From positions 62,001 through 126,000 of the forward strand of contig JAGWYJ010000001.1 of the NCBI GenBank assembly GCA_018969425.1: 64,000 nucleotides of DNA, given 5' to 3'. The notes beneath the pieces are model-generated. The model saw nothing but the letters and a program-made list of their open reading frames with translations. It was not told the DNA's origin and made no database searches. The number at the start of each line of letters is the position of its first letter. Within the stretch, counting starts at the first letter, position 1. Shown in pieces: positions 1 through 64,000 of this stretch. A program made the translations under genes and the position numbers. The DNA comes from Alphaproteobacteria bacterium. Its GTDB lineage: Bacteria > Pseudomonadota > Alphaproteobacteria > Caulobacterales > Hyphomonadaceae.

Positions 1-391
1 TTTCGATCGTCAGACCGAAGGGCGCTTCATCTCCATGCTGGAGAGCAAAAACAAAGATGCCGCCGATCGCATCCGGTCACTGATGTTCGTCTTCGAGGAC
101 CTCTCGAAGCTCGACCCGGGAGGGGTCCAGACCCTCCTCAGAAATGTCGACAAGAGCAAGCTCGGCCTCGCGCTCAAAGGCGCCAATGAGGAAATGAGGA
201 ATCTCTTCATGTCGAACATGTCTGAACGGGCCGCCAAGCAGCTTCGTGAGGACATGTCCCTTATGGGGCCGGTGAAACTGAAAGATGTCGAAGCCGCCCA
301 GCAGGACATGGTCAACACTGCAAAGGCCCTCGCCGACAATGGCGAGATCGTTCTCGCCGAAGGCGGCGGGGCGGATGAACTGATCTACTGA
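1..391 (+). CDS. fliG: Flagellar motor switch protein FliG, C-terminal part (truncated by window edge)
   Basis: Only the last ~129 codons are present, in a frame open from base 2 to the TGA at 389-391. The translation reads like the FliG middle and C-terminal domains: a helical segment around [20 protein letters not shown], then a charged-helix region with [11 protein letters not shown] and the torque-domain segment [20 protein letters not shown]. FliG sits at the MS ring/C ring junction and contacts MotA through charged residues of this domain. The gene is followed after 19 bases by fliH, as in the Caulobacter fliF operon (fliF-fliG-flbE-fliN-flbD). The N-terminal half lies upstream of the window. 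Identification is firm from both motif and context. Confidence 0.93.
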
Positions 392-410
392 CGCGTAATC
401 GGAGTCTCTT

Positions 411-1019
411 GTGAAAGCCTTCGCATTCGAAACGGAATTCACGCCTCACGGCGATGTCGTGGGCGGACCTGCGCAGAAGTTTTTCTCGCGCGCGGAAGCC
501 GAGACCCTGGCGGCGTCTGCACGCGCGGAGGCCGAAGCCATGGCTCAGGCTCGCGGCTTTGCCTCCGTCGATCGCGTGATCCGTCAGCTTGCTCCAGTCA
601 ATCCGCAGATTGTCAGGATCGCCGAGGCTTTGCGCCAGGAAGCCGCCGAGCTCGCTCTCATCGCCGCGCGGAAGATCGCGGGACGCGCCCTTGACGCTAA
701 TGGAACCCAAACGGCTGTCGATGCTGTCGCGGAAGCCGTCAGGATGCTCAAAGGAGCGCCCTCCATCGTCGTCTGCGCACCCGCCGACGCGGTCGGCCCC
801 ATCGAACGAAGACTGGAACAATTGAAAAAGGAAGGTCGCGTCGGCGCCATCAGCTTCCGCGCCGACCCAGGAGCGAAGCCGGGAGACTGGAGAGTCGAAT
901 GGGGAGAGGGTCTCGTGGGCTTCAGTCGTGACCATGTTGAGGCTGCGATCGAAGCTCTTCTGACTGACCGTCTTCAGGACCCTGTTCAGGACCAGCTCGA
1001 CCTTTTCGCTGTCGCATAA
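411..1019 (+). CDS. fliH: Flagellar assembly protein FliH (FlbE-type)
   Basis: A 202-residue protein with a GTG start. It has a short N-terminal part, an Ala/Glu-rich helical stretch (about 25-50, SRAEAETLAASARAEAEAMA), then a predicted helix with REEAAELA-like spacing and a C-terminal V-ATPase-E/FliH-like domain ending near residue 185. FliH binds the export ATPase FliI and holds it near the export gate. The position between fliG and fliN matches flbE of Caulobacter, which is the FliH homologue there. Sequence conservation in this family is low, so the name rests on the coiled Ala/Glu region, length and operon order more than on catalytic residues. Confidence 0.85.
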   Translation: MKAFAFETEFTPHGDVVGGPAQKFFSRAEAETLAASARAEAEAMAQARGFASVDRVIRQLAPVNPQIVRIAEALRQEAAELALIAARKIAGRALDANGTQTAVDAVAEAVRMLKGAPSIVVCAPADAVGPIERRLEQLKKEGRVGAISFRADPGAKPGDWRVEWGEGLVGFSRDHVEAAIEALLTDRLQDPVQDQLDLFAVA

Positions 1020-1034
1020 GAAAGACATAACGAC

Positions 1035-1376
1035 ATGCCCCCCAGCGATCTCAATCTTCCCGAACTTTCCCCAACCGGATCAGCGATGGGGGTCGGCGCC
1101 GCTCAGGATGACGGCGCGCGAGAGAAAATAGCGTCCGATCTGCAGCCGGTTTTCGATATCCCGGTCCTGGTGCAGGCGGTGCTCGGGCGGACACAGATGG
1201 AGGTATCCAATCTCCTTCAGCTCGGCCCCGGATCAGTTATCCAGCTCGACCGTCGTGTCGGCGAAGCGATCGATATCTACGTGAATTCCAGACTCGTCGC
1301 CCGAGGCGAGGTTGTGATCGTCGACGACCGGCTCGGCGTCACCATGACCGAAATCATCAAGAATACGGACGGCTGA
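1035..1376 (+). CDS. fliN: Flagellar motor switch protein FliN
   Basis: 113 residues. After a variable ~40-residue N-terminus comes a complete SpoA (surface presentation of antigens) domain: FDIPVLVQAVLGRTQMEV, then LGPGSVIQLDRRVGEAIDIY and VNSRLVARGEVVIVDDRLG, the hallmark of FliN/SpaO C-ring proteins. FliN tetramers form the lower C ring and bind FliH and CheY-P. The length fits short alphaproteobacterial FliN. The gene lies 15 bases after fliH and 48 bases before flbD in the same operon. Confidence 0.95.
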   Translation: MPPSDLNLPELSPTGSAMGVGAAQDDGAREKIASDLQPVFDIPVLVQAVLGRTQMEVSNLLQLGPGSVIQLDRRVGEAIDIYVNSRLVARGEVVIVDDRLGVTMTEIIKNTDG

Positions 1377-1424
1377 CATGACCGCGTTCACCTCCTTCAA
1401 CAGATCTGACCTTGGAGACGCCGA

Positions 1425-2801
1425 ATGCGCGTTCTGATCATCGGCCAACTCGCAGGCCAGCTCTCCAACGCGACGAAGATCGCTTTTGATCGTGGAGCCA
1501 AGGTCATCCATGCCGGGACGATTTCAGCCGCCCTCGACATGCTTCGTTCCGGCAAGGGCGCAGACCTTCTCATGGTTGATGTCCATGAGGATATCTCCCT
1601 TCTTGTTTCGGCGATGCAGCAGGAACGAATCGTAGCTCCAGTCATCGCCTGCGGCGTCGGAACAAGCCCGGACATGGCTGCTTCAGCTATCCGCGCCGGC
1701 GCAAGGGAGTTCATTCCTCTTCCCCCTGACCAGGAGCTGATCGCGGCTGTTCTGTCGGCGATTGCAGATGACGACCGACCGATGATCGCCCGTGACGCCA
1801 TCATGGTCGAACTGAAATCTCTGGCTGAACAGATCGCTCCCTCCGACGCGTCGATCCTGATCACGGGAGAAAGCGGCGTCGGTAAGGAGGTGATGGCGCG
1901 TCATCTCCACCGCCGCTCCCGACGGGCGGACAAGCCGTTCATTTCAGTGAACTGCGCCGCCATTCCCGAGAACCTCCTGGAGAGCGAACTCTTCGGTCAC
2001 GAAAAGGGCGCTTTCACAGGGGCTGTGGCGCGGCGGATCGGAAAGTTTGAAGAGGCCGATGGCGGAACTCTTCTGCTCGACGAAATCTCAGAGATGGACA
2101 TCCGCCTTCAGGCCAAGCTTCTCAGGGCCATTCAGGAACGCGAAATCGACCGCGTGGGCGGGGGCAAGCCGATACCGGTCAATATCCGCATAATCGCCAC
2201 ATCAAACCGCAATCTCAGAGAAGCAGTTCGCACGGGAGACTTTCGCGAGGACCTGCTGTACCGCCTTAACGTGCTGAACCTCCATATCCCTCCCCTTCGG
2301 GAAAGACCTCAGGACGTTCTCGCGCTCGCCGAATTCTTTCTCGAGAAGTATGCGCGGGCCAACGGCATGCCGGCGCGTCGTCTCTCGGAGGATGCGCGTC
2401 GACGCATTCAGACCGCCACCTGGCAGGGCAATGTCCGTGAGCTCGAGAACGCTATGCATCGCGCTGTCCTGCTGGCTCGCGGTGACGAGATCACCGCCGA
2501 AGCTCTTCGCACGCCCGAAGGGCGTCCTGTGCCCTCGAGCGATTTTGACGCCGCCGCCGAACGTGCAGTGGCTGCAGCGGAAAGCGCCCTTAAGAGCATG
2601 AACGGACTTCGTGTCGGCCAGACCGTGGCCGCTGTCGAACAGGAGCTCATCCTGTCCACGCTCGATCACTGTCTCGGAAATCGCACGCACGCAGCCAATA
2701 TTCTCGGCATCTCGATCCGCACCCTGCGCAACAAACTCAGGGCCTATCAGGATGCAGGCGTTGATATCGCCGCTCCCGGCGAAACACGGGCGGCAGGGTG
2801 A
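1425..2801 (+). CDS. flbD: Sigma-54-dependent flagellar regulator FlbD
   Basis: 458 residues. Residues 1-115 form a receiver-like domain. Residues ~122-350 are an AAA+ sigma-54 activator domain with Walker A GESGVGKE (148-155), the sigma-54 contact loop GAFTGA (195-200) and Walker B LLLDE (216-220). The C-terminus ends in a Fis-type helix-turn-helix ([20 protein letters not shown]). In Caulobacter FlbD activates late flagellar promoters at ftr sites and represses fliF, and is controlled by FliX rather than by a kinase. The N-terminal domain here fits that: the acidic pair normally found after strand 1 is missing (IIGQLAGQ), although D52 is present. It is followed by flhA with overlapping stop/start. 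Confidence 0.93.
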
Positions 2802-4921
2802 ACCAGATGGCTGATACAGCGACACTCACACGACCCACGACAGGCGGAGGCATAGACCTCAACGCCATCACGAAGATGTTCGCACGCGGCGAATACGCCC
2901 TTGGCGCGGGGGTCATGGCCCTCGTCATCATGCTCATCGTCCCGATACCGGCGATGCTGCTGGATTTTCTACTGGCGATCTCGATCACGCTGTCCGTCCT
3001 GATCCTCATGACGGCGCTCACCATCCAGAAGCCTCTCGAATTCTCAGCGTTTCCGACCGTACTGCTCCTGGCCACTCTTCTGCGGCTGGCGCTCAATATC
3101 GCCACCACACGCCTTATTCTGGCTCATGGACACCAGGGACCAGACGCCGCGGGAAACATCATCGAAGCCTTTGGCGGCTTCGTGATGCAGGGCAATTTCG
3201 TGATCGGGGTCGTGGTTTTCATCATCCTGGTGATTGTCAACTTTGTCGTGATCACCAAGGGCTCCGGCCGGATCGCCGAAGTGGCGGCACGCTTCACCCT
3301 CGACGCCATGCCGGGCAAGCAGATGGCGATCGATGCAGACCTTTCCTCCGGCCTCATAAATGAAGATGAAGCCCGCAAGCGACGCAAGGAGCTCGAAGGC
3401 GAGAGCAACTTCTTCGGGGCAATGGACGGTGCGTCGAAATTTGTCCGGGGAGATGCCGTTGCAGGCATTCTCATCACGTTCATCAACGTTATCGGCGGAA
3501 TGATCATCGGCGTCGCACAGGAAGGCCTGCCCTTTCAGGAAGCCGCCAACTCCTACACGACCCTCACGGTCGGCGACGGCATCGTCTCGCAGATCCCGGC
3601 CCTTATCGTTTCAATCGCAGCCGGCATGCTGGTCTCGAAGGCTGGCGTTGAAGGTGCGGCGGATAAAGCCATCGGAATCCAGCTCTTCTCAGACCCCCGA
3701 GCTCTGGCGATGGTCGCGGGAACAGCTTTGTTCGCCGGGCTTCTGCCGGGAATGCCCATGATCCCCTTCTTTCTGCTAGCCGGAGCCGCAGGATGGGCGG
3801 CATGGCGCAATTTCACCGCCGAACGGGAGCGAGCCGACGCCGAGCAGCAGTCGCAGATCGCTCAGGCGCGAACCCAGACTGTGGCTGAGCCTCCGATCAA
3901 GGACAGCCTGAACGTTGACGAGCTGAAAATTGAACTCGGCTTCGGCCTTCTGGGTTTCATCAATGAAACCGCCGGCAGAAAGCTGACGGATCAGGTCAAG
4001 GCGGTGCGTCGCCAGATTGCCTCGGAGTTCGGTTTCGTCGTGCCTCAGGTGCGCATTGTCGACAATCTCGAACTCGATTCGGAAGAGTACCGCATCCTCG
4101 TCAAGGAAGTCGTCGCAGGTCGCGGACGTCTCAAGCCGCAGATGCATCTTGCGATGAGCACATCCGGCTCAGCGCCCAGCCTGCCAGGCGAACGGGTCAA
4201 CGAGCCCGTCTTCGGTCTCCCCGCAATCTGGGTTGATGAGGCGACACGGGAAACGGCCGCCGTATCGGGTTATACCCTTGTTGACGCTGCAACCGTGCTG
4301 ACGACTCACTTCACCGAACTGGTGAAGGAGAATATGGCCGACCTGCTGACATTCGGCGGCGTCAAAACCCTCATCGAAGACCTGCCCAAGCCTCAGAAAT
4401 CGCTGATCGACGATATAACGCCCGGACAGATCACCTATTCGGGCGTCCAGCGCGTGTTGCAAAACCTCCTCCGCGAGCGCGTCTCCATCCGCGATCTCGG
4501 CACAATTCTGGAGGCGATCGCCGAGGCTTCGGCTTCTTCCACCGACCTGCTTACGGTCACGGAGCATGTCCGGGCCCGGCTCGCGCGTCAGCTGTGCAAC
4601 GCCAACACGGATGGCTCAGGCACGCTCTGCGTCACCGCCCTGTCTCCGTCATGGGAGCAGACCTTCCTCGATGCGCTGATTGGGTCCGGCTCTGACCGCC
4701 AGCTCGCACTCGAGCCCTCCCGTCTTCATGCGTTCGTCAACGATCTTCGCGGGGCCTTCGAACGAGCCGCCCAGGTAGGAGACACTCCGGTTCTTCTCAC
4801 CTCGGCAGGCATACGCCCTTACGTCCGCTCGCTCGTGGAACGCTTCCGCCCTCAAACCATCGTCATGTCACAAAACGAAATTCACCCGAAGGCGCGACTG
4901 CGCTCGGCGGGATCAGTCTGA
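2798..4921 (+). CDS. flhA: Flagellar export gate protein FlhA
   Basis: 707 residues, normal length for FlhA. The N-terminal ~340 residues hold the polytopic membrane domain with the FHIPEP-family region ([39 protein letters not shown]) and the conserved cytoplasmic loop around [19 protein letters not shown]. The rest is the cytosolic domain that docks chaperone-substrate complexes. FlhA couples proton flow to export of flagellar subunits. The GTG at 2798 overlaps the flbD stop by four bases; an in-frame ATG at 2807 is an equally possible start. The last gene of the fliF-type operon proper. Confidence 0.96.
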
Positions 4922-4952
4922 AGCGATCATAACAATAAGTAGGAGACCGCCG

Positions 4953-5924
4953 ATGAAAATGAAGATGTTCTCGGCTCCAACGCTGGAACAGGCCACGGCG
5001 CTGATGCGCGCCGAGATGGGCAAGGACGCCGTAATCCTGTCGACCCGAGAGGAGGACGGCATCGTCGAGATCCGGGCCGCCGTCGACCGGTCCTTCAACC
5101 ACCGCTTCGCCGCACCCCGGTTCGCCGAGGTGCGACCGGTGTTCGACGCGGCGCGCGACCAGCTGAGCAATATGCTTCGATGGCACGGCGCTCCCGACGG
5201 TTTCCTTCAGATGGTGGCGGAAGCCGGAAGCCGCTTCGGCGCGGGATCGGAGCCCCTGGGGGCGCTCTCCGCCGGCCTGGAGGGGGTCCTGTCCTTCGCG
5301 CCCCTTCAGCCCCATCCGGAGAAATCGATCCTTCTGGTCGGGGGACCCGGTTCCGGTAAGACGACTGCGGCCGCGAAACTCGTTCTGCAGCTCTCAGACG
5401 CTGATTCGCCGCTCGAGCCGATTTCCGCCGATTTCGACGCAGCAGGTCAGGCCGAAAAGCTGGCGGCGTTAATGTTACGCCCCTCTCTGACCGTTGCTCT
5501 GTCCCCGGACGCCCTCCAACGCATCATCGAAGATCGCGATGCTCTGGGCCGACGGGCGATCGTCGACGCCCCACCCTTCAATCCCGTGGACCGCGATGAC
5601 ATGAAGCGCCTTAACACCCTGATTTCTAGACTTAATGTGGAGCCTGTTCTGGTTATGTCCGCGGATGGAAACCCGATGGAAATGGAGGACAACGCCCGTT
5701 CTTTCGCTCAGCTGGGCGTTCGGCGCGCGATCCTCACCCGGCTGGACGCCGTGCGTCGACGGGGAGGCGTAATCGCAGCAATTTCTTCATCTCGGTTAAG
5801 CATCGCTCAACTAGGTTCAGCGTCTAATGCGCTCAAAGGACTTGTTCCGGCATCCGCTTCGCGAGTGGCGAAGCTGCTTCTGGACAATGCCCCCGAGGCG
5901 GAACTTCTCAAGGGAGCCGCGTGA
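4953..5924 (+). CDS. flhF: FlhF-like SRP-family GTPase with degenerate G motifs
   Basis: 323 residues, shorter than typical FlhF. The N-terminus has the FlhF signature (FSAPTLEQATALMRAEMGKD AVIL). The NG domain has a perfect P-loop GGPGSGKTT (130-138) and a G4-like TRLD (262-265). The region where SRP GTPases carry the DTAGR-type G3 motif instead reads DAPPFN (205-210), and the DTYR-like G2 segment reads ADFDAAG. FlhF places the flagellum at the pole with FlhG. It begins 31 bases after flhA behind a clear AGGAG and overlaps the flhG-like gene by TGATG. FlhF assignment comes from N-terminus, P-loop and context; GTP hydrolysis may be impaired. Confidence 0.85.
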   Translation: MKMKMFSAPTLEQATALMRAEMGKDAVILSTREEDGIVEIRAAVDRSFNHRFAAPRFAEVRPVFDAARDQLSNMLRWHGAPDGFLQMVAEAGSRFGAGSEPLGALSAGLEGVLSFAPLQPHPEKSILLVGGPGSGKTTAAAKLVLQLSDADSPLEPISADFDAAGQAEKLAALMLRPSLTVALSPDALQRIIEDRDALGRRAIVDAPPFNPVDRDDMKRLNTLISRLNVEPVLVMSADGNPMEMEDNARSFAQLGVRRAILTRLDAVRRRGGVIAAISSSRLSIAQLGSASNALKGLVPASASRVAKLLLDNAPEAELLKGAA

Positions 5925-6760
5925 TGAATTTCGCGTTCAGAAAATCCGATAGCCGGCAGCCCCGCGCGCGCGTAGCTCCCGCCTCCGTGATTGCGGTGGC
6001 CTCAGGAAAGGGCGGGGTCGGCAAGACCTGGCTCTCAACCACTCTTGCGGCGAGCTTCGCCAAGATGGGTCGACGAACCCTTCTTGTGGATGGCGACCTC
6101 GGGCTCGCCAACGTGGATGTGCAGCTTGGGATCGCGCCGGAGACAGACCTCGCAGCGGTCATAGCCGGATGGGTCGAACTTGAAGACGCTGTCACGCCCA
6201 TCAATGGCGGAGCGGGAGCGAGCTGCGGCTTCGACGTCCTGCCCGGTCGATCCGGTTCAGGCGCTCTTGCAGGCTTGCCGCCCGATGAGGCCTCTCGCCT
6301 GGCGGCCGGCCTCACAGCTCTCTCCCTGCAATACGACATCGTGCTGGTCGATCTGGGCGCCGGGATCGAGGACAACGTCATGCGCCTCGCCCGAGCCTGC
6401 GACCGGTGTCTGGTCGTCGCCACCGACGAGCCCACCTCAATGACCGACGCTTACGCCTTCATCAAGGTGCTGCGAGGCTATGCTCCCAGCGTTCAGCCCT
6501 GGCTGGCCATCAACATGGCTGATACGCGAGTGGCGGGTCGGAGAACCTACGAAGCCCTGGCGCGAGCCAGTCAGACTTTCCTGGGTTTCCGGCCGCCGAT
6601 GGCGGGTATTGTCTTGCGCGATCCGAAAGTTCGCGAGGCGATCCGGCAGCAGAAAACCCTGGTGTCTATCGACCCTCAGGCTCAGGCCGCCCTTGACGCC
6701 GCCCAGATCGCCGAGGCGCTCGTGCGTGGCGGCGCAGAGGGTGTGGCGCAAAGCGCATAA
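5924..6760 (+). CDS. flhG: MinD/ParA-like ATPase, FlhG (FleN/YlxH) type
   Basis: 278 residues from the ATG at 5924, which overlaps the flhF stop (TGATG); a GTG three bases earlier is also in frame. It carries the deviant Walker A motif KGGVGKTWLS with the signature lysine, switch I/II segments (LLVDGDLGLANVDVQLG and VLVDLGAGIE) and a C-terminal region with an EPTSMTDAYAFIKVL stretch typical of FlhG. FlhG limits flagellar number and counteracts FlhF at the pole. I do not see a convincing C-terminal amphipathic membrane helix. Being directly coupled to the flhF-like gene supports the FlhG assignment over a generic ParA. Confidence 0.88.
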   Translation: MNFAFRKSDSRQPRARVAPASVIAVASGKGGVGKTWLSTTLAASFAKMGRRTLLVDGDLGLANVDVQLGIAPETDLAAVIAGWVELEDAVTPINGGAGASCGFDVLPGRSGSGALAGLPPDEASRLAAGLTALSLQYDIVLVDLGAGIEDNVMRLARACDRCLVVATDEPTSMTDAYAFIKVLRGYAPSVQPWLAINMADTRVAGRRTYEALARASQTFLGFRPPMAGIVLRDPKVREAIRQQKTLVSIDPQAQAALDAAQIAEALVRGGAEGVAQSA

Positions 6761-6857
6761 GAGGATTTCCTCCGCGGGCGCGGCCAGCCGGCGCGCTCGC
6801 GGACGACGCCCTGGTTATCTGTCTCGAATACAGTTCGCTTGAGAGCGCGACTTTTCT

Positions 6858-7268
6858 TCAGGGTCTCCCGACCCGATTGATGGCCGCCTCATCCAGCGCT
6901 GCCTGGTCGAGCGCCTCAAGGCGAACGGCCTCTCGCTCAACCGCCTGCTCCACCAGCTGCTCGAAACGAGACTTTTCCTGGTAAGCGATCGTCAGCTGCT
7001 CGCGGATGCGAAGGCTTGTCGCCTGAGCTTCGGCAATCTCCACGTCCAGAGCCGCCAAGGCGAGCTTCACACGCTGACGGTAGGCGGACACGAGATGGAA
7101 CGCCGCCGGGTCAGAGGTCCCGGCCTCCACTTCGGCGCGCTCACGGTTGAGAAGATCGCTACGCTTCACGGCGAGAGCATCGAGACGACGAGCCGCCTCC
7201 CCGGCCTGAACGCCGACATCGTCGAGGCGACGCTGCGCAAGCTTCAGGAGAGTTTCAAGGGTTCTCAA
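6858..7268 (-). CDS. fliJ: FliJ-like flagellar export chaperone
   Basis: 136 residues, almost entirely predicted alpha-helical coiled coil with heptad-like Leu/Ala spacing and many Arg/Glu (RRLDALAVKRSDLLNRERAE; EKSRFEQLVEQAVEREAVRL). There are no catalytic motifs. FliJ is the small coiled-coil stalk protein that works with the FliI ATPase, and its coding sequence normally follows fliI. Here it starts with TTG overlapping the fliI stop (TTGA), so it is translationally coupled. FliJ has little sequence conservation; the call depends on structure, size and position. Confidence 0.85.
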   Translation of the reverse strand: MRTLETLLKLAQRRLDDVGVQAGEAARRLDALAVKRSDLLNRERAEVEAGTSDPAAFHLVSAYRQRVKLALAALDVEIAEAQATSLRIREQLTIAYQEKSRFEQLVEQAVEREAVRLEALDQAALDEAAINRVGRP

Positions 7269-8641
7269 CGACGGATCCGATCAGAAACCGCCGGGGCGCC
7301 GGGAGGCGGAGGCGCGTCGGCGAGAGCGGCGGCCAGTTCTGCAAAGGCGATATCCGGTCGGCACGCCAGACGGACATCCTGCGAGAGAAACGCCTCCAGC
7401 CTCGGCCAGACCCTGACAGCTTCGTCAACCTCTGCGTCCGCCCCCCGCGTATAGGCCCCGATCCGGACCAGCTCCTCCATGTTCGAATACAAGGCCATCA
7501 GGCGGCGAGCCCGCCGAGCGAGGGCGGCCTGTTCGCCTGAATGAAGGGAGTTGGACAGTCGGGAGATCGACTTGAGAACATCGATGGCCGGATAGCGTCC
7601 CCGCTCCGCGATCGAACGGGAAAGCGTGACATGGCCGTCCAGGATGGCCCGGACGGCGTCGGCGACGGGCTCGTTATGGTCATCGCCATCCACGAGGACG
7701 GTGAACAGACCCGTGATATGTCCCTGTTTCTCTCCGGGCCCCACGGCGAGACCGGGTCCGGCCCGTTCGAGAAGCTTTGGGAGCTCGGCGAACACAGAGG
7801 GCGTATATCCGCGAGTGGTCGGAGGCTCGCCTGCGGCAAGGCCGATCTCGCGCTGCGCCATGGCGAACCGCGTAACGCTGTCCAGAAAGCAGATGACACG
7901 CAGGCCCTGATCGCGAAAATGCTCCGCCACGGCGAGGGTCAGCCAGGCGGCTCGCCTGCGGCGAGGCGCCGCCTCGTCGGAGGTCGCAGTCACAATCACC
8001 GATCGCTTCAGCCCCTCGGGCCCGAGAGTATCCTCGACAAACTCCCTCACCTCCCGCCCTCGCTCGCCGATGAGGCCTATAACCACCACATCCGCATCAG
8101 CACTCCGGGCGAGCATCGACATCAGCGTCGACTTGCCGACGCCCGACCCGGCGAACAGACCCAGTCGCTGGCCCTGAGCGCATGGCGCAAAAACGTCGAG
8201 CGCCTTCACGCCAAGGGCCAGAGGATGATCCACCCGGGCGCGCATCTGCGCGCTCGGCGGAGCCGCCCGGACCGCGCGCGGCCTCGGACCTCCGGCCATC
8301 GCCCCCAGTCCGTCGAGAGGCTCGCCGAAGGCGTCGACAACGCGGCCCAGCCAGGCTGCGGACGGCCGAACAGAGTCTCCGCCCTGAGAGAAAAGAACCC
8401 GAGCGCCGGGCCTAAGTCCCTCAAGGGGATCGCAAGCGAGAACAACTGCGCGCTCCCCCTGAAACCCCACCAGTTCTCCTCGGGGCCCATGGGAATCGCC
8501 AAAGCGGACGAGCGCCCCTAATCGCAGGGCCTCGGGCGGGCCCGCCGCCTCAATACGCAGGCCCTCAAGAGCCGTCACACGACCCTCATAGTGGAGAGCG
8601 TCAAGCGCCTTGGTCTCACGGATCGCCGAAGCCAGCATCAA
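7265..8641 (-). CDS. fliI: Flagellum-specific ATP synthase FliI
   Basis: 458 residues, expected length for the export ATPase. The sequence shows the F1-beta-like fold: P-loop FAGSGVGKSTL, Walker B-region VICFLDSVTRFA, and the family block with GEPPTTRGYTPSVFAELPKL and SRSIAERGRYPAIDVLKSISR. FliI hexamers unfold and deliver flagellar substrates to the export gate, with FliH as regulator and FliJ as stalk. The gene is divergent from ctrA across a 241-base region, so its promoter probably lies in the same regulatory stretch. An in-frame ATG one codon downstream is an alternative start. Confidence 0.96.
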   Translation of the reverse strand: MMLASAIRETKALDALHYEGRVTALEGLRIEAAGPPEALRLGALVRFGDSHGPRGELVGFQGERAVVLACDPLEGLRPGARVLFSQGGDSVRPSAAWLGRVVDAFGEPLDGLGAMAGGPRPRAVRAAPPSAQMRARVDHPLALGVKALDVFAPCAQGQRLGLFAGSGVGKSTLMSMLARSADADVVVIGLIGERGREVREFVEDTLGPEGLKRSVIVTATSDEAAPRRRRAAWLTLAVAEHFRDQGLRVICFLDSVTRFAMAQREIGLAAGEPPTTRGYTPSVFAELPKLLERAGPGLAVGPGEKQGHITGLFTVLVDGDDHNEPVADAVRAILDGHVTLSRSIAERGRYPAIDVLKSISRLSNSLHSGEQAALARRARRLMALYSNMEELVRIGAYTRGADAEVDEAVRVWPRLEAFLSQDVRLACRPDIAFAELAAALADAPPPPGAPAVSDRIRR

Positions 8642-8700
8642 TACAGGTCCTCACCGGCGCCCCACATTCGGGCCGACAATCAGTCAGACACCGGGTCGGG

Positions 8701-8882
8701 TTGACGATTCATTAACCCGGCAAAATTTGCCGTATGGTCGCTTTCCATCGCGACAACACAGAGAATCACGCTAAATTTCTGGAATCGGCCCAGGGCGCTG
8801 AGAGGAATTCATTAACCTTTAGTCGGCCTAATGCGGTGGTTAACTATGCCAACGTAAAGCGTGGCCGATTCGGGAGAGGCTG
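8701..8882 (+). promoter_or_regulatory. ctrA/fliI divergent control region with GANTC and TTAAC sites
   Basis: The 241-base gap holds four GANTC sites (8706-8710, 8763-8767, 8782-8786, 8867-8871), where about one is expected by chance. It also has three TTAAC half-sites (8712-8716, 8812-8816, 8840-8844). CcrM methylates GANTC in this group, and TTAA(C) is the CtrA half-site. Two copies of ATTCATTAACC occur at 8707-8717 and 8807-8817, exactly 100 bp apart. Caulobacter ctrA has a methylation-sensitive P1 and a CtrA-activated P2; this layout fits two promoters, but I cannot assign start sites. Confidence 0.65.
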
Positions 8883-9584
8883 ATGCGGGTCTTGCTGATC
8901 GAGGATGATGAAGCGGTGGCGCGCAGCATCGAACTGATGCTCAAGGCGGCCGGTTTCAACGTCTACACGACCGACATGGGTGAAGACGGGGTCGATCTCG
9001 GCAAGGTCTATGAATACGACCTGATCATTCTGGACCTGGGATTGCCTGACATTTCAGGCTACGAGGTTCTCAAGCAGCTGCGGATGTCGCGAGTCAACAC
9101 CCCTGTGCTGATCCTCTCCGGAAACCCGGACATCGAGGCCAAGGTCAAGACGCTCGGCTACGGAGCCGACGACTATATCACAAAGCCCTTCAACAAGGAC
9201 GAGCTGATCGCCCGCATGACCGCGATCGTCCGTCGCTCGAAGGGGCATGCGGAAAGCGTCATCCGAACCGGCGAAATCATCGTCAATCTCGACGCCAAGA
9301 CGGTCGAGGTCCGCAATCAGCGTGTGCACCTGACCGGCAAGGAATATCAGATGTTCGAGCTCCTGTCCCTGCGCAAGGGCACGACGCTTACAAAGGAAAT
9401 GTTCCTCAATCACCTCTACGGGGGGATGGATGAACCTGAGCTCAAGATCATCGACGTATTCATCTGCAAGCTTCGCAAGAAGCTCGCTCAGGCGACTGGC
9501 GGCGACCACTTCATCGAAACAGTCTGGGGACGCGGTTATGTTCTGCGGGATCCGGACCCTAGGGTGGCCGAACAGGCGGCCTGA
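8883..9584 (+). CDS. ctrA: Cell-cycle response regulator CtrA
   Basis: 233 residues of OmpR/PhoB type. The receiver covers ~1-120 with acidic pair E7/D8/D9, phosphoacceptor D51 and KPF near 100. The winged-helix DNA-binding domain follows (about 125-225), with the highly conserved CtrA block [20 protein letters not shown] and [20 protein letters not shown]. The protein ends in EQAA; a C-terminal Ala-Ala is part of the ClpXP degradation signal in Caulobacter CtrA. CtrA represses the replication origin and activates flagellar, pilus and division genes after phosphorylation through CckA-ChpT. A chpT candidate lies 7 kb downstream. Assignment is essentially certain. Confidence 0.98.
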
Positions 9585-9626
9585 TCGGCCCGGCGCCCGT
9601 CGTGAACGGAAGAGGCCGTTCGCGTC

Positions 9627-10223
9627 ATGATTGACCTGCGTCAACGCCTCTCCAAAGACCTGCTGGATGCGGATTACGAGGCTCTGAGCCCTCAGAAAAA
9701 AAGCGCGATCGATCTGATCGCCGATCAGCGCCCCAGCGGAATAGACCCGCAGCTGTCCGACGGACGGACTCAATGGGACAAGCTGGCGGACGCGGTCGCG
9801 CAAGTCGGCGGCTCGTGGCGGTTCATTATAGGTTTTCTCGCAGGGCTGTTCGTATGGATCAGTCTGAACGCCGCCCTGGCCGGCCCCGGACTCGCATTCG
9901 ACCCCTACCCATTCATTTTCCTGAATCTCATCCTGTCCATGATCGCCGCCCTCCAGGCGCCAATCATAATGATGAGCCAGAACCGACAGTCCGCGAAGGA
10001 CCGTGCGGCGGCCGAACATGACTATGTCGTCAATCTCCGGGCGGAGCTGGAAATCATGCTGCTGCACGACAAGGTCGAAGACATGCGGGATCGGGATATC
10101 GTCGCCCGTTCCGAAGCCCTGGCCAGACAGGTGCTCTCTCTCCAGGAGCAGGTCTCGGCCCTTTCTCAAGCGCTCGAAGCCTCAACAGGAGGACGCCCAG
10201 ACAATGGGCCGAAAGAGGACTAG
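9627..10223 (+). CDS. DUF1003 family membrane protein
   Basis: 198 residues. It contains the DUF1003 core: a WDKLADAVAQVGGSWRFIIG segment, two membrane helices (about 68-88 and 95-115) and the family signature around FDPYPFIFLNLILSMIAALQ, then APIIMMSQNRQ. A charged, likely coiled-coil C-terminus follows (about 130-185). The family's biochemical role is unknown. The gene starts 42 bases after ctrA, so co-transcription is possible. Its TAG stop shares bases with the stop of the convergent DUF4112 gene. Confidence 0.85.
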   Translation: MIDLRQRLSKDLLDADYEALSPQKKSAIDLIADQRPSGIDPQLSDGRTQWDKLADAVAQVGGSWRFIIGFLAGLFVWISLNAALAGPGLAFDPYPFIFLNLILSMIAALQAPIIMMSQNRQSAKDRAAAEHDYVVNLRAELEIMLLHDKVEDMRDRDIVARSEALARQVLSLQEQVSALSQALEASTGGRPDNGPKED

Positions 10224-10654
10224 GCCGCTCGCAGAGCCTCGCGATTGACTTCCCGCAACTCTCCCGCCCTCTTCTCAAGGTCGCCGATGAGAAGTCGAAC
10301 ATTCTTGGAGTTCGAGCGAAAGGCGATATCGAACAGGTCGCCGATGAGGGGAACGGCTCCGAGGCCGGTATCGATCACCCAGTTCAACGCCATCCGAACA
10401 AGCGTCCAGCGTCTCGCTCCCAGCCTTCGGGCCTCGAAAATCACGTAAAGCCCCAGACCAGCGGTCACAAGGTCGCCAAGGACCGGAACCAGGCCGATCG
10501 CGCCATCGAAACCAAACTGGATTCCAAACAGAGAAAACTGCCGGTCCAGGCGCTGTTCGAGGCGCTTCAGGCGGGCGACATCATCGCATTTAGTAGGCAT
10601 TCGGAACCCGGGTGCGCCACGCAGTCTGGAGGGACGGTTTAAACTTACCGCCAT
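10220..10654 (-). CDS. DUF4112 family membrane protein
   Basis: 144 residues with the DUF4112 pattern: a charged N-terminal helix (LKRLEQRLDRQFSLFG), the GFDGAIGLVPVLGDLVTAGL turn, a basic helix, and a second VIDTGLGAVPLIGDLFDIAF repeat followed by the family's conserved FRSNSKNVRLL. The two VPVLGD / VPLIGD segments are the family signature and probably form re-entrant or membrane helices. Function is unknown. An internal Met around residue 19 (MPTKCDDVARLKRL) may be the true start, because the first 18 residues look non-conserved. It converges on the DUF1003 gene with overlapping stops. Confidence 0.82.
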   Translation of the reverse strand: MAVSLNRPSRLRGAPGFRMPTKCDDVARLKRLEQRLDRQFSLFGIQFGFDGAIGLVPVLGDLVTAGLGLYVIFEARRLGARRWTLVRMALNWVIDTGLGAVPLIGDLFDIAFRSNSKNVRLLIGDLEKRAGELREVNREALRAA

Positions 10655-10866
10655 GTCATAAACTGCGTAGACTTAACGAAATCTGACCGTCAGAGAGCCT
10701 GACGACGGAGGCGCTTAGTCCCTTTCTCCGCCGCAGGCAAGAGTATTAACGAATGTACAGAAAGGGACCGGTTGTCGCGTCTCCGCTGGGGATATCATCG
10801 CCCCAGATAGCCCGCCGTCCTGCTCCGGTCAGCCCGAAGACCGACCGACCCGGACGAAGCGGGACA
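10655..10866. other. Intergenic gap with a 10-bp inverted repeat
   Basis: This 212-base stretch separates the end of cheR from the start of the DUF4112 gene. The only structure I see is a perfect inverted repeat, GTCCCTTTCT at 10718-10727 and AGAAAGGGAC at 10759-10768, with 31 bases between the arms. No T-run follows either arm, so a simple intrinsic terminator is unlikely. No coding potential is convincing here. Confidence 0.5.
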
Positions 10867-11694
10867 TCAAGCAGCGCGAACGCCCTTCTGAGCGACCTTG
10901 TAGACCCCGCGACGGTCATGCTGCGCCTCAAACGCCGTGCTGACGCCGATGACCGTTTCCGCCGCTCCCAGGAGGAGATAGCCGTTGGCGTTGGTCTGGG
11001 CTGCGATACGGGCAAGGACATCGGTCTTGGTCGGACCGTCGAAATAGATCAGCACATTGCGACAGAAGACGACATCGAACTTGCCGAGGCCCGCCATCGA
11101 CTCCATCAGGTTGAGCTTTCGGAATGACACCTGAGACCGAATTCGCTCAGAAAGACGCCACTGATCATCCTGCTTGGTGAAGTAGTGCATCAGCATCTGT
11201 ATCGGCAGGCCGCGCTGAACTTCGAACTGGGTGTACAATCCCGCCCGAGCGCGCTCGAGGACCCGCTCGGAGATATCTGTCGCCACGATCTCCACAGGGA
11301 CGCCCCCCGTCATCGCAGGGTTCTGATCGAGCATCATCGCGATCGAATACGGCTCCTGACCGGTCGAGGAGGCCGCACACCAGATCCGGATCCGGGATCC
11401 GCGACGCGCCTGAGACAGAACAGGGAAAATTCCGTCCTTCAGATGCTCAAATGGAGTCTTGTCCCGGAAAAAGAAAGTCTCGTTCGTGGTCATCGCATCG
11501 ACCACGTCCGCGATCAGTCTTTCCTCGCTCCGCGATCTCACCACGCGCACAAGATCGTCAATTGAGGCCAACCCTTCCTTACGAGCGAGAGGCGCCAGCC
11601 GGCTCTCGAGAAGATACATCTTGTCAGCGGAAAGGATGAGACCTGCCCGACGTTTGAGAAGAGAGGAGATGAACTCGAAGTCCTGCGCGTTCAC
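10867..11694 (-). CDS. cheR: Chemotaxis protein methyltransferase CheR
   Basis: 275 residues. An N-terminal all-helical CheR domain (about 1-80) is followed by a SAM-dependent methyltransferase fold with RIWCAASSTGQEPYSIAM (motif I equivalent), IVATDISERVLERARAGLY and the CheR signature FDVVFCRNVLIYF. CheR methylates glutamates on chemoreceptors using S-adenosylmethionine. It starts with GTG one base inside the cheB stop (TAGTG), so it is coupled to cheB and forms the last gene of the chemotaxis operon. No chemoreceptor gene lies in the window. Confidence 0.96.
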   Translation of the reverse strand: MNAQDFEFISSLLKRRAGLILSADKMYLLESRLAPLARKEGLASIDDLVRVVRSRSEERLIADVVDAMTTNETFFFRDKTPFEHLKDGIFPVLSQARRGSRIRIWCAASSTGQEPYSIAMMLDQNPAMTGGVPVEIVATDISERVLERARAGLYTQFEVQRGLPIQMLMHYFTKQDDQWRLSERIRSQVSFRKLNLMESMAGLGKFDVVFCRNVLIYFDGPTKTDVLARIAAQTNANGYLLLGAAETVIGVSTAFEAQHDRRGVYKVAQKGVRAA

Positions 11695-12794
11695 TAGCCT
11701 TCTCCGTTCATAATCGACAGGGCCATCGACCCCAACTCGGCCAGCGGCTTGACCGCTTCAGCGTATCCGGCCTGAGCGACCGAACCCGGCATGCCCCAGA
11801 CGACTGAAGAGGCTTCGTCCTGGACAATCACCCGCCCGCCAGCTTCCACAATCCGACCTGATCCGACCGCCCCGTCCGATCCCATCCCAGTCAACACCAC
11901 ACCCAGCACCCGCCCGCCATAAACGGAGGCCGCTGATTCGAACAATGGATCGGCGGCGGGTCTGCAAAAATGCACCTGCGGTCCCTGATCCAGACGAAGC
12001 TCGAAGCCTCGCGCCGATTTTGCGACACGCATGTGAAAATCACCCGGCGCAAGGAACATCGATCCGGGGATAATCGGATCATGGTCGATCGGCTCGCGAC
12101 AGGGGCGACCCACATGTTCCCCAAGCTTCTGGGCGAAAATCTTTGTGAATGACCTCGGCATATGCTGAACGATCAGGATCGGGGCGTTAATGCGTCTCGC
12201 GATCGGACCCAGAAAAGCCTGCAGCGCGGCAGGACCGCCCGTCGATGACGCAACCACCAGGACATTCGGTCGTCCGGCGAGACCCGTTCGAGGCGGCGGC
12301 TTTCTCAGTTGAAAATTCGTCTTGCGGGATGCGGGTGTGACCGGATTGACCGCCCTGCCTCCCAGGGCCAGCAATTTCTCCACAAGTTCGCGCCGATAGG
12401 TGTCGGCTGAGCCAAGCACTTTAGAGTCCGGCTTGGCGATGTAGTCGGCCGCCCCGAGGCTCAGAGCTCTGACCGTTGTCGACGCGCCGCGCGAGGTGAG
12501 TGTCGAGGCCATAATCACGCGGGCCTGGGGAGCAGCCTTGCGCAAGCCAGGAAGGGCGGCCAGCCCATCCATCTTGGGCATCTCGACATCAAGGATAATG
12601 ACGTCAGGCTTGGCTGCGGACGCCTGAGCGATCGCCTGTTCGCCGTCAATGCAGCTTCGCACCAACTCAAATCTCGGATCTTCCTCGATCCAACGACGAG
12701 TCAGGGCTCGCACGACAGCGCTGTCGTCCACATGCATGATGCGGATACGACGGTCTGTCTTAGGATTAGGCGCCGCAAGCGACACAGTCCGCAC
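11694..12794 (-). CDS. cheB: Chemotaxis protein-glutamate methylesterase CheB
   Basis: 366 residues. The N-terminal receiver (to ~140) has D23/D24 and phosphoacceptor D69. A linker of ~35 residues leads to the CheB methylesterase domain with the catalytic triad S184 (VVASSTGGPAAL), H211 (IVQHMPRSF) and D307 (LTGMGSDGA). CheB removes receptor methyl groups and deamidates receptor Gln when phosphorylated by CheA. The listed GTG start sits directly behind AGGGG; a second GTG three codons on has better spacing. Part of the chpT-che operon. Confidence 0.95.
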   Translation of the reverse strand: MRTVSLAAPNPKTDRRIRIMHVDDSAVVRALTRRWIEEDPRFELVRSCIDGEQAIAQASAAKPDVIILDVEMPKMDGLAALPGLRKAAPQARVIMASTLTSRGASTTVRALSLGAADYIAKPDSKVLGSADTYRRELVEKLLALGGRAVNPVTPASRKTNFQLRKPPPRTGLAGRPNVLVVASSTGGPAALQAFLGPIARRINAPILIVQHMPRSFTKIFAQKLGEHVGRPCREPIDHDPIIPGSMFLAPGDFHMRVAKSARGFELRLDQGPQVHFCRPAADPLFESAASVYGGRVLGVVLTGMGSDGAVGSGRIVEAGGRVIVQDEASSVVWGMPGSVAQAGYAEAVKPLAELGSMALSIMNGEG

Positions 12795-12880
12795 CCCTCA
12801 AGGTTAAGCGGGACAGCCCTGCCCTCGAAGCGCTGACGCCGTCTGCCGACGGCCGTGCGCTTTCAAGCAGGCGTCCAGTT

Positions 12881-13246
12881 TCAGACCAGACCCACTTCAG
12901 CGAACTTCGACTCGATGATCTCGGCGTCGAAGGGCTTCATGATGTACTCATTCGCGCCTGAGCGGATCGCCTCGGCGATATGAGCCATGTCATTCTCCGT
13001 CGTACAGAACACGACGATAGGACGCTCGCCGCCGGGCTCACGCCGGAGCGCCCGGATGAAATCCAGACCGTTCATAACCGGCATATTCCAGTCCAGGAGA
13101 ACCGCATCAGGCATGTTGTCCCGGCACGCCTCAAGGGCTTCATTGCCATCAACCGCCTCAATGGCCTCAAAATGGAGGTCCTCGATAATCCGGCGAGCAA
13201 CTTTTCGAACGACGCGAGAGTCGTCGACAATCAGACAACGCTTCAT
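12881..13246 (-). CDS. cheY: Single-domain response regulator, CheY-like
   Basis: 121 residues, a bare receiver domain. The acidic pair D8/D9, phosphoacceptor D52 (LLDWNMPVMNG), the CTTE threonine and the IMKPF lysine are all present. CheY-P binds the flagellar switch (FliM/FliN). The position between cheW and cheB in a chemotaxis operon supports CheY. In alphaproteobacteria several CheY paralogues coexist, some as phosphate sinks or cell-cycle adaptors, and the sequence alone does not decide which type this is. An 86-base gap separates it from cheB. Confidence 0.9.
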   Translation of the reverse strand: MKRCLIVDDSRVVRKVARRIIEDLHFEAIEAVDGNEALEACRDNMPDAVLLDWNMPVMNGLDFIRALRREPGGERPIVVFCTTENDMAHIAEAIRSGANEYIMKPFDAEIIESKFAEVGLV

Positions 13247-13265
13247 TGAATAACTCCTGTCGTCC

Positions 13266-13721
13266 CTAGGCGGCTGCGGCGACTTCGTCGCCGCCGGGCG
13301 GCGACAACATGCGATCGATGTCCATGATCACGAGCAGGCGATTGTCGAGACGATGAACGCCCCTCGAAACGCTCGCCCAGACCGGATCCAGATTGACCGG
13401 GTTCTGTTCCAGACTATCGGCATCGAGACGGAGAACCTCGCCGATCTCGTCGATGATAAGACCGAAGCTTTCTCCATCGCGCTCAACGCCGATGGCCAAG
13501 GTTCGACCGTCATCCTTGTCCTTCGGAGGAAGTCCTAGACGAGCCCGACCGTCAATCGCGGTCACAATCCGTCCTCGCAGGTTCAGAACGCCTGCGATTT
13601 CCGGGGCGGAGAGCGGAACAGTCGTCGTGTTCGAAGGACGAAAAACGTCATGGATCTCCGAAACGCTGGCTCCGAAGACCTGGGTCCCTATCTTGAAGGT
13701 CACATACTCACGCTCGTTCAT
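13266..13721 (-). CDS. cheW: Chemotaxis coupling protein CheW
   Basis: 151 residues forming one CheW domain: VTFKIGTQVFGASVSEIHDV at the start, then the conserved IAGVLNLRGRIVTAIDGRARLG core and a second half with FGLIIDEIGEVLRLD. CheW joins chemoreceptors to the kinase CheA at the pole. Its ATG overlaps the cheA stop (ATGA), which fixes the start. The order cheA-cheW-cheY-cheB-cheR matches standard class IV-type alphaproteobacterial clusters. Confidence 0.95.
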   Translation of the reverse strand: MNEREYVTFKIGTQVFGASVSEIHDVFRPSNTTTVPLSAPEIAGVLNLRGRIVTAIDGRARLGLPPKDKDDGRTLAIGVERDGESFGLIIDEIGEVLRLDADSLEQNPVNLDPVWASVSRGVHRLDNRLLVIMDIDRMLSPPGGDEVAAAA

Positions 13722-16414
13722 GCCGCTTCTCCTCGTGACCTAAGCGCGCTGTCGAGAGCGGCGAGCAGCGCATAGCGATCTGATTTTGGTACCGCCGGGC
13801 CGAGAACGGTCGACGGCGCCTCGCTCTTGCTCGAAAGCGGGATAACCGGTCCGTTTCCGCCCTGAGCGACGATGGCCTGGAACTGGTCCATCTTGGAGGG
13901 ATGGTCAGTGTCCGCGAGGACAGCGTCGAAGACGCTTCCGCGGGCAAGCTTGGTCTGAGCATCCTCAAGGCTCTCAGCAACCACCACGTCGTAACCGGCT
14001 GCGTTGACCAGGGGAGCAAGCATGTTGCGGAAGAAGGGATGAGAATCCACGAGGAGGATCCGCTGTCTCTTCGCCTTGCGCTCACCTGCCGCAGCAGCCT
14101 CAGCCCAGCCCTGATCGGCCTGATTGAGGTAGTAGCTGATGTCGATGATCTCAGTTGACTTGCCCTTGAGCACTGCTGTTCCGAGAACGCCCTGGGTCAT
14201 GTCGCTAAGCTGAATGGTGAGGTTATCCTCAACGATGTCGAGGATTGCATCCACTGCGAGGCCGATCACGCTCTCACCCTGAGAGAAGACGAGGATGGAC
14301 TGACGTCCCTCGTTCTTAAGGGCATGCGTTCCCGCCGCATGGACCAGCGGCATCAGTCGACCGCGGTACTGAACCACCGGACCGCGCTGGGTCATCTCGA
14401 AGGTCGTGGCGTCCAGATCCTCAAGACGCGTGACAAGGTTGAGCGGACACGCCCTCGGCTCCTCGCCGCCGGCGCTGAACAGAAGCAGGGTCGTCTTCTC
14501 GCCTGAAACATAATCGCCCGACGAACGAGACGCCTCTTCCTGATTCACCCGACGCATCGTGGTCTCCAGGTTGGATATCGACTTGGCGACCCCGCCAGGA
14601 TCCAGGATCATGATGACAGCGCCATCGCCAAGGATGGTCGCCCCGGAGTACTGCGCCACCGAACCCAGGCGCTTACTGAGAGGCTTGACGACAATTTCCT
14701 CCGTGTCGAACACCTGATCGACGATCAGGCCGAAGCGGGTATCGCCGACCTGCATTACGACAATGTAAGCCAGCTCGTCTGCCTGCGGCTCGGATCCGTC
14801 CATCGAAAGACCCAGAATGCCCTCAAGGCTAACCAGAGGCAGCAGGCGGTTCCTCAGTCGAAGAACGCGAGTGTTCTTGATGAACTCGATCTTCTGTTCA
14901 CACTGAGGCCCTGCGCGCACGAGCTCGAGAACGGAGAGCTGCGGCAAGGCGAACCTGTGCTCGCCGACCCCGATGATGAGCGCCGAGATGATGGCGAGGG
15001 TGAGAGGGATCTTGATGCTGAAAGTCGTCCCCTCGCCTCGGCGAGACCGGAGGTCGATCGTGCCGCCGATCAGCTCCACATTGGTCTTGACCACGTCCAT
15101 GCCGACACCTCGGCCGGACATGTTGGTCACCTGAGCGGCGGTCGAGAAGCCCGGAGCGAAGACAAGGCGATGGACCTGTGCATCGGTCATTCCGTGGGCC
15201 TCGAGCGGGTCGACAATACCCTTCTCGACAGCCTTCTGGCGTATCCGCTCCGTCTTCAGACCCTGACCGTCGTCGCTGACCTCGATGATGATATGCCCAC
15301 CCTCGTGATAGGCGCGAAGCTTGATCGTCCCGGTTTCCGGCTTTCCAGCCGCGATACGATCTTCAGGAGACTCGACGCCATGATCGCAGGAGTTACGGAT
15401 CATGTGGGTCAGAGGATCCTTGATCAGATCCAGAACCTGGCGGTCAAGCTCGGTCGCCTCCCCTTCCATGACCAGCTCGATCTTCTTGTGAAGATCCTGG
15501 CATGCGTCGCGGACAATTCGTGGAAGTTTCTTCCACGCCGACCCGATCGGCTGCATACGGGTCTTCATCACGCATTCCTGCAGCTCCCCGGTTATGCCCG
15601 AGAGTCGCTGAAGCGGCGCCTTGAACTCGCTGTCCGCCACGGTGCGAAGCATCTGCATCAGCTGGTTGCGCGTCAGCACAAGCTCGGAAACCATCGTCAT
15701 GAGGTTTTCAAGGACGTCGACATTCACGCGGATGGTCGCATTGGTGCTGATCGCGCCCTTCCTGCCTTCTCCCTCTTCGGTTTCAGTAGGCTTGGCGTTC
15801 TTGATTTCAGCCGGCCCCTCGGTGGCGAGGAAGGCCGCCTCCAGTTCAGCCATCGATACCTCGCCGGGACGAAGGTAGCGCTGCTGATCAGGGTCCCAGC
15901 GCCCCGTCGTCGCACCAGCCGCCTGCGCAAGCTCAGGATCCTCGGAAAAATCGGGCTCAGCCGACACAGGCGCGGCGGGAGGCGCGGCGGCGGCGACTGC
16001 GGCCCCGCCGGCGACGCCGCTCAGGCCGCCTTCGGCGTGGGCCTCAAGCCGGGAGATAATGTCCCGGTCATTGCCTTCCGGCTCCACATGTTCAGCGGCG
16101 AGATGGCCCAGAAGCGCCTTGATGCGGTCGATGGAGTCGAGAACGAGGGTCACGGCCTCGGGGGTGACTTTGAGCGTCCCCTCCCGGAACAGACCCAGCA
16201 AGGTCTCTCCTGCGTGAGCAACCGCCTCAAGCCTCGGCAGGCCGAGGAAACCGCAGGTTCCCTTAATGGTGTGAACCAGGCGGAAGATGTTATTCAGCGT
16301 ATCCTTGTCGTCCGGATCGCTTTCAAACCTCACAAGTTCGGTGTCAATGACCTCCAGGCTGTCCGCCGTCTCGGTCAGAAACTCCCTCAGAAGATCATCC
16401 ATCTTCACGCCCAT
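13718..16414 (-). CDS. cheA: Hybrid chemotaxis kinase CheA with two CheW-like domains and a C-terminal receiver
   Basis: 898 residues, well above the ~650-750 usual for CheA. In order: Hpt domain with phosphoacceptor H48 (FRLVHTIKGTCGFLG); a Pro/Ala linker; dimerisation helices (VNVDVLENLMTMVSELVLTR); a HATPase domain with N-box HMIRNSCDHGVE and G-boxes DDGQGL and MSGRGVGMDV; a CheW-like P5 domain (~485-625); a second CheW-like domain (~650-765); and a receiver from ~782 with D790 and phosphoacceptor D835. No separate P2 (CheY-binding) domain is obvious. It phosphorylates CheY/CheB. The fused receiver may act as a phosphate sink or internal target. Confidence 0.95.
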   Translation of the reverse strand: MGVKMDDLLREFLTETADSLEVIDTELVRFESDPDDKDTLNNIFRLVHTIKGTCGFLGLPRLEAVAHAGETLLGLFREGTLKVTPEAVTLVLDSIDRIKALLGHLAAEHVEPEGNDRDIISRLEAHAEGGLSGVAGGAAVAAAAPPAAPVSAEPDFSEDPELAQAAGATTGRWDPDQQRYLRPGEVSMAELEAAFLATEGPAEIKNAKPTETEEGEGRKGAISTNATIRVNVDVLENLMTMVSELVLTRNQLMQMLRTVADSEFKAPLQRLSGITGELQECVMKTRMQPIGSAWKKLPRIVRDACQDLHKKIELVMEGEATELDRQVLDLIKDPLTHMIRNSCDHGVESPEDRIAAGKPETGTIKLRAYHEGGHIIIEVSDDGQGLKTERIRQKAVEKGIVDPLEAHGMTDAQVHRLVFAPGFSTAAQVTNMSGRGVGMDVVKTNVELIGGTIDLRSRRGEGTTFSIKIPLTLAIISALIIGVGEHRFALPQLSVLELVRAGPQCEQKIEFIKNTRVLRLRNRLLPLVSLEGILGLSMDGSEPQADELAYIVVMQVGDTRFGLIVDQVFDTEEIVVKPLSKRLGSVAQYSGATILGDGAVIMILDPGGVAKSISNLETTMRRVNQEEASRSSGDYVSGEKTTLLLFSAGGEEPRACPLNLVTRLEDLDATTFEMTQRGPVVQYRGRLMPLVHAAGTHALKNEGRQSILVFSQGESVIGLAVDAILDIVEDNLTIQLSDMTQGVLGTAVLKGKSTEIIDISYYLNQADQGWAEAAAAGERKAKRQRILLVDSHPFFRNMLAPLVNAAGYDVVVAESLEDAQTKLARGSVFDAVLADTDHPSKMDQFQAIVAQGGNGPVIPLSSKSEAPSTVLGPAVPKSDRYALLAALDSALRSRGEAA

Positions 16415-16495
16415 CAGTTTTCGACCCGAAATCCGGGCCTAGTCTGACTGACCTAGCGCGATGGAAGTTAAAAAATCGCTGCGTAGACCGTGAAA

Positions 16496-17140
16496 TCAGG
16501 GACTAATAGCCGGTCCGCGCGCAAAAAGTACCGGACCGGCCTCGCTTGAGCGCACCTGAAGGGCGTAACCGATCTCCTCGGCGATCAGACGCGTGAATAG
16601 CGGCTGGATCCCTCCCCGCCCCCAGCCGCCCTCCGGCTGACGCCCTGCGAGACCTTCGAGAACCTCGCGCTTGAGCTCTCCGGGAGAGCCGGCGGCGGAC
16701 ACCTCCAGACAAAGGCTTGCGCCTTCGCGACGGACAGACACGGTCACCACGCCGCTGCGGGCGGCCGGCTCCATCATCACGAGCGTCATGTTCATGAGCA
16801 CACGCATCTGACGGTTGGTGATGCCAACCGGCTCGACGCGCCAGTCCAGTCGCGCCTTGTGAATCGAAAAAATCTTATCAAACAGAGACTTGGCGACATG
16901 TATATCCGCCGGATCATCCGTCAGGGCCTGAGACCCGACAGCAAAGCGCATGAACTGAATCTTAGCCTCGATCCCCGCCACGCCTTCCTTGATGAGCTTC
17001 TCGCCCTCAGCGCGCATGCTCATGCCCATATCGTCGTCGAACGCCAGCGAGCACCCGTTCATCAGGGCGGTCAGCGGCGAGACAAGGTCATGAAAGATCC
17101 GAGAGGCGAGGTAGGATGCAAGCTTGGAAGACTCGATCAT
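16496..17140 (-). CDS. chpT: Histidine phosphotransferase ChpT
   Basis: 214 residues. The N-terminal helical dimerisation hairpin contains the ChpT signature LASRIFHDLVSPLTALMNG, with phosphoacceptor H17 followed by Asp. The rest resembles a degenerate HATPase fold lacking the N and G boxes needed for ATP binding (family HPTransfase, DUF2328). In Caulobacter ChpT relays phosphate from the hybrid kinase CckA to CtrA and CpdR. Here it lies 82 bases upstream of cheA in the same orientation. The 148-base region upstream of it has a GANTC (17170-17174) and a TTAAC (17181-17185), hinting at cell-cycle control. Confidence 0.9.
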   Translation of the reverse strand: MIESSKLASYLASRIFHDLVSPLTALMNGCSLAFDDDMGMSMRAEGEKLIKEGVAGIEAKIQFMRFAVGSQALTDDPADIHVAKSLFDKIFSIHKARLDWRVEPVGITNRQMRVLMNMTLVMMEPAARSGVVTVSVRREGASLCLEVSAAGSPGELKREVLEGLAGRQPEGGWGRGGIQPLFTRLIAEEIGYALQVRSSEAGPVLFARGPAISP

Positions 17141-17288
17141 CGCGCGAACCCTGGATCGTCTGCATCTCAGAATCGCAACCTTAACTGATTTGGCGGCCGG
17201 ACCCCAAGATCCAAGTTGAGCCCTTCAACCCACCTTCGACCGGCCCCTCTCGCTCGCCGCTGACGGCCTGCTTGTGTCAGCATCTTCC

Positions 17289-17657
17289 TCAGGGCTTGAT
17301 CGTCCAGGGCTCCCCATCCCCCGGAAGAACCGCCTCGCCTGGCCCCGCTCTCGAGATCTGCTTCTCGGCGCTCAAGGCCGCGATGACGGCGACGCTCTGC
17401 TCGGTCCGCTCGGCGGTGCGGGTATAGGCAGCCAACCGACCTGCATTTATCTGTTCAAGCCGACGCTTAAGGTCCGGGGACATCCGGGACGGGTCAACGA
17501 CCGCCAGATACCCTGTATAGCTCTCACCGATGACGCGGTCGGCCTTGGCCCGCTCAATCGCAGCATCCTGGGCCTGAGCCGTCGCCAACGCTCCGGCCAA
17601 AACAAACGGGACGACCGCCGACATCACAATCCTGAATATGGTCACGATCCACTCCAT
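17289..17657 (-). CDS. ydbL: YdbL family (DUF1318) periplasmic protein
   Basis: 122 residues with an N-terminal signal peptide (cleavage likely after ALATAQA). The mature part carries the DUF1318 features: IERAKADRVIGESYTGYLAV, a Pro/Lys-rich turn, and a helix with LEQINAGRLAAYTRTAERT, in which the NAGR-x-AY pattern is typical of the family. YdbL is encoded with YdbH and YnbE, an outer-/inner-membrane bridge implicated in phospholipid transport; YdbL is thought to modulate YnbE assembly. The gene is 10 bases after ynbE. An internal ATG at 17624 would shorten the signal peptide and is an alternative start. Confidence 0.82.
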   Translation of the reverse strand: MEWIVTIFRIVMSAVVPFVLAGALATAQAQDAAIERAKADRVIGESYTGYLAVVDPSRMSPDLKRRLEQINAGRLAAYTRTAERTEQSVAVIAALSAEKQISRAGPGEAVLPGDGEPWTIKP

Positions 17658-17667
17658 CCTGGCCGGC

Positions 17668-17868
17668 TCAGAAGAGATCGGGGTTCTGAGCGATCAGATC
17701 CTCGATCTCCTTGTCCAGACGAACACGCACCTCCTGGTCGATGCGAACATTAAGATTGATCGTGATCGGCTTGTCGGGCGCTGCGATCCGGATCGTCGGA
17801 GTGCAGCCCATACACGCAGCGACCAAGACTATCGCCATCGACGACCAAGCCGTTTTCCGTATCGTCAT
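17668..17868 (-). CDS. ynbE: YnbE family outer-membrane lipoprotein
   Basis: 66 residues from the ATG at 17868, chosen because GGAG precedes it at good spacing and because a lipoprotein signal then starts at the N-terminus (MTIRKTAWSSMAIVLVAAC). The mature part matches YnbE: CTPTIRIAAPDKPITINLNV followed by RIDQEVRVRLDKEIEDLI. YnbE forms a beta-stacked multimer at the outer membrane that joins YdbH to make a lipid conduit. A longer TTG-initiated frame to 17931 overlaps the ydbH stop but would bury the signal peptide. Gene order ydbH-ynbE-ydbL is as in E. coli. Confidence 0.83.
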   Translation of the reverse strand: MTIRKTAWSSMAIVLVAACMGCTPTIRIAAPDKPITINLNVRIDQEVRVRLDKEIEDLIAQNPDLF

Positions 17869-17927
17869 CGAACGCTCCACGGACATGCCCGACATAACCA
17901 GCATCCTCCTACCCGCGCACGCGCAGG

Positions 17928-20900
17928 TCAATCCTCTGACCGCGGGCTCTGTTCAGTCTGCGCCGGAGGCACAGCGGCGCGGATCACCGAACTCAGCCCC
18001 CTGTCCGACTGAAAGGACTGGATCAGATTCATCAGTTCACTCTCCAACCCGATGTTCAGGTCGAAATCTGCTCCTCCAAGAACTCCTGGGTTTTCACCCA
18101 AAAGCCCGAGAGACAGCATTACGCGGCCGGTGATGTCTCCCATGAGCCCTACCCGCAGGCGCCTGTATCGAAACTCCTCCAGAGCCTCAAAGACCAACCT
18201 GGCGTTAGGATCCGCATCGCCTGCGGCTTTCCCGGCGCTCCCGGTGTAGCGGATCACGCCCCCTTCTCCAGATGTCTCAAGGACAGCGTCCTCGACCCGG
18301 GCTGAACCCGTCGTGAACGACAGAGGCACGGTACCGCTCAACACTCCCTCAACCTGCAGATCGGGAACGCCAAACAGCCGAACCACTTCCGTGAGATCCC
18401 ACTTATCCGCCTCCGCAATAATGAGGTTCCGATCCGCTCCGAACTCATAATCCATCGGACGGATGACTATCGCGCCGGCGGCGAAAGGAAATTGAGCCGC
18501 CTCAAGGCGAAGAGTGTCAAAGTCGAGCAGCTGAAAGCGGATGTCGCCATCCTCGAAGGGAAGACCGAAAGTGACCTTCCCGATCCTTATGGTCTGGCCG
18601 GGGGGCGAACGCATGTCGAAAAGATCCGAAATCTCAATATGTCCCGAAACGTCCTCGAAGACGCCAGCGGACGCGATGGCGAAACCTACCCCCTGAAGGT
18701 CAGTCGACAGCGACACGTTGAAATCGTCGGGCGACCATGAGGCTTCGCCGGAGACCTCGACCCGACCCGAAACGTTCGCCGGCCCTCTCAAGAGCGCCGA
18801 CAGCGCGGACGGCTGAAATCCCCTCGGCCGGAATTGCAGGCTGGCCGGAGCAATTCGCGCATCCCCACGTCCAGAGCTGAAGTCATGGCGCCCTGACAGC
18901 GTCGCCAGTGCGCGGTCCGGAGATATCAGACGGGTGACGGCGGAAAAATCCAATGCGCTTCCGGACAGGCTTGCCATTCCAGAAAAACGAATGGCTTCAA
19001 AAATCCGGTTCTCCGCCTGAGACGGATCGCTGAGAACGCCACTTACGTCCAGAAACTCGCCTGCAAGACCGTCCTCGGCGCCTCCTAGACTGAAGCGCCC
19101 TTCGAGGCGGTCGGCAAGAAACGTCTCAGCGCGCGCTCTTCCTCCGTCGAACGATCCGTTTATGGACCAGTTTTTTCCAAGCCGCATCGCTCCGGACATG
19201 CTTGGGATATCCGCTTCGATTGTTCCGCTCCGGCCTGCAAGCACCAGGCGGGAGGGTTCCATCGATAGGCGCGCATTCCCCGTCTCTCCGAATGTCCAGT
19301 CGATGCCGGCAGTCCCGGGCGAAATCACGCCGGATGCGCCTGCGATCTCCGCTTTCATCTGGGTGAAGGTCACTCGCCCGTCTCCCCTCCAGGCCGAGCC
19401 GACTTTCTGCGCGAGAGGATCGTCGAAATAGTACCTGGCGGAGCCCTCGCCGATGGACGATCCGCCGAGACTGAAACGCTTCCACGACACGTCAAGCGGC
19501 GAGATCGCGTCGATGATCGACCCCGATCCTGACCAATGCGCGTTCACGCGCGCCTGAAACTGCGCATCGTCAATTGAACCCGATGCGAGATCTCCCGAAT
19601 AAGACAGCGAGAGGCCGCCAGCGAACGCCCCTGAATCCCCGAACCTCGACAGTCGCACCTTATCGAGGGTTGCTCCCCAAAAGCCGCCGTGGACCGGCCA
19701 CGGTTCGAGCACTCCGTCGACCTCAACTGTCAAAGGGCTTGAGCGATCCCCCTCGGCACGGACATTCATATCGATCCGGGGGCCATCGCCTGAGCTCTGG
19801 ATATTCCCGACAACGCCCCAGGACAGCCTCTGCGAGGGTCCCAAGGTCATGACAAGCGGCGCGGCGTCCGCCCTCGTGACGTCGACAGCGAACGGATGCG
19901 CCGACCTGAGCCTAATGGGGGACTTCAGAGCGGCCTTTAACTCAGTCTCGTCCACATGCGCCGACCACGAAGCGCCGATGTCCGCGCCCCGGATCGCATG
20001 GACGATAGCCGCGGACATGGCCCCGCCCATCCCAGGCGAAGTCATCGCACCCAGAGGCGAGAACAACCTCGCCAGATCCCCGCCAAGCTCGGGACCCGCG
20101 CTCAGACCGCTAAGCGTCCACTCCCCCGCGGCATCCATGCGAAGCGGCCTGAGGCTCCGAGGCGCCGTCGACACGGCGATCCTCCCCTGAACGGCTCCCG
20201 TCTCGGCTGACAGACCGGATGACGTCATCGCCTCCAGACTGGCCTCCAGAGTCCCGGTCCGCTCGTCGCCCTCACGCCCTGCAAGATCGAGACTCACGCG
20301 GGAGCTCCTCCAGGATACGTCTCCCGATCCGCCCTCTCCGCCCTCAAGCTCCAGACGCACGCCGCCGAGGCCCTGCACGAGAGCCTCTAATGAAGGAGCG
20401 GAGAGATTTATGCCAGCTCCATCGACCTCTCCGCGGATGCGTGTGTCGGATAGTCTGACGCCGTTAAGATCCATCGCCCCTGCAGCACCGCTCCAGGAGG
20501 CGCGAAGACCGGAAGGATCCTGTCGAGCGACCAGCTTCAAATCCAGCATCTCTGAGCGGACCCCGGGCAGATCGAGGTGATCGACCTGGAGGACCCCATC
20601 AACGGACAGGTGGTCACCCTGACGACGGATCAGGACCGCGCCATTGCGAAGAGCCAGCCGGGACTGATCCGCTTCCAGAACGGATCCCTCCGCTGTGAGC
20701 CGCCCCTCGAAGGCGAAAGGAGCGTTTGAAATAAACCGCCCGCTCGTCTCTATGAGACCGAGGGGCGTTTCGAAATCGATACGAAGATCCGATAATGTCA
20801 TCCGTGGCGGATCGTTCGGCAGCGTCGCATCAGATTGGTTCAGAAAGCTCTGAACCAGAGAGGACAGCGCCCCAAGAGGCGGTCCGCCGCGAAGATCGAC

Positions 20901-21248
20901 ACGGACGCGAACGCCATCCGCTCCAACCCATGAAGGCCGCAGGGCCAGAGGTCCGCCTCGCCAGTCGACATCGGCCCCGAGCCGCTCAATGGAAACGACC
21001 GGCGTCTCGCCTGGCGCCTCGGAGATATTCAGGGACCGCAAACTGACCCCGCCGAAGTCGAGCCTCACTATTTTCGCCGAACAGGCGACATCATGACGTG
21101 AGCACACCAGCTCAATCAGGCCCTGCGCCGCAGGCTTTCTGACTGCCCAGAGGATCGCAAAACCTGCCGCAACCAGACCCACGGCAACCATAACCTTTGG
21201 TAAACGCAGCTGTTTTCCACCTTTCGCGATAAGCTTTTTTTCAGTCAT
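17928..21248 (-). CDS. ydbH: YdbH family AsmA-like envelope protein
   Basis: 1106 residues. One N-terminal membrane helix (about 18-38, KVMVAVGLVAAGFAILWAV) anchors a very long, beta-strand-rich periplasmic region of alternating polar/hydrophobic residues, as in the AsmA/TamB/YdbH bridge proteins. The C-terminal ~150 residues hold the YdbH 'dicarboxylate transport' domain with VVRLFGVPDLQVEGVLSGTV and ALEEFRYRRLRVGLMGDITG. YdbH is one of three redundant proteins moving phospholipids between inner and outer membranes in E. coli. The gene begins the ydbH-ynbE-ydbL operon and is divergent from the M23 peptidase gene. Confidence 0.85.
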   Translation of the reverse strand: MTEKKLIAKGGKQLRLPKVMVAVGLVAAGFAILWAVRKPAAQGLIELVCSRHDVACSAKIVRLDFGGVSLRSLNISEAPGETPVVSIERLGADVDWRGGPLALRPSWVGADGVRVRVDLRGGPPLGALSSLVQSFLNQSDATLPNDPPRMTLSDLRIDFETPLGLIETSGRFISNAPFAFEGRLTAEGSVLEADQSRLALRNGAVLIRRQGDHLSVDGVLQVDHLDLPGVRSEMLDLKLVARQDPSGLRASWSGAAGAMDLNGVRLSDTRIRGEVDGAGINLSAPSLEALVQGLGGVRLELEGGEGGSGDVSWRSSRVSLDLAGREGDERTGTLEASLEAMTSSGLSAETGAVQGRIAVSTAPRSLRPLRMDAAGEWTLSGLSAGPELGGDLARLFSPLGAMTSPGMGGAMSAAIVHAIRGADIGASWSAHVDETELKAALKSPIRLRSAHPFAVDVTRADAAPLVMTLGPSQRLSWGVVGNIQSSGDGPRIDMNVRAEGDRSSPLTVEVDGVLEPWPVHGGFWGATLDKVRLSRFGDSGAFAGGLSLSYSGDLASGSIDDAQFQARVNAHWSGSGSIIDAISPLDVSWKRFSLGGSSIGEGSARYYFDDPLAQKVGSAWRGDGRVTFTQMKAEIAGASGVISPGTAGIDWTFGETGNARLSMEPSRLVLAGRSGTIEADIPSMSGAMRLGKNWSINGSFDGGRARAETFLADRLEGRFSLGGAEDGLAGEFLDVSGVLSDPSQAENRIFEAIRFSGMASLSGSALDFSAVTRLISPDRALATLSGRHDFSSGRGDARIAPASLQFRPRGFQPSALSALLRGPANVSGRVEVSGEASWSPDDFNVSLSTDLQGVGFAIASAGVFEDVSGHIEISDLFDMRSPPGQTIRIGKVTFGLPFEDGDIRFQLLDFDTLRLEAAQFPFAAGAIVIRPMDYEFGADRNLIIAEADKWDLTEVVRLFGVPDLQVEGVLSGTVPLSFTTGSARVEDAVLETSGEGGVIRYTGSAGKAAGDADPNARLVFEALEEFRYRRLRVGLMGDITGRVMLSLGLLGENPGVLGGADFDLNIGLESELMNLIQSFQSDRGLSSVIRAAVPPAQTEQSPRSED

Positions 21249-21389
21249 CCGCTGTAGTTCAGACTTTCCATCTTGTGCAAAACCAGCAGAATGTCTTTAC
21301 TGCATCAGCGTCTGGGTTGCGACGACTTATGAGATCAGCGGCGTTGGCCGCCGGATCATCGATCTGTTCGGGAACGATCTGGAGACCCC

Positions 21390-22793
21390 ATGAAACACAC
21401 GCTGTTCGAATGGGGCATCGGAGCGACAGCTGCCGTTCTTCTGGGTTCGGGGCTGGTTTTCGCAGCTTCCGCCACAGGATCCGACGGGTCTTCCGGGACA
21501 AACGGTTTGCCGGATCCGCGAGAGCTGCTTTCGTCCCTGACAAGTTTCGATCATCTCGAGAATAACCTTCGGCTCGAGAAAACCCTGTCCATCCGACGGA
21601 ATGAAACCCTCAGCGGCCTGCTCGATCGGATAGGCGCCCCGCGAGAGGAAGCCAACGGCGCCGTCTATGCGGCCAGCCAGCTTATGGACCTGCGCAAGGT
21701 GCGTACCGGAGAGACTGTGACGGCATGGCTCGAAACAGATCCTGCCGACGGACAGGTTCGTCTCACGGGCCTCTCGCTTCGCCCTGAAGCGGAGCGTCAG
21801 GTGCTGGTGTCGCGCACGACCTCCGGAGACTGGGTTTCTCATGAACTTCTCGCGAAACTCACCCCCGGCCTCAACTATGTGGCCGGACAGATTGAGCAGT
21901 CGATCTACGAGACCGCCCTTTCGCAAGGCGCGACGGACCAGCAGGTTGTCGATTACGCCGATGTGTTCGGATACGACATCGACTTTCAGCGGGAGATGAG
22001 AACTGGCGATACCTTCTCCATGCTTTATGAGACGTATGTCGACGAGCGCGGCGAGCCGGTGAAGACCGGAGCGTTGCTGTACGCTTCGATGGACGGAGAC
22101 GCGCTCAAGAAGCAGTTCTATCGCTTCACGCCCGCAGACGACGGTCAGGTGGATTATTTCGATGAGACCGGCCAAAGCGCCAAGAAGTTTCTTATGAAAA
22201 CCCCTATCAACGGGGCGCGCCTTTCGTCCTCCTTCGGCAATCGCAGACATCCGATCCTAGGCTACACAAAACTTCACAAGGGAACAGATTTCGCAGCTCC
22301 GCCGGGGACGCCGATATACGCCGCCGGAAACGGCCGCATCGAGCGGGCCGGTCCCTTCGGCACCTACGGAAACTACATCCGGATCCGACACGCCAACGGG
22401 TATCAGACAGCCTATGCTCACATGAAGGGATTTGCTCGTGGGATGCGTCCAGGAGCGGTCGTCAAGCAGGGGCAGGTTATCGGTTACGTGGGAACAACCG
22501 GACGCTCGACGGGTCCGCACCTTCATTACGAGGTCTATGTCAACAACAAGCCTGTCAACGCCATGAGCCTCAAACTGCCGACCGGGCGGAAGCTCGAGGG
22601 AGAGCAGCTTGAAGCGTTTCTCGCGGAGCGAGACCGGATCAATGCGCTGCGGGACGGGACCCGAAACCAGTTGCTCACCGTATCTGCAGACCCGGCGACT
22701 GCCCCCTCTGAACGAGACGTCCTGCGGGTGAACTCAACCGGCGCTCCGGACTCCAGACCGCCGTCGGTCTCCTCAGCGTCAGAGACTCGCTGA
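21390..22793 (+). CDS. M23 family peptidoglycan endopeptidase
   Basis: 467 residues. An N-terminal membrane/signal segment (about 8-28) is followed by an OapA/LysM-like region with RRNETLSGLLDRIGAPREE, a Csd3-like middle domain (DRQFR-type segment FGYDIDFQREMRTGDTF), and an intact LytM/M23 domain. Zinc ligands are visible: H and D in LHKGTDFAAPPGTPIYA, and the HLH pair in STGPHLHYEVY. Such enzymes cut D-Ala-mDAP cross-links during elongation or division. The C-terminal ~50 residues are polar and probably unstructured. It starts 141 bases from the divergent ydbH, so both promoters share that gap. Confidence 0.9.
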   Translation: MKHTLFEWGIGATAAVLLGSGLVFAASATGSDGSSGTNGLPDPRELLSSLTSFDHLENNLRLEKTLSIRRNETLSGLLDRIGAPREEANGAVYAASQLMDLRKVRTGETVTAWLETDPADGQVRLTGLSLRPEAERQVLVSRTTSGDWVSHELLAKLTPGLNYVAGQIEQSIYETALSQGATDQQVVDYADVFGYDIDFQREMRTGDTFSMLYETYVDERGEPVKTGALLYASMDGDALKKQFYRFTPADDGQVDYFDETGQSAKKFLMKTPINGARLSSSFGNRRHPILGYTKLHKGTDFAAPPGTPIYAAGNGRIERAGPFGTYGNYIRIRHANGYQTAYAHMKGFARGMRPGAVVKQGQVIGYVGTTGRSTGPHLHYEVYVNNKPVNAMSLKLPTGRKLEGEQLEAFLAERDRINALRDGTRNQLLTVSADPATAPSERDVLRVNSTGAPDSRPPSVSSASETR

Positions 22794-22893
22794 CGCCGCG
22801 TGACGCGACGTCCTGAAGGAGCTATTCTCCGCTCGTTATCGTTCTTCAGGCGAGCGCAAGACGCCTGGAAGACGTCTTCGAGGGAGACCTGTG

Positions 22894-23391
22894 ATGAGGC
22901 CATTTCCATCAGCAGCGATGCGCGCGGCGACGGCCGCCATGATCGGCTCGGCGATGATCGCCGGATGCGCCGCATCCCCGGACCCTTCGACCCTGGGACG
23001 ATTGTCGTGGATGGTCGGTTGCTGGAGATCGGCGGACGGGATCAATACGCAGGTCTGGTCCGCCCCGGCCGGCTCGGTGATGTTCGGTCATGCGGTGACC
23101 ATGAACGGCGATCAGCTGAGCTTCTTCGAACAGTCGCGGATCGACCTTCGCGCCCCGAAGGCGGCCTACACATCCTCTCCGGACGGCCTGCGTCCCATCA
23201 CCTTCACTGAACCGGCTCCGCCTGCAGCGACCGACCAGGCGTCCCTTTCTGTCCGTTTCGAGAATGCAGCGCACAGCTATCCTCAGGCGATCACCTACCG
23301 ATCTCTCGGCCGCGCCGGCCTTGCAGCGACGGTATCGATGCTCGACGGGTCGCGTCCCGTCGACTACGTTTGGGAACGGTGCAAATCATAA
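22894..23391 (+). CDS. DUF6265-like lipoprotein
   Basis: 165 residues from the ATG at 22894, preceded by GGGAG at good spacing; a GTG three bases earlier is also in frame. A lipoprotein signal ends at AMIAGC (Cys ~25). The remainder fits the DUF6265 pattern: LSWMVGCWRSADGINTQVWS, then PAGSVMFGHAVTMNG, FFEQSRIDLR and the late FENAAHSYPQAITYR segment. These are small beta-barrel-like proteins of unknown function. The gene follows the M23 peptidase by ~100 bases; that gap has CCTGAAG/CTTCAGG complementary arms that might weakly terminate. Confidence 0.72.
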   Translation: MRPFPSAAMRAATAAMIGSAMIAGCAASPDPSTLGRLSWMVGCWRSADGINTQVWSAPAGSVMFGHAVTMNGDQLSFFEQSRIDLRAPKAAYTSSPDGLRPITFTEPAPPAATDQASLSVRFENAAHSYPQAITYRSLGRAGLAATVSMLDGSRPVDYVWERCKS

Positions 23392-23397
23392 CCCGGC

Positions 23398-24048
23398 TTA
23401 AGGCGACAGGGCTTCCACCCCGCCGAGGAACACCCTCACGCCCCGATCAACCGCCTCCCTGATGTCCGCTTCGCTGGGGCGATACCCCGGCTCGAATAAG
23501 GTTCGAAGGGCCATGCGCGCCCGGACAAGATCAAAGAAAATCTGGGCTGCGACATCAAAGTTGTCGATCCTTATCTCTCCGGCCTCCGCCCGATCCTTCA
23601 GGTACGCCGCCAGAGCCGCGCGTATCCGCTCGGGCCCGCGACGGGCATAGCCCCCGGCAAGATCGGGAAAACTTCTGGCCTGACCCGCCATCAGGCGAAA
23701 GACATTCAGGGCCTCTGGTTCAGAAAGTCTGGTCATGAACCGCTCGCCAATACGCTGAAGCCCTTCCCGGATCGGGGTATGCGCCGAGAGTTCGACCCCC
23801 ATCTGCTCCGTCAGCTCCTCAACGCGGGCGTCGACCACGGCTTCGAACAGACCCTTCTTGCCTCCGAACTGGGCGTAGAGCGTCGATAACGATCCGCCGG
23901 CACGCTTCACGATTTCCGCCATGCTGGCGTTATCGTAGCCGTGCTCCAGGAAAATCTCGCGGGCGGCCTTCAGGAAGGCGGCGCGACGAAGTCCCGCTCG
24001 GCCTTCGTCCTGATCCGATCCGGGCGGCTCCTGATCAGTCATGGCCAA
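23398..24048 (-). CDS. TetR/AcrR family transcriptional regulator
   Basis: 216 residues. The N-terminal TetR helix-turn-helix is clear (about 20-68): AAREIFLEHGYDNASMAEIV then KRAGGSLSTLYAQFGGKKGL. The C-terminal part is a helical ligand-binding domain of the TetR_C type. It is divergent from an emrAB-type efflux pair across 140 bases, the usual arrangement for a local repressor whose ligand is a pump substrate. GTAA-N6-TTAC at 24096-24109 within the gap is a possible operator core. The ligand cannot be read from sequence. Confidence 0.92.
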   Translation of the reverse strand: MAMTDQEPPGSDQDEGRAGLRRAAFLKAAREIFLEHGYDNASMAEIVKRAGGSLSTLYAQFGGKKGLFEAVVDARVEELTEQMGVELSAHTPIREGLQRIGERFMTRLSEPEALNVFRLMAGQARSFPDLAGGYARRGPERIRAALAAYLKDRAEAGEIRIDNFDVAAQIFFDLVRARMALRTLFEPGYRPSEADIREAVDRGVRVFLGGVEALSP

Positions 24049-24095
24049 CCGAGAGCTTGTCGTGGCGTGAGCACCATTTAAACACCGCAGAGACC

Positions 24096-24109
24096 GTAAC
24101 GCAGATTAC
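24096..24109. promoter_or_regulatory. Possible TetR operator (short inverted repeat)
   Basis: GTAA at 24096-24099 and TTAC at 24106-24109 form a small dyad with six bases between, midway between the divergent TetR and emrA-like genes. The arms are only four bases, so this could be chance; the position alone makes it worth listing. Confidence 0.25.
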
Positions 24110-24188
24110 ACGCTTGTGGTCTATGCTACTCCTCTGTCGCGCACCCAATCGCGCGGCTCTCGTCTGATCGCAGTCGGAACGTTCCAAT

Positions 24189-25397
24189 ATGACCGCCGAA
24201 CCCATCGCGCCCGCCCCCCCCGCCCCCCCTCAAGGGCATTCGACGCTGTCTCCGCCGCCAGGACAGGACGCGAGGGCTGCGTTCGTCCGCAAGATGCGCC
24301 CGGCGGGAGCCATCGCTGCAGCGGTACTCTGTCTCGGGTTGGCGCTCAACTGGTTCGTCAACGGCCGCTATGAAATCCGAACGGACAACGCCCATATTCG
24401 CGCCGACATCACGCAGGTCGCGTCCAAGGTTCAGGGGTATGTCCAGACGATCCATGTCGTCGACAATCAGCTCGTGAAGAACGGCGATCTTCTCATTACC
24501 CTGGAGTCGGACGATTATGCGGCAGGCCTCGCCGAAGCGCGTGCGGCGCTCGAGCGGGCGAAAGCCGATGAAGCTCAGGCGCGCGCCAGGGTCGCTTCGC
24601 AGCGCGCGGCCATCGCCTCCGCAGAAGGACGATCCGCCGCTCAGGCGGACACGCTGGCCGAAACCCGCGCCGCCGAACAGTCTGCGCGGGCATCTGCGGA
24701 TCTGTCCGCTTCGGATCTGCGCCGCTATCAGGATCTGGCTGACAAGGGCTGGTATCCGCGAGCCCGAATGGAGGCTGCCGCAGCCGCAGAGCGCTCCATG
24801 AGCGCCCGACTTCTTCAGGCTCAGGCGGCGGTCACCGCTCAGGAAAGCCAGCTGAAAAGCCTCAAGGCCGGGGTCAGTCAGGCCCGCCAGGAACTGGGCG
24901 TTGCGGAAGCGGCGGCAAGGTCTGCAACCGCTCTTGTTCAGGTTGCCGAGGCAAGACTGCGGGCCGCAGAACTGAATCTCGGACGATCAGAGATCCGCGC
25001 TCCCATCGACGGGGTCATCGCCAATCGAAACGCCATGCAAGGCCAGCTCCTGTCGCCAGGTCAGATCGCTCTCGCCATAGTGCCGGAGAACCAGGCTTAC
25101 GTCATCGCGAACTTCAAGGAGACGCAGGTCCGTACAATGAAGCCAGGCCAGACAGCCTCCCTTACGATTGACGCCTATCCAGGCCTGAAGGTTTCAGGAA
25201 TCGTAGAGAGCATCGCGCCGGCGACAGGTTCGACCTTCAGTCTCATTCCTCAGGACACTGCGACGGGCAATTTCACCAAGATCGTGCAGCGTGTGCCTGT
25301 CAGGATCGCGATAGCGCCAGAGGCGCTATCAACCGGACTTATGCGATCTGGTCTGGCGACGGTGGTTACCGTTTCAACACGCCCCGAAAAGCGCTAG
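24189..25397 (+). CDS. emrA: HlyD/EmrA-type membrane fusion protein
   Basis: 402 residues. A Pro-rich cytosolic start precedes one membrane helix (about 40-58, GAIAAAVLCLGLALNWFVN). Then come the first lipoyl half (TDNAHIRADITQVASKVQGY), a long Ala/Glu/Gln-rich alpha-hairpin (about 110-265), the second lipoyl half (LNLGRSEIRAPIDGVIANRN) and the beta-barrel (YVIANFKETQVRTMKPGQTA). These adaptors link an inner-membrane pump to an outer-membrane TolC-like channel. The MFS partner follows four bases later; no TolC gene is nearby. The symbol reflects type, not proven substrate. Confidence 0.92.
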   Translation: MTAEPIAPAPPAPPQGHSTLSPPPGQDARAAFVRKMRPAGAIAAAVLCLGLALNWFVNGRYEIRTDNAHIRADITQVASKVQGYVQTIHVVDNQLVKNGDLLITLESDDYAAGLAEARAALERAKADEAQARARVASQRAAIASAEGRSAAQADTLAETRAAEQSARASADLSASDLRRYQDLADKGWYPRARMEAAAAAERSMSARLLQAQAAVTAQESQLKSLKAGVSQARQELGVAEAAARSATALVQVAEARLRAAELNLGRSEIRAPIDGVIANRNAMQGQLLSPGQIALAIVPENQAYVIANFKETQVRTMKPGQTASLTIDAYPGLKVSGIVESIAPATGSTFSLIPQDTATGNFTKIVQRVPVRIAIAPEALSTGLMRSGLATVVTVSTRPEKR

Positions 25398-25401
25398 AGG
25401 C

Positions 25402-26982
25402 GTGGCCTCCCCGCCCGCCTCTCCGGCTGTCGCGCCTGTTCCGGGTCCGGCTGAAGCCAGACGATTGAACATCGGCTTTCTGGCGATGGTCGTCGGCATG
25501 TTCATGGCGATCCTCGATATACAGATCGTCGCGTCATCGATTGCAAAGATCCAGGCCGGAGTTTCCGCCAGCGCCGAGGAGATTGCATGGATCCAGACAA
25601 GCTACCTCATCGCAGAGGTGATCGGCATCCCCCTTTCCGGTCTCCTTAACCGCGCCCTCGGTATGCGCGTGCTGTTCATCGCCTCCGCTGCGGGGTTCAC
25701 CGCATCGAGCGCCCTGTGCGCGCTTGCGTGGGATCTCAACAGCCTCATCGTGTTTCGCATCTGCCAGGGCTTTCTCGGGGCGGCGATGATTCCGACCACC
25801 ATGGCTGCGGCGTTTAGTCTGTTTGGTCCGAACCGGTCGATGCTGCAGCAGGTCACGGTCGGAATGGTCGCAACTCTGGCGCCCTCCATAGGCCCCACCC
25901 TCGGCGGCTGGATCACGGAAAATCTCAGCTGGCACTGGCTGTTCCTCGTCAACGTCATCCCAGGCGTTCTGGCCGCCGCCACAGTCAGCGTCTGCATCCC
26001 GCGCACGCGGCTCAATCTTTCCCTGATCCGCAATATCGACCTAATCGGCCTGTCGGCTATGGCCCTGTTCCTCGGATCTTTTGAATGGGTGTTCGAAGAA
26101 GGGCCAAGATCCGGGTGGCTCGAGGACAGCCGACTGACGCTATGGATGGGCGTCTGCACGGTCGCCGGATGCGTCTTTTTCCACCGAGCCTTCAGCCGAC
26201 CCAATCCTGTGGTTGACCTCACCATATTCCGGGACCGGAACTTCGCCATCGGCTCACTTGCCGCCACCACAATCGGGTTCGGCCTGTTCGGCGCAGTCTA
26301 TCTCACTCCCCTCTTTCTTGGCGCGGTGCGGGGCTACTCATCCCTTCAGATCGGACAGATCATGAGCGTCGGCGGTCTGGCGATGTTCGTCGGCGGGCCG
26401 ATCGCCGGGGCCCTGATTCGAAAGATCGATCCTCGTATCGTGCTGACAATCGGCCTGACGCTCGCCTGCATCGGACTCTACTGGAACTCATTCCTCACGG
26501 CGGACGCCGGCTTCGCCGAGTTCATGTGGCCGCAGATCTTTCGTGGCGCCGGGCTCATCATGTGCATGGTGCCGTCGAATTTCATTACCCTCGGCACCCT
26601 GCCTCCCCACAAGCTTCCCAACGCCACGGGCCTTGTGACTGTCTGCAGAAACCTCGGCGGAGCGGTCGGTCTGGCGGGTCTGAACACGCTGATGCTGTTC
26701 TACTCGAACCTGCATCAGCAGGAGCTCGGATCAAGCATGTCGACGTCTCGGCCCGAGATCATTTCCTTCCTTCATCAGGCGGAACAACGTCTCTTTGCGG
26801 AAGGGGTCGTCAATCCGAAAGCTCAGGCCATGATGGAGGTCGGCAGGCGCCTGCAGGTCGAAGCCAGCGTCATGACCTTCAATAACCTGTTCCTCACCAT
26901 GTCGATCTGCTTTGCGGCGATGATCCTTCTCGTACCGCTCATGAGGAGACCGGGCCCTGCAGGCGGACCTCCAGCTCATTGA
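25402..26982 (+). CDS. emrB: DHA2 family MFS drug transporter (EmrB-like)
   Basis: 526 residues with about 14 predicted membrane helices, the DHA2/EmrB count. Family features: MFMAILDIQIVASSIAKIQ in helix 1 (the LDxTIVNVALP-type motif C region), motif A-like segment near GIPLSGLLNRALGMRVLF, and the motif C-like GPTLGGWITENLSWHWLFLV. It exchanges protons for hydrophobic drugs together with the adaptor encoded just upstream. Start is GTG, four bases after the emrA stop. Its stop codon overlaps the first arm of a long hairpin that separates it from the convergent crotonase gene. Confidence 0.92.
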   Translation: MASPPASPAVAPVPGPAEARRLNIGFLAMVVGMFMAILDIQIVASSIAKIQAGVSASAEEIAWIQTSYLIAEVIGIPLSGLLNRALGMRVLFIASAAGFTASSALCALAWDLNSLIVFRICQGFLGAAMIPTTMAAAFSLFGPNRSMLQQVTVGMVATLAPSIGPTLGGWITENLSWHWLFLVNVIPGVLAAATVSVCIPRTRLNLSLIRNIDLIGLSAMALFLGSFEWVFEEGPRSGWLEDSRLTLWMGVCTVAGCVFFHRAFSRPNPVVDLTIFRDRNFAIGSLAATTIGFGLFGAVYLTPLFLGAVRGYSSLQIGQIMSVGGLAMFVGGPIAGALIRKIDPRIVLTIGLTLACIGLYWNSFLTADAGFAEFMWPQIFRGAGLIMCMVPSNFITLGTLPPHKLPNATGLVTVCRNLGGAVGLAGLNTLMLFYSNLHQQELGSSMSTSRPEIISFLHQAEQRLFAEGVVNPKAQAMMEVGRRLQVEASVMTFNNLFLTMSICFAAMILLVPLMRRPGPAGGPPAH

Positions 26983-27036
26983 TCCGCCTGCTTCCACGCT
27001 TCGCTCAACTGAAGCCGCGGAAACAGGCGGATTGTT
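26982..27036 (+). terminator. Long hairpin between convergent emrB and crotonase genes
   Basis: ATCCGCCTG at 26982-26990 pairs with CAGGCGGAT at 27024-27032. Inside, TTCC/GGAA and CTTC/GAAG can pair further, giving one elongated hairpin, followed by TGTTTC. The stem starts within the emrB stop codon. It is likely a transcription terminator, with a modest T tail on the plus strand. Confidence 0.6.
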
Positions 27037-27049
27037 TCATCCTACAGCT

Positions 27050-27832
27050 CTAAACTTCGAGCTTCCACTGAGGTTTGCGCTTTTCTGCAAAGGCGCGCGG
27101 CCCCTCCTTGTGATCGCTGGATGCCAGCAGACGCTGAATACCTTCGTAACGGGCCTCAAAAGCCGTTCTGAAATCGGCAGTGTCCAGCCCTTTGATCGCC
27201 GCCTCTTTCGTGGCTCTGATGGCCATGGGGCTGCATTCAAGAATCTGAGCCGCCCATTTCCTCGCTTCCGATAGCGCCTCACCCTCCGGAGCGACTGCGG
27301 TAACAAAGCCGATCCGTTCGCCCTCGTCGGCCAGGACATGCCGACCGGTGAGCATCATTCCCATGGCCTTCTTGAGCGGAACCTGCCGGGGGAGCCTGTG
27401 CAGACCGGTCGCCAGAGCAGCGAAGCCGACTCGCGGCTCGGGCAGCGCGAACCGGGCGTTCGAAGAGGCTATGATGATGTCGCATGCGAGGGCGATTTCA
27501 AACCCTCCGCCCATCGCTACCCCGTTCACGGCGGCGATGACCGGCTTCATCAGGTCATAGCGGGAGGTCAGCCCCCCGAAACCGGCTGCCGGCATCGAAG
27601 CTTTCTGGCCTGACGCGGCGAACTTCAGGTCATTGCCTGCCGAAAACGCCTTCTCTCCGGCTCCGGTCACAATAGCGACCCAAAGCTCAGGATCCGCCGC
27701 AAATCGATCAAATGCATCGGCCATCTCGGCGTTCGCCATGGGATGGAGACAGTTCATCACGTCCGGCCGATTGATCGTGACAATGAAAATCCGACCGTCG
27801 GTCTCGGTTTTTATGAATTCATACGGGCTCAA
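27050..27832 (-). CDS. Enoyl-CoA hydratase/isomerase (crotonase) family
   Basis: 260 residues from a TTG at 27832. I prefer this start because CAGGAG lies seven bases upstream and the protein then begins as crotonases do (LSPYEFIKTETDGRIFIVTI). The oxyanion-hole segments are present: AFSAGNDLKF and VNGVAMGGGFEIALACDIII, as is the catalytic-loop Glu region ALPEPRVGFAAL. Crotonases hydrate enoyl-CoA or catalyse related reactions in fatty-acid or aromatic breakdown. No other beta-oxidation gene adjoins it, so the substrate is open. A longer ATG frame to 27886 exists but lacks family similarity at its N-terminus. Confidence 0.88.
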   Translation of the reverse strand: MSPYEFIKTETDGRIFIVTINRPDVMNCLHPMANAEMADAFDRFAADPELWVAIVTGAGEKAFSAGNDLKFAASGQKASMPAAGFGGLTSRYDLMKPVIAAVNGVAMGGGFEIALACDIIIASSNARFALPEPRVGFAALATGLHRLPRQVPLKKAMGMMLTGRHVLADEGERIGFVTAVAPEGEALSEARKWAAQILECSPMAIRATKEAAIKGLDTADFRTAFEARYEGIQRLLASSDHKEGPRAFAEKRKPQWKLEV

Positions 27833-28070
27833 GCGAGGCTCCTGTGACGATGCGTTGACACCAGGGCACCATACCGCCAAAGACACGGACCGAAAGACGG
27901 CTGCGGCGGCGGAACCGAAGAATTCATACGTGTTTAGGCGCCGGATCGCCCCGGGAGGCCGATTGCGAGTGGATTAAGCCCCCAAATGCGCTAAAGGGCG
28001 CTGGCCGATGCCGACCCGAGGCGCCTGTCGCGACCTCCGGGGCCTCCCATTCAGAGAAGCTATCCTCCTC

Positions 28071-30416
28071 ATGTCCTTTCCTCCAAGCCATCCCGCGCTC
28101 GACAGCGCTCTTCGCAGTCGAGGCTATGAAACGCCGACACCGGTTCAAAAGGCGGTCCTGGAGGCTGCGGAAACAGCAGGTCCTCTCGTCGATCTGCTTG
28201 TTTCGGCTCAAACCGGATCCGGCAAGACAGTGGCCTTCGGACTGGCGATGGCCTCGAGCCTTCTCGGCTCATCACCGGATCTTCCTCCCGCATCAGCGCC
28301 TTTGGCCCTGATCATCGCGCCCACGCGCGAACTGGCCATGCAGATCAGCCGAGAGCTGGCGTGGCTCTACGCAAATACCGGCGCGCGGATCGCTCACTGC
28401 GTCGGGGGCATGGATGCACGGCGAGAGCAGAGAGCCCTTGCCGACGGCGCCCACATCGTCGTGGGAACGCCCGGCCGCATACGCGATCACCTTGAGCGGG
28501 GCTATCTGAATCTGTCGGAACTGTCGGTGGTGGTCCTCGACGAGGCCGACGAGATGCTCGATCTCGGATTCCGCGAAGAGCTCGAGTTCATTCTCGAAGC
28601 CGCCCCGGAGGGACGTCGCACTCTTCTGTTCTCCGCGACGATTGCGCGCGGCATCGCTCTTCTCGCCCGACGCTTCCAACGTGACGCCGTTCGTATCGAC
28701 ACGACGAGCCATAGCGAGCCTCACCGAGACATCGAGTACAGGATCCTCAGGGTGGCGCCCCAGGATGTCGATCGGGCCGTCGTCAATGTCCTGCGCTTCT
28801 TTGAAGCCCCGGGCGCTCTGGTTTTCTGCTCCACCCGAGAGGCGGTCCGGCGACTGCATGGCTTTCTCCGAGATCGCGGATTCTCAGCCGTCGGACTCTC
28901 AGGAGAACTCAGTCAACGCGAGAGAACCGACGCCCTTCAGTCGCTTCGAGACGGCCGGGCGCGGGTGTGCGTAGCGACCGATGTCGCCGCTCGCGGCCTA
29001 GATCTCCCCGACCTTGGAATCGTGATCCACGCCGACCCGCCAACCAACAAGGCCGCACTCCTGCACAGAAGCGGGCGTACCGGCAGAGCTGGTCGGAAGG
29101 GTGTTTCGGTCCTGATGGTTCCGCCCGCCAAAAGACGACGGACCGAGCAGGTCCTCGCCTCCGCCAACATTGAGGCGACCTGGTCAGAGGCGCCGTCGCG
29201 AGAATCAATCCTGTCCCGGGACCGCCTGAGGCTGCTCGAGAACCCCGCACTTTCCGAAACTCCGGCCGAGGAGGATGTCGCTCTGGGACAAATGCTGCTG
29301 GAGCGGGTCGATGCGGTGCAGATCGCAGCGACGCTCATGCGGGTCTTCCGAGGGCGTCTGCCTGAGCCTGAGGACCTGGCCGCAGCGGGACGCTTCAGCG
29401 ATCCGCAGGCCCTCCCGCGCGCAAGGAAGAGCCCAGACGGAGCTGAACCCTCAGAGCGACGCCCCCGGCGCGAGCGGAACGAGGGCGCGGCCTGGTTCCG
29501 TCTGAACTCAGGCCGGAAACGAGGCGCCGATCCGAAATGGCTCGTTCCCCTGATCTGCAGGCTGGGGCGCGTCGAAAAGAAGGATATCGGGGCCATTCGG
29601 ATTTTCGAGACTGAAACCCGTTTTGAGATCATCGGCGAAGCGATTGCGGGTTTTACCTCAAGCGTGGCGGACACGGCCTCGGACGAAACGCGGATCCTGC
29701 CGTGCGAGCCGCCTTCGGGAGATGAGGAACGCGCTCCCCCCCGGCCAAGGCGCGAGCGAGAGGCAGGCTCCGACCGATCGTCATTCACACGCCCCGCCTA
29801 CCCCGCCCGTGCGCCAAGCCCTTCTCACGCCGCCACACCCGAAGAGCGGACAACGCCTCCTGAAACAGGGGCGGAGCGAGCTGCAGACCGCCTCTCAGAA
29901 CGCCCCAGGACCGACGCGCAGACCCCACGCCCTCCCCAGGAGAAGCGCCCCCGCCAGCGCGTCCGTCAACGCGAGGAACGTCTCCAGGCAGGCAGCCCCG
30001 AACCGGCGAATAAAGGTTTCAACCGCGCGGAACCGGAGAGAGCCCGACACTCCAAAGGCGAGCCCGCATTCGCGCGATCGCCTTCCCCGCGGCGATCATC
30101 GGAGGACGGAAAGTCTACAGGCCGGGAGACCGGGGACCGTCTGTCAAAGTTTCCGCGGCCGTCAGCAGGACCGGGCAAGGCTGGAAAATCGGGATTTCAG
30201 CACCGCAAGGGCCCATCGCGGAAGATGCGTTCAGACGCTCCCTCGGCGAGCGTCTCTGCAGAGGCTACCCAGTCTCCACCCTCGCGTACGACGTCTGATG
30301 CGGACATGCGTCCGAGACGACCTCGCGAACCTCATTCCGGAGGGCGCCCGGGAAAACCGTCCCGGCCGGGCAAAGGCTTCCCGCCCAAAGGGCGCCCCGG
30401 TCGCTGGACGCCGTGA
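28071..30416 (+). CDS. DEAD-box RNA helicase, DbpA-like, with long basic tail
   Basis: 781 residues from the ATG at 28071 (MSFPPSHPALDSALRSRGYE begins the Q-motif region). Helicase motifs in order: Q motif TPTPVQKAVL, motif I AQTGSGKT, Ia PTRELAMQIS, GG, TPGRIRDHL, DEAD (VVLDEADEMLDLG), SAT, and in RecA2 VFCSTREAVRR, ATDVAARGLDLPD and HRSGRTGRAG. Residues ~470-555 resemble the DbpA RNA-binding domain (GADPKWLVPLICRLGRVEKK, then IGAIRIFETETRFEIIG), which targets 23S rRNA hairpin 92. The last ~220 residues are a disordered Arg/Pro/Ser/Gly-rich tail ending GKGFPPKGRPGRWTP. Likely acts in 50S ribosome assembly. Confidence 0.88.
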   Translation: MSFPPSHPALDSALRSRGYETPTPVQKAVLEAAETAGPLVDLLVSAQTGSGKTVAFGLAMASSLLGSSPDLPPASAPLALIIAPTRELAMQISRELAWLYANTGARIAHCVGGMDARREQRALADGAHIVVGTPGRIRDHLERGYLNLSELSVVVLDEADEMLDLGFREELEFILEAAPEGRRTLLFSATIARGIALLARRFQRDAVRIDTTSHSEPHRDIEYRILRVAPQDVDRAVVNVLRFFEAPGALVFCSTREAVRRLHGFLRDRGFSAVGLSGELSQRERTDALQSLRDGRARVCVATDVAARGLDLPDLGIVIHADPPTNKAALLHRSGRTGRAGRKGVSVLMVPPAKRRRTEQVLASANIEATWSEAPSRESILSRDRLRLLENPALSETPAEEDVALGQMLLERVDAVQIAATLMRVFRGRLPEPEDLAAAGRFSDPQALPRARKSPDGAEPSERRPRRERNEGAAWFRLNSGRKRGADPKWLVPLICRLGRVEKKDIGAIRIFETETRFEIIGEAIAGFTSSVADTASDETRILPCEPPSGDEERAPPRPRREREAGSDRSSFTRPAYPARAPSPSHAATPEERTTPPETGAERAADRLSERPRTDAQTPRPPQEKRPRQRVRQREERLQAGSPEPANKGFNRAEPERARHSKGEPAFARSPSPRRSSEDGKSTGRETGDRLSKFPRPSAGPGKAGKSGFQHRKGPSRKMRSDAPSASVSAEATQSPPSRTTSDADMRPRRPREPHSGGRPGKPSRPGKGFPPKGRPGRWTP

Positions 30417-30426
30417 CCGTTTGCGA

Positions 30427-31416
30427 TCAGCTCAGCCCCATGGCCTCAGACGCCAGACGCAGAGATCGGACGCGCATCGAGTGATCCCAGATGGAGGACG
30501 AGATGATGAGTTCATCCGCTCCGGTTCTGTCCAGAAGGGCCTTCAGTCGCGATCGCACGTCGTCGACGGTACCTACCGCCGAGCATGAAAGGGACTGAGC
30601 AATGACGCCCTCGAGCGCGGGATGAAGTTCCAGACCCTCGACCGGGTGAGGCAGTTTTCCGGGACGCCCGGAGCGAAGATTCGCAAAGGCCTGCTTCAAC
30701 GATGAAAACAGATAAGCCGCCTCGCTGCGGGATGGCGCGGCGATGACGTTGGCGGCCACCATAACGTGAGGGTGATCGAGACAGGCTGACGCCCGAAAAC
30801 GGTCTCGATACACCCGCAACGCCGAATCAAGATCGGCAGGCGCGAAGTGGGAGGCGAATGCGAAGGGCAAACCCAGCGCTGCAGCCACCTGAGCTCCGAA
30901 GAGGCTTGAGCCCAGTATCCACACCTCAACCTTCGCCCCAGCCCCCGGGACTGCTCGAACAGCCTGGCCCTGCGCCGCCGGCTCAAGCCAGCCCAGAAGC
31001 TCGACCACATCCTGAGGAAAGCGGTCAGGATTGCTGTCCAGACTTCGTCTGAGGGCTCGCGAGGCGGCCAGATCAGATCCCGGAGCCCTTCCTAATCCCA
31101 AGTCGATACGCCCGGGATGAAGGGCCTCAAGGGTGCCGAACTGCTCAGCGATCGCCAGAGGCGCATGATTGGGCAGCATAACGCCGCCGGCTCCGATGCG
31201 AATGCGGCGCGTGCCGGCGGCGAGATGAGCCAGAACGACAGATGTGGCGGAACTGGCCACGCCTTCCATGTTGTGATGTTCCGCCACCCAAACCCGCGAA
31301 TAGCCCAGACTCTCCGCCTCCCGGGCGAGGTCGAGACTGTTGGCCAAGGCCACGCCGGCGGATGCGCCCTCAGCAACCGGGACAAGATCAAGCAGAGACA
31401 GCGGCGTCATGGTCAT
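30427..31416 (-). CDS. Luciferase-like (LLM class) flavin-dependent oxidoreductase, MsnO8 type
   Basis: 329 residues forming a single bacterial-luciferase TIM barrel. Conserved blocks: [20 protein letters not shown] at the start, [60 protein letters not shown] and RAPGSD. This combination is characteristic of the MsnO8/YhbW-like subgroup, which uses reduced F420 or FMN. Substrate is unknown. It stops 10 bases after the dbpA-like gene ends and faces it, so the two are convergent with no visible terminator. Confidence 0.9.
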
Positions 31417-31542
31417 AATCCAGCTCTACTCCACAATCACGCCGCCCTCTCCGTTTTAAAAGCAGACGGCTTGTCGCTGGCGCGCCACGCTGATAGCCGG
31501 GACGTCAAAGCGAAGGCCGGGGGCGCTCGGAGACAATCGCCA

Positions 31543-32295
31543 ATGTCGCAATCCAGTCCGCAGATCGATCCGAGTTTCGTGCGCCTCCAACTGGACTTCG
31601 CCTGGGTCCTGCGCGAGCTCATAGACGCCCCGCTTGCAGATATCCTTCTTCCCAACACTCAATTCCACAGACTCCTCGGCCTCGGCCGCCCCGATCAGGG
31701 ACCTGCGGAAGGCTGGCGACCCATCGCAGAAGAGATCGATCGTCTGGACGCCTCCGACACGGTCGAGGCGTTTCTGATCGAGTCTCTACGTTCCGCACCG
31801 CCTCCCGCACCAGACCCGAACCTTACCTTATTCGGTTGCTTCGCATGCGAAAAACCCAACGCGTCAGGCGGGGTCAGGATCCACTTCACTCATCGCGACC
31901 CTCGCCCCGGACCAGGCCCGCTGTCCCGGAGCCGCCTCCATGCGCGTCGCGCAGACCTGATCTCCATGATTGACCATCTCACCGCCTCGGAGCCTCTCGC
32001 CCGAACGATCGAAGGGGCTTCATGGCTTTACAACACCGAGGCCTACCGACGCATCTTCCCAGCCGACTACGTATCCTCCCTGAAACCGAAGGCAGGCCCG
32101 CGCACCCTGACGGGTTATTCCTACTGGGGCCAGTTCATCGATCATCAGGGACGATTGAAGTCCGGTCCGGCCCACGCCTTCCGTGATCGATTTTCCGAAC
32201 TTAATGCCGAGGCCCCGTGGCAGATATTTCCCTACCAGGCTCTTCTGGCGAGCGCTCCGCTCGCATCATTCTCCAGCGTCAGCCGATCCGCCTGA
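31543..32295 (+). CDS. Conserved-looking protein of unknown function with CxxC motif
   Basis: 250 residues from the ATG at 31543. A longer frame to 31117 exists but would run antisense into the luciferase-like gene, so I reject it. No known domain is recognised. Features: a short helical N-terminus ([20 protein letters not shown]), one CxxC in [13 protein letters not shown], then [18 protein letters not shown] and [20 protein letters not shown], which read like a folded globular core rich in aromatic residues. There is no signal peptide or membrane helix. Codon usage and GC match neighbours. It converges with the gamma carbonic anhydrase gene, overlapping by 17 bases. Confidence 0.7.
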
Positions 32296-32803
32296 GCCCG
32301 GAAGCATAGCGCCGCCAGTTGGCGACATAATGATGGGCGGAGGCTGTGATCATCTGAACCTGCGCCTCACCCAGCTCACGCACCACTTTTCCAGGAGCCC
32401 CCATGACGAGGGAGTTGTCCGGAATTTCCTTTCCCTCGGTAATCAGAACATTCGCCCCTATCAGGCAGTTACGACCAATCCTGGCTCCATTGAGTATGAT
32501 CGACCCGATACCGATCAGGGTGTTGTCCCCGATCGTACATCCGTGCAGCATCACCAGATGACCGATGGTGCAGTCGCGGCCGATGGTGAGCGGCTGACCC
32601 GCATCAGTGTGAAGAACAGAGCCATCCTGGACGTTCGAGTTCTCCCCGATCGTGATGGGATCATTGTCCCCTCGCAGGGTCGCGCCAAACCAGACGCTCG
32701 CCCGGGGACGCAGGACCACTCGCCCGATCACTGTGGCGCTCTCGGCCACCCAGGTGTCCGGGTCAATTTCGGGAACCGCACCGTCGAGTTCATAAATCGC
32801 CAT
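32279..32803 (-). CDS. Gamma carbonic anhydrase family protein (left-handed beta-helix)
   Basis: 174 residues built from hexapeptide repeats ([LIV]G-x4), as in [40 protein letters not shown] and [20 protein letters not shown]. Histidines that bind metal in gamma-class enzymes are present ([15 protein letters not shown]). Members (YrdA, PaaY, CaiE types) may hydrate CO2 or act as thioesterases; activity cannot be told from sequence. The short C-terminal helix carries [20 protein letters not shown]. Its 3' end overlaps the convergent unknown gene by 17 bases. Confidence 0.92.
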
Positions 32804-32869
32804 CGGGCCGCCTCTCTCAGAACTGTGTCATTAGGGTTTTATTAAAGTCCGAAACCTCTATCTTGAACA

Positions 32870-33047
32870 GGTCGTGATTCGCAGGAGATCCTGTGTTGAG
32901 ACGAGACTTGATCAGTCCCGGCCGTATGGCTCCTCCATGGCGATCCTGTTCGCCGCCGAGGGAGGATCTCCCGACAAGGCGACCTATCCGGCTGGCACGA
33001 CCGGTGAGCCCCAAAGAAGCCGCAGAGCCCCGCGCCTGCGGCTTTTT
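32870..33047 (+). ncRNA. Candidate structured small RNA or leader ending in an intrinsic terminator
   Basis: The 289-base gap before phoH is not coding but folds convincingly. GGTCGTG (32870-32876) pairs with CACGACC (32996-33002). GGAGATCCT (32884-32892) pairs with AGGATCTCC (32963-32971), a perfect 9-bp stem. Inside is a hairpin GGCGA/TCGCC (32939-32943, 32950-32954). A classic intrinsic terminator follows, GCCGCAG/CTGCGGC with TTTTT (33019-33047). Nothing else on the plus strand needs that terminator. It could be a free sRNA or an attenuating 5' leader of phoH, whose ATG is 46 bases on. I do not see SRP or tmRNA signatures. A 6S-like rod is possible but unproven. Confidence 0.5.
33019..33047 (+). 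terminator. Intrinsic terminator upstream of phoH
   Basis: Seven-base GC-rich stem GCCGCAG (33019-33025) / CTGCGGC (33036-33042), 10-base loop, then five T (33043-33047). Textbook rho-independent form on the plus strand. It lies 46 bases before the phoH start, so it ends an upstream small transcript or attenuates phoH. Confidence 0.8.
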
Positions 33048-33092
33048 CATGCGCCCGAAACCCCATCCCAAACCCGCTCAGGGAGTGACTGC

Positions 33093-33896
33093 ATGACCAA
33101 GCGATCCGCCATCCGTGGAGTGCGCACCGACACCCATCTCGAGGATGTCCCGCAACTCAACGTCATCCGGGGCGGATGGGACCCCGACGAGGCGTATGAG
33201 CGCTCAGGCAAACGACGACAGCGAGCTTCGGAGCCTCCCTCCGCTTCCGCAGCGGGCGGACGGGATCAGTCGTATGTCAAAAATGTTCAGGCCCGCTCGG
33301 AGGGGCAGGCGCGCCTGATGGACGCCATTGATCGTTCGGACGTCGTTCTGGCCTTAGGACCGGCAGGAACGGGCAAAACCTACCTCGCAATCTCCAAAGC
33401 CGTGGAGGCGCTTCGCTCAGGAAAAACAGGGCGTATTGTCCTGTGTCGTCCCGCCGTGGAGGCGGGAGAAAGAATCGGTTTCCTGCCTGGGGACATGGAG
33501 GACAAGCTCGCGCCTTATCTCAGACCCCTCTATGACGCGCTCGCGGACCGTATGGCTCCACGTCAGATCCGGCAGATGACAGCTGACGGCCTCATCGAAA
33601 TTGCACCCGTCGGTTTCATGCGGGGTCGCACGCTGAACAACGCCTTTGTGGTGATCGATGAGGCGCAGAACTGCACCTATGTCCAGCTGAAGATGCTTCT
33701 GACCCGTCTTGGCTGGAACTCGAAAATGGTGGTCACGGGCGACCCCGCTCAGTCAGATCTGCTTCCGGAACTCTCGGGGCTAGCGCCCGCGGCGGCGCGC
33801 CTCGAGGCCCTTGAAGGCGGGCCAAGCGTGGTGCGCCTTGAAGCGCGTGATGTCGTGCGTCATCCGCTTGTCGCAAGAATGCTCGGCGCGTTGTAG
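33093..33896 (+). CDS. phoH: PhoH family P-loop ATPase
   Basis: 267 residues from the ATG at 33093, chosen because GGGAG precedes it and the frame upstream runs through the structured leader. After a ~55-residue variable N-terminus comes the PhoH domain: VQARSEGQARLMDAID, Walker A LALGPAGTGKTYLAI, RPAVEAGERIGFLPGDMEDK, the segment LIEIAPVGFMRGRTLNNAFV, Walker B VVIDEAQNCT and TRLGWNSKMVVTGDPAQ. PhoH ATPases are linked to phosphate starvation and RNA/ribosome metabolism; ybeZ-type members act with YbeY. No ybeY lies next to it here, which leaves the subtype open. A structured RNA candidate sits directly upstream. Confidence 0.93.
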   Translation: MTKRSAIRGVRTDTHLEDVPQLNVIRGGWDPDEAYERSGKRRQRASEPPSASAAGGRDQSYVKNVQARSEGQARLMDAIDRSDVVLALGPAGTGKTYLAISKAVEALRSGKTGRIVLCRPAVEAGERIGFLPGDMEDKLAPYLRPLYDALADRMAPRQIRQMTADGLIEIAPVGFMRGRTLNNAFVVIDEAQNCTYVQLKMLLTRLGWNSKMVVTGDPAQSDLLPELSGLAPAAARLEALEGGPSVVRLEARDVVRHPLVARMLGAL

Positions 33897-33903
33897 CCGC
33901 ACC

Positions 33904-35058
33904 TCAGGACAGCGGCGCCCAGACTTCAAGATGGTTGCGCCGAACGACTTTTCGCGCGGCGCGGAGATGAACAAGATCTGTGAGACCGACATCTTCCAGC
34001 AGCTCATCCAATGCGGCGCGATCAGGACCGATCGTCCGGTCCCAGATGTCGTGAACCTTCTGAAGAAGGTAGAGGCGATAAGGCAGGACGCCCACCTTCA
34101 CAGGGAGACCGCGCCACAGGAATTCGACCTGGCCGATCACCCGGTCCTGGGGCCGGTCGAGCCCGGAGGTCCAATCCGGAAGATCGGGCCTCGCGGCGAG
34201 CCATCCGTTCGCGAAAGCCACAAAGGCCTTAATCTCAGGCAGATAATCGCTTGCGATAAACCTCAGAAGGGCGCGCAAGGTGTCGGGAACTTCATCATCC
34301 CGGAAAAGTCCGGGGTCTGCGTTCAGGTACTCTCCGATGTCCGGTTCAGAGGCGTTCATTCTCTCCACCCATCTCCAGACCCTGTGAGCGCGCGTCTTCA
34401 TGATGGCGGAGGGATAAGGGTCCCGAGCCAGATGGGCGTAGAGAGGCGCGATGAGGCCCCAATCTCCGATCGTCGGACGCCCCCCAAGCAGGAATGGGGA
34501 TCGCGAAAGGTGACGATCGAAGAGATCGAGGAACTCCAGGTAGGCGCTCTCGATCGCAGGAATGGTCTCAACTGACACCCCGAAGCTCGCCATCGCCTTT
34601 CGCATTCTCGCCGAGGACATCGCGAACACGCCGTGACGTGTTTCGTCATCGGCGCCGGGCGGGGCCAGAAATGCGGAAAAGTCCCTTTCGAGGAAGGGAC
34701 GATTGATCTCGTCGAAATTCCAGCGGTAATGCATGGCTGGTCGCAGCAGCCCCTCGCCGCCAAACAGCTCGAAGATTTGGGAGATAAGGGCGTGTCGAGG
34801 CGTCTCGGGACGCGCAGGCGGACGGTCGCCGCGCTGAGCCTCAAACCAGTCGATGATGTCGGATCCGTCCTGGATCAACTCGCCTTCAGGCGTTTCGAGA
34901 ACGGGAATGATCCAGCGTCCAATCCGCGGAACAAGGCGCTCTCGGAAATCAGGACCCCCTGCAGCGCGGTTTTCGAATGGAATTCCGTTTCTGATGAGAT
35001 AGCTCCGGACTTTGCCGGTGTAGAGGGAGCCGGGAGTTCCATACAGGCGATAACTCAT
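33904..35058 (-). CDS. Glutathione S-transferase-like protein
   Basis: 384 residues, longer than the usual ~210. The N-terminal thioredoxin-like domain is GST-type (LYGTPGSLYTGKVRSYLIRN, then IPVLETPEGELIQDGSDIID, where the cis-Pro and the glutathione-binding Asp/Ser region sit). The helical C-terminal domain contains FLLGGRPTIGDWGLIAPLYA, with the conserved N-capping Asp. The extra ~130 residues at the C-terminus are helical and have no domain I recognise. There is no clear catalytic Ser/Cys. Function, whether transferase or otherwise, is not determined. Confidence 0.82.
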   Translation of the reverse strand: MSYRLYGTPGSLYTGKVRSYLIRNGIPFENRAAGGPDFRERLVPRIGRWIIPVLETPEGELIQDGSDIIDWFEAQRGDRPPARPETPRHALISQIFELFGGEGLLRPAMHYRWNFDEINRPFLERDFSAFLAPPGADDETRHGVFAMSSARMRKAMASFGVSVETIPAIESAYLEFLDLFDRHLSRSPFLLGGRPTIGDWGLIAPLYAHLARDPYPSAIMKTRAHRVWRWVERMNASEPDIGEYLNADPGLFRDDEVPDTLRALLRFIASDYLPEIKAFVAFANGWLAARPDLPDWTSGLDRPQDRVIGQVEFLWRGLPVKVGVLPYRLYLLQKVHDIWDRTIGPDRAALDELLEDVGLTDLVHLRAARKVVRRNHLEVWAPLS

Positions 35059-35239
35059 GTGTTTCCCGCAACCTGAGCAATAGACGGATGATCATAGAGC
35101 GACGGACAGGCTAAGCCCGTCATCGTCGACATGGATCTTAGCGACGCGTGCGAGGAAACGACACTCTCCGTCTCCCCCGACGTTTTTCTAAAGCTTTCCG
35201 ACTTTCGAGAGACACGAACAGACAGCTTGAACAAGCGAC

Positions 35240-35279
35240 TTGACTCGTCTGGTGTGTTAGTATACTAACTCACTAACAC
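35240..35279 (+). promoter_or_regulatory. Promoter and nested palindromic operator of the GntR-ABC operon
   Basis: TTGACT (35240-35245) with TATACT (35261-35266; 15-base spacer) or TACTAA (35263-35268; 17-base spacer) forms a likely sigma-70 promoter. GTTAGTATACTAAC at 35256-35269 is a perfect 14-bp palindrome covering the -10. A wider repeat, GTGTTAG (35254-35260) and CTAACAC (35273-35279), encloses it, and ACTAAC occurs twice in direct order 8 bp apart. YtrA-type GntR repressors bind dyads at their own promoter, so this is a strong autoregulatory operator candidate. Confidence 0.75.
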
Positions 35280-35321
35280 TTCAGACCGCGATTTCCGCGA
35301 CCACATTATCGGGAGACCCCC

Positions 35322-35687
35322 ATGGCGCAGACGTGGAGAGACGACCAGCCGATCTGGAGACAGATCCGGGACCGGGTCGTGTCGGCCATCCTCGAAGGCG
35401 GATTGAAGGAGGGAGAGGCCCTCCCCTCAGTCCGACAGGTGGCGATGGACATGCAAGTCAATCCGCTCACCGTCTCACGAGCCTATCAGGATCTGGCTGA
35501 TGAAAATCTGGTGGAGCGGCGACGGGGGCTTGGAATGTTCGTTGTCGCCGGCGCACGCGCCAGGCTTGGAGCCAGCGAGCGGGAGATCTTCCTCCGCGAC
35601 GAATGGCCAGGCGTGGTTGAGCGAATACGGCGCCTTGGACTCTCCCTCGAAGACCTCCTCAAGACAACTCACGGGGACGACAGATGA
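35322..35687 (+). CDS. GntR family regulator, YtrA subfamily
   Basis: 121 residues. The N-terminal winged helix is GntR-type: PIWRQIRDRVVSAILEGGLK, EGEALPSVRQVAMDMQVNPL, TVSRAYQDLADENLVERRRG. Only ~40 residues follow, which is the short effector-free C-terminus of the YtrA subfamily. Such regulators usually repress their own ABC transporter operon and respond to envelope-active compounds. Its stop overlaps the ATPase start (ATGA), and a perfect palindrome overlaps its promoter 60 bases upstream. Confidence 0.93.
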   Translation: MAQTWRDDQPIWRQIRDRVVSAILEGGLKEGEALPSVRQVAMDMQVNPLTVSRAYQDLADENLVERRRGLGMFVVAGARARLGASEREIFLRDEWPGVVERIRRLGLSLEDLLKTTHGDDR

Positions 35688-36544
35688 CCGAGATACTCGT
35701 CAAAGCCTCCAACCTCTCCAAGCGCTATGGGGCCAAGGTTGCGCTGGCGCCGACCACGCTGGAGATTCCCGCCGGGCGCATCGTCGGCGTCATCGGCGCC
35801 AACGGCGCCGGCAAGAGCACGCTTCTCAACTGCATGCTCGGAATGTCCGAATACGACGGAGATCTGTCCGTGCTCGGACTCAATCCGATGTCTCGGCGCG
35901 CAGAGCTTATGAAAGATGTCTGCTTCATCGCCGACGTCGCGACGCTTCCGAAGTGGGCGCGTGTCAACGAAGTCCTCGACTGGGTCGCGGGCATGCATCC
36001 GAAGTTCGACAGGGGGAAGGCTGCTGACAGGATCGAAAAGGCCTCGATACCCCTGAACGGAAAGATCAGGACCCTTTCAAAGGGCATGACAGTCCAGGTC
36101 CACCTCGCGATCGCTCTGGCGATCGATGCCCGGTTGCTGGTTCTCGACGAGCCGACGCTTGGCCTCGACATCGTCAATCGGCGCGCCTTTTACGACGCGA
36201 TCATCGAAGAGTTCTTCGATGAAACCCGAAGCGTGATCATCACCACCCATCATGTCGATGAGGTCGAGCCGATGCTGAGCCACGCCATCTTCATCCGTGA
36301 CGGACATGTCACCCTTGACGCATCGATGGAGGATATCCAGCGACGGTTCTTCGCGGTCGATGCGACCGAGGAGACGCGCCCTGCAGCTGAAGCTCTCGGC
36401 CCCATCTACAAGAGATCTCTTCTCGGCCGGACAACCTATGTCTTCGACACCGCAGAACCGGATCGCCTCGCTGCCTTAGGGGAGCTGCGTCGGGTCGGCC
36501 TTTCAGATCTCTTCGTCGCTCTGGCGCAGCCGGAGGGCGACTGA
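35684..36544 (+). CDS. ABC transporter ATP-binding protein of the GntR-ABC operon
   Basis: 286 residues. Walker A GANGAGKSTLL, Q-loop region, signature-like LSKGMTVQVHLAIALA (replacing LSGGQ, as is usual for YtrB/CcmA-like exporters with LSKGM), Walker B LLVLDEPTLGLD and the switch histidine in VIITTHHVDEVE. The last ~80 residues form a C-terminal extension after the nucleotide-binding domain. It powers the permease encoded downstream. It overlaps gntR by four bases. Its TGA overlaps the ATG of a 30-codon ORF that leads into the permease gene. Confidence 0.93.
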   Translation: MTEILVKASNLSKRYGAKVALAPTTLEIPAGRIVGVIGANGAGKSTLLNCMLGMSEYDGDLSVLGLNPMSRRAELMKDVCFIADVATLPKWARVNEVLDWVAGMHPKFDRGKAADRIEKASIPLNGKIRTLSKGMTVQVHLAIALAIDARLLVLDEPTLGLDIVNRRAFYDAIIEEFFDETRSVIITTHHVDEVEPMLSHAIFIRDGHVTLDASMEDIQRRFFAVDATEETRPAAEALGPIYKRSLLGRTTYVFDTAEPDRLAALGELRRVGLSDLFVALAQPEGD

Positions 36545-36636
36545 TGCCCCTCGAACAGATCCCGAGCCTCCTGAAGGCCATACCCCGCCCCTCGTTTGCT
36601 GTCCTTTCTTCTCCTCTCAATGGAGGTCTGCGATGA
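36544..36636 (+). CDS. Possible 30-residue ORF bridging ATPase and permease genes
   Basis: An ATG overlapping the ATPase stop (ATGA at 36543-36546 region) opens a 30-codon frame beginning MPLEQIPSLLKAIPRPSFAV and ending NGGLR. Its TGA overlaps the permease ATG (36633-36636). The ORF exactly fills the gap and would couple translation of all three genes. There is no signal or membrane helix. The permease's own GGAGG site lies inside it, so it may be a coincidence of a short leader. Listed because both junctions are in register. Confidence 0.35.
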   Translation: MPLEQIPSLLKAIPRPSFAVLSSPLNGGLR

Positions 36637-37892
36637 AAGCCTTTTTCACCCTCATGCGCCGGGACCTGGCGGACAATCGCGGGGCGCTCCTCTGGACGCC
36701 TCTCATCATCGCCGCAGTCCTGATCTCGCTGGGCCTTCTGGGCTACATTCAGGGAGGGGCCCAATTCGGATTTGACCCCGACGAGTTCACCGGAGGACGG
36801 TCGCTGTCCGTCTACTCGGAAAACGATCTCGTCATCGAACAACGGGGGAACGGCGAGGTCTCCATCAAGACCGGCAGTCAGAAAGAGGTCGTTAAAACCG
36901 GCGAATTCTCGATAACGGTGGCGGCTGAAGACGGACCTGTCACAGTCGCAAGAGGCCAGGATGGCGCCGTCTCGGTGACCACCGCCGACGGGGTCGAGAC
37001 GTTGCCCCCTGTGTCTGACGATCCTGGCGTCAATATCCGAATTATGGATGAGGACGGTGCGGTCGACGTCGATGTCGATGGCGAGGACAAAGCAGGCGTC
37101 TCGGTCAGATCGAATGGAGAGACAGTCGAATTTCCTGGCCCTCAGACTGAAGAAGGACGTTCGATGATCGAAGCGGCGGTCGCCATTGGCGGCGGCTTCG
37201 CGGGCGCCCTTCCGGTCACTGTGACCGCAGTCATTATCCTGTTTCTTCTTGCAGGCAGCCTTTATGACGAGCGCAAGGATCGATCGATCCTGTTCTGGAA
37301 ATCCATGCCTGTGTCCGACTTCTCGACGGTGCTGTCGAAACTCGCGACCATAGTGGGCGTCGGCTTCGGGATCTCGCTCCTGACCGCCCTTGCTCTTCAG
37401 CTGGCGATATCCGCTCTCGGCCTTGTCAGCGCACAGTCCGCCGGCATTACAGGCCTTTCACTGTCGAACCTCGGGACCAGCATGATCACGGTGTGGATCA
37501 CCCTCGTCGTGCTCTGCGCCGTTTATATAGGCTGGGCTCTGCCCGTTTACGGATGGATCCTCTCGGCCAGCGCCTTCTCCTCCAAGTCGCCCTTTCTGGC
37601 GGCGTTCGTTCCCCTGGCGGCACTGCCGCTTATCGCCCAGGTCGCAGGCCTTAAGGCTCCCCTCCTCTCGGCGCCGCTGCGAAGGCTGGCCGGCGTGCCC
37701 GTGTTCGAGGATTATGCGGCCTTGAAGAGAGATCTGGCCGGCCTGTCAGAAAACAATCTCCAGCTTGATCTCAGCGACCTCCTGCAGGCGGTCACGAGTT
37801 CAACGAGCGCCCCCACCTTCTGGATCGGACTTGTGATCGGCGTCGGACTGATCTTTCTGGCCAGCGAAATCCGTCGTCGTCGAGCCAGCTAG
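36633..37892 (+). CDS. ABC transporter permease with large extracytoplasmic insert
   Basis: 419 residues. The first membrane helix (about 18-38) is followed by a ~140-residue loop (about 41-180) predicted to lie outside the cytoplasm. The loop is made of short Val/Asp/Gly/Thr stretches (GPVTVARGQDGAVSVTTADG; EDGAVDVDVDGEDKAGVSVR) that look like stacked beta strands. Five more membrane helices follow, with the coupling-type loop YDERKDRSILFWKSMPVSDF after the second. The topology matches ABC-2/YtrC-like permeases. The loop may sense or bind an envelope ligand; I infer this from position only. Starts behind GGAGG. Confidence 0.88.
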   Translation: MKAFFTLMRRDLADNRGALLWTPLIIAAVLISLGLLGYIQGGAQFGFDPDEFTGGRSLSVYSENDLVIEQRGNGEVSIKTGSQKEVVKTGEFSITVAAEDGPVTVARGQDGAVSVTTADGVETLPPVSDDPGVNIRIMDEDGAVDVDVDGEDKAGVSVRSNGETVEFPGPQTEEGRSMIEAAVAIGGGFAGALPVTVTAVIILFLLAGSLYDERKDRSILFWKSMPVSDFSTVLSKLATIVGVGFGISLLTALALQLAISALGLVSAQSAGITGLSLSNLGTSMITVWITLVVLCAVYIGWALPVYGWILSASAFSSKSPFLAAFVPLAALPLIAQVAGLKAPLLSAPLRRLAGVPVFEDYAALKRDLAGLSENNLQLDLSDLLQAVTSSTSAPTFWIGLVIGVGLIFLASEIRRRRAS

Positions 37893-37900
37893 GACTGGAG

Positions 37901-37930
37901 GCCGGCCGCGGGGTTCCCTCCGCGGCCGGC
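37901..37930 (+). terminator. Strong GC hairpin after the permease gene
   Basis: GCCGGCCGCGG (37901-37911) pairs perfectly with CCGCGGCCGGC (37920-37930), an 11-bp stem around an 8-base loop, nine bases after the permease stop. The following TGTCTTC has only a weak T run. Likely ends the GntR-ABC transcript. Confidence 0.6.
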
Positions 37931-38145
37931 GCTGTCTTCAACCGGATCACCCGGTCACGTTCTGGATCAACGCCTGAGGCCCTTCGCCGTTCCACGCCCG
38001 TCGCGAACCTCAACAGCTCCTGCTCTGAATCAAACGCCCTCGCCCCTTGCGTGGCATAAAAGCAACACTACCTCTTGCCTGAACGGACGTCTCAGATCCA
38101 TTCAGGCTCGGGGATCGGACGACTAAACTTCAGGGGCGAAAATCC

Positions 38146-40770
38146 ATGGACTTCGAACGATACACGGAGCGGGCGCGAGCCGCCGTGCAGAGTGCGCAGA
38201 CAACCGCGCTCGCAGCGGGCCACCCGCAGCTTCTTCCCGAACATCTCATCAAGGCGCTCTTTGCGGATCGGGACCGACTTGCGGTCAATCTCGTGCGCGC
38301 GGCAGGGGGGAATCCCGAGCAGGCCCAGCAGGCGATGGAGCAACTTCTCAGCTCCCAGCCCAGGACAAGCGGCGGGTCGCAGGCCGGACTTAGCCAGGAA
38401 CTCGCACAGCTATTCCAGCTGGCAGAGGAAGACGCCCGGAAGGCCGGCGATGATTACGTCACCATCGAACGCCTTCTGCTCAGCGCAGTCAAAGGCAGGG
38501 GCAAGGCGGCCGAGGCGCTGAAATCTGCCGGCGTCACGACGAATGGTCTCGTAAAGGCCATCTCGGATATTCGAAAGGGTCGAACCGCCGACACGGCTTC
38601 CTCGGAAGACAGCTATGAGGCCCTCAAGAAGTATGCGCGAGACCTGACGGCCTATGCTCGCGAAGGCAAACTTGATCCGGTGATCGGTCGCGACGAAGAG
38701 ATCAGACGCTGCATCCAGGTCCTCGCGCGCCGCACCAAGAATAATCCTGTTCTGATCGGAGAACCCGGCGTTGGAAAAACCGCGATCGCGGAAGGCCTCG
38801 CGCTGCGTATCGTCAATGGCGATGTGCCCGACAGCCTCAAACAGAAGAAGCTCATGGCTCTCGACATGGGCGCCCTCATAGCGGGCGCAAAATTCAGGGG
38901 TGAGTTCGAAGAGCGACTGAAGTCTGTTCTCAACGAGACGACACAGGCCGCTGGGGAAATCATTCTGTTTATCGACGAGATGCATACTCTGGTCGGCGCC
39001 GGGAAGGCCGACGGAGCGATGGATGCGTCCAATCTCCTCAAGCCCGCCCTGGCGCGCGGAGAGCTGCACTGCGTGGGCGCGACGACGCTTGATGAATATC
39101 GCAAGCATGTCGAAAAGGACGCCGCCCTGGCCCGACGTTTTCAGCCCGTCTTCGTCGGCGAGCCCACGGTCGAGGATACGATTTCAATCCTCAGGGGCCT
39201 GAAGGAAAAGTACGAGGTCCACCACGGCATACGGATCTCGGACGCCGCGATTGTCGCGGCTGCGACGCTCTCGAACCGTTACATCACGGACCGTTTTCTG
39301 CCCGATAAGGCTATCGACCTGATGGATGAGGCCGCCTCCCGCCTCAGGATGGCCGTGGAATCCAAGCCTGAGGAGCTCGACGAGATCGACCGTCGCCTCA
39401 CCCAGATCCGGATCGAAGCCGAAGCCCTGAAAAAGGAGAAGGATGAGGCCTCTCAGGACCGCCTGCGCAGGCGGGAGGCGGAAATCGTCGAGCTCCAGGC
39501 GAAGTCAGATGAGATCACCCAGGCCTGGAAAGCCGAGAAAAACCGTCTGGCGGGCGCGACCTCGGCTAAAGAGAAGCTCGAAAGAGCCCGCACAGAACTG
39601 GCGGATGCGGAACGCCGGTCCGACTGGGCGCGCGCCGGCGAGCTCAAATACGGCGACATCCCGGCTCTTGAAAAGCTGATCGCTGAAGCGGAGACGCGTT
39701 CAGGCGGCGCGGACGGCGCCAAGGGCGCGCTGGTCAAGGAGGTGGTGGACGCTGATGCCGTCGCAGCGGTCGTTTCGAAGTGGACCGGCATTCCGGTCGA
39801 CAAGATGCTTGAAGGAGAACGAGACAAGCTCCTCAACATGGAGACCGGACTGCGCAAGCGCGTGATCGGCCAGGAGGAAGCCCTTGAGATTGTCGCCAAC
39901 GCCGTTCGGCGTGCGCGAGCGGGCCTTCAGGATCCAAACCGCCCCATCGGCTCGTTCATATTCGTCGGCCCGACTGGCGTCGGAAAGACGGAGCTGACGA
40001 AAGCGCTCGCCGAGTTTCTTTTCGACGACGAACAGGCGGTCCTCAGGCTGGACATGTCCGAGTACATGGAAAAGCACGCGGTCGCCCGCATGATCGGCGC
40101 GCCTCCGGGTTATGTCGGCTATGAAGAAGGGGGGGCGCTGACTGAAGCCGTCCGGCGTCGGCCCTATCAGGTCATCCTGTTCGACGAAATCGAAAAGGCT
40201 CACCCGGACGTCTTCAACACCCTGCTTCAGGTTCTGGACGATGGTCGCCTCACCGACGGCCAGGGAAGAACGGTCAACTTCAACAATACGCTGATTGTGA
40301 TGACCTCCAATCTTGGGGCGCACGCTCTGGCGGAGGACCGATCTGAGACCGAGATTTCCGAGAGAGCGAAATCAGCAGTTCTCGAAGCAATCAAGGGCCA
40401 TTTCCGTCCGGAGTTTCTCAATCGGATCGATGAGATTGTCTTCTTCAAACGCCTGGGGCGGAGCGAGATCAATCGAATCGTCAGCGTTCAGCTTGGACGT
40501 CTTGAAAAACTGCTCGCTGACCGCAGGATCTCGATCACTCTGTCTGAAAGCGCCATGGACTGGCTCGCAGAGCGCGGCTTCGATCCGGTCTACGGCGCCC
40601 GTCCTCTCAAGAGAGCGATCCAGAAGGAACTTCAGGATCCTCTCGCGCGCATGATCCTTGAAGGGCGCATCAAGGACGGGGACGAGGTGAAAGTGGCCAT
40701 GGAGGCCGGAGGCCTTACCCTCAACGAGGTCCCGACCCGGCTCGTAGGCAAGAAGTCCGGAATGAACTGA
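38146..40770 (+). CDS. clpB: ATP-dependent chaperone ClpB
   Basis: 874 residues, full ClpB length. Clp N domain (1-145; [20 protein letters not shown]), NBD1 with Walker [11 protein letters not shown] and Walker [15 protein letters not shown], the ClpB-specific coiled-coil middle domain (about 410-525, Arg/Glu/Lys-rich), NBD2 with Walker [18 protein letters not shown] and Walker [16 protein letters not shown], then sensor/arginine elements and C-domain. Unlike ClpA it lacks a ClpP-binding IGF loop. It dissolves aggregates with DnaK. The 250-base leader has CTTG at 38046-38049, but I cannot define a heat-shock promoter with confidence. Confidence 0.97.
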
Positions 40771-40779
40771 TGTTCGACA

Positions 40780-40807
40780 CCTCCGGGGGCGACACCGCCT
40801 CCGGAGG
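40780..40807. terminator. Hairpin between convergent clpB and TonB_C-like genes
   Basis: CCTCCGG (40780-40786) and CCGGAGG (40801-40807) form a seven-base stem with a 14-base loop in the 49-base gap between the convergent clpB and TonB_C-like genes. No strong T tail follows on either strand; a bidirectional block is plausible. Confidence 0.4.
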
Positions 40808-40819
40808 GTTGAGGGATGT

Positions 40820-41455
40820 TCAGCGCGGCTTGGTGAGGTTCAGCGGCATCGACATGCCGGGCCAGTCGATCGCCTGCCCGGCCTTTTGTCCCGGCTGGAA
40901 CCGCATCTTGGCGACGGCCTCGCCGATCAGCTTATCGTACTTCGAGGGGGTGCAGCCCGGCTTGACGTCCTTTGGCTTTCCATCTGCGCCGACAGTGAAC
41001 GAGACCGTGCACGACCCCGCCTCATCCACGCGATTAATTGCTCTCTCGATGTCTTTGGGCTCCACATCCTTGATCTTCACCGGAGCCTTATCGCCAGGGG
41101 CCGAGGAAGGAGCGGGGGCCGCGACGCCGAACTTGAAGGGCTGCCTGAGCCCTTCAGTCTCGAACATCTCGCCGGCGAAAATCTCGGGCAGGTACTCAAC
41201 CGTAGCCATAGCTCTGAGAGCATAGGGCGCATAGGTTTCAGGAGTGCAGGTCGGCTTCATGTCCTTGGGCTTGCCGTCAAGCCCGACGGTGAACTCGACC
41301 ATACATTCGCCCGGCTCCCGAAGCGTGTTGACCGCTTCCTTGATCACGGCGACATCCGGTCCCGTGACCACCTTGGCGGGGCGATCGGCAGGCTTCTGCG
41401 CCAAAGCCGGGAGGGCGAACGCCATTCCGGCCGCCACGACGATCCACTTCACCAT
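40820..41455 (-). CDS. Secreted protein with two tandem TonB_C-like domains
   Basis: 211 residues from the ATG at 41455; the signal peptide MVKWIVVAAGMAFALPALAQ then starts at the N-terminus. The frame extends to 41905 but upstream sequence reads as noise and overlaps the opposite gene. Two repeated units follow (about 45-110 and 140-211). Each has a Cys at its start, the FTVG-x-DGKPKD strand, KP-x-CTP, and a later hydrophobic strand (VEYLPEIFAGE; MRFQPGQKAGQ). This matches the TonB C-terminal fold used by energy transducers, but there is no membrane anchor. The paired cysteines in each repeat suggest a disulfide. Role unknown. Confidence 0.75.
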   Translation of the reverse strand: MVKWIVVAAGMAFALPALAQKPADRPAKVVTGPDVAVIKEAVNTLREPGECMVEFTVGLDGKPKDMKPTCTPETYAPYALRAMATVEYLPEIFAGEMFETEGLRQPFKFGVAAPAPSSAPGDKAPVKIKDVEPKDIERAINRVDEAGSCTVSFTVGADGKPKDVKPGCTPSKYDKLIGEAVAKMRFQPGQKAGQAIDWPGMSMPLNLTKPR

Positions 41456-41726
41456 ACGAAAACCTCCAATGCCCCCTCTCCATCGCCGGAAAAGGTCTCC
41501 TTCCATTATAGAGACGTCCGGCAGCATCGAAAACAGAAAAGGCGCCTCGGACCGAGAACACCACCGTTCACGGGATCGTGACGCCGAGGCTCGCACCCGG
41601 AATCTCAGGGATGTCAGGGTGTTGTTCATCTTCCTTGGGGCAAATAGCCTTTGGGCTCTCGCGGACCCCTTCAGGCATGCTAGCCTGCGCGACCCGCACA
41701 AACGACATGATGGAAGGCTGTAGAGC
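41456..41726. other. Divergent intergenic region with two nested inverted repeats
   Basis: This 271-base gap lies between the TonB_C-like gene (-) and the hydroxyacyl-CoA dehydrogenase gene (+). Two folded elements are visible. First, GCCGG (41485-41489) and GTCTC (41495-41499) pair with GAGAC (41511-41515) and CCGGC (41518-41522). Second, GCCTCGG (41544-41550) pairs with CCGAGGC (41584-41590) around CACG-GGAT-CGTG (41569-41580). Neither has a T tail. They could be regulatory sites or part of an untranslated RNA. No ORF is convincing. Confidence 0.45.
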
Positions 41727-42605
41727 ATGACCGGCATTCGCACCATCGGAGTGATCGGCGCCGGACAGATGGGAAACGGCATCGCCCATGTCTGCGCAAT
41801 CGCCGGCTTCGACGTGCTCCTTAACGACATCTCCCAGGAGCGACTGGACGCCGGACTTGCGACAATCGGACGAAACATGGACCGCCAGGTGGGACGGGGC
41901 CTCATAACGCCCGATCAGCGCGAGGCGGGCTTTCGCCGGATCCGCACCGGTGTGGGGCTGGATGCATTCGGAGAGGTGGACTTCGCCATCGAGGCGGCGA
42001 CCGAGAAGGAGGCCGTCAAACGTCAGATTTTTGACGCTCTATGCCCAAAGCTTCCCACCCACGCGATGCTGGCGTCGAACACCTCGTCGATTTCGATCAC
42101 CCGACTTGGGTCGGGAACAGACCGACCCGAACGTTTCATCGGGCTTCATTTCATGAACCCTGTTCCCCTGATGCAGCTGGTAGAGGTCATTCGGGGCCTC
42201 GCCACCAATCAGGAAACCTACGAGGCGGCCGTCGGAATCGTCGGACGCCTGGGCAAGCATGTGACGAACGCGGAGGACTTCCCGGCCTTCATCGTCAACC
42301 GCGTTCTGATGCCGATGATCAACGAAGCCGTTTACACTCTCTACGAGGGGGTCGGAACGGTCGAATCGATCGACACCGCCATGAAACTCGGGGCGAACCA
42401 TCCGATGGGCCCCCTTGAACTTGCAGACTTCATCGGCCTCGACACCTGCCTTTCGATCATGCAGGTCCTGCATGACGGCCTTGCGGACACCAAATATCGC
42501 CCCTGCCCGCTTCTGGTGAAGTATGTGGAGGCCGGCTGGGTCGGGAAAAAGGCCGGGCGGGGTTTCTACGATTATCGCGGATCCGCCCCAGTTCCGACAC
42601 GTTGA
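41727..42605 (+). CDS. 3-hydroxybutyryl-CoA dehydrogenase
   Basis: 292 residues, the usual length. The Rossmann NAD site is GVIGAGQMGNGIAHV. Catalytic and substrate segments are present: LASNTSSISITRLG, RFIGLHFMNPVPLMQLVEVI (His-Glu pair region), AEDFPAFIVNRVLMPMINEA and the C-terminal helical domain with ANHPMGPLELADFIGLDTCL. It interconverts acetoacetyl-CoA and 3-hydroxybutyryl-CoA in butanoate/PHB and fatty-acid metabolism. A gene for an SDR follows 50 bases later in the same direction, but no thiolase or crotonase adjoins. Confidence 0.95.
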   Translation: MTGIRTIGVIGAGQMGNGIAHVCAIAGFDVLLNDISQERLDAGLATIGRNMDRQVGRGLITPDQREAGFRRIRTGVGLDAFGEVDFAIEAATEKEAVKRQIFDALCPKLPTHAMLASNTSSISITRLGSGTDRPERFIGLHFMNPVPLMQLVEVIRGLATNQETYEAAVGIVGRLGKHVTNAEDFPAFIVNRVLMPMINEAVYTLYEGVGTVESIDTAMKLGANHPMGPLELADFIGLDTCLSIMQVLHDGLADTKYRPCPLLVKYVEAGWVGKKAGRGFYDYRGSAPVPTR

Positions 42606-42655
42606 ACGGCAAGCCTGACGCCGGGATGTAACCCTCACCCGGGAGAGAGGCGATC

Positions 42656-43345
42656 ATGGCGGTGATTTTGATCACGGGAGCCAGCCGAGGCATCGGCCTG
42701 GCGCTGGCGAAAACCTACGCGGAGCGGCGGGACACGGTCATTGCGGCGGTGCGCCGCTCATCCGACCTCAGCGAACTCGAGGCGATTGCGCAGCCGGCTC
42801 GCAAATGGATCCGGACCCTGACTATGGATGTCAGCGACCCCTCAGACATCGCTCGCGCCCGCCTCGAACTCAAGGAAGAGCCGATCGATGTGCTCATCAA
42901 TAACGCCGGGGTGTCGGGGCCGGACCATCAGGACGCCCTCTCCATGGACTTCGAAGGTCTCAAGGAGACGCTGGAGATCAACGCCATCGCTCCCCTCAGG
43001 GTCGCGAACGCTTTCATCGACAACGTCCGAGCCGCACGGGGCAAGATCGTCACTCTGTCGAGCCAGATGGGCAGCATGCAAAGCACATCCTCTGACGCCC
43101 TCGCCTATCGGGTCTCCAAAGTCGCGGCCAATCGGCTGATGAAGGGCCTCGCCAGCGAACTCAAACCCGTGGGGGTGCCTGTGCTGATCGTCCACCCGGG
43201 TTGGGTTCGCACCGCAATGGGCGGCCCCGACGCCCCCCTGTCTCCCGAGCAGAGCGCAGCGGGGCTGATCCGTCTCATCGACGGGCTCACGCTGGCCAAA
43301 TCCGGCAGGTTTCTCGCCTGGAACGGCAAGGAACTGGCGTGGTGA
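42656..43345 (+). CDS. Short-chain dehydrogenase/reductase (SDR)
   Basis: 229 residues of classical SDR. NAD(P) motif TGASRGIGLALAKTYAE, the NNAG element (LINNAGVSG), catalytic Ser in TLSSQMGSMQ and the YRVSK active-site Tyr/Lys (AYRVSKVAANRLM), then HPGWVRTAMGG. The length and the HPGW-x-RT-x-MGG segment resemble carbonyl reductase / C-factor-like enzymes. Substrate is unknown. It precedes, tail to tail, an esterase gene. Confidence 0.9.
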   Translation: MAVILITGASRGIGLALAKTYAERRDTVIAAVRRSSDLSELEAIAQPARKWIRTLTMDVSDPSDIARARLELKEEPIDVLINNAGVSGPDHQDALSMDFEGLKETLEINAIAPLRVANAFIDNVRAARGKIVTLSSQMGSMQSTSSDALAYRVSKVAANRLMKGLASELKPVGVPVLIVHPGWVRTAMGGPDAPLSPEQSAAGLIRLIDGLTLAKSGRFLAWNGKELAW

Positions 43346-43350
43346 AGCCG

Positions 43351-44373
43351 CTAGGCGGAGAAGGCCCTGCGGACGTCGCCGGCGATTTCCAGAAGCGCCC
43401 GGCGAGCGCCAGGAACCGCTCCCGCCATCGCGGTGAACGAGTGGGATAACGTCGGATAACTCCGATAGAGGGTGTCGACGCCAGCCTGGGACAGCATAGC
43501 GGCATAGGCCTCAGCCTGCGAGGTCAGAGGATCGAAGCCGGCCGTATAGATCCGAGCCGGCGACAGTCCCGACTTGTCCGGGGCCAGAGCGGGAGACACC
43601 CGCCAATCGGTGCGTTGAGCCGGTTCTGTGAGATATTGATCTGCGAACCACGCCATCATGTCGGCGTTCAAAGGATAGGCGTCGGCCATAGAGACCATAC
43701 TGCCTCCTGCGGCTGTCCAGTCCGTGCATGGGTAAATGAGAAGCTGAAGTGCGGGCTGAGCGAGGGCGGCCTGCTTGCGCGCCTGGCAGAGGACCGCAGA
43801 CAGATACCCGCCCGCGCTGTCCCCGCCCACCCCGACGCGTGAGGGATCAGCGCCAAGATCAGCGGCGTTCGAAAGCGCCCAATCAAAGGCCGCCAGAGCG
43901 TCCTCCACTGCGGCCGGGAAGGGATGTTCCGGCGCGTGGCGATAGTCCACGTTCAACACCCTGACACGCGCCTCAGCCGCCAGCAGGGAACACCAGGCGT
44001 CACAGGTCCAGACGCCCCCGAGAACGCATCCTCCCTGATGAAAATAGACCATCAGAGGCTCTCCTCCGGGGGAGCCCGCCGGCTGATAGAGACGGGCCTC
44101 AAGGCGAGACCCGTCGCCGGCCGGAAGCGTAAGATCGCGCACAGAGACGCCCGGCGCCCGTTCCGCGTCGATCAGGGCGAACCCTGCCCTCATCGCGGCT
44201 CGCGCAGCCTCAGGGGAAACTGAAGCGATAGGCGGAGCGCTCGCGGCCCTTCTGGCCATCAGCGCGATGCGCGGATCGAGGGTCAGGCCGCTTACGGTTC
44301 GAGGACCGCCGGCCATCGCGGTGAGAACCGAAGAGGGTAACGAAAAGAGCGCCCGCGCGATAAACTTCTCCAT
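43351..44373 (-). CDS. Alpha/beta hydrolase (HSL-type esterase/lipase family)
   Basis: 340 residues from the ATG at 44373, with GGGGAG upstream at good spacing; a longer frame to 44448 exists. It has the hormone-sensitive-lipase layout: an oxyanion-loop segment YFHQGGCVLGG where HGGG is typical (here HQGG), nucleophile elbow GVGGDSAGGYLSAV, catalytic Asp in the AGFDPLTSQAEAYAAML segment, and a His in YPTLSHSFTAM. It hydrolyses short- to medium-chain esters by family analogy. The HQGG change affects a motif that normally contributes oxyanion backbone amides. It faces the SDR gene with a five-base gap. Confidence 0.88.
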   Translation of the reverse strand: MEKFIARALFSLPSSVLTAMAGGPRTVSGLTLDPRIALMARRAASAPPIASVSPEAARAAMRAGFALIDAERAPGVSVRDLTLPAGDGSRLEARLYQPAGSPGGEPLMVYFHQGGCVLGGVWTCDAWCSLLAAEARVRVLNVDYRHAPEHPFPAAVEDALAAFDWALSNAADLGADPSRVGVGGDSAGGYLSAVLCQARKQAALAQPALQLLIYPCTDWTAAGGSMVSMADAYPLNADMMAWFADQYLTEPAQRTDWRVSPALAPDKSGLSPARIYTAGFDPLTSQAEAYAAMLSQAGVDTLYRSYPTLSHSFTAMAGAVPGARRALLEIAGDVRRAFSA

Positions 44374-44689
44374 TGCGCCGCTCCCCACGGTCGTGAACAC
44401 GCGGACACCCGCGCCGCTTAAGCGGACTAAGCGCGCAGCCGGACCCAAGGGTCAAGCGTCGGGAGACGCCTAAATCGCGGACGCTACGTCAACCCGCGAA
44501 CGCTGATCTCATCGGTTCGGACCCGACGAAAAAATACGCGATAAGGGATCCAGATCGCAAGGTCGTCATTGGCGAAGCGAGCAGCTGGCGCTATGGTCGG
44601 GGTTAAGCGTGCCTCGTGCGTCGCGGGTCATAAACAAAGGGCGGATCGCAGACCAGCGATGGTCTCAGCCCCGTCCACGGAGCTGAACA
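44374..44689. other. Divergent intergenic region of esterase and iorA genes
   Basis: 316 bases without a gene. A perfect 12-bp palindrome, CCGCTTAAGCGG, is at 44414-44425, 41 bases from the esterase start. Close to iorA (24 bases before its ATG) AGACCA (44650-44655), GCGA and TGGTCT (44660-44665) form a hairpin with a GNRA-type loop. I see no further ORF or terminator. Confidence 0.5.
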
Positions 44690-45169
44690 ATGGCTTTTAC
44701 AATCAATGTGAACGGAAAGACCCACACGGTAGACGTTCCGGGGGACATGCCGCTTCTGTGGGTGCTTCGGGACAAGATCGACCTCAAGGGCACGAAGTTC
44801 GGATGCGGCGTGGCCTCTTGCGGCGCGTGCACGGTTCATATCGACGGGAAAGTGGCCCGTTCGTGCGTCACGCCGATATCAAGCGTTGGCGGGGGTCAGG
44901 TCGTCACGATTGAAGGCATCGGAGCGACCCCGATCGGACAGGCGGTGCAAAAGGCGTGGCTTGATGTCGACGTCCTTCAGTGCGGCTACTGTCAGGCTGG
45001 CCAGATCATGGCCGCATCGGCCCTGATCGCGTCGGCGCCCAAGCCGACCGACCAGCAGATTGACGAGGCCATGTCAGGAAACGCCTGCCGCTGCGCGACC
45101 TATGTGCGCATTCGTGAGGCCATCAAAACAGCGGCTGGCGTGGCCGTCGCCGACACGCGGGAGGCTTAA
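44690..45169 (+). CDS. iorA: Isoquinoline 1-oxidoreductase-type alpha subunit, (2Fe-2S) protein
   Basis: 159 residues. A plant-type [2Fe-2S] domain carries cysteines in [17 protein letters not shown] and a further RSCVTP Cys. The second, all-helical [2Fe-2S] domain has [11 protein letters not shown] and [13 protein letters not shown]. This two-cluster subunit passes electrons from the molybdenum subunit. It is followed after three bases by the catalytic subunit gene, as in iorAB and related aldehyde/quinoline oxidoreductases. The natural substrate is unknown. An mRNA hairpin sits just upstream of the start. Confidence 0.92.
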
Positions 45170-45172
45170 TCC

Positions 45173-47440
45173 ATGTCGACCAGAACCTTTGACAAGCCGG
45201 ACCAGTCCTTCGAAGCGTCTCGTCGCTTTTTCCTCATGGCGAGCGCGGCGGCGGGCGGCGGCCTCCTCCTGTCCGCCTGCGCCACACAGGATCCGACCGA
45301 CGGAGCTTCAACAGTCGCCGCAGCTCCCGCCAAGCCGGCGGCGCCGCCGGTGGACATCAACGCTTATGTCGCGATAAGCCCGGACGGCTCGATCCGCATC
45401 ATGGCCAAAAACCCCGAAATCGGACAGGGCATCAAGACGATGCTTCCCATGCTGATCGCGGAAGAGCTGGATGCGGACTGGTCGAAAGTTCAGATCGAGC
45501 AGGGAATCTCCGACCAGGCCCGCTACGGTAACCAGATCGCGGGCGGCTCGTTCGCAACGCCTCAGCACTGGACCCCTCATCGTCAGGTTGGGGCGGCGGC
45601 GCGTCTGATGCTTATGCAGGCTGCGGCTGCGAAGTGGTCGGTTCCCGTCTCGGAGCTTTCAACCGGCCCCAGCGTGGTTCGCCACGCCGCATCCAAGCGG
45701 GAAATCTCCTATGGCGACCTGGCCACAGAAGCGTCGGCCCTGCCCGCGCCGGAGAAGGCCGTCATTGACGGCCTCAAGCTGAAGGATGCGAAAGACTACC
45801 GTATTATCGGGAAGTCGGTGAAGAACTGGGATTCTCCCAGAATTGTCCGGGGCGAACCCATCTTCGGCATCGATGTGACGGTGCCGGGCATGAAGTACGC
45901 TTCGTTCGAGAAGTGCCCTGTGTTCGGCGGCAAGGTGGTCTCGGCCGATCTCGAGGCGGCGAAAGCTGTCCCGGGAGTGGTCGATGCGTTCATCGTACGT
46001 CAGGTCGGAAGCGACCTGATGGGCCTGCTCGACGGGGTGGCCGTGGTCGCCGATGACTGGTGGACGGCGAAGGAAGCTCGGAAAAAACTCAATATTGTCT
46101 GGGACGAAGGTCCAACCGCATCGCAGTCGACCACAGATTATGATCGGCAGGCGGCAGCGTTCGCCAAGGCCGCTCCGAAGGTCGCCAATCTTCGCAATGA
46201 CGGAGACGCCGCAAGCGCGCTCAAGTCATCCGCGAAAACGCTCGAGGCGTCCTACTCCTATCCCTTCCTCGTTCATGCGCCGCTTGAGCCTCAGAACTGC
46301 ACGGCCCACGCCAAAGCGGATGGAACCGTCGAGATCTGGGCGCCGACCCAAAATCCTGGCCCTGGCCGGGCGATGGTCGCTGCGGCCACGGGCGTCCCCG
46401 CAGACAAGATCACCATACGGCTGATCCGCTGCGGCGGCGGCTTCGGGCGACGGCTCGCCAACGACTACATGGTCGAGGCTGCCGCTATCTCCAAGCAGGC
46501 TGGCAATATTCCGGTCAAGCTTGTCTGGACGCGCGAAGACGATATGCAGCACAACCCCTATCGACCGGCGGGCTATCACAACTTCAAAGCGGGCCTCGAC
46601 AAGGACAATAAGCTGGTCGCCCTGACCAACCACTTCGTCACATTCGGGGCTGGCGAAAAGCCGGGCAACTCCGCAGGTCTTCCGCCTGCCGAGTTTCCGG
46701 CCGGCTACATCCCGAACACCAATTACGGCTTCTCGGTGATCCCCTTCGGCGTGCCGACCGGACCGCTGCGGGCGCCGACCTCCAACGCCGTGTGCTTCGC
46801 CTATCAGTCCTTCCTTGACGAGGTGGCGCACGCCGCCGGGAAGGATCCGCTGGACTTCAGACTCGAGCTGCTGGCGAGCCCGACGGCTCCCGCTCCGACG
46901 CCTGGACGGGCCTCCTTCAGCCCGAAACGGATGAGCGACGCCCTGCGAATCGTTGCGGAGCGCTCCGGCTGGTCAAGACGCGCCTCGCTTCCCAAGGGGG
47001 TCGGGATGGGTATCGCCTTCTACTATTCCCACCAGGGGCATTTCGCCCACGTGGCGAAGGTGAAGGTGCAGCCCAACGGGCAGTGGCGCGTTCTCAAGGT
47101 ATGGGTTGTGGGCGACATCGGATCCCAGATCATCAATCCGACAAACGCGATCAACCAGGTCCAGGGGTCGGTCATCGACGGTATCGGGGAGATGAGCCAG
47201 AAGATCACCATCGACCGCGGTCGGACGGTCCAGGCGAACTTCTACGACATGCCTCTTATCCGCATGCCGGACGCCCCGCAGATCGACGTTCATTTCAACG
47301 TCACCGACAATTCGCCAACGGGACTTGGGGAGCCGGCGCTACCGCCAGTCCTCCCCGCGGTCGCCAATGCGATCTTCGCAGCCACCGGCAAGCGGATCAG
47401 ATCCCTTCCGGTGATCCCGGCGGACCTCCGCTGGGCCTAA
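45173..47440 (+). CDS. iorB: Isoquinoline 1-oxidoreductase-type beta subunit, molybdopterin-binding
   Basis: 755 residues, typical of the single-chain large subunit (IorB/xanthine-dehydrogenase family). An RRFF-containing Tat-like leader ends in a lipobox-like LLLSAC around 35 (so possibly a Tat-exported lipoprotein). Then comes the aldehyde-oxidase/xanthine-dehydrogenase fold with RGEPIFGIDVTVPGMKYASF, EASYSYPFLVHAPLEPQNCT (Moco contact), IRCGGGFGRRL and the catalytic Glu segment GLGEPALPPVLPAVANAIFA near the end. Export makes a periplasmic, molybdenum-dependent oxidation likely. A strong terminator follows 40 bases after the stop. Confidence 0.92.
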   Translation: MSTRTFDKPDQSFEASRRFFLMASAAAGGGLLLSACATQDPTDGASTVAAAPAKPAAPPVDINAYVAISPDGSIRIMAKNPEIGQGIKTMLPMLIAEELDADWSKVQIEQGISDQARYGNQIAGGSFATPQHWTPHRQVGAAARLMLMQAAAAKWSVPVSELSTGPSVVRHAASKREISYGDLATEASALPAPEKAVIDGLKLKDAKDYRIIGKSVKNWDSPRIVRGEPIFGIDVTVPGMKYASFEKCPVFGGKVVSADLEAAKAVPGVVDAFIVRQVGSDLMGLLDGVAVVADDWWTAKEARKKLNIVWDEGPTASQSTTDYDRQAAAFAKAAPKVANLRNDGDAASALKSSAKTLEASYSYPFLVHAPLEPQNCTAHAKADGTVEIWAPTQNPGPGRAMVAAATGVPADKITIRLIRCGGGFGRRLANDYMVEAAAISKQAGNIPVKLVWTREDDMQHNPYRPAGYHNFKAGLDKDNKLVALTNHFVTFGAGEKPGNSAGLPPAEFPAGYIPNTNYGFSVIPFGVPTGPLRAPTSNAVCFAYQSFLDEVAHAAGKDPLDFRLELLASPTAPAPTPGRASFSPKRMSDALRIVAERSGWSRRASLPKGVGMGIAFYYSHQGHFAHVAKVKVQPNGQWRVLKVWVVGDIGSQIINPTNAINQVQGSVIDGIGEMSQKITIDRGRTVQANFYDMPLIRMPDAPQIDVHFNVTDNSPTGLGEPALPPVLPAVANAIFAATGKRIRSLPVIPADLRWA

Positions 47441-47476
47441 GCTTGCCCTTAGGTCAGGGCAAGGTCAGTCTCAGAG

Positions 47477-47505
47477 ACGCCCGGATCGAAAGGTCCGGGC
47501 GTTTT
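47477..47505 (+). terminator. Intrinsic terminator after iorAB
   Basis: ACGCCCGGA (47477-47485) pairs with TCCGGGCGT (47494-47502) and is followed by TTTT. Good rho-independent form, ~40 bases after the iorB stop. Confidence 0.85.
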
Positions 47506-47579
47506 CTATGTCAGCCTCCCGGTCGCACAATCGTGACCTCAACACCCCGCCGGACTGCTGGTCACTGCTCTCAAACACA

Positions 47580-47609
47580 TTGACGCAGTAGGCCTTTTCG
47601 ACAGATACA
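47580..47609 (+). promoter_or_regulatory. Possible sigma-70 promoter of the redox fusion gene
   Basis: TTGACG (47580-47585) and GATACA (47604-47609) with an 18-base spacer, 50 bases before the ATG at 47659. Reasonable but not exact consensus. Confidence 0.4.
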
Positions 47610-47658
47610 GAAGAATATCCATTACACTCTGGACGGAAGTCTAGCTGGAGAAGATGAC

Positions 47659-49680
47659 ATGAGAAAAAGGCTTATGGCCTCGGCGGTCGCCGCGGCTGTC
47701 CTGAGCGCGGCAGGCGTCGCAGCGCTGCAGTCCGGCATCGCCGCGCCGACGATGAGCGCTCCGGTGACGGTGGCGGCTCGCGCTGACAACTTCCAGCTGA
47801 CGGATCACACCCGTCTCGCCCACGAGCTGTATTACTTCAAGTACGCCCCGGCGATCGTCATCATGAGCCAGTCGAATGGCTCCAAGATGTCTCGCGAAGC
47901 GGCTGTCGAGCTTGAGAAAACCGCCGCCGCCTACCGCTCCAAGGGCGTCCTCTTCTATCTGATGAACTCCAATCTGGGTCAGACCCGCGAGCAGGCCGCC
48001 GCCGAGGCTGAACGCCTCAAAGTCAGCATGCCCATTCTCATGGACGAGCTTCAACTGGTCGGCGAATCGCTCGGCGTCCAGAAGGACGGCGAGATCTTCG
48101 TGATCAACCCGCAGAAGAATTTCGAGATCGCCTATCACGGCCCCCTGGACGATCGCTTCGCCAAGGCTTCGCCCAATGCGAAGGCTTCGGTCAAGGAAGC
48201 CTATGTCGCCCGGGCTCTTGATTCGGTGCTTGCCGGTCAGCCGGTCGCGAAGGCTCGCGTCGAAAGCCGCGGCGGCTCGGCGATCGCGTTCCCGGAGCGC
48301 GCCCGCTCGGCCCAGTTCGCCAACATCTCCTACTCGGAGGACGTCGCGCCGATCCTTCAGGAGAAGTGCGTGAGCTGCCACCAGAAGGGCGGAATCGGCC
48401 CGTTCGCGATGAACAGCTATGAGGTGATCAAAGGCTTCGCCCCGATGATCCGAGAGTCCGTGCGCGCAGAGCGCATGCCTCCCTACTTCGCCGATCCGCA
48501 CATCGGGAAGTTCCAGAACGATCAGGCTCTGACCCCGACGCAAACCAAGACGCTCATCCACTGGATCGAAGCTGGCGCGCCGCGCGGGACCGGCCCGGAT
48601 GTTCTCAAGGAACAAGCGGGCGAGGCTCCGGAATGGCCTGCTCACCTCGGAAAGCCCGACGTGATTGTCGACCTGCCGGCGTTCGACGTGCCTGCGACAG
48701 GCATTGTGGAGTATCAGAACCAGAAAGTTGACAACCCCTTCAAGGAAGACACCTGGCTGCGGGCCATCTCCATTAAGCCAGGCGACCGCTCGGTTCTTCA
48801 CCACGTGGTCTCCAACCACGTTCCTGACCCGAAACTTCCCCGCGCAAAGATCCCGGGCGGCTCTGTCGGCTCCTACACGCCTGGAGCGGAAGCTCAGGTC
48901 ATCGCCAAAGGCGCCGGCGCTCCGGTTCCTGCGGGCGGCAAGCTGAACTTCCAGATGCACTACACGACGACAGGCAAGGCCTCGACGGACCGTACTCAGG
49001 TCGGGTTCTACACGCTCAAGACGGCGCCCGAGTACATCAAGCGCTCGACGGTCATCGGCGATTTCGCCCTGTCCATTCCCGCAGGCGAAGCCCGTCACAA
49101 GGAAATCGCCTACCTGACCTTCCCGGCGGACGCCTATCTCTACACGCTTTATCCGCATTCTCATTACCGCGGCATGCATGTCGAGCTGAAGTCCAAGACG
49201 CCGGATGGCAAGGAGACCATGCTCCTCTCGCTCCCGAAGTATGACTTCAACTGGCAGCGTGACTACGATCCGATCGAGCCGATCCTGGTCAAAGCGGGCA
49301 CCAAGCTCATCGCGACCTGGGTCTATGACAACTCGGTTCACAACAAGGCGAACCCGGATCCGACTATCAACGTCACCTGGGGCGAGCAGTCCCACGAGGA
49401 GATGATGTACTTCCGGGTCAATTACCGCTGGGCGGACGAGACGGTGACGAACGTCCGTAACGATCTCCAGGCCGCTCTGATGAAGTCCATGACGATCGGG
49501 GCGCTCGACGACAATGCCGACGACATGGTTCAGGTGAGCGAGCTTCGTGGCCCCCTCGCCCGCCTCAAGGCCCGCTTCGCCGACCTCGATGTTGACGGCA
49601 ATGGCGGCCTCGATGCGAAAGAGCTTGCCGCTGGCAATGTCTCCCGCGCATCGGCCCGGACCCAGGACTTCGACCTCTAA
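47659..49680 (+). CDS. Secreted redoxin-like / haem / copper-monooxygenase-like / EF-hand fusion protein
   Basis: 673 residues. In order: signal peptide (to ~29); a redoxin-like domain (~40-190) with no cysteine; a c-type haem region with CVSCH (237-241), with MPPY and later His as possible axial ligands; a peptidylglycine-monooxygenase-like copper region (~340-600) with paired His381-His382, H434, and HSH (500-502 with PHSH); and two EF-hand loops (617-628 and 644-655, the latter canonical D-x-D-x-N-G). The only cysteines are those of the haem motif. Redoxin-haem-monooxygenase fusions occur in some bacteria as unknowns. It is flanked by terminators, so it is transcribed alone. Confidence 0.78.
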   Translation: MRKRLMASAVAAAVLSAAGVAALQSGIAAPTMSAPVTVAARADNFQLTDHTRLAHELYYFKYAPAIVIMSQSNGSKMSREAAVELEKTAAAYRSKGVLFYLMNSNLGQTREQAAAEAERLKVSMPILMDELQLVGESLGVQKDGEIFVINPQKNFEIAYHGPLDDRFAKASPNAKASVKEAYVARALDSVLAGQPVAKARVESRGGSAIAFPERARSAQFANISYSEDVAPILQEKCVSCHQKGGIGPFAMNSYEVIKGFAPMIRESVRAERMPPYFADPHIGKFQNDQALTPTQTKTLIHWIEAGAPRGTGPDVLKEQAGEAPEWPAHLGKPDVIVDLPAFDVPATGIVEYQNQKVDNPFKEDTWLRAISIKPGDRSVLHHVVSNHVPDPKLPRAKIPGGSVGSYTPGAEAQVIAKGAGAPVPAGGKLNFQMHYTTTGKASTDRTQVGFYTLKTAPEYIKRSTVIGDFALSIPAGEARHKEIAYLTFPADAYLYTLYPHSHYRGMHVELKSKTPDGKETMLLSLPKYDFNWQRDYDPIEPILVKAGTKLIATWVYDNSVHNKANPDPTINVTWGEQSHEEMMYFRVNYRWADETVTNVRNDLQAALMKSMTIGALDDNADDMVQVSELRGPLARLKARFADLDVDGNGGLDAKELAAGNVSRASARTQDFDL

Positions 49681-49705
49681 TCAGGTCTCCTATCCGACAT
49701 GCTGA

Positions 49706-49735
49706 AGAGCCGGAACCGCAAGGTTCCGGCTCTTT
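49706..49735 (+). terminator. Intrinsic terminator after the redox fusion gene
   Basis: AGAGCCGGAACC (49706-49717), GCAA loop, GGTTCCGGCTCT (49722-49733): a perfect 12-bp stem on a stable GNRA-type loop, then TT-C-ATTT. Ends the plus-strand gene 25 bases after its stop. Confidence 0.82.
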
Positions 49736-49830
49736 CATTTCCAGTGTCCTTCGCGGCTGCCTGCCGTCGCTCGCATTCGGAGGTGACGACGTGAGCCATG
49801 CGGCCGGAACCAGCCGTCCCCGGGTCAATG

Positions 49831-49860
49831 AAAAACGCCGCGCTCCGGGGAGCGCGGCGT
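49831..49860 (-). terminator. Intrinsic terminator for the minus-strand gene
   Basis: Read on the minus strand, ACGCCGCGCTCC/GGAGCGCGGCGT (49835-49860) is followed by TTTTT (49831-49835 complement). It lies 34 bases after the stop at 49894 and ends that gene. Confidence 0.8.
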
Positions 49861-49893
49861 TCTGACCTTATAGAAACCTGCAGATCCGGGGGA

Positions 49894-50973
49894 TCACCCC
49901 TCGTCGCGATCGCCGTTCACGCGATTGCTCTTTCCGGCCCGGTCATTGGCTCGACCGCCGGCCAGAATGCCCTCAAGGCCGTAGTTACCTTCATGGCACG
50001 CATACTCGTACATGTTGCCATCGACCTTGTTCATGCCAACCTCCCCCTTCCAGACCTGCGTGTAGAGGGTGGGATCGTCGACTTCGAACTCATACAGGAT
50101 CTGGTTGTCGTTATATCGGGTGAAGCGCTCGATGATCTTTCCCTTCTCGGTCAGCGAGACCTGTCCGCCGCCAATCTGCTGATTGGGGTGGAGATTGACG
50201 GTCTCCACCACAAGGGTGTCGCCTTCCCACCATCCGATTGAGTCGCCAAGATAGGGCTTGAGAGCATCCGGCCTGTGCTTGCTTTTGAGCGGGATGATGC
50301 GGGCGTCGTGCACCATCTCAACGACAATCACCACATGATCCGGAGACTGAATGATCTGGTAGTTGTTGTTGTAAAGCACGTTCATCATAGGCGGTCCGCC
50401 GGTGCCTCCAAATCCGATGATGCAACGTTCGCCCAGCGCCCGCTCCTCAGGGTTATCGTAGCCCGAACCTCGGCCCGTTCGCCGAGCCGAGGCCAGCTTC
50501 CTTCCTTCCGCGGAGAACGGAATGGTTCCGTTCGGCGGATCCACGATCCATGACGTCCGCCAGGTCCCCTTCACATTCGCGTAATTGTTGCCCGGATCGA
50601 TCCAGAACGCATTATATCCGCGGCCCGCGTTCAGATCCTTCCCATCCAGCAGACCATCAGACGTCTTCTGGTTGTCGTCGGTCGCCTGACGAATATTGGA
50701 CGGGTTCTTAGCGCGAGCTTCGGCGGCCTCAGCGTCGGTCATCGTCAGAGACTTGAACTGCGACGGGCGCGTCAGGGTCGTGTTCGACGAGTTCGTCCAG
50801 ACGCCGGTCAGGTCCGGCTGACCGATCGCCAGCCTCGGAGCCACATAGCCTTTTTCCGTGCGACCGTCCGCACCCGCAGGGGTGGCGGACTGCGCCGAAG
50901 CCGGAGCGACCCACATCAGCCCCAGACACGCCGCCAGCGCGGCGCTGGAAACCCATCCGCCAGTTCTCATCAT
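49894..50973 (-). CDS. Secreted protein of unknown function with WWEGDTLVVET motif
   Basis: 359 residues from the ATG at 50973 (GGGAG upstream at good spacing). The signal peptide ends near APASAQ. No domain is named by me, but the protein has recognisable blocks: LAIGQPDLTGVWTNSSNTT, SPDHVVIVVEMVHDARIIPL and IGWWEGDTLVVETVNLHPNQ. The WWEGDTLVVET block recurs in many secreted proteobacterial hypotheticals. The protein may be beta-rich and bind a ligand; function cannot be deduced. A terminator follows its stop, and its start is far from other coding, so it is a single-gene unit. Confidence 0.72.
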   Translation of the reverse strand: MMRTGGWVSSAALAACLGLMWVAPASAQSATPAGADGRTEKGYVAPRLAIGQPDLTGVWTNSSNTTLTRPSQFKSLTMTDAEAAEARAKNPSNIRQATDDNQKTSDGLLDGKDLNAGRGYNAFWIDPGNNYANVKGTWRTSWIVDPPNGTIPFSAEGRKLASARRTGRGSGYDNPEERALGERCIIGFGGTGGPPMMNVLYNNNYQIIQSPDHVVIVVEMVHDARIIPLKSKHRPDALKPYLGDSIGWWEGDTLVVETVNLHPNQQIGGGQVSLTEKGKIIERFTRYNDNQILYEFEVDDPTLYTQVWKGEVGMNKVDGNMYEYACHEGNYGLEGILAGGRANDRAGKSNRVNGDRDEG

Positions 50974-51132
50974 GCTAATTCTCCCTCGGGCGCCCGCTTC
51001 TTCGTGTCGGACGGTGCGCCTGCACGAGGGATAGTGGCCGAAACACCCCTGCCCGCACAAGCGGCCTGAGAGCGCAGACGACACATTCTCTCGTCAAATT
51101 GACCCAAAGGGACGTCCGGCGACCCCGTAGTC

Positions 51133-51741
51133 TCAGACCGCCCCGTCGGCGACGGCCTTCACGAGGGCGACCGCCTCCGGGGAGGCCCAGTCCGCCGGCA
51201 GGATCAAGCGGGCCGCCTCCCGCCCGTCGCGACCATAGATGATGGTGCTCGGAAAGGCTCCCGTCTTGGCGTCGTAGGTGACGTTGTATGTGCTGTCATA
51301 GAAAAAGGGCAGATCTTCCCCAACCAGCTTGAGGAGCCGATCGCGCGCCGACTGACGGGCGTCTTCATAGCCGAACGCCACGGGAACAACGACGACCTCG
51401 TCTTTGGGGAAGGCCTTCTGAAGCGCGGCGAGGGTCGGCATCTCCTCGACGCACGGCGCACACCACTCAGCCCAGATATTGAGCACGACCACCTTGCCTG
51501 CGAACTCCGAAAAATTCCGGGAGCCGCCCGTTTCATCCAGGAAGGGCGACGTCGGAAGGGACAAATCCTGAGACAGATCCAATTCAGCGAACTGCCCTTT
51601 GCGAAAGGATTCCAGCGTCGGAGGGGCCGAGCTGTCGGAATTCGCACCGCCCTGCGGCTGGCATGCCGCCGCGAAGAGTGCCAGAACAGCCGCAGCCAAG
51701 AGCCGCGGCGCGTGGGAGATCGGCATCGTCCGGTTTTTCAT
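51133..51741 (-). CDS. TlpA-like thiol-disulfide oxidoreductase, lipoprotein
   Basis: 202 residues. Lipoprotein-type signal ([12 protein letters not shown], Cys about 27). The TlpA/ResE-like thioredoxin fold has the redox motif WCAPC in [15 protein letters not shown] and the cis-Pro region [15 protein letters not shown]. These proteins reduce cysteines in c-type cytochromes or copper-site proteins in the periplasm. It is divergent from argH, which shares the 38-base gap. The position downstream of a haem-binding fusion gene two loci away is suggestive but not an operon link. Confidence 0.9.
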
Positions 51742-51779
51742 TTCGTCGCCTGTCCAGTTCGGAAACTTCGGGAATCAAG

Positions 51780-53174
51780 ATGACCAAAAGGCCTGAGGGT
51801 CAAGAGATGTGGGGCGGACGCTTCAGCGCCAAGCCCGATGAGGTCATGGAGGCCATCAACGCCTCCATCGATACCGACAAACGCCTTGCGGAAGAGGACA
51901 TTACGGCCTCGACCGCCCACGCACGGATGCTCGCCAGCACCGGAATTATTACGGCGGACGACGCCGAGGCGATCACCGACGGCCTGAAAATCATCCGATC
52001 CGACATCCGAAACGGAAACTTCCCCTTCTCGAAAGCGCTTGAAGACATTCACATGAATGTCGAGGCGCGCCTCCGGGATCTCATCGGTCCCTCCGCCGGG
52101 AGGCTGCATACGGCCCGATCGCGAAACGATCAGGTGGCTGTGGATTTCCGACTTTGGGTCCGGTCGGCCTGCTCTGCGAGGGCTGTCCAGATCGAGGACC
52201 TGATGAGAGCGCTGCTCCAGCAGGCCGAGGCCCATGCCGATACCGTCATGCCTGGCTTCACCCATCTGCAGACGGCCCAGCCGATCACTTTCGGCCATCA
52301 CCTGATGGCCTATGTGGAGATGCTGAGCCGCGATGTCGGGCGGTTCCGGGATGCCGAACGACGAATGAACGAATGTCCGCTGGGCGCAGCCGCTCTTGCG
52401 GGCACGGGATTTCCCATAGACCGCCATCAAACCGCAGCAGCCCTGGGGTTTGAGCGCCCCATGGCCAACTCGATCGATGCGGTCTCCGCAAGAGATTTCG
52501 TGCTTGAAGCGCTCTGCGCGACGAGCCTGTGCGCCTCTCATCTCTCCCGTCTGGCCGAAGAAATCGTGATCTGGTCTTCGGCGCAGTTCCGGTTCGTCCG
52601 CCTGTCGGACAGCTGGTCGACCGGATCGTCCATCATGCCCCAGAAGCGCAATCCCGACGCCGCGGAGCTGGTTCGTGCGAAAACGGGACGAACGATGGGA
52701 TCCCTGGTCGGATTGCTGACCGTCATGAAGGGTCTGCCGCTCGCCTACTCCAAGGACATGCAGGAAGATAAGGCCGGGGCCTTTGAAGCCTTTGACGCCC
52801 TCGACCTGTCGCTGCAGGCGATGACAGGCATGATCTCGACCATGACGCCCAACATCGCCCGCATGCGGGAGGCGGCGGCCTCAGGTTTCTCCACAGCGAC
52901 AGACCTTGCGGACTTTCTGGTGCGGGAACTGAACATCCCGTTCAGAGAGGCCCACCATATCACGGGCGCGGCCGTGAAGGCCGCCGAGGAAGCGGGGCTC
53001 GATCTCGCCCAACTCCCCCTGGCGGTCCTTTCAGCTCTCGAACCGCGGATCACGGATGCGATATTTGACGTTCTGACGGTTGAAGCTTCTGTCGCAAGTC
53101 GTCAGAGTTACGGTGGAACTGCGCCGGTGCGGGTGCGCGAGCAGATCGCAGCATGGAAGGACAAACTGCAATGA
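51780..53174 (+). CDS. argH: Argininosuccinate lyase
   Basis: 464 residues from the ATG at 51780 (the frame runs further upstream but the family N-terminus MWGGRF-x-x-x lies just after it). Family signature [20 protein letters not shown], plus [40 protein letters not shown] and [15 protein letters not shown]. It cleaves argininosuccinate to arginine and fumarate. The stop overlaps the lptM start (ATGA). Divergent from the TlpA-like gene. Confidence 0.97.
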
Positions 53175-53428
53175 CAGCTCGCCGCGCCACCCTGATGCTG
53201 GCGTTTGTCGCGTGCTCGGCGCTCGCGGCCGGCTGCGGGCTTCGGGGGGACCTGGAGCGTCCCCCTCCTCTCTGGGGCGACCCGCCTCGTGAAGGACCCC
53301 TGGACCCCAGAACTGTCCGTGAGGCGGAGACCAGAGCGAACGAAAAGCCTGCGCCGTCGAGCCAGCCACAGGATGCGGCCGATCGCACGCCTGCGGAGAC
53401 AACACAGCCCGAACCCTCGCCGCAATAG
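53171..53428 (+). CDS. lptM: LptM-like small lipoprotein
   Basis: 85 residues. Signal peptide with lipobox ALAAGC (Cys ~23), followed by [12 protein letters not shown], the conserved GLRG-x-L start of the YifL/LptM family, then a Pro-rich disordered tail. LptM assists disulfide formation and maturation of LptD in the outer membrane. Its placement between argH and lysA is the usual alphaproteobacterial order. It overlaps argH (ATGA) and ends 22 bases before lysA. Confidence 0.82.
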
Positions 53429-53450
53429 ATACAACCCGGACAGCCTGATC

Positions 53451-54722
53451 ATGCATCACTTCGCCTATAGGTCCGGCGTGCTTCACTGCGAGGATGTCTC
53501 CCTCGAAGCGATCGCCCGCGAACTGGGAACGCCAGCCTATGTCTATTCAGACGCCACCCTGAAACGTCACTACACCGTTCTCAACGAAGCGCTTGGAGAG
53601 CAAAGGCATCTCATCGCCTATGCGGTAAAAGCCAATTCGAACCTCGGCGTCCTCGCCACGCTTGCGTCACTCGGTGCGGGCGCAGACGTCGTTTCGGGCG
53701 GAGAGATGCTCAAGGCCCTCGAGGCGGGCGTTCCGGCGGGACGAATCGTGTTTTCGGGAGTGGGAAAGTCCGAGGATGAGATCGCCCTCGGGCTGAAATC
53801 AGGCATTCATCAGTTCAATGTCGAAAGCATTCCGGAACTCCACAGGTTGTCGCGCGTCGCGACCGCTCTCGGCGTCCGGGCCTCCATGGCTTTCCGGGTC
53901 AATCCCCATGTCGAGGCCGGCGGCCATGCCCATATCTCGACAGGGTCGGCGGAACACAAGTTCGGCATCGCGTGGCACGAAGCGGAAAGGGCCTACGCGG
54001 AGGCCGCAGATCTGCCGGGTATCGATCCTGTCGGCGTCGCCGTGCATATCGGCAGCCAGATCATGCGAATCGCTCCGTTCAAAGAGGCGTGGACCAAGGT
54101 CGTAGCCCTTGTCCGGACCCTTCGCGCCCGGGGCTTGGCTATCTCCCGCGTCGATTTCGGCGGGGGTCTCGGCGTTCCCTATTCTCATGATGACGAGCCT
54201 GATAGCCCGACGCTCTATGCGCGCCAGGCCCGGGAGACACTCGGGGATCTGGACGTTGAACTGATCGTGGAGCCCGGACGGCTGATCGCAGGCAATGCAG
54301 GCGTTCTTGTTTCCCGGGTCGAATACGTCAAGGAACGCGATGGACGGACGTTCGTGATCCTTGATGCAGGGATGAACGACCTAATGCGGCCGGCGCTATA
54401 TGACGCCTTCCATGACATCCTGCCGGTCAGGACCCCGCCTTTGGGAGCCTCCAGACGGGCTGTCGACATTGTCGGGCCCGTTTGCGAAAGCACCGATCGG
54501 TTCGCCAAGGATCGCCCCATGCCCCCGATTCAGGAGGGGGATCTCCTCGCCTTCATGACGGCGGGGGCCTACGGGGCGGCTCTTTCTTCGCAGTATAACG
54601 CTCGTCCCCTGGTTGCCGAAGCCCTCGTTCGCGGCGATGCTTGCGTCGTCGTGCGACGACGGCCGACATTTGAAGAAATGATCGCCCTTGAGCGGGCGCC
54701 GGATTGGATCAAAGGTGGCTGA
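53451..54722 (+). CDS. lysA: Diaminopimelate decarboxylase
   Basis: 423 residues from the ATG at 53451 (HHFAYRSGVLHCEDVSLEAI). PLP lysine in YAVKANSNLGVLATL, HIGSQI, the dimer-interface Cys segment PVCESTDRFAKDRPMP and GAYGAALSSQYN. It makes L-lysine from meso-diaminopimelate. A frame open upstream to 53205 overlaps lptM and is not the start. The next gene, TIGR02302-type, begins inside its last codons. Confidence 0.97.
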   Translation: MHHFAYRSGVLHCEDVSLEAIARELGTPAYVYSDATLKRHYTVLNEALGEQRHLIAYAVKANSNLGVLATLASLGAGADVVSGGEMLKALEAGVPAGRIVFSGVGKSEDEIALGLKSGIHQFNVESIPELHRLSRVATALGVRASMAFRVNPHVEAGGHAHISTGSAEHKFGIAWHEAERAYAEAADLPGIDPVGVAVHIGSQIMRIAPFKEAWTKVVALVRTLRARGLAISRVDFGGGLGVPYSHDDEPDSPTLYARQARETLGDLDVELIVEPGRLIAGNAGVLVSRVEYVKERDGRTFVILDAGMNDLMRPALYDAFHDILPVRTPPLGASRRAVDIVGPVCESTDRFAKDRPMPPIQEGDLLAFMTAGAYGAALSSQYNARPLVAEALVRGDACVVVRRRPTFEEMIALERAPDWIKGG

Positions 54723-57471
54723 CGGATCTGGCCTCAGTCGACAGCTGGACGAGCGCATCGCCCATGCGCGGCGAGGACTTACGTTCCCAGCCGGCGCCAA
54801 GGCGGCCCGCGCCGCGGCGATCTGGGTCTTCATCTTTGGAGTTTTCTGGCTTTCCGGCCTTCAGGGTCGACTGGGTGAGGTCTGGAAGGCCGCCTCAGGA
54901 CTGACGTTCTATATCGGCTTGGCAGCCACGTTCCTGACCGGACTTAGGAGCTGGCGTCGCCCTTCAGACCAGGACGCGCGTGATCTTATTGACGACATGA
55001 TCGAGGGCCGCCCTCTGAGCGCCTGGGCGGATCGCCCGGCGAAGACCGATGAGGAAGGGTGGCGGCTGTGGTCGGCCCATCGTGAACGTATGGCGGCCAT
55101 GGCCGCCAGAGCGGGCGCGCTCTCGTTTCGCCGCCACTGGAAAGAGGCCGACCCCTTCTATCTCAGGGCGATCATCCCAATTGCACTCCTCGCCGCCGGG
55201 ATCGCAGCGGGCCCCAAGGCCGGTGAGAGACTGATCGCAGGATTGACCCCGGATATAGGGGCTCTGTTCGGCGCCCACACGCTTAAGGTGGAAGCCTGGA
55301 TCACTCCGCCTGCTTACACGGGCGACGCCCCGTTCGTGCTGACGCCCGGGGAGACTGCGAATGCTCCTCAGGGCTCGGAGGTCACGTTACGGATCATTTC
55401 GCCCGGTCGGCCGGAGATCCGCATACTGCCCGCAGCCGGCGGCGGCCGCAGCCTGCGTCCCGAAGCCGACACGGAGGGAGCCTTTCAGGCCCTGGTTCAG
55501 CTTAATGAACCGATGCGGATCTCTGTCCGTTTCTGGGGTGAGAGGGCGTCTTTTCCCTTCACCATGATCCCGGACGCGCGACCGAAGGTCGAGTTCGTCT
55601 CGCCCCCCAAACTGGGAGAGGGTGACAGAACCGAATTCGAATGGAAGCTCAGCGACGATTACGGCGTGACCAAGCTCGAACTTGTCGCCCGCATGGCGGA
55701 ACCGCCGGCCGGCGCGGAGGGTGTCCTTGACTTCGTCGCCATCGAAACCGTGGGCCTGAACCCGACAGAGGAAAGCGGCGCGTACTCCGAGGATCTGGTG
55801 CGGCATCGCTGGGCGGGGCTTGAGGTCTTCGTGAAACTGCGAGCGACCGATGCGTCCGGCGCCTTCGGCGAAAGCGCCGAGGCCAGATACAAGCTGCCGG
55901 AGAAACTGTTCCTGCAGCCGATCGCGCGTTCAGCCCAGGAGATTCGCGCCAGCCTGCTCAGGGAATGGCGGGAGTATCAGCCGCCCTCGCCCAATGACCG
56001 CTTCACCAAGTTCCAGAGTGAGGAGCTCTCTCCGGTTGCGGCCGCGAGCGCGTCGAGACTTCGGGCGGCTCCCGAGGGGGTCAAGCTTGCCGTGCTGATG
56101 ATCGATGCCCTCACGTACAAGGCGGAGAGCTACTTCGAAGACCCGGTGAACTTTATGGCGCTTCGACACGCTCGAGCGATGATCGATGCCGCACGGACAA
56201 AACCGGAAGCGGAATACGCGGAGGACATCCTCTGGAATGTTGCGCTGCGCGCGGAATACGGAACTGTTTCGGATGCGAAGGCCGCTCTTGAAGCGGCAAG
56301 ACGGGCGCTTGAAGAGGCTTTGAGAAACGGGGCCAGCGAGGAAGACATCCAGCGCCTGATGGATATGTTCGAGCAGGCCGTTGAAAACTATCTCGCCGCA
56401 CAGATGGCCGAAGCCCTTCGTGAGGGGCGGGTGAGTGAAGCCGACAATCAGCAGGGCGCCCAGCAGGGAGGCGGCCGCCCGCTAGGTGACGATGAGCTCC
56501 AAAGAATGCTTGATGCTTTGCGCGACCTTTCTGAAACAGGCGCGAGAGATCAGGCGAGACAGTTGCTGTCGGACATGAGCAAGATGCTGGAGCGCATGGA
56601 GAACATGCAGCTTCAAATGGGCGGCGGCGGAGGCGGGCCGCCTCAGCAGGGCCCCATGAGCCGCGCTCTCAATCGCGCGCTTCAGGAAACAAACAGGACC
56701 CTGAACGACCAGAGGGATCTGGCGGACCAGACAGAACAGGCGATGAGAAACGGCGGCGATGCGCAGCGTCTCGCCGATCAGCAAAGAGCCCTGCGCGAGC
56801 GTCTTGAAGACCAGATGCGGTCAGGCGGAGGGCAGCCTCCGGGCCCCATGGGCGGACAGCCGGGGCAAGCCCAGTCAGGCTCCAATCAAGGTCAGGGTCA
56901 GGGTCAGACCGGGGATCCGAACGGTCGCCAGGGTCAGGGACAGGCCGGCCGCGACCCGAGCGGACAGGGCCAGCCGGGAGAGGGGCGCGGGGACGGAAAC
57001 AACGCCGCCCCGGGACGAGACGGGCAACAGGCTAGCCCGAACGGCGGCGGCGGACGTCCTGGGGTCAATGCGGATGGTCGTCAGGGACAGGAAAGCGCCC
57101 GGAGCCGTCAGCTCCTCGCGCAGGCCCTCGACGCCCAGAGACGGGCGGAAGGCGCTCTGCGACGGGGCGATTTTGAAGCGGCGCGCGAGGCCCAGAGAGA
57201 GGCGATGGCCTCCTTGCAGGCGCGCTCCGGAGAATTGGCGCGTCTGGCGGACTCAGAAGACCCCGAGAACCGCGCAGACCGGGAAGAGCGCGATGTCCTC
57301 GGCCGCATGTCGAACGGCGACAGCGGTTACGGAGATACTGTCGAGGTTCCGGAAGAAATGGAACGGCAGAAAGCCCGCGACATTCTCAATGAACTTCGCC
57401 GCAGGGCCGGCGAGCGCGACCTCACCCCTGAGGAGCTCGATTATCTCAGACGTCTTCTCGACCGCTTCTGA
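54715..57471 (+). CDS. TIGR02302-like membrane protein (DUF4175)
   Basis: 918 residues from a GTG at 54715 overlapping the lysA stop; a TTG at 54688 is a weaker alternative. Two membrane helices near the start (about 32-50 and 58-75) and a third near 155 (RAIIPIALLAAGIAAGPKAG), then a large extracytoplasmic-looking region. The family is common in alphaproteobacteria, often after lysA, and its function is unknown. Residues ~710-800 are very rich in Gln/Gly/Asn/Pro, built on short GQ-type repeats, and the far C-terminus is charged helical (LARLADSEDPENRADREERD). Low-complexity parts are probably disordered. Confidence 0.85.
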   Translation: MADGSGLSRQLDERIAHARRGLTFPAGAKAARAAAIWVFIFGVFWLSGLQGRLGEVWKAASGLTFYIGLAATFLTGLRSWRRPSDQDARDLIDDMIEGRPLSAWADRPAKTDEEGWRLWSAHRERMAAMAARAGALSFRRHWKEADPFYLRAIIPIALLAAGIAAGPKAGERLIAGLTPDIGALFGAHTLKVEAWITPPAYTGDAPFVLTPGETANAPQGSEVTLRIISPGRPEIRILPAAGGGRSLRPEADTEGAFQALVQLNEPMRISVRFWGERASFPFTMIPDARPKVEFVSPPKLGEGDRTEFEWKLSDDYGVTKLELVARMAEPPAGAEGVLDFVAIETVGLNPTEESGAYSEDLVRHRWAGLEVFVKLRATDASGAFGESAEARYKLPEKLFLQPIARSAQEIRASLLREWREYQPPSPNDRFTKFQSEELSPVAAASASRLRAAPEGVKLAVLMIDALTYKAESYFEDPVNFMALRHARAMIDAARTKPEAEYAEDILWNVALRAEYGTVSDAKAALEAARRALEEALRNGASEEDIQRLMDMFEQAVENYLAAQMAEALREGRVSEADNQQGAQQGGGRPLGDDELQRMLDALRDLSETGARDQARQLLSDMSKMLERMENMQLQMGGGGGGPPQQGPMSRALNRALQETNRTLNDQRDLADQTEQAMRNGGDAQRLADQQRALRERLEDQMRSGGGQPPGPMGGQPGQAQSGSNQGQGQGQTGDPNGRQGQGQAGRDPSGQGQPGEGRGDGNNAAPGRDGQQASPNGGGGRPGVNADGRQGQESARSRQLLAQALDAQRRAEGALRRGDFEAAREAQREAMASLQARSGELARLADSEDPENRADREERDVLGRMSNGDSGYGDTVEVPEEMERQKARDILNELRRRAGERDLTPEELDYLRRLLDRF

Positions 57472-57486
57472 ACGCTCAGGAGCGCG

Positions 57487-57993
57487 TCAGGACAGCGGAA
57501 CAGCGCCAAGATAAGGCAGTCCTCGCCAGCTTCCCGCATCGTCCATTCCATAACCTACCAGGAAACGATCAGGCGCTTCATAAGCCCAGTCGTCGATCCC
57601 AAGGGCGCCCGCCCCCGGCTTGAGAGCAAACACGGCCGTAAGCGCGTCTTCCGCTCCCTTGTTCATGAGGTGGGCCCTGGCGAATTGCAGCGTTCGACCC
57701 GTGTCGAACACATCGTCCAGGATCAGGACGCCCCTGCCCCTGACGGATCTTGAGATGTCCGCCCGGACAACCACCCGGCCGGAGGTCTCGCGCGCGTCGA
57801 GATAACTCTCCAGCCAGAGAGCATCGAACCCGACGTCGATCCCCCTGACGGTCAGGGCGCGCAGAAGGTCCGCTGCGAAGGGGGTCGCGCCCAGAAGGAT
57901 CGCCACGGCCGTCCAGGGCCGACCCGTCAAACGCGGGGCCAGCCGATCCGCGAGTGCGTCGATACGGGCCGAAATTTCCCCTGAGGTCAGCAA
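57487..57993 (-). CDS. hpt: Phosphoribosyltransferase, Hpt-like
   Basis: 168 residues, the normal length for hypoxanthine phosphoribosyltransferase. It has the PRPP-binding motif VLILDDVFDTGRTLQFARAH, an upstream AVAILLGATPFAADLLRAL segment and the C-terminal PDRFLVGYGMDDAGSWRGLP block, where the YG-x-D and RxLP residues bind purine base and close the site. It salvages hypoxanthine/guanine to IMP/GMP. It is convergent with the TIGR02302-type gene; 15 bases separate the stops. Confidence 0.9.
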   Translation of the reverse strand: MLTSGEISARIDALADRLAPRLTGRPWTAVAILLGATPFAADLLRALTVRGIDVGFDALWLESYLDARETSGRVVVRADISRSVRGRGVLILDDVFDTGRTLQFARAHLMNKGAEDALTAVFALKPGAGALGIDDWAYEAPDRFLVGYGMDDAGSWRGLPYLGAVPLS

Positions 57994-58009
57994 TATGTCG
58001 AACCGGGGC

Positions 58010-58795
58010 TCAGTAATCGCTCGCCTCCCTGTCGCCAGCGGAGACCTCTGTCGTCGCGCCCTGCTCCGCGGTTCCTTCAGCGGGGGCGGCGTCCGGACGG
58101 GGCGCTAACGTCACCGTCAGAGCGAATGTCTCCGGAGGCGGAGAGATGATGCGGGTCGAGAATTCGACCTGAGCGCCGCTTTCGACCGCCTGGACCGCCA
58201 GCGCCTCACGCCACACACGGATCGTCTTGTCCGCCTCATCCCGAAGAATGACCTCAATGCCCGGCGCCGGCCGCGTGCGGTTGGTGTCGTTGACCAACGC
58301 CCCGCGAACGGTGAGCACGGGCGTTGTCCCATCGAAGGAGCGTTTGGCCGTCACCCCCTCCAGCGAGAGACCGTATCGATTGACCTCCGCTCCCAGGAGT
58401 CGAAAAATCGACGCGGACTGCGGCCAGGCGGCTGCAAGATCGTTTCGGAACGCGAACGCCGACCCAAATCCTGCCAAAAATAAAATGAATACAGAAGCCC
58501 ATGCAATTCCTGCAGCCATCCGCCGTTCCGTTGAACGTCGCGCTTGCTCACGCGCCCTGGACGCCGCATGAGGCCCCTCGGGAGCCTTGGCGTGAGCGTA
58601 GGCGGCCTGTCGGAGACGCTCCACCTGGGCACGGCTTAGGCCGGTGCTCTCCGCGAGCGCCTCGTCGCCCTCCTCCGGCGCCTTAGCTACCCACGAATGA
58701 CCGCAGGCGGCGCACCGGACCCGACGTCCTTCGGGTCCGAAGGACGAATCGTCGGTAGTGTACCGTGTCTCGCAGGACGGACAAACGATCAGCAT
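58010..58795 (-). CDS. MJ0042-type zinc-ribbon membrane protein
   Basis: 261 residues. The N-terminus has the MJ0042-type zinc ribbon with CPSC and CAAC pairs about 25 residues apart (MLIVCPSCETRYTTDDSSF). A charged linker is followed by one membrane helix (about 95-115, IAWASVFILFLAGFGSAFAF), then a periplasmic beta-rich DUF3426-like domain (TVRGALVNDTNRTRPAPGIE). Function is unknown in general, though it is often near ftsE in alphaproteobacteria. It is divergent from ftsE across 80 bases containing a GANTC (58805-58809). Confidence 0.85.
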   Translation of the reverse strand: MLIVCPSCETRYTTDDSSFGPEGRRVRCAACGHSWVAKAPEEGDEALAESTGLSRAQVERLRQAAYAHAKAPEGPHAASRAREQARRSTERRMAAGIAWASVFILFLAGFGSAFAFRNDLAAAWPQSASIFRLLGAEVNRYGLSLEGVTAKRSFDGTTPVLTVRGALVNDTNRTRPAPGIEVILRDEADKTIRVWREALAVQAVESGAQVEFSTRIISPPPETFALTVTLAPRPDAAPAEGTAEQGATTEVSAGDREASDY

Positions 58796-58875
58796 GAGGT
58801 ATAGGAATCACGAATGCGGTTAATATAGTCCAACTTCGGGGCGGTTTCGAACCCCAAGGGCAGCGTCAGGGCGAC

Positions 58876-59586
58876 ATGAAAGAGCGAAACATCTCACCCG
58901 ACACTCCCACCCTGCGCTTCGATCGCGTCAGCGTGTCCTACGGACCGGGGCTCGACGTGCTCGCGGACGCCAGCTTCGAACTGCGGCCGGGATCGATGAC
59001 CTTCCTTACGGGTCCGTCGGGAGCCGGCAAGTCAACCCTTCTGAAACTCGCCTATCTCGCCCTGAGACCCAGCCAGGGACGCGTATCGCTCTTTGGGATC
59101 GACACGGCGCGTCAGAGCCGCGCCGAGCGTGCGCTCACCCGCAGAAAACTGGGCGTCGTTTTTCAGGAGTTCCGACTTTTGGAGCATCTGACAGCCTTCG
59201 AAAACGCGGCCCTGCCGCTGCGGGTGGCGGGCGACAAGGAGAAGCGATACCGAAACGACGTGCGGGAGCTTCTCGAATGGGTAGGCCTCGGAGACCGCAT
59301 GAACGCCCGACCCGCGACGCTCTCAGGCGGAGAAAAGCAGCGAGTGGCCATCGCAAGGGCCGTCGTGATGAAGCCGGACCTGATTATAGCCGATGAGCCT
59401 ACAGGCAATGTCGATACGGAGATGGCGGATCGGCTGATGCGCCTGTTCCGCGAGCTGAACCGACGGGTGAACACGACGGTCCTGATCGCCACGCATGATA
59501 TGGAGCTGATCAGACGAACGCCCGCCGACGTCCTTCGGATCGCGAACGGTCTGTTGTCCCGGCAGGGACAGGAGAGCGGACGATGA
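58876..59586 (+). CDS. ftsE: Cell division ATP-binding protein FtsE
   Basis: 236 residues. Walker A TGPSGAGKSTLLKLAYLA, Q-loop VFQEFRLLEHLTAFEN, signature TLSGGEKQRVAIARA, Walker B LIIADEPTGNVD, and switch ATHDMELI. With FtsX it forms the FtsEX complex that activates septal peptidoglycan hydrolases, often through M23 proteins. Its stop overlaps ftsX (ATGA). The upstream gap has a GANTC, which would fit cell-cycle methylation control. Confidence 0.95.
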   Translation: MKERNISPDTPTLRFDRVSVSYGPGLDVLADASFELRPGSMTFLTGPSGAGKSTLLKLAYLALRPSQGRVSLFGIDTARQSRAERALTRRKLGVVFQEFRLLEHLTAFENAALPLRVAGDKEKRYRNDVRELLEWVGLGDRMNARPATLSGGEKQRVAIARAVVMKPDLIIADEPTGNVDTEMADRLMRLFRELNRRVNTTVLIATHDMELIRRTPADVLRIANGLLSRQGQESGR

Positions 59587-60449
59587 GCCCATCCGCGCCC
59601 CTTCTGCCAAAGGAAGACACCCGCGAAGCTGCTCTGTTTTTCGTGGTGTGCGCGCTGTGTTTTCTTGCCTCCTTCGCAGGGCTTGTCGCCCGTTCCGCCT
59701 ATGCGGCGGCCGACACCTGGGCTGATCAGGTGACGGGAGAGATCACGATCAGGGTCAGAGGAGATGAGGCGGCGGCGGTGCGCGCTCGCGAGATCGCCAA
59801 CGCGTCCCCCGGCATCGATACCGCCCGGCTGATCAGCCGGAGCGAAGCCGAAGCTCTGCTGGCTCCATGGCTGGGAAGTTCAGGCCTTCCGGAGGATATT
59901 CCGATCCCGTTCCTGATCGCTGCGAGCGCGACCAGGGACGCCCCAGCCGTCGCGGATATCATCGATCGCCGGCTTAAAGAGGAAGGTCTGGATGCGATCG
60001 TGGATGAACACTCGGTCTGGTCGAGCGACTTGCGCCAAAGCACGAATGCCGCCGGGCTCGCCGCTCTCGGCGCTGTGGGCCTTCTGATCGCGACGGCGGT
60101 CGCGGTTATCGCTTTCGCCACGCACGCCGCGCTTCTCGCACGACGCGACATCGTTGAAGTTCTCCATCTGACGGGCGCCCGGGACGGGTTCATATCCTCT
60201 CTCTTCGAGCAGAGATTTCTCATGCTCGGGGTGCGCGCCGGCGCCACAGGCGCCTTGCTTGCCTTGGCTACGGCGGCGTTTATGCTTTTCCTCGTCAAGC
60301 AGTCGCAGGACCAGGTCTGGCTGTTGCCCCAGCTGTCCCTGTCGCTGACCGACGGATTGATACTTGGAGTGACCCCGCTGCTGGCGGGTTTCGCCGCGAT
60401 GATCTCGGCACGCGTAACGGTGATGCAGTCGCTATCGGAGATGGTCTGA
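59583..60449 (+). CDS. ftsX: Cell division protein FtsX
   Basis: 288 residues. One membrane helix near 18-38, an extracytoplasmic domain (~45-155) with RVRGDEAAAVRAREIANASP and DEHSVWSSDLRQS (binding partner region), then three helices near 165-280 with the FtsX block ARRDIVEVLHLTGARDGFIS. It transduces ATP hydrolysis by FtsE to periplasmic hydrolase activation. Overlaps ftsE and ends four bases before the ydcF-type gene. Confidence 0.92.
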   Translation: MSPSAPLLPKEDTREAALFFVVCALCFLASFAGLVARSAYAAADTWADQVTGEITIRVRGDEAAAVRAREIANASPGIDTARLISRSEAEALLAPWLGSSGLPEDIPIPFLIAASATRDAPAVADIIDRRLKEEGLDAIVDEHSVWSSDLRQSTNAAGLAALGAVGLLIATAVAVIAFATHAALLARRDIVEVLHLTGARDGFISSLFEQRFLMLGVRAGATGALLALATAAFMLFLVKQSQDQVWLLPQLSLSLTDGLILGVTPLLAGFAAMISARVTVMQSLSEMV

Positions 60450-60453
60450 GACC

Positions 60454-61083
60454 GTGACGTTCATAATCCGCATCTTATTCCTTTTCACGCTGTGCCTTAC
60501 GGCGCTGGCGGGCTGGGATTTTTTCGGTTTCGTCCATCGGGCGGAGGACAGCCTGACGCGCACTGATCCTGATCCAGCCTCAGGAGCCGTCGTGGCGCTC
60601 ACAGGCGCTTCCGATGCGCGGATCATCGAGGCCGTTGATCTGGCGGACCGTCTTGATCTTCCCCTGCTGATCTCCGGCGTCCATACGGACGCACGCGCCG
60701 AGGACATCGCTCGTATCGCCGGCGTAGAGGTGGAGAAGATCAGGTGCTGCGTCACTCTTGGAAAAGCCGCCGCCACCACAGAGGGAAATGGGCAGGAAGT
60801 GGCGCGATGGGCCCGGATGCGAAATATCGACCGGATCATGGTGGTGACTTCCGAATATCACATGGACAGGGCTCTCATAGAATTGAGACGGGCGATGCCC
60901 GAGGCCACGTTCGCGCCCCATGCGGTCGCTTCCATGAAGGTTCCGCCCGGTCTTTGGTACTCTGATTCGATAACGGCGCGGCGAATGCTTGAGGAGTGGG
61001 TCAAGTTCCGTATAGCCGGGCTGCGCGCCCAACGACTGACCCGGCCTGAAATCTCCCTCAACGAAGGACACACGTCGTCATGA
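60454..61083 (+). CDS. YdcF family (DUF218) protein
   Basis: 209 residues from a GTG. One N-terminal membrane helix (about 5-22) then the DUF218 alpha/beta core: SGAVVALTGASDARIIEAVD, LPLLISGVHTDARAEDIARI, the helix with NIDRIMVVTSEYHMDRALI and the WVKFRIAGL end. SanA/ElyC/YdcF members take part in envelope processes, including lipid-linked sugar recycling. It is the third gene of an ftsEX operon and overlaps plsC by ATGA. Confidence 0.88.
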   Translation: MTFIIRILFLFTLCLTALAGWDFFGFVHRAEDSLTRTDPDPASGAVVALTGASDARIIEAVDLADRLDLPLLISGVHTDARAEDIARIAGVEVEKIRCCVTLGKAAATTEGNGQEVARWARMRNIDRIMVVTSEYHMDRALIELRRAMPEATFAPHAVASMKVPPGLWYSDSITARRMLEEWVKFRIAGLRAQRLTRPEISLNEGHTSS

Positions 61084-61826
61084 TCGTGCTGCGATCCATC
61101 CTCTACGCCGTGTGGTTTTACGGAAGCCTCGCCGTCGTAGGCCTCTCAGGCATGCCGGCGGCCTTCGTATCGCGAAGAGCTGCAATGACGACGATCCGGA
61201 TCTGGGCCCGGGCTCAGGTGTTCGGCCTGCGATGGATTTGCGGCGTTCGAACTGAGTATCGCGGACTTGACCGCCTGCCTCAGACCGGATGCATCCTGGC
61301 TATCCGACATCAGAGCACGTACGACACCATCGCGCCGTTCCTGTTCACGAGAGACCCGGCGTTCATTCTCAAGCGCGAGTTGCTCGACGCCCCTGTATTC
61401 GGCGTGTTCGCGAAGAAGGGCGGCATGATCCCCATCGACCGCGATGGAGGAATGAAGACCATGAGGACCATGCTGGCTGCCGCGCGGCGAGAGGCGGATG
61501 CCGGTCGCGAGGTTCTGATTTTTCCCGAAGGCACCAGGCAGCCAGTTGAGGCGCCCCTCGATTTGAAGCCGGGGGTGGCGGGAATTTATCGAGCTCTGGA
61601 TGCTCCGTGCGCTCCGGTGGCGCTCAATACAGGACTGTGCTGGCCCAGCTCCGGTTTTCTCCGCCGTCCGGGAAAGGTTGTCTTCGAGGTTTTGCCGCCC
61701 ATTGAACCCGGCCTGTCCAGAGACGAGTTCATGATCCGTCTCGCCGAGGCGCTTGAGCCCGCCACACAGCGATTGCTCGATGAAGGGCGGACGGAACAGG
61801 ACCGTCGAAAGATCCCTGCCCGCTGA
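61080..61826 (+). CDS. plsC: Lysophosphatidic acid acyltransferase (PlsC-like)
   Basis: 248 residues. One membrane helix at the N-terminus, then the PlsC acyltransferase domain with NHQS-type catalytic motif as RHQSTYDTIAP (H and D four residues apart), FVLKREL-type FILKRELLDAPVFGVFAKKG, and the EGTR motif FPEGTRQPVE. It acylates lysophosphatidate to phosphatidate. Last gene of ftsEX-ydcF-plsC; it converges with the tyrA gene 12 bases on. Confidence 0.93.
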   Translation: MIVLRSILYAVWFYGSLAVVGLSGMPAAFVSRRAAMTTIRIWARAQVFGLRWICGVRTEYRGLDRLPQTGCILAIRHQSTYDTIAPFLFTRDPAFILKRELLDAPVFGVFAKKGGMIPIDRDGGMKTMRTMLAAARREADAGREVLIFPEGTRQPVEAPLDLKPGVAGIYRALDAPCAPVALNTGLCWPSSGFLRRPGKVVFEVLPPIEPGLSRDEFMIRLAEALEPATQRLLDEGRTEQDRRKIPAR

Positions 61827-61838
61827 TGATCTCAGACC

Positions 61839-62792
61839 TCAGGGTTTGGGCGCAGCAGGAGAATCGCGCCCGAAGTTCGGAGCTGCGGTGTCCTGACCCG
61901 CTTCGATGATCGATTTTCGAACCCCTCGGGCGCGGGTGAAGACGTCAAAAAGCAAATCCCCTTCCCCCCAACGAATCGCACGCTGGAGCGCCGTGAGATC
62001 CTCGTTGAAGCGACCCAGGATTTCGAGAACGGCTTCGCGATTATTCAGGAACACATCGCGCCACATTGTCGGATCCGAAGCGGCGATCCGCGTAAAGTCA
62101 CGAAATCCTGCGGCCGAAAACTTGACGACCTCCCCCTGGGTGACCTGTTCGAGATCCGCAGCTGTCGAGCAGATATTGTAGGCGATCAGGTGAGGGACAT
62201 GACTTGTTATGGCGAGCACCAGATCGTGACGCGCCGCGTCCATGGTCTCCACCCGGGATCCCAGACGTTCCCAGAAGCGGGTAAGAGCCGCCACAGCTGA
62301 GAGATAGGCCTCGTCACCGTCCGGCTCCGGGGTCAGGATGCACCATCGTCCGCGAAACAGGGAGGCGAAGCCCGCATCTGGGCCCGACTTCTCGGTCCCG
62401 GCTATCGGATGGCCCGGGATGACGTACAGCCCAGGACGCGAAAGGGTTCGCAAGTCTCTCGCAACGCTCGCCTTGACGGATCCGACATCCGTCAGGATTG
62501 CCCCGGACTTCATTGAGCCTGCACACAGAGCGCCCGTTGCCGCCAACGCGCCGACCGGCATGCACAGGAAGACCGCGTCCGCCTGAGACACCGCCTCCGA
62601 AAGCGAGGCCGCCGGCTCGCCCAGTCCAAGCTCAGCGGCGCGAGCCAGTGTCGAAGGATCCTGATCCCAAAGAGACACGCCCTGAGCGGCTCCGGTCTCC
62701 ATGGCTGCACGCACAAGAGAAGAGCCGATCAGACCGACCCCGATAACGCTTATGCGACCGAAGATCGGAGCGGATGATGGGTCAGTGTTCAT
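61839..62792 (-). CDS. tyrA: Prephenate/arogenate dehydrogenase (TyrA type)
   Basis: 317 residues. NAD site VIGVGLIGSSLVRAA, then the prephenate dehydrogenase core with VFLCMPVGALAATG, ILTDVGSVKASVARD, PGHPIAGTEKSGPDAGFASL (active-site His region) and AITSHVPHLIAYNIC. It oxidises prephenate (or arogenate) to a tyrosine precursor. The start overlaps the hisC stop (ATGA), and both are co-transcribed; HisC-type aminotransferases in such operons often act on aromatic precursors. Confidence 0.93.
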   Translation of the reverse strand: MNTDPSSAPIFGRISVIGVGLIGSSLVRAAMETGAAQGVSLWDQDPSTLARAAELGLGEPAASLSEAVSQADAVFLCMPVGALAATGALCAGSMKSGAILTDVGSVKASVARDLRTLSRPGLYVIPGHPIAGTEKSGPDAGFASLFRGRWCILTPEPDGDEAYLSAVAALTRFWERLGSRVETMDAARHDLVLAITSHVPHLIAYNICSTAADLEQVTQGEVVKFSAAGFRDFTRIAASDPTMWRDVFLNNREAVLEILGRFNEDLTALQRAIRWGEGDLLFDVFTRARGVRKSIIEAGQDTAAPNFGRDSPAAPKP

Positions 62793-63886
62793 TTTCTTGC
62801 CAGAAACTCAGCCAGGCCCTCGAGAACCGCGTCATTGCCCTCGACCACACCCACAGAAATCCTCAGGTGCTCAGGCATTCGATAACCGGCCAGACCTCTC
62901 AGCGTCACACCTCTGTTCTTCATGAAGGCCAATGCATCGTGCGCCGTGCGTCCGGGCTCATCGGGGAAGCGCGCCACCACAAAATTCCCCACGCTGTCGG
63001 GAACCTCCAGTCCAAGCGCTCTCAGCCCCTTGGTCAGCCGAGCGAGCTCACGATCATTGTGCTCCAGAGACAACCGGGTGAAGGCTTCGTCCTCGAGAGC
63101 GGCCACACCGGCGGCCTGGGCGGCGAGATTGACGTTGAAGGGCATGCGGACCCGTTCGAGGGCGTCAATTATCGAAGGCGCCGCATAACCCCACCCCAAT
63201 CGCAACCCGGCGAGACCATAGAGTTTGGAAAATGTCCGCGTCATGACGACGTTCTCGTGTTCCGCCGCCAATTCAAGACCAGCGGCATAGTCGTTGCGGC
63301 GAACAAACTCCGCATAAGCGCCGTCAAGCACGAGAAGAACGTCGCGGGGCAACCCCGCATGCAGACGCTTGATCTCGTCAAAGGGCAGATAGGTGCCGGT
63401 CGGATTGTTGGGATTGGCGAGCCATACGATTCGTGTCCGTGGGGTCAGCGCCTGCAGAATCAGATCGACATCCGCCCTGAAGTCGCGCTCCTCGACCTCT
63501 ATGACGGTCGCACCCTGCTGCTGGCCGATGATCGCGAATATCGCGAACGCGTGACGCGTGCAGATCATCTCCGCACCGGGAGCGAGGTAGGCCCGGCCGA
63601 GCATGAGGAAGATCTCATCCGACCCGGCGCCGACAATCAGACGGGCGGGATCAAGGCCGTGACGCGCGGCGATAGCCGCCTTCAGGACCGCGGCGCCGCC
63701 GTCGGGATAGATCTCAAGGCGACCGGCAAGAGCCGAAAAAGCCTGCTGTGCCTGCGGAGACGACCCGAGCGGGTTTTCGTTCGAAGCCTGCTTGAACGTC
63801 CTCCCAGACCCGGGCTTTGGAGCTTCGCCGGGAACATAGGGCCGAACACCTGAGAGCTGGGGAAGTGGCTGGGGCCTGTCGACCAT
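62789..63886 (-). CDS. hisC: Histidinol-phosphate / aromatic aminotransferase (HisC type)
   Basis: 365 residues from the ATG at 63886; a TTG 18 bases upstream also fits. Fold type I PLP enzyme: GVRPYVPGEAPKPG start, ASNENPLGSSPQA, GAGSDEIFLMLGRAYLAPG, LANPNNPTGTYLP (Asn/Pro motif), PLP lysine TFSKLYGLAGLRLGWGYA and the late Arg VARFPDEPGRTAHDAL. It transaminates histidinol phosphate or aromatic keto acids. Overlapping tyrA suggests an aromatic role as well. Upstream in the same direction is a partial gene. Confidence 0.93.
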   Translation of the reverse strand: MVDRPQPLPQLSGVRPYVPGEAPKPGSGRTFKQASNENPLGSSPQAQQAFSALAGRLEIYPDGGAAVLKAAIAARHGLDPARLIVGAGSDEIFLMLGRAYLAPGAEMICTRHAFAIFAIIGQQQGATVIEVEERDFRADVDLILQALTPRTRIVWLANPNNPTGTYLPFDEIKRLHAGLPRDVLLVLDGAYAEFVRRNDYAAGLELAAEHENVVMTRTFSKLYGLAGLRLGWGYAAPSIIDALERVRMPFNVNLAAQAAGVAALEDEAFTRLSLEHNDRELARLTKGLRALGLEVPDSVGNFVVARFPDEPGRTAHDALAFMKNRGVTLRGLAGYRMPEHLRISVGVVEGNDAVLEGLAEFLARK

Positions 63887-63907
63887 GGCGTCACCGTGTT
63901 GCAAGCG

Positions 63908-64000
63908 TCACGGACGAGGCCGTACCCCGACAATGCGCAGGCCGTCCAGCCCCGCCTTGCGCGCGATATCCAGACGGTGGTCGTCCGCGTGAACAAACTC
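63908..64000 (-). CDS. C-terminal end of an unidentified gene upstream of hisC (truncated by window edge)
   Basis: Thirty in-frame codons reading from the window end to a TGA at 63908-63910, in the form FVHADDHRLDIARKAGLDGL and RIVGVRPRP. The fragment has a plausible helix but no motif I can identify. It lies 22 bases before hisC on the same strand, so it is probably the preceding gene of the same operon. The candidate product cannot be named from this piece. Confidence 0.5.
   Translation of the reverse strand, partial: EFVHADDHRLDIARKAGLDGLRIVGVRPRP

Follow-up and report, generated by a model that had tools for sequence, protein, structure and literature searches.

The E. coli pyrBI operon senses UTP through pausing in U-rich RNA. 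Its leader ORF, pyrL, is reported to be coupled to an intrinsic terminator near the structural gene, and a translating ribosome to prevent termination (PMC5021804); in the same report, a synthetic reporter with PPPPPP before the pyrL terminator (Elgamal et al. 2016) depends on EF-P for its expression, which drops 26-fold in an efp mutant and less than 2-fold in the wild type. In Salmonella, the short Pro-codon leader ORFs mgtP and mgtL are reported to control downstream transcription (PMC3641672, PMC6460261). The trp, his and ilv attenuators are described as sensing particular codons with a leader peptide ahead of an intrinsic terminator, and an ilv leader has been described in Caulobacter (PMC4117421).

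The locus described here lies in the window, the whole stretch of 64,000 nucleotides that was analysed (positions 62,001 to 126,000 of contig JAGWYJ010000001.1), which comes from a hyphomonadaceal alphaproteobacterium whose genome comprises 91 contigs. Its likeness to pyrBI is one of anatomy only: the gap upstream of phoH holds a leader ORF coupled to an intrinsic terminator near the gene. Unlike pyrBI, the leader in the window has no U-rich pause tract, there being no TTT between the last Pro-Pro and the hairpin (32959 to 33016), and the conserved element is a Pro-Pro motif. With polyproline upstream of an intrinsic terminator it is like the PPPPPP-pyrL reporter, but that reporter is artificial, whereas phoH would offer a natural example and, if our reading is right, the counterpart of a construct built to demonstrate that ribosome-polymerase coupling is maintained by EF-P. 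It differs from mgtP and mgtL in having an ORF that spans an intrinsic terminator and in most cases stops where the gene starts; and, contrary to what we propose for phoH, poor proline decoding raises the mRNA in Salmonella, for another gene in other bacteria. In contrast to the trp, his and ilv leaders, no competing antiterminator was found for it and its ORF does not end before the terminator. We consider it probable that the gap is a transcribed 5′ leader of phoH in which a leader peptide attenuates transcription, a polyproline stall being the sensor: a small ORF leads into a terminator before the gene, and its sensor codons are conserved, though with exceptions. The leader-peptide attenuator is a kind already known; among the literature matches listed there was no report of a phoH leader peptide, and no precedent for a natural polyproline stall and a terminator in the same ORF with no antiterminator.

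The gap sits between phoH and a divergent minus-strand gene (Table 1), which we take to encode a gamma-carbonic anhydrase or a protein like it. The earlier note had stated that no plus-strand gene upstream needs the terminator; the direct neighbour is on the minus strand, and whether the wider surroundings are free of such a gene is uncertain, given a plus-strand ORF at 31117-32295 that has no Pfam match and ends 0.7 kb upstream. This long ORF converges on the hexapeptide-repeat gene. Overlooked in that note was the frame that opens at TTG 32896 and runs through the terminator to the TGA ending at 33096. It encodes LRRDLISPGRMAPPWRSCSPPREDLPTRRPIRLARPVSPKEAAEPRACGFFMRPKPHPKPAQGVTA, has an alternative in-frame start at GTG 32893, and its stop overlaps the phoH ATG as ATGA. 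EF-P is encoded in the genome.

Table 1. Features of the phoH leader and its flanking genes, in coordinates of the window.
Feature	Position	Strand	Remarks
Hexapeptide-repeat gene, divergent neighbour	32279..32803	-	PF00132; kept in most Caulobacterales loci compared
Helix 1, GGTCGTG/CACGACC	32870-32876/32996-33002	+	No change in G002, the sole alignable relative; covariation silent
GATTC (GANTC) site, 5′ side of leader	32876..32880	+	GATTCG kept in most relatives
AGGAG, Shine-Dalgarno of leader ORF	32883..32887	+	8 nt 5′ of TTG; 5-nt match
Helix 2, GGAGATCCT/AGGATCTCC	32884-32892/32963-32971	+	2/9 pairs broken in G002
Leader-peptide ORF	32896..33096	+	TTG start, 66 codons, TGA stop 33094-33096
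First Pro-Pro pair, CCT CCA, APPW	32932..32937	+	Read from the sequence
Inner hairpin, GGCGA/TCGCC	32939-32943/32950-32954	+	In the sequence as described earlier
Second Pro-Pro pair, CCG CCG, SPPR	32953..32958	+	Aligns with RPPP(P) run of congeners
Intrinsic terminator inside leader ORF	33017..33047	+	GC hairpin and T5; T-run encodes Phe-Phe
phoH	33093..33896	+	267 aa, PF02562 E 1.7e-77; ATG 33093; gene taken as regulated

Searching 101 genomes at the DNA level brought up, apart from the window's own sequence, a single match, in G002, a member of the same genus that is 89% identical over all 275 nt. Further comparisons used loci with the closest PhoH, which are mostly from Hyphomonadaceae and Caulobacteraceae and for which the name Caulobacterales is our own assignment. 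Comparison among relatives brings out gene order, the terminator, a reading frame and conserved Pro-Pro codons. The order of divergent neighbour and phoH is found at 77 of the 80 named loci (the best 80 of 527), and at the remaining three (L043, L063, L070) the sequence ends within about 330 nt of phoH. It recurs at 28 of 30 loci in a further set, where L018 is cut by its contig and L031 has 1.4 kb of upstream sequence with the neighbour gene absent. Most Caulobacterales loci compared keep, in the gap, the GATTCG, an intrinsic terminator near phoH and a small frame through that terminator. Of the 97 distinct gaps taken from loci with the closest PhoH, 85 carry GATTCG in the upstream portion, where shuffling predicts 9.3.

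As far as sequence comparison can tell, the conserved signal at the leader is the reading frame with its Pro-Pro codons, not the long helices. RPPP or longer occurs in the same frame in ten congeners (L006, L008, L010-L017), eight of which have RRPPP; the eleventh, G002, has SPPG in the leader frame, and leader frames of other genera carry PPG, PPP or PPPP motifs. An automatic test independent of hand-picked frames, which took the best of three frames in real and shuffled gaps alike and counted related gaps as independent, found a Pro run of at least two in a frame that has a start and stays open into the T-run in 92/97 gaps (shuffled 51.2±4.5), of at least three in 43/97 (shuffled 10.5±3.0) and of at least four in 15/97 (shuffled 1.3±1.1); Pro-Pro is absent by this test in five gaps. 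Greedy thinning at 80% identity left 56 gaps, 53 of them with Pro-Pro, at a threshold that is weak because shuffled pairs align at 64% on average and at up to 80%.

We also curated 79 leader ORFs, whose frames were picked by hand and partly with Pro-Pro in view; all four Pro codons are used in them. Of the 79, 67 were aligned in 12 groups as nucleotides, blind to frame; there, the Pro-Pro codons in the ORF frame differ 265, 281 and 652 times at positions 1, 2 and 3 over 1473 comparisons, which are ordered pairs and non-independent. The resulting third-position ratio is 2.39, against 1.07 for other fourfold codons in the same frame and 1.37 and 1.17 for Pro-Pro in the other two frames. On these counts and those of the automatic test, Pro-Pro is conserved as amino acids. 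The frame crosses the T-run start in 79/79 curated ORFs, a count that the curation favoured, and so has the pyrBI-type trait of running through an intrinsic terminator; 60/79 stop within -30 to +10 of the phoH ATG. Between the longest Pro-Pro run and the hairpin downstream of it there is a median distance of 45 nt (quartiles 38-59, range 4-96, n=72). RPPP or longer is present in 13 curated ORFs and TPPP or TPPPP in nine. In E. coli, RPPP is reported to stall more strongly than any other XPPP motif of one series and to rank with the strong ones of a second, with TPPP among the weakest (PMC4176338); since TPPP is nearly as common as RPPP in these leaders, strong stalling is not a rule across genera.

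The intrinsic terminator with five T, described before as ending at 33047, is present. Its score lies above the 99th percentile of shuffled gaps in 75/97 distinct gaps, and not in the other 22. In the window's group (12 loci), 92/99 stem cells are paired and 13 changes affect both sides; for Caulobacteraceae (14 loci) the figures are 121/139 and 18, against 0-7 such changes in the slid controls for these two groups; terminators of Hyphomonas and Henriciella (13 loci) show no excess, with 83/119 cells paired and two both-side changes (slid 2-9). The T-run starts a median of 30 nt upstream of the phoH ATG, too close for a separate promoter to fit easily in between, and phoH is therefore probably transcribed by read-through of the terminator. 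Pairing of four leader segments with both terminator arms, in 60-69 leaders per segment, revealed no antiterminator (mean z 0 to 0.3). The classical trp/his-type attenuator was set aside, as no antiterminator was found.

Promoter position, leader translation, direction of control and signal would then be as follows. RNA polymerase would start near GATTCG, and a ribosome would load at the leader ORF and trail the polymerase, passing the Pro-Pro motif or motifs, crossing the terminator and mostly ending at the start codon of phoH. Prolines decoded without delay would keep the ribosome close to the polymerase, with the hairpin blocked and phoH transcribed. A ribosome stalled at the prolines would let the polymerase move ahead; the terminator would then fold and a leader RNA of about 170-185 nt would be released. 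Proposed causes of such a stall are a shortage of active EF-P, a shortage of tRNA-Pro that is charged or correctly modified, or a general slowing of translation. At the median distance given above, a ribosome stalled at Pro-Pro would usually leave the hairpin uncovered, and a following ribosome would cover it. Smooth translation should turn phoH on and stalling should turn it off, a direction that we infer from the ORF running through the terminator, from the lack of an antiterminator and from the behaviour of the pyrL polyproline reporter.

PhoH proteins are widespread ATPases whose role is unclear. In Caulobacter, we infer that CC_2644 and CCNA_02727 are the same gene, encoding the PhoH with this leader, from the order of the gene numbers and from the other Caulobacter PhoH being, as we assume, the ybeY-linked one. 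The gene is reported to be among the transcripts most raised by carbon starvation (44.6-fold, as CC_2644; PMC3073932), and to rise 10-fold in an ntrC mutant and be restored by glutamine (as CCNA_02727; PMC10274813), a reversal that leads the authors of that report to conclude against simple direct repression. This response could mean that stalling turns phoH on. The same leader peptide would then follow a reversed logic, like that of mgtP, in which a stall at the prolines favours read-through and phoH is on when proline decoding fails, for example in starvation; Salmonella offers reported parallels, as low proline raises mgtC and mgtB transcription via the Pro codons of mgtP (PMC3641672) and efp deletion raises mgtA mRNA via those of mgtL (PMC6460261). 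We regard this reversal as rather unlikely: it leads one to expect an alternative pairing with a terminator arm, of which the search of 60-69 leaders found none, and an ORF that spans the terminator means that a moving ribosome should disrupt the hairpin.

If, as we prefer, smooth translation of the leader turns phoH on, the gene would report how fast ribosomes move past prolines, and with it EF-P activity or the charge or modification of tRNA-Pro. A switch set by the speed of leader translation would be a directly testable cause of the phoH response, and would tie PhoH to ribosome stalling. Ribosome profiling in Caulobacter is reported to have yielded 94 new CDSs, most of them small (PMC4117421), and the Caulobacter leader ORF may be among them.

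The earlier note had read the gap as a ~175-nt sRNA, a 6S-like rod or an attenuator leader of phoH. The last of these fits, the 6S-like rod does not, and a free sRNA is unlikely; the finding was real but misread. All three helices that the note had named are there. Positions 32865-33050 (186 nt) fold at a predicted -82.1 kcal/mol, with a z of -3.58 against 200 dinucleotide shuffles, one of which was as good; for the whole 275 nt the fold z is -2.19, with 2/200 shuffles as good. Compensatory change in the stems had been suggested as a check. Helix 2 speaks against it, since the two pairs broken in G002 are both uncompensated and the MFE fold predicted for that relative is unlike the window's; helix 1, being invariant there, is silent; and paired changes rise above the slid controls in the terminator stem alone, in two of the three groups tested. 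A conserved RNA fold was accordingly rejected as the main signal beyond the terminator. Helix 2 could cover the Shine-Dalgarno of the leader ORF.

Searches against Rfam (RF00013 included) placed no family above its gathering score in the window, and a loose cut-off added two sub-threshold matches there, to other families and at chance level (E 1.1 and 3.5). In 17 relatives there were four matches (E 0.013-0.97), all below gathering scores. A known sRNA family of Rfam 15 was thus dropped as a candidate for the window and these relatives, and 6S RNA was excluded, given no match in the window and a 6S-like RNA elsewhere in the genome. The latter lies at G000:C21:8214-8376, where its score of 36.7 bits falls short of the 46.4 set by Rfam. 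In favour of a trans-acting sRNA that stands alone, is some 175 nt long, has C-rich loops and ends at the terminator, with read-through into phoH only incidental, one can name the strong predicted fold, the conserved terminator and the C-rich segments of relatives; termination should yield an RNA here whichever reading holds. We nevertheless find it improbable: the fold is lost in the nearest relative, no Rfam match reached the cut-off in the window or the 17 relatives, the C-rich conservation is codon-phased, and the distance from T-run to phoH leaves scant space for a separate promoter. A structured RNA of this sort was also rejected on its helices, which show no compensatory change in the one alignable relative.

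Outside the Pro-Pro codons, evidence of coding from overall codon substitution is weak or absent, which counts against a functional protein. Between the window and G002 the ORF differs 9, 8 and 8 times at the three codon positions, with no bias, and 1/19 changed codons is synonymous in the ORF frame against 5/19 and 4/22 in the other frames. Over 29 pairs the ORF has a pN/pS of 0.85, against 1.01 and 1.07 in the other frames, and its third-position excess is not significant (p = 0.12). A column-shuffle test for coding within the genus gave a weak signal: 12 to 33 of 200 shuffles did as well. Judged from these alignments, a near-neutral peptide with a kept frame and kept stall codons is as expected of a leader peptide whose product is unimportant. 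A functional small protein, co-operonic with phoH and with a terminator that merely tunes dosage, would explain why the frame is open in distant relatives, why 17/27 indels are multiples of 3 and why the stop overlaps the phoH start in many loci. But the near-neutral sequence outside Pro-Pro, the lack of any Pfam or NCBIfam match to the window peptide and the extension of some leader ORFs far into phoH (L073, L082, L095, L100) weigh against it, and we consider it very improbable, slightly more so than the trans-acting sRNA.

ACG stands at the leader start position in L042, L047, L026, L027, L051, L052 and L062 (Hyphomonas and near), and ATG at the aligned position in L046 and the Henriciella loci. 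An ATC/ATT/ATA start in Hyphomonas was considered and dropped, as the aligned start position is ACG in seven loci and ATG in L046. Perhaps ACG serves as a near-cognate start codon in the Hyphomonas-type leader ORFs.

The attenuator that we favour has exceptions in its own order. Pro-Pro before the hairpin is absent in 7/79 curated ORFs, four of them from Brevundimonas. These Brevundimonas loci (L092, L101, L102, L106) have DPGG in place of Pro-Pro in the curated frame, and L101 and L102 have a second hairpin-like stretch before phoH. We further looked at eight members of the order outside the 97 gaps, two of which (L133, L134) went unread as the search pattern missed their phoH start. Four of the six readable ones are without Pro-Pro: L114 and L130 have a strong terminator, and L131 and L132 lack that too. 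The other two fit, L018 with RPPP and L031 with PPP and a weak terminator. Because of these four additional members without Pro-Pro, our confidence in the attenuator has been lowered. On present alignments, the Pro-Pro leader occurs widely in the window's family and in Caulobacteraceae, but not in all members of the order.

Outside the order, we compared 15 genomes of the same class with the closest PhoH (E <= 2e-87). A strong terminator precedes phoH in 9/15, and a Pro-Pro frame runs into it in eight of those nine, against 4.9 (sd 1.3) for shuffled leaders; the sole Pro-Pro of L123, and one of two in L124 and L128, falls within the hairpin itself. When the 15 outside stretches were taken together with L114, which belongs to the window's order, L114 alone gave a convincing match to the neighbour gene. 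These counts are suggestive only of a Pro-Pro leader beyond the order. On a more specific reading, which we put forward with some doubt, the leader is a natural and deeply conserved pyrBI-like attenuator gated by polyproline, with stall motif and terminator in one ORF and no antiterminator; it would have persisted in Hyphomonadaceae and Caulobacteraceae, and perhaps in some of the other Alphaproteobacteria with this PhoH, even though little else of the leader sequence is conserved.

In a deep branch of Hyphomonadaceae, the leader ORF continues in frame into phoH at L095 and L100, and L095 and L112 have a weak terminator; fusion of leader and phoH is possible in this branch (L095, L100, L112). 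The GATTCG site contains GANTC, the CcrM methylation motif. CtrA is reported to have a Caulobacter phoH among its targets (PMC3073932), which, together with the conservation of GATTCG, may point to cell-cycle control.
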